A DNA stretch of 22,951 nucleotides from a virus. Both the position numbers and the translations under genes were made by a program. This document shows, one piece after another, positions 1 through 22,951 of this stretch; position 1 is the stretch's first letter, and each line of letters opens with the position of its first letter. Under the pieces are notes generated by a model. It worked only from the letters and a program-made list of their open reading frames with translations, had not been told where the DNA came from and did no database searches. The stretch is from the IMG/VR virus record IMGVR_UViG_3300043467_000379, positions 1 to 22,951 of that record; one strand, given 5' to 3'.

Positions 1-2
1 GT

Positions 3-725
3 AATAGACGGGCTGCTCTTCCTTCTGCTCAAGAATTATTAGGAGCGTTTTACGGTTTAGGCTCTAAACAAACCGCAGGAATTTCTAAGATAACAGGATC
101 AGGCGCCAGTATGTTTGCTGGTCTACCGACAGCAAGTTCTGTTGGTGAATTTAGTGAGTTTATATCTTTAACTAAAGCAAATGACACAATGCGTTATTAC
201 ACTGGCACAAAAAAGGTTGCAAACTTAGCGGGAGAAGCATTAGCCCCAAATCTTGATAGTGATGTTTATTATGTAGACAAAGATGGAAACTTTGTTGATA
301 GGTCTGTTTATCGCCAGTCTTACGATGTTGATGAGGACACAGGTGAGTTGATTGTCCCTGGTGAAAGAGGACCTCAATTTGGAGAGTCCGACGCCCCTGC
401 TCCCATAACAGTTGTTCCAACTAGTACATCTGATCCAGCACGGCCACGTACCGTTGCTGCAGGCTACGACAGTACCCGTGAGGTTATTACAGTTGTGTTT
501 AGAGATGGAACCTTCTACAATTACTATGAATGTTCGGCAGGAGATTGGCAAAAGTTTAAGTCTGTAGTATCTAAGGGCCAGTACATCTATACGTTTCTAG
601 ATTACAAACCTCGTGGCGCTGCGGATGTCTCTAGTTTATCTGCAAATGCTAGAAAAACTTTCTACAGGTTTACTCGTGCTGCTCAATTAAACTATGGAGG
701 ACGTCCGCCTAAGAAAAGGAAATAA
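3..725 (+). CDS. KTSC-domain protein, 5'-truncated by window edge
   Basis: The frame is open from the first bases of the window, so the true start lies upstream. The internal ATG at 111 has no convincing ribosome binding site and is probably not the start. About 240 codons are visible. Counting from the ATG at 111, residues 114-168 match the KTSC pattern: a tyrosine/aspartate opening (AGYDS), alternating hydrophobic beta strands, an aromatic run (FYNYYE), then a SKGQYIYTFL segment. KTSC domains are small beta-rich modules of unknown function, named for a lysyl-tRNA synthetase C-terminal occurrence and frequent in phages. The tail of the protein is basic (GGRPPKKRK). Its stop overlaps the next start as TAATG, so the two genes are probably translationally coupled. 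The N-terminal part is not recognised. The domain call is fairly safe, but the role in the phage is unknown. Confidence 0.72.
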   Translation, partial: NRRAALPSAQELLGAFYGLGSKQTAGISKITGSGASMFAGLPTASSVGEFSEFISLTKANDTMRYYTGTKKVANLAGEALAPNLDSDVYYVDKDGNFVDRSVYRQSYDVDEDTGELIVPGERGPQFGESDAPAPITVVPTSTSDPARPRTVAAGYDSTREVITVVFRDGTFYNYYECSAGDWQKFKSVVSKGQYIYTFLDYKPRGAADVSSLSANARKTFYRFTRAAQLNYGGRPPKKRK

Positions 726-1123
726 TGCCCAAGGTACATAAAGTTGGACCAAAACATTTCGTACAATTAACAAATTTTCCTTTTAAATGGGGTTTTAAGT
801 TCTTTGTTCGTGGTTGGACTCAAGAGATTGAGTACCCATTTCGCACATCCACTCCCTTTATAGTACGCTTGCCACGATATAAAGCGTTAGTGTTTGGAAA
901 GTGGACTGGTACAAAAGATGAAGAAGAAGCATTAACCATGGCCCTAGGAAAGCGGGAAGTAACCTACGATGATTTTACGGAAGAAGCAGGATGGACACCA
1001 GCCCCAGACTCGGATCGAGAAGCGGGTGGCAACAATCGCTACTCCAGATTTGATTTCATGGATGGAGCAGTCGATGTATACGATTGGAAAACACATTACA
1101 ATCTGGCAAAGACAACAGAGTGA
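725..1123 (+). CDS. Hypothetical protein upstream of terminase
   Basis: A 132-residue protein whose ATG overlaps the stop of the KTSC gene (TAATG). I do not recognise the family. The N-terminal half is rich in aromatic and basic residues (HFVQLTNFPFKWGFKFFVRGW), and the C-terminal half is acidic. There is no signal peptide or membrane segment. Its position immediately before the terminase would suit a packaging or DNA-binding accessory protein, but no helix-turn-helix or small-terminase fold is visible. I therefore make no functional call. A second small frame begins inside its 3' end. Confidence 0.7.
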   Translation: MPKVHKVGPKHFVQLTNFPFKWGFKFFVRGWTQEIEYPFRTSTPFIVRLPRYKALVFGKWTGTKDEEEALTMALGKREVTYDDFTEEAGWTPAPDSDREAGGNNRYSRFDFMDGAVDVYDWKTHYNLAKTTE

Positions 1124-1211
1124 AGCGGACCTTGACGAAATATTAATGGGAGCAGAAGCCTTCCATGCAATTGCTAAAGAGTTAAAGCGTAGATCTAAGT
1201 CTGTGCTATGA
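1074..1211 (+). CDS. Small hypothetical protein nested over the previous gene's 3' end
   Basis: A 45-codon frame that begins about 50 bases inside the preceding gene and continues to 1211. The ATG at 1074 is chosen because GGAG lies at 1064-1067, 6 bases upstream. An in-frame ATG at 1062 lacks such a site. The predicted peptide has an amphipathic, charged C-terminal half (DLDEILMGAEAFHAIAKELK) that would form a helix. Without it, the 88 bases after 1123 would be empty in an otherwise gapless region, which supports its being real. Its position just before the large terminase is where a small terminase could lie, but 45 residues is far too short. Function unknown. Confidence 0.5.
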   Translation: MYTIGKHITIWQRQQSEADLDEILMGAEAFHAIAKELKRRSKSVL

Positions 1212-1244
1212 TTAACTGTCTTACTCTCTTACAGGTCAGGCGTT

Positions 1245-1275
1245 AACCCATCCTTGGTGATGGGTTTCGCTGTTT
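1245..1275 (+). terminator. Hairpin before the terminase gene, terminator-like
   Basis: Perfect 8-bp stem AACCCATC (1245-1252) / GATGGGTT (1259-1266) with a 6-base loop, followed by a weak T-rich stretch (TTTCGCTGTTT). It sits in the 76-base gap between the small upstream gene and the large terminase. It could be a partial terminator or an RNA-processing hairpin. The poor U-tract makes full termination doubtful. Confidence 0.5.
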
Positions 1276-1287
1276 AATAAGGACATA

Positions 1288-2874
1288 ATGGAATCTAAAT
1301 ACGACAAAGATAAGTTTGAAGAGATCAGTCCTGAGTTTTATCAGGCTGAAGAAAAACCTGTAGAAGACCCTGTAGAAGATTTACTTGATGAGTTATCGCA
1401 AAAATTTGTAGATACATTAATAGATAAGATGATGGACTTTTTAAAGGTTCTTGTCGGGCATGATTTACATGCTTATCAGAAACCTCTAGCCCGTCGTATT
1501 ATGGAATCAGTAATTATCAACGACGGTGAAGAAGTAACTGCTCTTGCTTCACGTCAGTCTGGTAAGTCTGAAACCGTTGCTGACACTGTAGCCACACTGA
1601 TGATTCTCTTACCTCGTCTTGCTAAATTATATCCTGATTTACTAGGTAAGTTTAAAGATGGAGTTTGGGTTGGATTGTTTGCCCCAACTGAATCTCAGGC
1701 CGAAACGTTGTTTGGTCGTGCTGTAACTCGTTTAACATCTGAAAGAGCCGTAGATATTATGGGCGATGTTGAGATTGACGATTCTGCAGTTCGTGTTGGC
1801 GGTGTAACTAGACAATTAAAATTAAAGAAATCAGGTTCAACAATAACCATGATGACTGCAAACCCAAGAGCAAAGATTGAGTCTAAGTCTTTTCATTTGA
1901 TTGTTGTAGATGAGTGTCAAGAAGCAGACGACTTTGTAGTTTCTAAGTCTATTTCTCCTATGCTTGCATATTACGCAGGAACCATGGTTAAGACAGGAAC
2001 TCCCACTACAAGTAAAAATAACTTTTACAGATCTATTCAATTAAATCGCAGACGTCAAACTACTAAAGGTAACAGACAAAATCATTTTCAATGGGATTGG
2101 AAAGATGTAGCAAAATTTAATCCAAACTACGAAAAGTTTATTCGTAAAGAGATGTTGCGTATCGGAGAAGAATCTGATGAGTTTCAAATGTCTTATAACT
2201 GTAAGTGGCTTTTAGAAAGAGGAATGTTTGTTACCTCTTCAATTATGGATGACTTAGGCGACACGTCTCAAGAACTTGTCAAGGTATGGCACAAGACCCC
2301 AGTTGTTGTTGGTATTGACCCTGCTCGTAAAACTGACAGTACAGTTGTTACTGTTGTCTGGGTTGATTGGGATCGTCCTGATGAGTTTGGTTATTTTGAT
2401 CATCGAATTCTTAACTGGTTAGAAATGCAAGGAGATGATTGGGAAGAGCAGTATTATCAAATAGTAAACTTCTTAAGTAACTATGATGTACTTGCTGTTG
2501 GTGTAGACGCTAACGGTGTGGGAGATGCTGTAGCCCAGCGTTTAAAACTTTTATTACCAAGAGCAGAGGTTATGTCTCTAACTTCTAGCCCATCTGAACA
2601 ATCAAAACGATGGAAACACCTACAAGCATTAATTCAACGTAAGATGATTGCGTGGCCCTCTCATGCAAAAACTAGGCGCTTACGTACATGGAAACGGTTT
2701 TATCAACAGATGGTTGATGCAGAAGTACAATATAAAGGTCCAAATTTTCTTGTAGCAGCCCCCGATGAATCCTACGCACATGACGATTTTGTAGATTCTT
2801 TATCCATTGCTTGTTCCTTAACCCAAGACTTAGTAATGCCAGAGGTAGTAGCCTCTAGCAATCCTTTTTTCTAG
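1288..2874 (+). CDS. terL: Terminase large subunit (packaging ATPase-nuclease)
   Basis: The motor that pumps phage DNA into the prohead and cuts the concatemer. The 528-residue length is normal for the family. The N-terminal ATPase domain shows a Walker A variant at residues 86-94 (LASRQSGKS), a Walker B with catalytic glutamate at 204-209 (LIVVDE) and a GTPTT motif near 237-241 as the coupling segment. The C-terminal RNase H-like nuclease shows three acidic clusters: D344 in VVGIDPAR, D408 in VGVDANG, and D499/D500 with D503 in AHDDFVDSLS. AAGGA at 1279-1283 lies 4 bases before the ATG. The gene follows a hairpin and opens the head block, with the portal two genes downstream. The small terminase subunit is not identifiable in this window. 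Confidence 0.97.
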   Translation: MESKYDKDKFEEISPEFYQAEEKPVEDPVEDLLDELSQKFVDTLIDKMMDFLKVLVGHDLHAYQKPLARRIMESVIINDGEEVTALASRQSGKSETVADTVATLMILLPRLAKLYPDLLGKFKDGVWVGLFAPTESQAETLFGRAVTRLTSERAVDIMGDVEIDDSAVRVGGVTRQLKLKKSGSTITMMTANPRAKIESKSFHLIVVDECQEADDFVVSKSISPMLAYYAGTMVKTGTPTTSKNNFYRSIQLNRRRQTTKGNRQNHFQWDWKDVAKFNPNYEKFIRKEMLRIGEESDEFQMSYNCKWLLERGMFVTSSIMDDLGDTSQELVKVWHKTPVVVGIDPARKTDSTVVTVVWVDWDRPDEFGYFDHRILNWLEMQGDDWEEQYYQIVNFLSNYDVLAVGVDANGVGDAVAQRLKLLLPRAEVMSLTSSPSEQSKRWKHLQALIQRKMIAWPSHAKTRRLRTWKRFYQQMVDAEVQYKGPNFLVAAPDESYAHDDFVDSLSIACSLTQDLVMPEVVASSNPFF

Positions 2875-2957
2875 TTAAACAACAATTTAGATCAAAAAGG
2901 GTGGAAACTATTACCAAGGAAAAGGCCTTTCCCAATTCAATCCTTAAGGAGTCATAA

Positions 2958-3353
2958 ATGACAATATCACCAGCACCTCGCTTCCCAGAGCGTGCACCAC
3001 AGGTTTATGAGCGCAAGGGTGCAGATAATGCAACTCGCCGTGGACCACTACGTTTTGAAGAGGGTGTCGCAACTGATACCGATATTCCAAACGATTTTCA
3101 ATTAGGAATGCAACAAGGTTCAGCCGTCGCTGCAGGTCGTCCAAATCGAAATGCACCAGTATGGCAAAAGCCTGCTGCAGAAACACTTGCTGAACGTGCT
3201 CACGTAGGTTCTGCATCATGGACAGAAGCACCAACATTTCTTGGTGAGTTTGCTCATGGAACAATGAACGACTACTCAGCAGCACAGATTGAGACAGTTG
3301 CTCGTTCAGGTGGACGGACTCAACGTCAGTCCCCAACAGTCGTAAACGACTAA
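2958..3353 (+). CDS. Hypothetical protein between terminase and portal
   Basis: 131 residues with an excellent ribosome binding site (TTAAGGAG, 2943-2950). I do not recognise the family. The composition is low in hydrophobic residues and rich in Ala, Arg, Pro and Gly (PAPRFPERAPQ, RNAPVWQKPAAET), suggesting a largely disordered or extended polypeptide. There are no cysteines and no membrane segment. Codon use matches the flanking head genes, so it looks native to the head block. A minor virion or head-assembly role is plausible from position only. Confidence 0.75.
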   Translation: MTISPAPRFPERAPQVYERKGADNATRRGPLRFEEGVATDTDIPNDFQLGMQQGSAVAAGRPNRNAPVWQKPAAETLAERAHVGSASWTEAPTFLGEFAHGTMNDYSAAQIETVARSGGRTQRQSPTVVND

Positions 3354-3372
3354 GTTACTTATTAACACCCAA

Positions 3373-3402
3373 CTCCGTTCATACTATAAGGTATGAGCGG
3401 AG
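3373..3402 (+). other. 12-bp RNA hairpin upstream of the small basic gene
   Basis: Arms 3373-3384 (CTCCGTTCATAC) and 3391-3402 (GTATGAGCGGAG) pair over all 12 positions, with one G-U wobble and a 6-base loop TATAAG. No T-tract follows, so it does not look like a standard intrinsic terminator. It sits 14 bases before the GGAGG of the next gene. It may stabilise or cut the transcript, or tune translation of the genes before the portal. Confidence 0.6.
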
Positions 3403-3428
3403 ATTGGTCATCTACGGAGGAGACGTAA

Positions 3429-3692
3429 ATGCGTAAGCCTGCTAACCCAAAACTGTATGCGATGTTTGTTGCTCAAGCACGAGCAAAATATTCTAACTAT
3501 CCAAATCCTGGAGCATCGGCGTGGGTAAGTAAAAAGTATCAACAAGCAGGCGGACAGTATGTTGAAACAACTGAAGCAAGTCGTCGGGCAAATATGGCTA
3601 AGAAAAAACAAGAGAACGCAAAAAATAAAGAACGTGAAAGTAACAAAGACACAAAGAATTCTAAAAAAGAAAAAGATAAAGGCAAGAAGTAA
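3429..3692 (+). CDS. Small lysine-rich protein, DUF5872-like
   Basis: 87 residues. The N-terminal half carries a pattern I associate with small phage proteins of the DUF5872 type: NPKLYAMFVAQARAKY, then a YPNPGASAWVSKKYQQAGG segment (aromatic-Pro, small residues, Trp, YxxxGG). From about residue 50 the chain is almost entirely Lys, Glu, Asn and Asp (KKKQENAKNKERESNKDTK), a highly charged and probably disordered tail. GGAGGAG at 3416-3422 gives a strong start at 3429. The stop overlaps the portal start (TAATG), so it is coupled to the portal. A nucleic-acid-contacting or assembly role is possible but unproven. Confidence 0.72.
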   Translation: MRKPANPKLYAMFVAQARAKYSNYPNPGASAWVSKKYQQAGGQYVETTEASRRANMAKKKQENAKNKERESNKDTKNSKKEKDKGKK

Positions 3693-5428
3693 TGTCATTT
3701 TTGGACTTTAGTCCGCCGTCATATAGAGCGGCATCATCTGACTTAACTATTTCTATTTCTCCACTTGGATTAGTAGAACTTGCTGACGAAGAATTTGAAG
3801 TTCATGGTCCTCGCCTAAACCGTTATTCATTAAATTGGGCAATGTATCTAGGTCACCATTGGGGGTACCGTCGTGAGCAAGGCGAAATGCAAATCGCTGT
3901 TAACTACTATCGGGCGTTTAATGATTATCTTTCCCGTTTTACTTTTGGTCGTGGGGTTCATTATAGGTCTCCGAAAGCGACTGAAGCGATTGTACCTGAC
4001 AGGTTGGAACGGGTTTGGACGGTAGATAATGACAAGATGCGTGTCCTACTTGAAATGGGACAGCAAGGCGGAATTACAGGAGATTGTTTTGTTAAAGTAG
4101 CATACGAAGAACCTTGGACAGACTCTGCAGGATTATTACATCCTGGTCGTGTTCGTATTCTTCCTATGAACTCCTCTTTCTGTTTTCCAGAATTTCATCC
4201 ACATGATAGAAATAGACTTTTAAGATTTAAACAAAAATATCGTTTCTGGGGTACATCTCTAGAAGGTACTCGTCAAGTATTTACTTATACTGAAATTCTT
4301 ACTGATGACATTATTGAAGAGTACGTAAATGATGAACTAATTGATTCACGTCCAAATCCTTTGGGCGTAATTCCTGTAGTTCATATTCCTAATGTTCCTG
4401 TTTCAGGATCACCGTGGGGTCTCTCGGACGCACACGACATCATCACTATAAACCGTGCATACAACGAAATTAGCACTGATGTTGCAGACATCATTAACTA
4501 CCACGCATCACCAGTAACGGTAATCGTGGGTGCTAAAGCCTCTAACTTAGAAAAAGGCGCTAAGAAGGTTTGGGGCGGTCTTCCAAAAGATGCTCAAGTC
4601 TTCAACTTAGAAGGTGGTGCACAAGGTATAGACGGAGCCTTAAAGTACCTAGAACTATTAAAGCGCTCAATGCATGAACTCATGAACATTCCAGAAACCG
4701 CACTGGGACAAGTTCAACCAATTTCAAATACTTCTGGCGTTGCTCTTTCTATTCAATACCAACCATTGATGAATCGTTACTCACAAAAAGTTGCACAATA
4801 TGGTAAGGGTTTAGAAAAGATAAACGAATTAGTAATGAAGACTCTTGCAGTTAAAGAACCACAGACATTTATTTATAATCCAGATGAAGATGGACCAATC
4901 AAAGAAGGTCAGTATCCACAACTAGATCCTAACGATCCTGTTACCTATATTAACTATGCACAGTTTCCACAACCTCTACCTCTTGATAAACTAATTGTTC
5001 TTAATGAACTTCAAACTAAATTGGGTATGGGACTTGAGTCTAAAGAGGGTGCATTACGTCAACTTGGTGAAGAATTCCCTGAAGAGAAGTTGCAAGAAAT
5101 TCGTAAAGAACTCATGGCCGATGCTGAGGCTGATGGTGCTCTACAACTTATAAAAATTCAAATTCAAAAACAGATTATGGACATGACTGGCATGATGCCA
5201 GGACCTGATGGAAACAGCGCTATTCCGATGCAGCCCACCGTTATAGGTGATGGAGACATGATGGGTGATGGAATGCAGGGCCCTCAAGACGCTGATAATC
5301 CTTTAAATCCAGCCAGTCAAGAAACAAAAGGCATGGAAGTTGAAGCAGAGGCTGAGATAAGAAACAAACTTGTCACTGACGCTTATGGAACAAAAATTCC
5401 ACAAAGAAGAACAGTAGACAGGGATTAA
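3692..5428 (+). CDS. Portal protein
   Basis: A 578-residue protein between terminase and scaffold, the standard position for the portal, which forms the dodecameric ring at the capsid vertex. Visible features fit the Gp6-like/SPP1-type portal family. These are an N-terminal region with NYYRAFNDYLSRF, a central beta-rich clip/wing part, the stem-like segment around residues 232-262 (NPLGVIPVVHIPN followed by GSPWGLSDAHDIITINRAYNEIS), and then the long helical crown. The segment with HELMNIPETALGQ and SNTSGVALSIQYQPL is characteristic of portals. The C-terminus is Met/Gly/Asp-rich and probably flexible. The ATG overlaps the previous stop. A terminator-like hairpin follows the gene. Confidence 0.93.
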   Translation: MSFLDFSPPSYRAASSDLTISISPLGLVELADEEFEVHGPRLNRYSLNWAMYLGHHWGYRREQGEMQIAVNYYRAFNDYLSRFTFGRGVHYRSPKATEAIVPDRLERVWTVDNDKMRVLLEMGQQGGITGDCFVKVAYEEPWTDSAGLLHPGRVRILPMNSSFCFPEFHPHDRNRLLRFKQKYRFWGTSLEGTRQVFTYTEILTDDIIEEYVNDELIDSRPNPLGVIPVVHIPNVPVSGSPWGLSDAHDIITINRAYNEISTDVADIINYHASPVTVIVGAKASNLEKGAKKVWGGLPKDAQVFNLEGGAQGIDGALKYLELLKRSMHELMNIPETALGQVQPISNTSGVALSIQYQPLMNRYSQKVAQYGKGLEKINELVMKTLAVKEPQTFIYNPDEDGPIKEGQYPQLDPNDPVTYINYAQFPQPLPLDKLIVLNELQTKLGMGLESKEGALRQLGEEFPEEKLQEIRKELMADAEADGALQLIKIQIQKQIMDMTGMMPGPDGNSAIPMQPTVIGDGDMMGDGMQGPQDADNPLNPASQETKGMEVEAEAEIRNKLVTDAYGTKIPQRRTVDRD

Positions 5429-5430
5429 TT

Positions 5431-5456
5431 AAAATTCTGATGTAAAATCAGATTTT
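5431..5456 (+). terminator. Terminator-like hairpin after portal gene
   Basis: TCTGAT / ATCAGA stem with loop GTAAA, extended by an A-run on the 5' side pairing with the following TTTT (one bulged T). The stem is short and AT-rich, but it sits directly at the portal stop and ends in a T-tract, as expected of a weak intrinsic terminator or attenuator. Confidence 0.5.
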
Positions 5457-5459
5457 ACC

Positions 5460-5494
5460 GAGACATATGCATTTTAATAGAATGCAATTATCTC
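5460..5494 (+). other. Second hairpin in portal-scaffold gap
   Basis: An inner 6-bp stem TGCATT / AATGCA with 7-base loop, plus an outer GAGA / TCTC pair separated by a 4x4 internal loop. Together with the preceding hairpin it fills most of the 121-base gap between portal and scaffold genes. It has no T-tract, so an mRNA-stability or processing role is more likely than termination. Confidence 0.4.
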
Positions 5495-5549
5495 GTTAAA
5501 AACCAGTGATACGCCGAAAGGCATTCGGACAACGACCCAAGAAAGATAA

Positions 5550-6326
5550 GTGATAACTATGGAAAATACAGTAGAAACCGCTGATCTATTGTCACCAGAA
5601 ATTCTGGCAGCAATACCAGCACAAGAAAATCCAAGTGAGGTAGGTTCTGTGTATAGCGCAGAAGACATTGCTAAGGCTCGTGAACAAGAGAAAGCAAAGT
5701 TATACCCTCAAATGGAAAAGATGAAAGAAGAACTTTCATCTTTAAAGAAGGCTCGTGAAGAACAAGCCGCTAAAGAAGCAGAACGTGAACAACGTAATGC
5801 TGAAGAGTTAGTTCGCAAAGAAGCACAGAAGAAAGAAGAAGAGGAATCTGAACTTTCTTTTAAAGACCTCCTAAAAAAGAAGGAGCAAGAATTTCAGGCT
5901 CAACTAGAGGCTGAACGTCTTGAAAGAGAACGTGCCTTTGCTCTATTAGAACAGGAACGTAAGTTCCAAGAAGTTATGAATTATCGTCAACAAAGAGTTG
6001 AACAAGAGCGGGACAATATTGTTCCTGAATTGATTGACTTGATTGACGGCAACAGTGCGGATGAAGTAGAGCAGAGCATCGCAATGTTGAAAGAAAAATC
6101 TGCTCGAATTTTGTCATCTGCTCAACAAGCAATGCAAAGCGCAAGACAACAAATGGCAGGAACTAGAATTACTAATCCTGCCGCAGGACCCCTCGATAAT
6201 GATTCGGAACAAAAATCGTACTCACCTGATTCGATCAGGGAAATGTCATTGGCGGATTATGCGAAACAAAGAGCCAAACTACTTGGCACAGCAGCCAGCA
6301 ATCGTGGTCAGGGACTGTTCGGTTAA
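5550..6326 (+). CDS. Capsid scaffolding protein
   Basis: A 258-residue, strongly charged protein immediately before the major capsid gene. Residues about 40-160 are an almost continuous coiled coil rich in Glu, Lys, Arg and Gln (for example KAREEQAAKEAEREQRN). The C-terminal part is less structured and ends in a basic, Ala-rich segment (ADYAKQRAKLLGTAASNRG) of the kind that contacts capsid protein. Coiled-coil protein plus position is the hallmark of a scaffold. No protease motif is evident. The start is uncertain: GTG at 5550 has AAGAAAG 5 bases upstream, while ATG at 5559 (three residues shorter) is also possible. The two hairpins upstream may adjust its level relative to portal. Confidence 0.85.
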   Translation: MITMENTVETADLLSPEILAAIPAQENPSEVGSVYSAEDIAKAREQEKAKLYPQMEKMKEELSSLKKAREEQAAKEAEREQRNAEELVRKEAQKKEEEESELSFKDLLKKKEQEFQAQLEAERLERERAFALLEQERKFQEVMNYRQQRVEQERDNIVPELIDLIDGNSADEVEQSIAMLKEKSARILSSAQQAMQSARQQMAGTRITNPAAGPLDNDSEQKSYSPDSIREMSLADYAKQRAKLLGTAASNRGQGLFG

Positions 6327-6360
6327 TCCCAAACAACTACTAGGAAAGGACTTGACCTAA

Positions 6361-7488
6361 ATGGCAAGTGCAATTACAGGTACAGGGCAACTCGCAGGCG
6401 CCCCAACCGCTTACTCAGGCTCAAATACAAGCCTGAACCAAGCAATTCAAACAATCTGGTCGAAAGAAATTTTGTTCCAGGCAATGCCAATTCTTCGTTT
6501 CGAACAATTCGCAGTTAAGAAGACTGAACTAGGTGTAGCACCTGGTCTTCGTGTGAACTTCCTTCGTTACAAGAACTTCGCAGTAGATCCAACTCCTCTA
6601 ACAGAAGGTGTTCGTATGACTACGAATGCACTTACTGCAGAGCAAATTGCAATCACAGTAGCAGAACACGGTTATGCCGTTGCTGTTTCTGAATTGCTAC
6701 TTAATGCATCATTCGATGATGTAATGGCTTCAGCATCTCGTCTTCTAGGACGCCAAATGGCGCAATACCTAGATGTACAAGCACGTAACACTCTGTCTGC
6801 AGCAACTTCTGCAGTGTTCGGTTATGACCGTTCATCAGTACAAGGTGTTAATGACTGGTACAACGAAGGTACAGTAGCAACACAAATGTCAGACCTTGAT
6901 GGTAACTACAAGTTATCAACTGGTGCTGTAAAGGATGCTGCTCTTACCCTTGCTGGTAAGAACATCCCTCGTTTAGGCGAGACATATGTACAGTTCGTAC
7001 ACCCAAAGCAGTCCCGTGATATTCGTTCGAACCCAGAGTTCATCGAAGTTACAAAGTACGCTGCTCCAGGTAACTTCATGTTAGGTGAAATCGGTCGTCT
7101 ATACGACGTAGTATTCATCGAAACAACACAGGTTAAGAAGTTGGCAGTTAACGCTGCTTACACAACTTCAACTTCTGTTGGTCTTCCAGCATCTCAGATT
7201 GAGGTTCCTGTTAAGGCTAACACTGCTCCAGGAAGTGGTGGAAACCCAGAGTCTGCAGATTACACAGCAGAAAAAGGTTATCTAACTACTGCTACTGGCA
7301 ACGGTGCTGAAGTTTACGAATCAATCATGATTGGTGACAACGCATTTGGTCACGCAATCTCTCTTCCAGTTGAACTTCGTGATGGTGGCGTTCTTGACTT
7401 CGGTCGTGAGCACGCTCTTGCTTGGTATGCAATTTGGGGTCTTGGCGTAATTACCGATCAAGCAATTGTTAAGGTTTACACCAACTAA
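6361..7488 (+). CDS. Major capsid protein, N4-gp56-like family
   Basis: 375 residues, directly after the scaffold and preceded by AGGAAAGGA. The N-terminal half matches the N4-gp56-type branch of HK97-fold capsid proteins. It has NTSLNQAIQTIWSKEILFQA at residues about 22-41, then a short lead to GLRVNFLRYKNF and a PLTEGV segment, followed by the long helix with AVAVSELLLNASFDDVM and GRQMAQYLDVQARNTL. The C-terminal portion (FIEVTKYAAPGNFMLGEIGRL, then FGHAISLPVELRD) is typical of the axial domain. Codon use is more biased than in neighbours, with many GTT, GCA and CGT codons, as expected for the most highly expressed virion gene. A strong hairpin follows the stop. Confidence 0.95.
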   Translation: MASAITGTGQLAGAPTAYSGSNTSLNQAIQTIWSKEILFQAMPILRFEQFAVKKTELGVAPGLRVNFLRYKNFAVDPTPLTEGVRMTTNALTAEQIAITVAEHGYAVAVSELLLNASFDDVMASASRLLGRQMAQYLDVQARNTLSAATSAVFGYDRSSVQGVNDWYNEGTVATQMSDLDGNYKLSTGAVKDAALTLAGKNIPRLGETYVQFVHPKQSRDIRSNPEFIEVTKYAAPGNFMLGEIGRLYDVVFIETTQVKKLAVNAAYTTSTSVGLPASQIEVPVKANTAPGSGGNPESADYTAEKGYLTTATGNGAEVYESIMIGDNAFGHAISLPVELRDGGVLDFGREHALAWYAIWGLGVITDQAIVKVYTN

Positions 7489-7506
7489 TTTGTTTTACCC
7501 TGGTGT

Positions 7507-7537
7507 CTGGGAGCCTTACTCCTTTTTTGGCTCCCAG
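7507..7537 (+). terminator. Strong hairpin after the major capsid gene
   Basis: Perfect 9-bp GC-rich stem CTGGGAGCC (7507-7515) / GGCTCCCAG (7529-7537) with a 13-base loop that itself contains TTTTTT. No T-tract follows the 3' arm. A hairpin right after the capsid gene commonly separates abundant capsid mRNA from downstream genes, by partial termination or by protecting the 3' end. Confidence 0.65.
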
Positions 7538-7569
7538 CCACCTCTAACTAACTTAGGAGAATAAACACC

Positions 7570-7941
7570 GTGGCAAACACACAAACAAGTCCGCTTGATG
7601 CAACAGGCAAAGCAGCGGAGCAAGCAGCAAAGAAAAATGCAGAAGCATTAAAAAAGCGTAAAGAAGAAATTTCTATCGCTACTCAACTTGAGGCAGAGAG
7701 TCTAGAAAAAGATGTCTTTGATCCTAAAAAACCAGATGCTCCATTAGTACTGGATGAAATCGAGAATGTTGGAGTTTCAACTGCAGGTGACATGGTTGTC
7801 ATTCGCACAATCACCGACATTGATGATATGAGTTATGGAGTTGGCAATACCTACACCTTTAAAGCAGGTGTTAAGTACAGGGTTCCAAAATCTCTTGCCG
7901 ATTACCTAGAACAACTAGGTTACATTTGGCGGCCAAACTAA
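7570..7941 (+). CDS. Small head-associated protein, function unknown
   Basis: 123 residues starting at GTG 7570, with TTAGGAGA upstream (spacing about 9). The N-terminal third is Ala/Lys/Glu-rich and probably helical (GKAAEQAAKKNAEALKKRKEE). The C-terminus is compact: YTFKAGVKYRVPKSLADYLEQLGYIWRP. This 'hydrophobic-Phe-x-x-Gly-x-Lys-Tyr-x-Val-Pro ... L..LGY' ending recurs in small proteins encoded just after the capsid gene in actinophages and aquatic phages, where a head-tail or decoration role is usually assumed. The family is not firmly identified here. It lies between the capsid hairpin and a very strong terminator, so it is the last gene of the head transcription block. Confidence 0.72.
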   Translation: MANTQTSPLDATGKAAEQAAKKNAEALKKRKEEISIATQLEAESLEKDVFDPKKPDAPLVLDEIENVGVSTAGDMVVIRTITDIDDMSYGVGNTYTFKAGVKYRVPKSLADYLEQLGYIWRPN

Positions 7942-7960
7942 AGACTAGCCGTCGCTAGTA

Positions 7961-8020
7961 GTCCGACTCTCAACTGGTTCCCGCCCTCCTCCCAGTTGGG
8001 AGTTGGACCTTTTTATTTTT
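7961..8020 (+). terminator. Intrinsic terminator with 17-bp stem
   Basis: Arms 7961-7977 and 7992-8008 pair at all 17 positions (two G-U wobbles), with a 14-base C-rich loop. The T-rich tract CTTTTTATTTTT follows directly at 8009-8020. This is the clearest rho-independent terminator in the window. It marks the end of the head-gene transcription unit before the virion/fibre genes. Confidence 0.92.
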
Positions 8021-8078
8021 GCGCTGAATAAATTCTTAATACACGAGATGATTGGCATAGAATTTTAACGGAGGTTAT

Positions 8079-9134
8079 GTGGCTACGATTGCAAGCCTAG
8101 CGGATCGATTACGGTCTGAAATTGGCGATATCCCAAAGTCTTTTGTTTATCAGTTTACCGCTGATGGAACTACTAACCGATACCTAATTCCTTACTCCCC
8201 TTTAGATGGATTAAATCTAATATGTAACGTAAATGGAGTAGATGTATCTGATGATGTAGAGGTTGAAGAAGCAACTGGTTATATTGTTTTTGATACGGTG
8301 CCTGCTGCAGATGCTGCAATAATTGTTGCTGGAAACTACTTTAGATACTTTACAACAACCGAAGTTCAATCTTACATAAGCACAGCGTTTTTAGAACACT
8401 CAGCCTTCCACACCGATGCCTACGGTCGCAGTGTTAGTCTGCAGAATATGCCTGCACTTGAAGAGTATCCCGTAGTTATTTACGCATCAACTCTAGCCCT
8501 CTATGCATTGGCTAATGATGCTGCTTTTGATATTAACGTCTTTGCTCCAGATGGTGTAACAATTCCAAGGTCTGAACGTTATCAACAATTAATGCAGATG
8601 ATTGAATCTAGAAAACAACAGTACAAAGAGTTGTGTTCCCAACTTGGTATTGGTCTTTATAAGATTGATGTCTTTAGTTTCCGTAGAATTTCTAAGACCA
8701 CTAATCACTACGTGCCAATCTTTCAACCACAAGAGATCGACGACCGCTCAGCCGCTACCCGTGTCCACTTGCCTACTCCTACCTATGGCAATGTGGAAAC
8801 TCCAGTATCAATTGTTACTCAGGACCTCTTTGTCTATGAAGGAGATGCCTACGAGTTTACTATCGTGCTTGATTTTGAAGTCGACACCTATACCGCAAAA
8901 GCAGATATTCTAGGAGTAGGTATTCCTGGAGTTATAACAACTTTTACAATTACATTTCCAGTAGTAGGTACGGCAGACGGAGCAGGACTTCGTACTCTAA
9001 AATTAGCACTCACTGGAACACAGACACGTATGTTACCTCGAACCTCTTACTATGATGTTCAGTTAACTAAAGACGGAGTCACCCAAACATACGTCAGAGG
9101 AAAGATATTTAAGACAGAAGAGGTAACAGAATGA
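8079..9134 (+). CDS. Virion structural protein with C-terminal Ig-like domain
   Basis: 351 residues. GTG at 8079 is the start, with GGAGG at 8070-8074. The nearby ATG at 8077 is in another frame and closes after seven codons. The N-terminal about 190 residues mix beta strands and helices (MATIASLADRLRSEIGDIP; later ALEEYPVVIYASTLALYALA and a helix RYQQLMQMIESRKQQY), reminiscent of head-tail connector or neck proteins. The C-terminal about 110 residues look like an Ig-like beta sandwich similar to BppU-type baseplate upper-protein domains: DLFVYEGDAYEFTIVLDFEV and, near the end, SYYDVQLTKDGVTQTYVRGKI. It opens a new transcription block after the terminator, and its stop overlaps the next gene (ATGA). 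The exact virion location is uncertain. Confidence 0.7.
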   Translation: MATIASLADRLRSEIGDIPKSFVYQFTADGTTNRYLIPYSPLDGLNLICNVNGVDVSDDVEVEEATGYIVFDTVPAADAAIIVAGNYFRYFTTTEVQSYISTAFLEHSAFHTDAYGRSVSLQNMPALEEYPVVIYASTLALYALANDAAFDINVFAPDGVTIPRSERYQQLMQMIESRKQQYKELCSQLGIGLYKIDVFSFRRISKTTNHYVPIFQPQEIDDRSAATRVHLPTPTYGNVETPVSIVTQDLFVYEGDAYEFTIVLDFEVDTYTAKADILGVGIPGVITTFTITFPVVGTADGAGLRTLKLALTGTQTRMLPRTSYYDVQLTKDGVTQTYVRGKIFKTEEVTE

Positions 9135-9445
9135 GTCAGTACGTAAGACCAGGAACTACTGTTCCAATTGTAGTAAATGACGTAATCTTAATAACTACAC
9201 CCTCTGGTACTCAAGACTTTGGAACAACTAGCGGTGCACTAGAGCCACAGGCATTAGCGTATGAACATACTCAAGGATCAGTTAGTGCTTCTTGGGTAAT
9301 AACTCATAATTTAGGCTTTAAGCCTAACGTTACAGTTGTAGACTCTGGGGGTACAATATATGAAGGTGAAATAACATACACGAATTCGAACTCACTTACG
9401 GTCTCGTTCTCTCAAGCCTTTTCAGGAAAAGCGTATTTATCTTAA
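9131..9445 (+). CDS. Small fibre/tail protein with ITHNLG beta domain
   Basis: 104 residues, start overlapping the preceding stop (ATGA), with GAAGAGG upstream. The C-terminal about 60 residues form a compact beta module with the pattern WVITHNLGFKPNVTVVDSGG, then YEGEITYTNSN and an end in SGKAYLS. I associate such modules with tips or ends of phage tail fibres. The C-terminus of the next protein (residues about 622-693) is a divergent copy with the same ITHNLG core. The N-terminal 40 residues are an unassigned extended segment. It is probably a fibre accessory or tip component in the fibre operon. Confidence 0.72.
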   Translation: MSQYVRPGTTVPIVVNDVILITTPSGTQDFGTTSGALEPQALAYEHTQGSVSASWVITHNLGFKPNVTVVDSGGTIYEGEITYTNSNSLTVSFSQAFSGKAYLS

Positions 9446-9458
9446 GGAGATAATGTAA

Positions 9459-11540
9459 ATGGCCCGTAAGTTTTTAACCCCAATTGATTTAAACAAATTA
9501 GAATTACAAAATGCAAGAATACAAAACTTAGCCACTGCTCCAGCAGACCCTACAGTTGGTCAAATTTATTATGACACAGTACTGGGATACTTACGCACTT
9601 GGAGCGGTTCTGCATGGCAAGCAGCAGGCACACAAGGAACTACTGGTGCTCAAGGAGCAACTGGTGCTGGTACTCAAGGAGTTCAAGGAACTGTTGGTGC
9701 TCAAGGAACAGTAGGTTCTCAAGGAGCAGTCGGTACTCAAGGCACCGAAGGTGCACAAGGAACTGTTGGTGCTCAAGGCACAGTAGGTGCTCAAGGAGCA
9801 GTTGGTACTCAAGGTACTGAGGGAACACAAGGAACTGTTGGTTCTCAAGGAACTCAGGGAACACTGGGTTCTCAAGGTACACAAGGAACTGTTGGTTCTC
9901 AGGGCACTCAAGGAACATTAGGAGCGCAAGGAACAGTAGGTTCTCAAGGCACTGATGGAACTCAAGGAACATTAGGTTCTCAAGGAACTGACGGTGCACA
10001 AGGTACTCAAGGAACTGTAGGTTCACAGGGTGTACAAGGTACTCTTGGAGCACAAGGTGCTGAAGGTTCATTTGGTGGTATTACAGTTGGATACACATTC
10101 AGTACTAGCACAACTATGTCAGACCCAGGCGATAATTTTGCTCGTTTTAATAATGCTACATTAGCCTCAGCAACCATTTTTGCATTGGATGATAATCCTT
10201 CTGATGGTAACTATGATGTTTCTAATTTCTTAACCACTATTGATGATTCAACATCTACAATCAAGGGTCACGTAAAAGTATCTAAGAAAAATGATATTTC
10301 TACTTTTGCTCTTTATACAATTTCTGGTGTTACAGATGAATCACCAAATTGGTTTAGTGTTAACGTTGCTTATGTTTCTGGTAACGGAACCTTTAGCAAT
10401 AACGATGAACTTTTATTTACATTTGCTCGTACTGGTGATGCTGGTGCTACTGGTTCTCAAGGAACACAAGGAACACTGGGTGCACAAGGCACGGTAGGTG
10501 CACAAGGTACTCAAGGAACTCTAGGCTCCCAAGGCACAGTAGGTGCACAGGGAACACAGGGAACAGTTGGATCTCAAGGAACCCAAGGAACTGATGGAGC
10601 CCAAGGAGCAGTTGGTTCTCAAGGCACACAAGGAACTGAAGGTGCTCAAGGAGTTCAAGGAACTGTTGGTTCTCAAGGAACTCAAGGAACTCTAGGTACT
10701 CAAGGTACTGATGGAGCCCAAGGCACAGTAGGTGCACAGGGAACAGTCGGTGCTCAAGGTGCTGTAGGTACCCAAGGTACTCTTGGTTCTCAAGGTACTG
10801 ATGGTACTCAAGGTACTCAAGGTACGTTAGGTTCTCAAGGAACTGTAGGTGCTCAAGGCACAGTAGGTGCTCAAGGCACAGTGGGTTCACAAGGAACTGT
10901 AGGTTCTCAAGGAACTGAAGGTGCTCAAGGTACTCAAGGCACAGTAGGTGCACAGGGAACTGTTGGTGCACAAGGTACATCTGGTCTTGATGGAGATAAG
11001 TACTCCACAACCTCTACAACATCATTTACATTAGGAACTTCTGGTTCTCAAACAATTACGGTTACAGATCTAGCAGTTGATTACTCTGTTGGTCAAGACA
11101 TCACTGTTGCATATGATGTCTCTAACATTCAATACGGTACTGTAAGTTCTTACAACCCTGGAACTGGCGCCCTTGCATTTAATAAAACCAGCAAAGTTGG
11201 TACTGGAACATACGCTTCATGGACAGTAAATCTATCTGGTGCTGTCGGTGTTGCTGGTGCTCAAGGAACTACTGGCGCCCAAGGAACAGAGGGTGCTCAA
11301 GGTACCTCTGGTCAACTTGGAACTCACGCAGAGACTATTACTCCAGTATCTCCATATTCAGCAACAACTTTCACAATTACACACAATCTTGGAACACGAG
11401 ATGTGTTAGTAACTGTACAAGATGCTACTTATAACGAGGTAGTTACTGATGTAATTGCATCAACTACATCTGCTGTAACTATCGGATTTGCAGTGGCTCC
11501 ACAATCAGGTGAAACTTATCGGGTCGTAGTAAAGGCTTAA
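9459..11540 (+). CDS. Collagen-like tail fibre protein, long
   Basis: 693 residues, start with AAGGAG at 9444-9449. Order: residues 1-56 are an attachment-type segment with VGQIYYDTVLGYLRTWSGSAW. Residues 57-204 are collagen-like Gly-X-Y repeats. Residues 205-326 are a globular beta domain (starts FGGITVGYTF). Residues 326-509 are a second collagen-like rod. Residues 510-592 are another beta domain, 593-621 a short rod, and 622-693 a C-terminal ITHNLG-type tip. The triplets are mostly [18 protein letters not shown] and GTE, so they are Thr/Gln-rich and contain no proline. Collagen-like fibres are trimeric and bind host surfaces. The internal globular domain is clearly paralogous to one in the 400-residue fibre downstream. 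Highly repetitive DNA makes this gene prone to slippage and assembly errors. Confidence 0.92.
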   Translation: MARKFLTPIDLNKLELQNARIQNLATAPADPTVGQIYYDTVLGYLRTWSGSAWQAAGTQGTTGAQGATGAGTQGVQGTVGAQGTVGSQGAVGTQGTEGAQGTVGAQGTVGAQGAVGTQGTEGTQGTVGSQGTQGTLGSQGTQGTVGSQGTQGTLGAQGTVGSQGTDGTQGTLGSQGTDGAQGTQGTVGSQGVQGTLGAQGAEGSFGGITVGYTFSTSTTMSDPGDNFARFNNATLASATIFALDDNPSDGNYDVSNFLTTIDDSTSTIKGHVKVSKKNDISTFALYTISGVTDESPNWFSVNVAYVSGNGTFSNNDELLFTFARTGDAGATGSQGTQGTLGAQGTVGAQGTQGTLGSQGTVGAQGTQGTVGSQGTQGTDGAQGAVGSQGTQGTEGAQGVQGTVGSQGTQGTLGTQGTDGAQGTVGAQGTVGAQGAVGTQGTLGSQGTDGTQGTQGTLGSQGTVGAQGTVGAQGTVGSQGTVGSQGTEGAQGTQGTVGAQGTVGAQGTSGLDGDKYSTTSTTSFTLGTSGSQTITVTDLAVDYSVGQDITVAYDVSNIQYGTVSSYNPGTGALAFNKTSKVGTGTYASWTVNLSGAVGVAGAQGTTGAQGTEGAQGTSGQLGTHAETITPVSPYSATTFTITHNLGTRDVLVTVQDATYNEVVTDVIASTTSAVTIGFAVAPQSGETYRVVVKA
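9627..10070 (+). repeat. Collagen-like Gly-X-Y coding repeats, first rod
   Basis: About 49 Gly-X-Y triplets encoded by degenerate 9- and 18-base units built on CAAGGAACT and GGTGCT/GGTTCT. The triplet register is broken once at residues 64-73 ([10 protein letters not shown]), where one residue is missing. The same interrupted motif occurs in the downstream fibre. Confidence 0.9.
10434..10985 (+). repeat. Collagen-like Gly-X-Y coding repeats, second rod
   Basis: About 61 consecutive Gly-X-Y triplets, the longest rod in the window, with no proline or lysine. Two stretches are identical in DNA sequence to the downstream fibre gene: 10560-10591 matches 12809-12840, and 10762-10789 matches 12858-12885. 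Confidence 0.9.
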
Positions 11541-11543
11541 TAC

Positions 11544-11825
11544 GTGAGTAAAAGAGCCCTCGTACCTATCAACGTACTTGCCGTAGGAACTCAACCTACA
11601 GGTAGGTACGTTGGAGATATCTATTACAATACAGAAGCAAGAAATGTCTATGTATTTGATGGGGTTGAGTGGCTTGAAATTACAACAAACGTTTCTGCAG
11701 ATATAGTTGAGGGTGGGGATGAAGTTGATGGTTCTGACACCGTAACAGGTGTAGCCGATGGAGGAGACGAAGCAGGTGGCAGTGATGTATACACAAGTTC
11801 CTATGATGGTGGAGGAGTAGTCTAA
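11544..11825 (+). CDS. Small tail protein related to the fibre N-terminus
   Basis: 93 residues from GTG 11544, four bases after the long fibre stops. No strong ribosome binding site is visible, so coupling to the upstream gene is likely. Residues about 5-45 ([41 protein letters not shown]) resemble the first 55 residues of the long fibre, sharing a leading FLTPI/LVPI strand, GD/GQ-IYY, a short hairpin and a G/S-x-x-W ending. The C-terminal half is low-complexity and acidic ([23 protein letters not shown]). This may be a stand-alone attachment domain or a connector between fibres. Its stop overlaps the next start (TAATG). Confidence 0.68.
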
Positions 11826-13027
11826 TGTCAGTAACAATCAAACTTCGTAGAGGTACTGCATCGCAATGGACATCAAATAATCCAACACTTGCTGCTGGTG
11901 AAGTAGGAACAGAGACAGATACTGGTAAATTTAAAGTTGGTAACGGATCAACTGCTTGGAACTCTCTTGCATATGGTGGTCTTCAAGGTATTCAAGGTGT
12001 TCAAGGAGTACAAGGTGTACAGGGCACTCAAGGAGTACAAGGTGTACAAGGCGTACAAGGCGTACAAGGCGTACAGGGTGTACAAGGATTGCAAGGGACT
12101 GTTGGTGCACAAGGTGCTGATGGAACTCAGGGAACTCAGGGAACTCAAGGTACTTTAGGATCTCAAGGAACTCAAGGCACTCAGGGCACGCAGGGAACTG
12201 ATGGAACTCAAGGTACTCAAGGAACTCAAGGAACTCAAGGCACTCAAGGAACTCAAGGCACTCAGGGCACTCAGGGCACGCAGGGAACTGATGGAACTCA
12301 AGGTACTTTAGGATCTCAAGGAACTCAGGGAACTCAAGGCACTCAAGGAACACTTGGAACTCAGGGTGCTACAGGAAACTTTGGTGGAGAAACTCATGAA
12401 TATAATTTCTTAACTAATACAGAAAATACTGATCCAGGTAGTGGAAATTTAAAATTTAATAATGCAACTATCTCTAGTGCAACTGCGTTGTACATAGACA
12501 ACCTTGATTTTGCTTCAAATGACATTTCACAACTACTACAAACAATTGATGACTCAACCTCTGGAATTAAAGGAACTATCAAGTTTACCGAAGTTGGAGA
12601 CGCAAACAGTTTTGCATTCTTTCAAATTACTGGTGCTCATACGCACGAAAGTGGTGGAGCATACTTTAACGTCCCAGTTGCTCATGTAACAGGAACTCTG
12701 TCAGTCATTAATAATGACAATGTATACGTAACCTTTGCTCGTGTTGGTGACAAGGGTGATACAGGCGCTCAAGGAACTCAGGGCGTTCAAGGAGTACAGG
12801 GCGTTCAAGGAACAGTTGGATCTCAAGGAACCCAAGGAACCGATGGAACCCAAGGAACTGTAGGTACCCAAGGTACTCTTGGTTCACAAGGTACTGATGG
12901 AACTCAAGGAGCAACTGGTGCTGGTACTCAAGGAACACAAGGAACAATTGGATCACAGGGAACTGCAGGCACTTCGCCATCAGGCAGTGCTACTGTTGCT
13001 GATGTCTTAATGCTAGGTGGAATGTAA
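11825..13027 (+). CDS. Collagen-like tail fibre protein with Mtd-type N-terminus
   Basis: 400 residues. Residues 1-52 ([20 protein letters not shown], then [20 protein letters not shown] and [11 protein letters not shown]) match the small N-terminal domain of phage major tropism determinant and similar fibre proteins, which anchors the fibre or aids trimerisation. Residues 52-186 are Gly-X-Y repeats, initially GVQ and then GTQ. Residues 186-307 are a globular beta domain paralogous to residues 205-326 of the long fibre (shared FNNAT, TIDDST, IKG and FAR landmarks). Residues 307-383 are repeats again. The protein then ends abruptly with [13 protein letters not shown], with no folded tip domain. 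Its stop codon touches the stop of the opposite-strand operon. Distal truncation is possible. Confidence 0.9.
11978..12382 (+). repeat. Collagen-like repeats with exact internal duplications
   Basis: About 45 triplets. Exact 9-base tandem units occur near 12048-12075 (GGCGTACAA). A 42-base block at 12176-12217 is repeated identically at 12266-12307 (90-base offset). A 33-base block at 12142-12174 is repeated at 12295-12327 (153-base offset). Both offsets are multiples of 9, so the Gly-X-Y register and reading frame are kept. Confidence 0.9.
12743..12973 (+). repeat. Collagen-like repeats, distal rod of second fibre
   Basis: About 25 triplets following the globular domain, including the same register break ([10 protein letters not shown]) as the long fibre. 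It includes the two segments identical to the long-fibre gene (12809-12840 and 12858-12885). The only charged start is [10 protein letters not shown]. Confidence 0.85.
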
Positions 13028-13759
13028 CTAAAAAAGTTCTGTACTACCGTTATGTATCTGGCTGTACTGCGCTGCTTCTTGTAAAAACTTTATAGGTTTA
13101 TATATCTGCGGTTTTACCGTAAACGTATTAAACTTTATTTGGTTTTCTTCTTGTTTCATTCTAAAGTTAAAAATATACCAATCTATAGGGCAATTAATTC
13201 CTTTAGATTCAACATCCTTTATTGCTTTTTCTGCACCACGTCTGCTTACAGCATATCCTGCACACGACCACTGTTGATATGAAAGACATATATAGTCTTG
13301 ATACACATCGTGTTCTAAAGGATTGTAAGCAAACAAAGAATCATCAGGAACAAAAAATGAAAAGAAGTCCCAGACAGGCATAAGTTCACTCATATAAATA
13401 TTTGCAATATTTTTAAAATTTCTACTTATTACTATGTCATCTTCAAAAATAATTAATGTGTCGTATTTAGATTCTAAAAACTTTTTATACGCCAAGTAAT
13501 TACTTGCCCAAACTCCTACAACTCCAGAACTTGGTGGGAAGGTCTCTCCTGGCTTACAGAAGTCGGTAACAGTGTTTACTTTAAATTCAGGTTTCTTACT
13601 TAAGAACTCTGTTGCTTTTTCGGTTGTATTTAAATACACGGTCTCAGAACCAAGACGAGGCAAGAATGACATAGATTTTAAAATGCCTTCGTAAGATTTG
13701 TTCCTTAATTCATTTCCAGTATCAGTATGAAAGACCTCAAAGCAGGCGTTATCTAGCAC
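13028..13759 (-). CDS. Glycosyltransferase, family 25-like
   Basis: 243 residues, last gene of the minus-strand operon. It starts at GTG 13759, overlapping the methyltransferase stop. Features match the GT25 family (lipooligosaccharide and procollagen galactosyltransferases). There is an early ELRNKSYEGILKSM segment, then GVWASNYLAYKKFLESKYDT leading to the acidic metal/nucleotide-binding motif IIFEDDI at residues 103-109. CAGYAVSRRGAEKAI follows at 166-180 and a PIDWYIF motif at 191-197. The length is normal for a GT25 domain. It probably transfers a hexose from a nucleotide sugar. The acceptor could be host surface glycan or phage fibre protein and cannot be read from sequence. Its stop abuts the fibre stop with no spacer. 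Confidence 0.82.
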   Translation of the reverse strand: MLDNACFEVFHTDTGNELRNKSYEGILKSMSFLPRLGSETVYLNTTEKATEFLSKKPEFKVNTVTDFCKPGETFPPSSGVVGVWASNYLAYKKFLESKYDTLIIFEDDIVISRNFKNIANIYMSELMPVWDFFSFFVPDDSLFAYNPLEHDVYQDYICLSYQQWSCAGYAVSRRGAEKAIKDVESKGINCPIDWYIFNFRMKQEENQIKFNTFTVKPQIYKPIKFLQEAAQYSQIHNGSTELF

Positions 13760-14286
13760 TTCTCAATCCATACCTGATAACCAGACTCAATCATTGTGTA
13801 CTCGCCCTTACAGAGGTTAAGAACGCAATCCACGCCCCTCTTAGGCTCTCTGTACTCTCCTCCGCCATAATTCCAGAGGTAGTCATCAAATGCCATCACC
13901 CCACCTGATTCCAGGTGCCTAAAGCCATTCAAGCCATCTATAGCGGTCTGCAGAGCGGTGTGGTCGCCATCTATGTATATGAAGTTATATGAACTAGCGC
14001 CCTTTAAGAAGAACTCATCACTGGTCATCTTGTGCTTTAAGATTCTTCCATCCTTTGGGAATCTTGAATCGTAGTAAGCCTCTACTGAAACAAAATCCAA
14101 AGATTCATGGGCGACTTCTTCGCTACCCTCCCACGTATCCACATCATCTAGATATTCGATCTCTCGATTATTAAGGAGCCACTGCGTGGCGTCTCCTGTG
14201 TAGGTGCCGATCTGCAGTGCACGAAGTGGAACACTTGGCACATGTCTGAAGTACTTCTCTACATCTTTAAACCAATTAGGAAACAT
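13753..14286 (-). CDS. Class I SAM-dependent methyltransferase
   Basis: 177 residues, start overlapping the TPR gene's stop (TAATG). It resembles the Methyltransf_24 group often found in surface-glycan clusters. Motif I, which binds S-adenosylmethionine, is ALQIGTYTGDATQWLL at residues 23-38. The acidic residue after strand 2 is in DVDTWEG (48-54). The YIDGDHT segment (104-110) and GGVMAFDDYLW (128-138) follow as in that family. The substrate is probably a sugar or glycan, judging by neighbours. The compact size suggests a stand-alone catalytic domain. A DNA methyltransferase is unlikely, since no NPPY/DPPY or PC motif is present. Confidence 0.82.
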   Translation of the reverse strand: MFPNWFKDVEKYFRHVPSVPLRALQIGTYTGDATQWLLNNREIEYLDDVDTWEGSEEVAHESLDFVSVEAYYDSRFPKDGRILKHKMTSDEFFLKGASSYNFIYIDGDHTALQTAIDGLNGFRHLESGGVMAFDDYLWNYGGGEYREPKRGVDCVLNLCKGEYTMIESGYQVWIEKC

Positions 14287-14849
14287 TAGTTGAACAACTT
14301 CATATTGTTAAGACATCCATTCACATACTCTTGAGACATCTCATAATTATCTAACAGATGTTCAAACAGAATCTTACTCTCATCTCTACGCCCAATCCAC
14401 CAACCAGCAACAGCCTTCTCAAATAGTAAACAGTATGAGCCGTTGTATTCAACATACCCTGGCAGTGGCTGATTATAGGTAGTAGTAGCAAACAACAGAC
14501 CTAGTTCAGCATAGGTATAGCACTCTTGGTACTCCTTATTTCGTTCTTTAATTCTACAGAGCAAAAAGTATGCCTCTGGTCTATTTGGTAGATAAGTAAT
14601 AGCCTGCATGATGTTGTTGTATATGGTTCGATTTCTATCTCCTTGAGCACCCCAACACAACGCCATCTTTAACAGAGAGGTGTAGGTAATTAGAGGGTGT
14701 GTTTTATACCCATACTCAGCAGCCCTTAAATAAAATCCAGCAGCCGATGCGTATTGCAGTTGTTCTTCGTAGGCGATAGCAAGATTAAAATTATTCTCAA
14801 CATCAACTGGATTCTCAGCCAGTTTTAAAGTCAACTCTTTAACGTCCAT
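14286..14849 (-). CDS. TPR-repeat protein of glycan cassette
   Basis: 187 residues, nearly all helical. It opens with a helix pair NPVDVENNFNLAIAYEEQLQ / YASAAGFYLRAAEYG that follows the TPR pattern (small residues at 8 and 20, AEY at the end of helix B). Further pairs follow: NRTIYNNIMQAITYLPNRPE / AYFLLCRIKERNKEYQECY, then another around the FEKAVAGWWIGRRDE segment. TPR proteins next to glycosyltransferases often scaffold the enzymes or recognise protein acceptors. There are no catalytic motifs. It overlaps both neighbours (11 bases with the upstream gene), so the operon is translationally coupled. Confidence 0.78.
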   Translation of the reverse strand: MDVKELTLKLAENPVDVENNFNLAIAYEEQLQYASAAGFYLRAAEYGYKTHPLITYTSLLKMALCWGAQGDRNRTIYNNIMQAITYLPNRPEAYFLLCRIKERNKEYQECYTYAELGLLFATTTYNQPLPGYVEYNGSYCLLFEKAVAGWWIGRRDESKILFEHLLDNYEMSQEYVNGCLNNMKLFN

Positions 14850-15840
14850 AAGACATAGCCTCCGTAATCATTCCGTTGACAACCTTCTTAGGGACCTCAA
14901 GAACAAAGGCGCAATTATCTTGTACACCGAAAGTTAAAACCAAATTCTTCTTTATGATTGCAGCACCTACACAGAATTCAATAGGCGTATCTAAAAATGA
15001 AAAGGAAGAGGTAATACCAACAAAGTTAAATTCTTTGTCCCACACAATCATTCGATGTCTGTAGATAGAGTCCTTTTGATTTAAATAATTTTTCCATAAT
15101 TTTACTTCATGAGTAAAAGCAATATAGTAATCGCCCCAAGCAATTACATTTGTACCACCACGTTGATCAGGAGAAATTGGTGGAGTTTCTTTTACTAGTA
15201 CCTGCTTACATTCAGACTTATCAGGATTAGCCCAAACAATTTCGGTAGGCATAGCCCACTTAACAAAATGATAAGGTTTGTCAAGAATCGGCATCCAATT
15301 CTTTTCACAGTAGGACGTAACATCTACAGGAGGCGGGATACGAACTCGTTGAACTTCTTTGGCTGTCCAATTCTTTTTATCTAATTCAATTTTAGAGTAC
15401 TCCATGCGACCTTGCCCATTGGGCGTGGTATCACGCCGTACCCCGATCAGGTAGTAGTTACCATCCCACTGAGTAATGCGGACATCCTCTTCACCAACAA
15501 ACTCCCAGATAGGAGGTACATTAAATTTAGAGTAATCAACTTCAGTAAAATTTATCAAATTATAATTTTTATCAAGACGACCTAGATAGTTGGTCGTAAC
15601 TAGCCGTTGATCTTTTTCAGGATGTAGATAGGAGAGTGGTCCCCAAGGACTAAAAAATCTTTGATCTTTTTCGGAGTGATAGAGGGTGTAATTTACATGC
15701 CTAATATTTACGAGAATATCCCCATCATCATCAACAAAAATTGATGGGTTCATTAAGCCCATACCAGAGGTAGTTGAGTGGGGTAGAATTAGGGGCGCTA
15801 ATTTGCCCCCTTGAGATACTGATGTATGCACCAAATTCAT
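14839..15840 (-). CDS. Five-bladed beta-propeller, glycosidase/phosphorylase-like
   Basis: 333 residues, first gene of the minus-strand operon. The repeated blade pattern and motifs resemble the GH130/GH43-type five-bladed propeller superfamily and related proteins in glycan clusters. These are MNPSIFVDDDGDILVNIR (30-47), GEEDVRITQWDGNYYLIGVR (116-135), CEKNWMPI (178-185), RGGTNVIAWGDYYIAFTHE (227-245), and EFCVGA with FGVQDNCA (288-311). Acidic residues at E117/E118/D119 and E179 are candidates for catalysis. Whether it cleaves, phosphorolyses or transfers sugars is not decidable. It could prime, trim or bind surface polysaccharide. No signal peptide is seen, so it acts in the cytoplasm or is carried in the virion. 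The ribosome binding site is weak (AAAG). Confidence 0.7.
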   Translation of the reverse strand: MNLVHTSVSQGGKLAPLILPHSTTSGMGLMNPSIFVDDDGDILVNIRHVNYTLYHSEKDQRFFSPWGPLSYLHPEKDQRLVTTNYLGRLDKNYNLINFTEVDYSKFNVPPIWEFVGEEDVRITQWDGNYYLIGVRRDTTPNGQGRMEYSKIELDKKNWTAKEVQRVRIPPPVDVTSYCEKNWMPILDKPYHFVKWAMPTEIVWANPDKSECKQVLVKETPPISPDQRGGTNVIAWGDYYIAFTHEVKLWKNYLNQKDSIYRHRMIVWDKEFNFVGITSSFSFLDTPIEFCVGAAIIKKNLVLTFGVQDNCAFVLEVPKKVVNGMITEAMSYGR

Positions 15841-15950
15841 GGGAACACTTTAGCCCACATAACCAGCATGTACCAATTAACCTTTACCTGTTTACCAGTA
15901 CAAATAAGTGTTACTTAGGTACCTTATAAGTACCTTATTTAAGGAGTCAC
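15841..15950. promoter_or_regulatory. Divergent intergenic region with 11-bp-spaced direct repeats
   Basis: 110 bases between the minus-strand glycan operon and the plus-strand tail genes, so both transcripts must start in or read into it. GTACCTTAT occurs at 15919-15927 and 15930-15938, exactly 11 bases apart (one helical turn). The central CTTATAAG is palindromic and TATAAGTA resembles a phage late-promoter TATA box. No clean -35/-10 pair is visible on either strand. It is a plausible operator/promoter region, but nothing is proven. Confidence 0.35.
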
Positions 15951-16295
15951 ATGGCAACAGCATATAAAATTTTAGGTCAAGTAGACACAGCAACACTTGG
16001 TGCTACTACCGAAGGAACCCTATATACATCAACAGGTGTTGAGACAATTGTTTCCTCATTAGTAATTGCAAACCAAGCAGGATCCTCTGCAACTTATCGC
16101 ATTGCTGTTCAGCCTTCTGCAGACGCTAGTTCAAGCGCAACTGCAAAGCATTGGATTGTCTATGGCGCAACAGTTGCAGCCTCAGACTCAGTTATCCTAA
16201 CTGTAGGATTAACTCTTGCTGCTGGTGATCGTATTCGTGTCTATGGATCAACTGCAACTATGTCATTCTCAGCATACGGAAGTCAGATCTCCTAA
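15951..16295 (+). CDS. Small virion/tail beta-sandwich protein
   Basis: 114 residues with an excellent AAGGAG (15941-15946, spacing 5). The pattern KILGQVDTATLGATTEGTLY, then ETIVSSLVIANQAGSSATYR and a close in DRIRVYGSTATMSFSAYGSQ, is that of small beta-sandwich proteins common among tail genes of aquatic phages. They have strands rich in Ser, Thr and Ala with an N/D-rich turn. There are no cysteines or membrane segments. The stop overlaps the adhesin start (TAATG), so the two are coupled. It probably forms a fibre accessory or baseplate decoration. The precise role is unknown. Confidence 0.72.
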   Translation: MATAYKILGQVDTATLGATTEGTLYTSTGVETIVSSLVIANQAGSSATYRIAVQPSADASSSATAKHWIVYGATVAASDSVILTVGLTLAAGDRIRVYGSTATMSFSAYGSQIS

Positions 16296-17377
16296 TGGCA
16301 ATACGTAAGGCCAGCGACTCTAATTTAACTGGTAAGAAGTACAACGACGCATCCGCTGCTGCTACAAAAATAGCAGATATTCCAGACAAACCTGTATCAA
16401 TAACTATGTCAAGCGAAAGTGGAACTATTCCAACTGCTACTGTTGTGGCTGCTGCTACTGGTGGCACAACAACTACCGTCAAAATTACAGCAAGTCCAGG
16501 TGGTGCAAACGTAACTGGAACAAGCCCTGTAAATTTAACAAGTTTAGTAAATAATGGAATTGATGAACTAAGTACATATACGTTTACTGCAACTCCAAAA
16601 AACGTAGATGGGTTAGAGGGTCCAGCATCAAATGCTTCGGCTTCTTACACTGTTCCTCAACCAATATACGAATTGCTTAATACTTACAACTCATCAACTA
16701 CCTTTACAGTTCCTACTGGTAAAGTTAAACTTGCTGTTGTAGTTGTAAACGGAGGAACTGCAGGTAACGCTGGTAGCGGTAGCGGTGGCGGTAAAGGCGG
16801 TGCTGGCGGTGCTATATACGGATTTAAAGATCAATCAGTTACTGCTGGGGATTCTTTCTCAGTAACTATTGGTGGTGCTGGTGGTGCTACTTCTTTTGGA
16901 AGCCTTTTAACTAGCGGTAATGGCACTGGTAATGCTTCAACTAAAATTGCTGGTAATGCAGCAGGAACTGGTGGTAATGGCGGGGTTGGTAGAACTCCAG
17001 GATGGGCTAGTGGATTTAATGGCGTTCCAGGTCAGGCTGGCAATGCTGGTGGCACCGTGGTCTTTACTGGAATAAATCAAATTGGAACTATTCAATTTGG
17101 CGGTGGCGGTGGCGGTGGCGGAGATTACGCAACACAAAATTTTACACTTGGTAATAGCGGTGGCGGCGGCGGTGCTGGCGGTGCAGGCGGCGGTGGCAAT
17201 GGCGGTGGCGGTGGCGGTACAAATACTTGTTATTATAACTGCTCAACTCGAAATGGAGGTGGTTCTGGCCAAGCAGGTACTTCGGGTGGCGGCGGTGGCG
17301 GTGGCGGTGGTCATACTGTTGGCGGTGGCGGTGCTGGTGCTGGCGGCAGTGGCAGAGTTCTTGTGTACGGAAAATAA
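16295..17377 (+). CDS. Glycine-rich tail adhesin/fibre protein
   Basis: 360 residues. Residues about 30-120 look like a fibronectin III/Ig-like domain (PDKPVSITMSSESGTIPTAT, then STYTFTATPKNVDGLEGPAS). Residues 125-200 are a beta region (NSSTTFTVPTGKVKLAVVVV) opening into GGAGG motifs. From about 155 the chain is dominated by poly-glycine blocks (for example 269-276, 289-308 and 331-339) separated by short variable loops. This matches the glycine-rich domain family (Gly_rich-type) and recalls the T4-group gp38 adhesin, where polyglycine II helices carry hypervariable receptor-binding loops. One loop holds TCYYNC (311-316), the only cysteine pair. It is probably the receptor-binding tip. Confidence 0.82.
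   Translation: MAIRKASDSNLTGKKYNDASAAATKIADIPDKPVSITMSSESGTIPTATVVAAATGGTTTTVKITASPGGANVTGTSPVNLTSLVNNGIDELSTYTFTATPKNVDGLEGPASNASASYTVPQPIYELLNTYNSSTTFTVPTGKVKLAVVVVNGGTAGNAGSGSGGGKGGAGGAIYGFKDQSVTAGDSFSVTIGGAGGATSFGSLLTSGNGTGNASTKIAGNAAGTGGNGGVGRTPGWASGFNGVPGQAGNAGGTVVFTGINQIGTIQFGGGGGGGGDYATQNFTLGNSGGGGGAGGAGGGGNGGGGGGTNTCYYNCSTRNGGGSGQAGTSGGGGGGGGGHTVGGGGAGAGGSGRVLVYGK
17105..17356 (+). repeat. Poly-glycine GGC/GGT codon repeats
   Basis: Runs of GGTGGCGGT-type hexanucleotides encode the glycine blocks of the adhesin. The unit GGTGGC recurs many times with minor changes. Such stretches permit polymerase slippage and homologous exchange between adhesin alleles, shortening or lengthening glycine blocks in steps of three bases. 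Confidence 0.8.
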
Positions 17378-17392
17378 AAAAAGGAGAAATTT

Positions 17393-17779
17393 ATGGAAGA
17401 ACAAAGTTACGCTATAATTCTAAACGGAATTGTTGTTCAAACCGTAGTTTTACTAGACCCAACTTCTGAGTATTTAGAAGAATTAAAAAATAAATACAAT
17501 GGTGATGAAATTATATTGGGAGACAGTGTTAATGCTCAAGTAGGGGCTTCATGGGATGGTGCAGTATTTACTTTACCCAAACCTTATCCTTCTTGGATAT
17601 TAGACGAGTTTTTTCAATGGATTGCTCCCGTGCCTTACCCAGTTATAGATGTAGAATCAGATACTGAAATGGAAGAGGGAAAGTGGTGGTTAGAAGATCC
17701 TAATAAGTATGATACTACTCCCAATGAAACCGAGTATGTGTGGGATGAGTCTGTTGTAAATTGGGTTCCCAAAGTATAA
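17393..17779 (+). CDS. Small tail protein, possible fibre-assembly factor
   Basis: 128 residues, start preceded by AAAAAAGGAG. The N-terminus YAIILNGIVVQTVVLLD, the middle SYPSW-type motif (YPSWILDEFFQWIAPVPYPVID) and a terminal WDE...NWVPK form a pattern I recognise from small proteins encoded right after tail-fibre genes in cyanophages and other aquatic phages. It is acidic and Trp-rich, without a membrane segment. A tail-fibre chaperone or assembly factor has been suggested for genes in such positions, but this is inference. It is the last gene before the AT-rich accessory block. Confidence 0.68.
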   Translation: MEEQSYAIILNGIVVQTVVLLDPTSEYLEELKNKYNGDEIILGDSVNAQVGASWDGAVFTLPKPYPSWILDEFFQWIAPVPYPVIDVESDTEMEEGKWWLEDPNKYDTTPNETEYVWDESVVNWVPKV

Positions 17780-17783
17780 CTTT

Positions 17784-17808
17784 TTGACATAAACCCCTAT
17801 TTTATAGT
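17784..17808 (+). promoter_or_regulatory. Weak candidate promoter for the accessory block
   Basis: A consensus -35 hexamer TTGACA at 17784-17789 lies just after the tail gene stop, but the nearest -10-like TATAGT (17803-17808) is only 13 bases away. TAGTAA at 15 bases is poorer. The position is right for a promoter of the following seven genes, yet the spacing is unfavourable for a sigma70-type promoter. Confidence 0.3.
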
Positions 17809-17820
17809 AAGGTTTTGATC

Positions 17821-18543
17821 ATGAAAAACATTGTTTTTATAAATCGTATTCCTATTCCTAAAGAATACTACCCTACCCCTGCAAGTAAACATATACCAGA
17901 GTGGTACAAAAACACCCTTTCATACAAAGACGGTGAAAAAAAAAGAATAGGGCAAGATTTAAAAACTCCTAGTACTATAAAAAAATGTATTCCAATTTTT
18001 GATGCTATTACTAGCGGTTACATAATTTACAGTCATTCTGACGTACACGTTTCACAACGTCTCTTAGATAATGGTGAACTACATCCTTATTATCAATGGT
18101 CAAGTGGTCCTACAATTGAAATGCACCCATATTGGCAAGGAGAATTACATCCCGCAAAAATGACAAATAGCACTACTCTCAACATAGATTATCCAAAATG
18201 GGTTAATCCTTGGGGTATAAAAACGCCTGCAGGGTACTCTTGTTTTATTACACAACCATTACATAGAGAATCTGTGTTTACTATTTTGCCAGGAATTGTA
18301 GATACGGATACTTATACTGCAAATATTAATTTTCCGTTTGTTTTAAACAACCCAGAATTTGAGGGTACGATCTTGGCTGGAACTCCAATTGCTCAAATTA
18401 TTCCTTTTAAAAGAGAGACTTGGAAAATGTCTTATGGTAATGAAAAAACTTTAGAAGAAAATATAAATGCTACACAATTAATTGCTAGTAAATTTTTTGA
18501 TGCATACAAAAGAACCTATTGGAATAGAAAAGAATACAAATAA
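17821..18543 (+). CDS. DUF6065-like conserved phage protein
   Basis: 240 residues from ATG 17821. An in-frame TTG at 17815 is less likely because the AAGG at 17809-17812 would then be only 2 bases away. The layout resembles a family I know as DUF6065-like. It has PTPASKHIPEWYKN early, then TIKKCIPIFDAITSGYII, HPYWQGELH, NPWGIKTPAGYSCFITQPLH (HP.Q and NPW...GYS motifs), PGIVDTDTYTANINFPF and finally GTPIAQIIPFKRETWKM. The many His and aromatic residues and beta-strand pattern suggest a cupin-like or jelly-roll fold, but no function is established. It overlaps the next gene by TAATG and is strongly AT-biased in codon use. Confidence 0.72.
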   Translation: MKNIVFINRIPIPKEYYPTPASKHIPEWYKNTLSYKDGEKKRIGQDLKTPSTIKKCIPIFDAITSGYIIYSHSDVHVSQRLLDNGELHPYYQWSSGPTIEMHPYWQGELHPAKMTNSTTLNIDYPKWVNPWGIKTPAGYSCFITQPLHRESVFTILPGIVDTDTYTANINFPFVLNNPEFEGTILAGTPIAQIIPFKRETWKMSYGNEKTLEENINATQLIASKFFDAYKRTYWNRKEYK

Positions 18544-18755
18544 TGGATAAACCAAATATTAAACCTGTTAGACCCTGGGATTTAATGAATCCAAATATAC
18601 CAAAAGTTTCTGACGAGATACAAGAAGAAAGATTTTCAATATGTTTATCTTGTCCTAAACTTATTCAAATAACTAAAACTTGTAGCGAGTGCAAATGTTT
18701 TATGGTGTTAAAAACACGTTTACTAAATGCTACTTGTCCAATTAATAAGTGGTAA
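18543..18755 (+). CDS. Zinc-ribbon-like small protein
   Basis: 70 residues with six cysteines at 34, 37, 47, 50, 52 and 65: CLSC, then CSECKC, then a lone CP near the end (ATCPINKW). Two CxxC knuckles are enough for one zinc site. The RPWDLMNPNIP start, KTRLL segment and terminal CPINKW recur in short phage proteins often found beside DUF6065-like genes. No catalytic role is apparent. It may bind another protein or nucleic acid. ATG overlaps the previous stop. Confidence 0.75.
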   Translation: MDKPNIKPVRPWDLMNPNIPKVSDEIQEERFSICLSCPKLIQITKTCSECKCFMVLKTRLLNATCPINKW

Positions 18756-18756
18756 A

Positions 18757-19575
18757 ATGAATAACAAAACTTATTATTTTTTGGCTGGGATGCCTAGGTC
18801 TGGTAACACATTACTTTCTGCTTTATTAAATCAAAATCCTAAGATTTATAGTAGTCCACTTAGCCCTGTATGCGAACAGATGTATAGGTTAACCTTAACA
18901 TTACAAGATGCAACTGGATTAAGAAATGAAGAAAATAGTGAAAGAACAAAGTATATATTAAACAATTATATGGACAATTTTTATTATGATATAAATAAGC
19001 CTATAATTTTTGATAGGGAAAAGTATTGGTTAACTCCACCTAATTTAGATGTAATACTTAACTACATAACTCCTAATCCAAAAATAATTTTTACAGTTAG
19101 AAACTATGTAGATATATTAGCCTCATACATCAATTTAAGTTTGGCTGATATTGAATATGAAATAGAAAATCAACATCTCTATATTAAAGATCTCCCACGG
19201 TATGACTTGATTGCGGAGTTTCTTAGTAGAACTAATTCAAGTTTAGATCTTAGTATGCTCTGTGTTAGAACAGGATTAAAAGAAGAGTATAAAAAATATG
19301 TGCACTTTGTTGACTACGAGGACTTAGTAACTTCTCCAGAACAAACTTTAAAAGATTTGTATTTCTTTTTAGAAGAAGAACCTTTTAACCATGATTTAAA
19401 TAACATTCAAAAACTTGAAATAGATCGTGACGATAAAGTAAATCAAAACACTCTTACTCATTTTGTAAGTCCAAGTATCATTCCATCTCAACTAAAAGGT
19501 TCAGAAATTTTTAGTGATTCTATATTAAAAAAATACTCAAATATGAATATATGGAAAAATAATGTCGATAAATAA
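18757..19575 (+). CDS. PAPS-dependent sulfotransferase
   Basis: 272 residues. The frame is open further upstream, but ATG 18757 directly follows the zinc-ribbon stop and starts the conserved fold (MNNKTYYFLAGMPRSGNTLL). The 5'-phosphosulfate-binding loop GMPRSGNTLL is at 11-20. The 3'-phosphate-binding Arg and Ser are in FTVRNYVDILASY (R115, S123, the classic R-x7-S spacing). A later YEDLV..P..T segment (187-197) matches cytosolic/Sulfotransfer_3-type enzymes. The family moves a sulfo group from PAPS to an OH or amine of a sugar, peptide or small molecule. Here the acceptor is unknown. The PAPS-making kinase homolog lies two genes downstream. Confidence 0.87.
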   Translation: MNNKTYYFLAGMPRSGNTLLSALLNQNPKIYSSPLSPVCEQMYRLTLTLQDATGLRNEENSERTKYILNNYMDNFYYDINKPIIFDREKYWLTPPNLDVILNYITPNPKIIFTVRNYVDILASYINLSLADIEYEIENQHLYIKDLPRYDLIAEFLSRTNSSLDLSMLCVRTGLKEEYKKYVHFVDYEDLVTSPEQTLKDLYFFLEEEPFNHDLNNIQKLEIDRDDKVNQNTLTHFVSPSIIPSQLKGSEIFSDSILKKYSNMNIWKNNVDK

Positions 19576-20194
19576 AGTGTCAAATAAAGAACAAGAATTA
19601 TTTAATTTTAAATTACATAAAATTTTTGATGTGTCTGCTATTCAAAATCACGTATTAAAATACAATAATGAGTGGGATATAAATACTAACAGACAAAGAA
19701 TGTTTCCAATGCATAGTGCAACGACCTCATACCATTTTGTACAAACAACAAACTTTAGATTTGGAGATGTTTATAAACCAAGATTTACTGACACGGATCC
19801 TAAAATGTGGTCTTTAATTTATCCAATTATTAGCGAATTTGAAATAAATGTAAATGGAAAAGTAGGAAAAACTTTATTTATTTTATTACCAAAAGGAAAA
19901 GAAGTTGAACCACATGCTGATGGTGGAGACTACTTAGACCTTATTAGAAGATTTCATATTCCTATAATAACAAATCCACAAGTAGAATTTAAAATATCTG
20001 ATGAAACTATAAATATGAAAGTTGGAGAATGCTGGGAAATAAACAATAACCGTGTTCATTCAGTTTCTAACAAAGGTGACTCAGATAGGATTCATCTTTT
20101 ATTTGATATCATGCCCAACTGGGTGATAGAGTCTGCTGGAAAAATAGATACTTCTAAAAGAGAAACTCAAATTACAGATCCAAATCACATATAA
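19562..20194 (+). CDS. 2OG-Fe(II) oxygenase, Asp/Asn beta-hydroxylase-like
   Basis: 210 residues, start overlapping the sulfotransferase by 14 bases. The double-stranded beta-helix iron site is visible: H118 and D120 in EPHADGG, then H166 in GECWEINNNRVHSVSN, with R176 in SDRIHLLFDI positioned to bind 2-oxoglutarate. RRFHIPIIT (129-137) is also typical of the aspartyl/asparaginyl hydroxylase family. Members hydroxylate Asp/Asn side chains of proteins or free metabolites, or modify lipids. All metal ligands are present, so it is probably active. It acts in the cytoplasm, and its substrate is unknown. Coupling to a sulfotransferase suggests hydroxylate-then-sulfate chemistry (inference). Confidence 0.85.
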   Translation: MSINKVSNKEQELFNFKLHKIFDVSAIQNHVLKYNNEWDINTNRQRMFPMHSATTSYHFVQTTNFRFGDVYKPRFTDTDPKMWSLIYPIISEFEINVNGKVGKTLFILLPKGKEVEPHADGGDYLDLIRRFHIPIITNPQVEFKISDETINMKVGECWEINNNRVHSVSNKGDSDRIHLLFDIMPNWVIESAGKIDTSKRETQITDPNHI

Positions 20195-20204
20195 GGAGAA
20201 CAAA

Positions 20205-20960
20205 ATGATTATACAAATTATAGGACTACCAGGTGCAGGGAAAACAACCTTGGCTAAGGCTCTTATGGAACACATAGATGCTGTGCATTTAAATGCTGAC
20301 CAGGTTAGATCAGATTTAAATAAAGATTTAAAATTTTCACCTGAAGATAGACAAGAAAATTCTAGAAGATTGGGAGCAGTTGCCCGTCTTTTAAAAGCAC
20401 AAGGTAGAGTAGTCATTGTTGATTTTGTTTGTCCTACAGAAAAAACAAGAAAAGCATTTGGTAAACCAGATCTATTAATTTGGGTAGACAGATTATTTGA
20501 AAGCAGGTATGGAGATACAAACGATATTTGGGTAAATCCTACAGAGTGGGATGTACGTCTAACTTTAGACATGACACTAGAAGATGCTATAGAGTTAATT
20601 ATTCAGAAAAGTGGGTTACATGATTGGAAAAAACCAACTACATTAATGCTTGGAAGATATCAACCATGGCATGAAGGACACTCGGCTCTTTATTCTGAGG
20701 CACAAAATAGAACTCCTCAAGTAATGATAGGGGTAAGGAATACTTACAAAACTAGCAGTAAAGATCCTTTAACTTTTTCTGAAGTAAAAAATTACATTAA
20801 AAAAGAACCTGAAATGAAAGACTCGATGGTTATTAGATTACCCAATATAACAAACATAGTATATGGTAGAGATGTTGGATACAAAATAGAACAAGTTAAG
20901 TTGGGGGATGAAATTGAGGTTATTAGCGCTACTCAGAAACGCAAAGAACTGGGTTTATGA
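20205..20960 (+). CDS. Fusion: APS kinase domain + nucleotidylyltransferase domain
   Basis: 251 residues with AAGGAG upstream. The N-terminal domain (1-135) is APS-kinase-like: P-loop GLPGAGKTT (7-15), LNADQVRSDLNKDL (29-42), then FSPEDRQENSRR (44-55) and VVIVDFVCP (69-77) in the order seen in CysC. APS kinase phosphorylates adenylylsulfate to PAPS. The later KGLY/FTG lid segment of bacterial CysC is replaced by WVDRLFESRYGDTNDIWVNP. The C-terminal domain (145-251) is an HxGH nucleotidylyltransferase: LGRYQPWHEGHSAL with H156 and H159, then PNITNIVYGRDVGY and the ISATQKR signature. This half resembles NMN/pantetheine-phosphate-type adenylyltransferases. ATP sulfurylase belongs to the same broad superfamily. 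I have seen this pairing in marine phages, but activity is unproven. Confidence 0.85.
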   Translation: MIIQIIGLPGAGKTTLAKALMEHIDAVHLNADQVRSDLNKDLKFSPEDRQENSRRLGAVARLLKAQGRVVIVDFVCPTEKTRKAFGKPDLLIWVDRLFESRYGDTNDIWVNPTEWDVRLTLDMTLEDAIELIIQKSGLHDWKKPTTLMLGRYQPWHEGHSALYSEAQNRTPQVMIGVRNTYKTSSKDPLTFSEVKNYIKKEPEMKDSMVIRLPNITNIVYGRDVGYKIEQVKLGDEIEVISATQKRKELGL

Positions 20961-21154
20961 AACACCTTAAATTAGTTCACGAAAACTATTTTAAGCACAT
21001 GGTAGAGGCGTGGCTCATAGTGGCTACTCTTTTATTTTCAGCCGTTGTTTGTTTTATTCACTCTATTTTTCCTTTTACATTTCAAACAACCGCCTCAACT
21101 CGTTTAACGTGGATTCTTAACCGCACTAACCAAAGGCAGGATAATAATGATTGA
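20957..21154 (+). CDS. Small membrane protein, DUF6356-like
   Basis: 65 residues, ATGA overlap with the kinase fusion. After a short N-terminal HENYFKHMVEAW segment comes one hydrophobic helix (about 17-40, LIVATLLFSAVVCFIHSIFP), then PFTFQTTAS and a polar tail. The FKHM..A....L....IH..FPF.F.TTAS pattern is that of DUF6356, a small membrane family seen near capsule and sulfur-activation genes in marine bacteria and phages. Its function is not known. It would insert in the host inner membrane. Coupling to the fusion enzyme suggests it belongs to the same accessory pathway. Confidence 0.75.
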   Translation: MKHLKLVHENYFKHMVEAWLIVATLLFSAVVCFIHSIFPFTFQTTASTRLTWILNRTNQRQDNND

Positions 21155-21422
21155 GAAGTTTAAGAAGTGGTTTTTTAAATCAAATAAACATTTTCAAATT
21201 CGTTATAACACCAAAGTAGGCAATGGAGATTTAGTTTGGCGAATAATTACAGACGAAGGTGAAAAACTGGCAAGTCAACTTGAAATTAATGGTTATGTCT
21301 ACGGTGAGTCCAGTTTTGTTGACGGTGAAAGAAAGATGAACATAGCATGCGATGGCAAGATTTATTGGAATGGCACAGCAGTAGAAATTGTTGCTGGCAA
21401 GCGACCTGATTTATTGCTATGA
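21147..21422 (+). CDS. Conserved small hypothetical protein
   Basis: 91 residues overlapping the membrane-protein gene by 8 bases, with AGGA about 7 bases before the ATG. A basic amphipathic start (MIEKFKKWFFKSNKHF) is followed by a compact beta module: DLVWRIITDEGEKLASQLEI, GYVYGESSFVDGERKMNIAC and GKIYWNGTAVEIV. I have seen similar small proteins in aquatic phages, always without function. The stop overlaps the DUF2061-like start (ATGA). Not secreted and no membrane segment. Confidence 0.68.
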   Translation: MIEKFKKWFFKSNKHFQIRYNTKVGNGDLVWRIITDEGEKLASQLEINGYVYGESSFVDGERKMNIACDGKIYWNGTAVEIVAGKRPDLLL

Positions 21423-21628
21423 AAATTGCTAAATCTAGGTCTTTAGTTAAAGCCCTTACTTGGAGAGTAGTAGCCGTCTTTGTTACTTTTGTTTGTATTT
21501 ATGCTTTGACTGGCGAGGCTAAATTAGCAGGCGCAGGAACAGTACTAACTAATGGCATTAACTTTGTTTTATACTATTTCCACGAAAGAGTGTGGGACAA
21601 AGTTAGTTGGGGCAGATTGCACCGTTAG
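21419..21628 (+). CDS. Small membrane protein, DUF2061-like
   Basis: 69 residues. KSRSLVKALTWRVVAVFVTF (residues 5-24) and the terminal YYFHERVWDKVSWGR match the DUF2061 pattern (K-x-x-TWR-hydrophobic helix ... lYyHERvW.ki.WG). Two short hydrophobic stretches (15-31 and about 37-52) suggest a hairpin in the membrane. The function of the family is unknown. The ATGA overlap with the preceding gene places it in the same operon as the kinase fusion and DUF6356-like protein. Confidence 0.82.
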   Translation: MKIAKSRSLVKALTWRVVAVFVTFVCIYALTGEAKLAGAGTVLTNGINFVLYYFHERVWDKVSWGRLHR

Positions 21629-21648
21629 TTTGAGGGATAATCTCCACT

Positions 21649-22182
21649 ATGCGTGGTTCTAAAGTCCAAGGACGATTTAAGATAGGGTTTGAAACCCTCT
21701 CTATGGATGAGGGCATGGTTGACGAACTTCGTGACCCTATTGGAACTATTGTTGACTGGTGGACTTGGGATGATGCAGCCCTTGCTGCAGACTACGCAAA
21801 CTATGTAGATCCAGTTTATGATGTATCAAATCAAGATCCTACTAAAGGTCGTAGATGGAATGACCCATTTGATTTGCCTGTAATTTTGGCTCAGTTAATT
21901 CGTGGTACAAACATAATGAATGAACGAGGATTCTACGTAGTAGATACTCTGCGCCTCGTAGTTTCTGTAGCAGATATAAACAGACTTATTCCAGCAATGG
22001 TAACTGATCCAAACCAACACATTAAGGATCGTGTGGTATTTCAAGATCAGGTATTTGTACCTACAAGAGTCTTGCCTCGTGGAAGATACGCCGAACGTTA
22101 TTCAGTAGTAACTATAGACTGCAACCTAGTCAACTCAGAGGAGTTAGTAAATGATCCTCAGTTCCAAGCATACGCAAACTAG
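21649..22182 (+). CDS. Probable virion structural (neck/head-tail) protein
   Basis: 177 residues. GAGGG at 21632-21636 is rather far (12 bases) from the ATG. The sequence has a WWTWDD motif, an elongated acidic stretch (YANYVDPVYDVSNQDPTKGR, with RWNDPFDLPVILAQLIRG following) and a C-terminal beta segment (RYAERYSVVTIDCNLVNSEE). It resembles small neck or minor structural proteins seen after head genes in aquatic phages, but I cannot assign a named family. Codon use returns to that of the structural blocks, which supports a virion role. Confidence 0.65.
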   Translation: MRGSKVQGRFKIGFETLSMDEGMVDELRDPIGTIVDWWTWDDAALAADYANYVDPVYDVSNQDPTKGRRWNDPFDLPVILAQLIRGTNIMNERGFYVVDTLRLVVSVADINRLIPAMVTDPNQHIKDRVVFQDQVFVPTRVLPRGRYAERYSVVTIDCNLVNSEELVNDPQFQAYAN

Positions 22183-22184
22183 CC

Positions 22185-22280
22185 TTGGGAAATTTTGAGG
22201 AGTTATTAGACCCATCTCTCTTTGAGTTTGATGCGGTAGAATTAGATGACCAAATAGAAGAGGATGATGATGGCAACTAA
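22185..22280 (+). CDS. Candidate 31-residue acidic microprotein
   Basis: A frame open from 22155 to the stop at 22280 covers the otherwise empty gap between two genes. With TTG 22185 as start, three bases after the previous stop, it gives a very acidic peptide (NFEELLDPSLFEFDAVELDD...EEDDDGN). No ATG/GTG and no clear ribosome binding site precede it. It overlaps the next gene's start. It could also be expressed by -1 frameshifting from the upstream gene. A chance frame remains possible. Confidence 0.35.
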   Translation: MGNFEELLDPSLFEFDAVELDDQIEEDDDGN

Positions 22281-22446
22281 AAAAGCAAAAGGCAAAGTTG
22301 AAAAGGTTATGAAGGAGTACAAAGAAGGTAAACTTCATAGTGGTAAGAAGGGTCCTGGTAAAGGCCCAGTTGTTAAATCAAAGAAGCAGGCTGTTGCTAT
22401 TGCAATGAGCGAAGCGGGAATGTCAAAGAAGAAAAAGAGTAAGTAA
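22270..22446 (+). CDS. Small lysine-rich protein, DUF6496-like
   Basis: 58 residues. Three successive ATGs occur at 22264, 22267 and 22270. The last is chosen because GAAGAGG (22257-22263) is then 6 bases upstream. The sequence KVEKVMKEYKEGKLHSGKKG, then GPVVKSKKQAVAIAMSEAGM and a KKKKSK end, closely matches the DUF6496 pattern (K-hydrophobic-MxEYKxGxLxSGxKxGPVVKxxxQAIAIAxSEAG). The family is common in phages and bacteria and its function is unknown. The strongly basic nature suggests nucleic-acid contact. It is coupled to the next gene by TAATG. Confidence 0.82.
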   Translation: MATKKAKGKVEKVMKEYKEGKLHSGKKGPGKGPVVKSKKQAVAIAMSEAGMSKKKKSK

Positions 22447-22628
22447 TGGCAAGACGGCGCAGGAACATCGGAGCAAGGGCTGGTAAGCAGCCACAAAAAA
22501 ATATTCAAACAAATGTTACTGAGAGTAAATATGAGGCTGGTGGTGCCAGATTAAAGAGAAAGAAGGGCGGCATAGTGAGAAAGCCTAAAGCCCCAATTCG
22601 TTATAAACATAAGAAGTCGGTGACCTGA
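22446..22628 (+). CDS. Small arginine/lysine-rich hypothetical protein
   Basis: 60 residues, very basic (MARRRRNIGARAGKQPQKN at the start, RLKRKKGGIVRKPKAPIRYK later). No hydrophobic core, probably disordered alone. The ATG overlaps the previous stop and the stop overlaps the next ATG (TGATG), so it sits in a tight run of tiny genes. I do not recognise a family. RNA or DNA binding is plausible from charge only. Confidence 0.68.
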   Translation: MARRRRNIGARAGKQPQKNIQTNVTESKYEAGGARLKRKKGGIVRKPKAPIRYKHKKSVT

Positions 22629-22879
22629 TGGCTGATAAGAAGAAGGAAGAGAAGCCAGTAACTCTTACTACTGGTATTCCTGGAAAGAAAGCCAGGGTAG
22701 TTCATAAAGTTTCTAAAAATAAAAAGGGCGACGTTATTGTTGATCACACTAATACAAATCAAGGTAAGTGGGATAAAATCAACCTCACAAAAAAAGGTGG
22801 ATCAAAAACCATAAAGCAAGGCGTAAAGGCCGTGCAGAAATTCCACAAGAGCAATGCTCATAGAAGTCAGGGAAGATAA
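22628..22879 (+). CDS. Small lysine-rich hypothetical protein
   Basis: 83 residues, starting in the stop of the previous gene and ending in a TAATG overlap with the next. A central beta-like portion (TGIPGKKARVVHKVSKNKKG, then DVIVDHTNTNQGKWDKINLT) is followed by a basic helical end (TIKQGVKAVQKFHKSN). No recognised family. It shares the basic, compact, overlapping style of its neighbours and may belong to the same functional group. Confidence 0.68.
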   Translation: MADKKKEEKPVTLTTGIPGKKARVVHKVSKNKKGDVIVDHTNTNQGKWDKINLTKKGGSKTIKQGVKAVQKFHKSNAHRSQGR

Positions 22880-22951
22880 TGGCAAAGACAGCAGCGTGGC
22901 AACGTAAGGAAGGCAAAAATCCAGAGGGTGGATTAAATGCCAAGGGTCGTG
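22879..22951 (+). CDS. DUF6321-like small protein, 3'-truncated by window edge
   Basis: Only 24 codons are visible. They read MAKTAAWQRKEGKNPEGG, then LNAKGR, matching the start of DUF6321 proteins (xxAWQRxEGKNPxGGLNxKGR), a small family of unknown function found in phages alongside DUF6496- and DUF5872-type genes. The start overlaps the previous stop. The rest lies beyond the window. Confidence 0.78.
   Translation, partial: MAKTAAWQRKEGKNPEGGLNAKGR

Follow-up and report, generated by a model that had tools for sequence, protein, structure and literature searches.

A compact viral gene run that pairs a sulfotransferase with a putative miniature PAPS synthase

The animal PAPS synthases PAPSS1 and PAPSS2, of about 620 aa, carry an N-terminal kinase and a C-terminal HxGH nucleotidyltransferase, and the HxGH nucleotide-binding motif is required for the activity of human PAPSS1 (PMC11697783). 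Among viruses, the giant virus Moumouvirus australiensis has been described as encoding, within one glycan cluster, the SAT/APS kinase Ma457, a 642-aa protein predicted from sequence to be a bifunctional sulfate adenylyltransferase/APS kinase, and the sulfotransferase Ma461 (PMC10117803). Viral cysC genes are known from freshwater and trench viromes, where they have been read as assimilatory (PMC10914622, PMC9529941), and sulfotransferases are encoded by cyanophages S-SKS1, S-SRM01, and S-SCSM1. A search of the open-licence PMC literature found no paper joining a phage APS kinase, a nucleotidyltransferase, and a sulfotransferase, and none on a sulfate role for DUF2061.

The locus described here lies in a window of 22,951 nucleotides, the whole stretch analysed of IMG/VR virus record IMGVR_UViG_3300043467_000379. 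Its 251-aa kinase fusion (KIN) has the domain order of the animal enzymes, and its kinase half shares their fold and APS contacts; it differs from them in overall length, in a lid shorter than that of APS kinases, and in a nucleotidyltransferase half (NT) of about 110 aa that falls outside PF01747. As in Moumouvirus australiensis, donor synthesis would be virus-encoded alongside a sulfotransferase (ST); the available text of that account makes no mention of DUF2061. The reported viral cysC genes probably overlap with the KIN family, and the accessible portions of those reports mention no NT fusion, DUF2061, or link to ST. The cyanophage sulfotransferases are related to ST at 24-31% identity, whereas KIN matched seven phage records at E 1e-5 and none of these three phages is among them. 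A likeness to bacterial activation by CysN-CysC/CysD is seen in some alphaproteobacteria, where DUF2061 forms fusions with CysN or CysN-CysC, whereas tblastn gave no match to CysN/CysD in 102 viral stretches. The features of the window are as follows.

17815..18543, plus strand: PHROG 7084 protein of 242 aa, upstream neighbour (PHROG 7084, E 3.7e-50)
18543..18755, plus strand: DUF6171 Cys-rich protein of 70 aa, upstream neighbour (PF19668, E 5.3e-6)
18757..19575, plus strand: PAPS-type sulfotransferase, ST, 272 aa (PF13469, E 9.7e-17; PF00685, E 6.9e-13; PHROG 27463, E 1.9e-72)
19562..20194, plus strand: 2OG-Fe(II) oxygenase of the Asp/Asn-hydroxylase type, OG, 210 aa (PF05118, E 5.5e-16; HxD, H, R)
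20205..20627, plus strand: N-terminal APS-kinase domain of KIN, about aa 1-141 (251 aa, gene 20205-20960; PF01583, E 5.4e-20; pLDDT 91.5)
20628..20960, plus strand: C-terminal HxGH nucleotidyltransferase domain of KIN, NT, about aa 142-251 (PF01467; pLDDT 87.5)
20957..21154, plus strand: DUF6356 small protein of 65 aa, overlapping the end of KIN (PF19883, E 1.2e-16)
21147..21422, plus strand: 91-aa protein between KIN and DUF2061 (no match in Pfam)
21419..21628, plus strand: DUF2061, predicted membrane protein (PF09834, E 9e-18)

The three genes named in the original prediction, and their order, were confirmed by open reading frames and profile matches, and so was their tight packing, with a 14-bp overlap between ST and OG and a 10-bp gap between OG and KIN; an AAGGAG stretch lies ahead of the KIN start. 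The arrangement is not due to chance, as ST, OG, and KIN genes recur in other viral contigs. DUF6356 and DUF2061, left out of that prediction, are part of the same gene run. Promoter and terminator scans gave 26 promoter-like sites against 20.5 expected and two terminator-like sites against 2.2 expected, neither above chance. Across 105 loci, a gene similar to the PHROG 7084-type one was present in 24, to that of the 91-aa protein in 14, and to DUF6356 in only nine, near-copies of the window included; reading frames in this and the other scripted counts followed a simple longest-ORF rule and not a gene finder, by which some genes are lost in GC-rich loci.

The identities proposed for ST, OG, and the kinase were upheld by HMM searches, and that of the kinase also by structure prediction. 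ST exceeded the cut-offs of both Sulfotransfer_3 (PF13469, 62.4 bits, cut-off 27) and PF00685 (49 bits, gathering score 22), and residues R14, G16, T18, R115, and S123 were invariant in an alignment of nine proteins including that of the window; these are residues of the PAPS-binding motifs. OG matched Asp_Arg_Hydrox (PF05118) at 59.2 bits, above the gathering score of 22.6, and its translation shows H-A-D, the distal H, and R. Of 80 loci gathered with KIN as bait, 18 contained OG at any position and 12 had it no more than 1.5 kb upstream of KIN, so that a required partnership of OG with KIN was discarded. With OG as bait, KIN was found in 14/19 loci, with OG directly upstream in nine, near-copies of the window being counted. 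ST, OG, and KIN stood together in only 4/79 ST-bait loci, two of which are near-copies of the window, and the proposal that OG creates the hydroxyl to be sulfated thus found no support. In the set gathered with an Hsp20 gene, OG was present in only 1/80 loci, too few to weigh its association with KIN.

The kinase half of KIN matched APS_kinase (PF01583) at 72.4 bits (gathering score 21.1); this sequence match covers aa 2-84 only, and in the predicted structure model aa 1-140 form the whole kinase fold. The model superimposes on APS kinase 5cb6 over 140 residues with Z 19.0, an rmsd of 1.9 A, and 34% identity. The top 30 entries of the structural list (Z 16.2-19.0) are all APS kinases or APS-kinase-type domains of bifunctional proteins and fungal sulfurylases, and the next fold is gluconate kinase (Z 15.9). 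Against the NCBIfam equivalog apsK (TIGR00455), KIN reached 68.6 bits, below the cut-off of 138.7, and is therefore classed as a divergent APS-kinase-type domain and not as a CysC equivalog. In M. tuberculosis CysC, according to the available text, APS is held by Asp480, Arg483, Phe492, Arg497, Phe576, and the P-loop Lys456 (PMC4373884). The equivalents in KIN are D32 (41/41 sequences), R35 (41/41), F44 (40/41), R49 (40/41), and the P-loop K13 (41/41), with the same spacing from the Asp (+3, +12, +17) as in CysC; position 102, matched to Phe576 through a low-scoring stretch of the alignment, is Phe in 37 and Tyr in three of the 41. An equivalent of the CysC lid lysine Lys562 was not located in KIN; at position 52, where the protein of the window has Asn, 37/41 sequences carry Gln or His. 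Judged from sequence and model, the kinase half is likely to have APS kinase activity. Of the predicted APS-kinase-like fusion, the kinase part thus stood, with a complete fold and its APS contacts kept; the second half had been left unidentified by the original prediction.

That second half, aa 145-250, is a nucleotidyltransferase by profile and by fold. In a profile search run up to a maximum E of 10, PF01467 matched 38/38 aligned NT domains, and the model (pLDDT 87.5) adopts a HIGH-type nucleotidyltransferase fold with Z of about 10 to PPAT. Residues G150, R151, Q153, P154, H159, G221, R222, S241, and R246 are conserved in 41/41 sequences, and within HxGH both H156 and G158 are kept in 40/41 and H159 in 41/41. 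HxGH is common to the whole class of such nucleotidyltransferases and is a weak marker for Sat. The Sat profile PF01747 matched a single NT domain among the 38 (E 0.018) and not that of the window. By hhalign, NT aligned with ten Sat proteins over 14 columns (E 0.011, probability 4%) and with 17 CoaD proteins over 71 columns (E 1.6e-5, probability 79%). The Sat alignment paired the S-x-T-x-x-R stretch and not the HxGH and GRD stretches, and a motif-for-motif likeness of NT to Sat was dropped, as the last motif alone aligns. With Foldseek, Sat 8a8g ranked 31 for the NT model (E 0.23), and it is not among the 50 matches listed in the Z-scored structural comparison of NT. The fold itself is uninformative about the substrate, since PPAT (Z up to 10.1), glycerol-3-phosphate cytidylyltransferase (9.0), and NMNAT (8.8) score too near each other. 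That NT replaces a CoaD missing from the host was rejected, as CoaD scored above the cut-off in 17/19 KIN-bearing genomes; the remaining two (G036, G203) gave weak CoaD matches only. On the strength of its gene context, NT is tentatively proposed as an ATP sulfurylase.

KIN represents a large viral family, found in at least 600 stretches of IMG/VR, and its most constant partner is DUF2061 rather than ST or OG. In the window, DUF2061 matched PF09834 at 64.9 bits (gathering score 23.1). Within 1.5 kb downstream of KIN, DUF2061 was present for 92 of 117 KIN genes, which encode distinct KIN proteins with near-copies remaining among them. It accompanied KIN in 22/22 KIN-bearing and 9/58 KIN-free loci of the Hsp20 set (p 7e-13) and in 15/25 KIN-bearing and 0/54 KIN-free loci of the ST-bait set (p 6e-10); related contigs enter these p values as if they were independent, which makes the values too strong, with loci L004, L084, L088, L259, and L267 coming from one contig and L086, L089, L261, and L266 from another. 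The Hsp20 control is imperfect, since the gene was chosen from KIN neighbourhoods and KIN is therefore common in it (22/80), and some contigs are shared with the KIN set. The DUF2061 partnership was missed by the original prediction. Scans with single sequences found ST in four loci, DUF2061 in eight, and the PHROG 7084 gene in nine. Because the contigs are fragments, a missing neighbour weighs little. Five KINs of cultured phages were found at 36.6-39.8% identity, and neither of the two cultured-phage contexts examined held DUF2061, ST, CysH, or CysD.

The link between ST and KIN rests on gene order. KIN occurred in 25 of the 79 ST-bait viral loci, and in 25/25 of these it lay on the same strand with its start 3-1175 bp downstream of ST, from which it follows that an operon of transferase and donor synthesis recurs, which supports the predicted operon. 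The 25 loci span two distant KIN lineages, one of them only 37-42% identical to the KIN of the window, and include near-copies, two of them copies of the window itself. In a quick KIN tree, ST presence changes 20 times; counting rows of unknown state as ST-lacking, well-supported branches require at least 13 of these changes. The other 54/79 ST-bait loci have no KIN in the available stretch, although in 48 of these the sequence continues for 3 kb or more past ST. Simple co-presence was rejected as the basis of the link, the enrichment of ST in KIN-bearing loci of the Hsp20 control set not being significant (4/22 vs 4/58, p 0.2).

In bacteria, a CysI-CysH-DUF2061-kinase-NT operon was found in 5/5 pair-bearing genomes of one alphaproteobacterial order, in which kinase and NT are separate genes. 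Among six genomes of this order, a PAPS/APS reductase was present in 6/6, CysD was found in none, and no Sat was found in 5/6; neither CysD nor Sat was found in 4/5 genomes with the kinase-NT pair and CysH, all of them partial assemblies. Counting against the proposed cassette, G036 carries both this operon and a Sat gene. Fused KIN, moreover, stands alongside CysD or Sat in G004-G007 and occurs without CysD, Sat, or CysH in G108 and G128. Fusions of DUF2061 with CysN were found in four genomes, one of the fusions being truncated at a contig end, and another genome has a fusion of DUF2061 with CysN-CysC. A phylum-wide search for NT gave 2/398 genomes, both found already by other searches.

These observations are best read, with a probability of about 0.6, as a compact phage sulfation cassette in which KIN acts as a miniature PAPS synthase feeding ST. 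The NT half may form APS from ATP and sulfate, the kinase half would turn APS into PAPS by phosphorylating its 3'-OH, and a single protein of 251 aa would thereby suffice for what takes human PAPS synthase about 620 aa. PAPS made by KIN probably goes to ST, which would spend it to sulfate a hydroxyl on a surface glycan, a lipid, a small molecule, or a virion protein. A very tentative role for DUF2061 is that of a membrane partner of the sulfate-activating enzyme, which might help in sulfate supply or serve as an anchor. NT may be a third, hitherto unrecognised kind of ATP sulfurylase, of about 110 residues and at the family level unrelated to Sat and CysDN; the joint reading, in which this enzyme is separate in the CysH operons of streamlined bacteria, is fused in viruses to the kinase as a 251-residue PAPS synthase, and has DUF2061 as membrane partner, is speculative.

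It is unlikely, though compatible with the position of NT outside the Sat family, that KIN is an APS kinase only, with NT regulatory or serving another purpose, host ATP sulfurylase giving APS, and the phage boosting the last step to PAPS for ST. A precedent is the Entamoeba APS kinase, whose sulfurylase-like domain modulates the kinase and, according to a section heading of that report, has lost substrate binding (PMC13213808), and a kinase-only homologue adjoins CysD-CysN in Methylocystis. However, the active-site motifs of NT are nearly invariant and not degenerate, and NT is a stand-alone gene in SAR11 as well as a gene of its own in the CysH operons. The predicted freedom from host PAPS levels requires that NT be an ATP sulfurylase, which the context suggests and the tests of sequence and fold do not show, and this claim was not sustained.

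An NT that adenylylates another compound, such as a nicotinamide or sugar phosphate, with the kinase 3'-phosphorylating the product for a 3'-phospho-adenylyl cofactor or NAD metabolism, would suit the generic fold shared with PPAT and NMNAT, the NADAR gene that adjoins KIN in phage Bhz60, and the best matches of NT among curated models and solved chains, which are NMN adenylyltransferases (NF003786, E 2.7e-7; 2qjt, E 2.6e-8). The curated cut-offs of the NadM/NadR models are, however, far missed (NF003786, 30.1 vs 397 bits; TIGR01526, 15.9 vs 341), and this improbable reading leaves the CysI-CysH-DUF2061 operons, the DUF2061-CysN fusions, and the ST-KIN order unexplained. Least probable, at very low odds, is that KIN is an auxiliary metabolic gene for sulfate assimilation to cysteine with ST as an unrelated neighbour. 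The published assimilatory reading of viral cysC, as far as the available text goes (PMC10914622, PMC9529941), and the lack of significant ST enrichment in the Hsp20 set agree with it, whereas KIN follows ST directly in every ST-bait locus that holds it, and neither CysH (HMM of 10 proteins) nor CysD (a weak, single-protein probe) was found in the reading frames of 273 viral stretches, the rest of whose genomes could hold CysH.

If the sulfation cassette reading is true, many viral cysC genes may encode enzymes that make the donor on their own, in some cases tied to a sulfotransferase, and may not be copies of a host assimilation step, and virome surveys would need re-reading in terms of sulfation instead of sulfur assimilation. 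A gap would likewise be closed in those bacteria where searches found sulfate-reduction genes but no ATP sulfurylase of either known kind, and DUF2061 would gain a functional lead. Among 20 alphaproteobacterial DUF2061 contexts, hand-chosen from the matches with long reading frames favoured, cys genes were near in three. In the available parts of published work, tables list DUF2061 proteins among the iron-responsive and Fur-regulated genes of Caulobacter and, for Shewanella, under SsoR/iron; a Pseudomonas member has been linked to polymyxin resistance. The family is therefore not confined to sulfate. In favour of the cassette, a bacterial Sulfotransfer_3 gene lies 2.8 kb from KIN in G006 and 9.3 kb from it in G128.

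The PHROG profile search identified tailed-phage structural genes in the window, a virus record of 22,951 bases, including matches to terminase and major head proteins. On a single strand in its right part, nearly abutting genes encode, in order, a PHROG 7084 protein, DUF6171, the sulfotransferase (ST), the oxygenase (OG), the APS-kinase fusion (KIN), DUF6356, a 91-aa protein, and DUF2061. The original prediction that ST, OG, and KIN stand side by side was borne out, with good profile scores for the three genes.

Features of the window
9459-11540 and 11825-13027, a pair of long proteins resembling fibres, with glycine-rich, collagen-like repeats
13028-15840, minus strand, block of a glycosyltransferase family 25 gene, a methyltransferase gene, a gene that we take to be TPR-like, and a 333-aa gene
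18757-19575, plus strand, ST
19562-20194, plus strand, OG
20205-20960, plus strand, KIN, an APS-kinase domain followed by a nucleotidyltransferase domain (NT)
20957-21154, DUF6356 small protein, overlapping the KIN stop codon; few relatives have a similar gene
21419-21628, plus strand, DUF2061, predicted small membrane protein

The opposite-strand block sits between the collagen-like fibre genes and the cassette and may be a further source of modifications on the surface of the virion or host.

APS-kinase sequence profiles match only approximately the first 84 residues of KIN. When full-length KIN was modelled (pLDDT 91.5), residues 1-140 of the predicted fold aligned with complete APS kinases (Z 19.0, rmsd 1.9 Å); the structural matches ranked 1-30 (Z 16.2-19.0) were all either APS kinases or domains of that type within bifunctional proteins or fungal sulfurylases, the first other protein being a gluconate kinase (Z 15.9). 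The residues gripping APS, described for Mycobacterium tuberculosis CysC in parts of PMC4373884, align at equal spacing in KIN and are kept in 40-41 of 41 fused proteins, including both arginines that hold the phosphosulfate. An apparent second adenine-stacking Phe lies at position 102 (Phe or Tyr in 40/41), an equivalence drawn from a weak stretch of the alignment. The lid of KIN is shorter than that of APS kinases, and a further difference concerns position 52, where just four of the 41 proteins have Asn.

Judging from motifs and predicted fold, the C-terminal 110 residues are a HIGH-type nucleotidyltransferase. The CTP_transf_like profile matches 38/38 NT domains, in which G-R-x-Q-P-x-H-x-G-H, a G-R-x-V-G-Y stretch, and a final S-A-T-x-x-R are nearly invariant. 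Structural comparison ranked PPAT closest (Z 10.1), followed by glycerol-3-phosphate cytidylyltransferase (9.0) and NMNAT (8.8), and with the three scores so near one another, the fold does not tell the substrate. Profile search and profile-profile alignment did not place NT within the Sat family; it lies nearer to CoaD (hhalign E 1.6e-5) and, by sequence profiles and solved chains, nearer to NMN adenylyltransferases than to Sat.

Bacterial relatives provide the context for NT. In the order of ALOHA genome G001, kinase and NT form a split pair in 5/6 genomes examined, always as CobA-CysI-CysH-DUF2061-kinase-NT, preceded by CbiX in all four genomes whose stretch extends that far; the contig of the sixth ends just past CysH. 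PAPS_reduct was present in 6/6, and L121 CysH, the one inspected among the five, carries CC and CxxC pairs, which are features of iron-sulfur APS reductases. CysD (TIGR02039) was not found in the six genomes, two weak matches (E 3-4e-4) coinciding with CysH, nor was Sat (PF01747) in five of them; it is present in G036, on a contig where we read its neighbours as pyruvate kinase and surface-sugar genes. CoaD, used as a completeness check, passed the cut-off in G001, G168, and G202, and fell under it in G036 and G203, indicating that the assemblies are incomplete. NT may represent a new ATP sulfurylase family. Strict replacement of known sulfurylases by NT is contradicted by genomes G002-G007, which encode CysD or Sat (G004-G007 alongside a fused KIN), and by G108 and G128, where a fused KIN occurs with no CysD, Sat, or CysH.

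The simplest account of pocket, gene order, and context is a pathway in which NT would convert sulfate to APS, the kinase half would convert APS to PAPS, and ST would use PAPS to form a sulfated product. The kinase step is well supported by model and residues, the ST step is supported by gene order, and support for the NT step is only contextual. The suggestion that OG makes the hydroxyl to be sulfated is speculation.

DUF2061 lies within 1.5 kb downstream of KIN on the same strand for 92 of 117 distinct KIN genes; of the initial 99 KIN ORFs, counted with copies, 68 are followed immediately by it. The pairing was checked with two baits other than KIN and DUF2061: with ST, DUF2061 occurred in 15/25 KIN-bearing versus 0/54 KIN-free loci (p 6e-10), and with Hsp20 in 22/22 versus 9/58 (p 7e-13), so that both baits confirm it. 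DUF2061-CysN fusions occur in Methylocystis (L119), Methylosinus (L188, L229), and genomes G201 and G094, the last cut by a contig end, and in G069 DUF2061 is fused to CysN-CysC, adjoining CysH and CysD. Fusions and pairing tie DUF2061 to sulfate activation, yet elsewhere tables in PMC3751524 and PMC12442407 include DUF2061 among iron-responsive genes. Several viral loci (L016, L019, L021, L022, L025, and others) have two or three distinct genes of DUF2061 type, of which one adjoins KIN and the rest lie apart.

In the ST-bait set, all 25 KIN genes, from two lineages, begin 3-1175 bp past ST on the same strand. In the distant lineage, at locus L342, where the surroundings are presumably T4-like structural genes, ST and KIN are separated by a gene (L342:9218-9979) that we take to be a cytidylyltransferase-like and cupin-like fusion. 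With KIN as bait, ST lay within 1.5 kb upstream in 18/60 loci having enough upstream sequence. ST counts took in three sulfotransferase-like clusters: the kind found in the window (Sulfotransfer_3), a cluster represented by L029, which matched Sulfotransfer_2, and a cluster represented by L042, for which Pfam gave no match. On a quick KIN tree, ST switches between present and absent 20 times, and 13 of these changes are forced by well-supported branches, with rows of unknown state counted as lacking ST. In the Hsp20 set, the difference was not significant (ST in 4/22 KIN-bearing versus 4/58 KIN-free loci). Among bacteria, Sulfotransfer_3 was found in 13/19 KIN-bearing genomes, on the KIN contig itself in G006 (at 2.8 kb) and G128 (at 9.3 kb), and SAR11 locus L111 has a Sulfotransfer_1 gene near a fused KIN, in what we read as a surface-polysaccharide region.

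The KIN query retrieved at least 600 related viral stretches, the best 80 having 61-99% identity over nearly the full length, and seven GenBank phage records, five aligned over ≥80% of the length. In alphaproteobacteria, 6/190 genomes had KIN members at E < 1e-40; most of the many weaker matches covered just the kinase part within long frames, as CysN-CysC would. A phylum-wide search found the NT domain at E 1e-12 in 2/398 genomes. In many SAR11 genomes, kinase and NT are two genes. The kinase gene's neighbours differ among SAR11 loci, L142 included, some presumably being ergothioneine EgtB/EgtD-like genes and others, in our reading, Rieske oxygenase and methyltransferase genes.

We class the cassette within virus-encoded sulfate activation and transfer, an already known kind: passages of PMC10117803 likewise describe giant viruses pairing SAT/APS kinase with a sulfotransferase. 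Parts of PMC10914622 count 62 cysC genes in freshwater phages, with transcripts exceeding bacterial ones under some conditions, and viral cysC genes also appear in part of PMC9529941. In the literature searched, we did not find the compact kinase-NT fusion and its DUF2061 partner, an ST-KIN operon in phages, or a CysH operon without a known ATP sulfurylase.

Among ORFs from 273 viral stretches, an HMM search did not find CysH, nor did a weaker CysD probe built on one protein find a match. Around KIN, 2OG-type oxygenases are frequent (69/116 stretches scanned, 152 ORFs, contig copies included), beside tryptophan-halogenase family genes at 19 viral loci, such as L025:9198-10772 (PF04820, E 2.6e-102), which suggests that KIN regions host a changing set of modifying enzymes. 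In Stenotrophomonas phage Bhz60 (L002:7553-9379), the KIN homologue has a NADAR gene on one side and a gene for a DNA methyltransferase on the other, without DUF2061 or ST.
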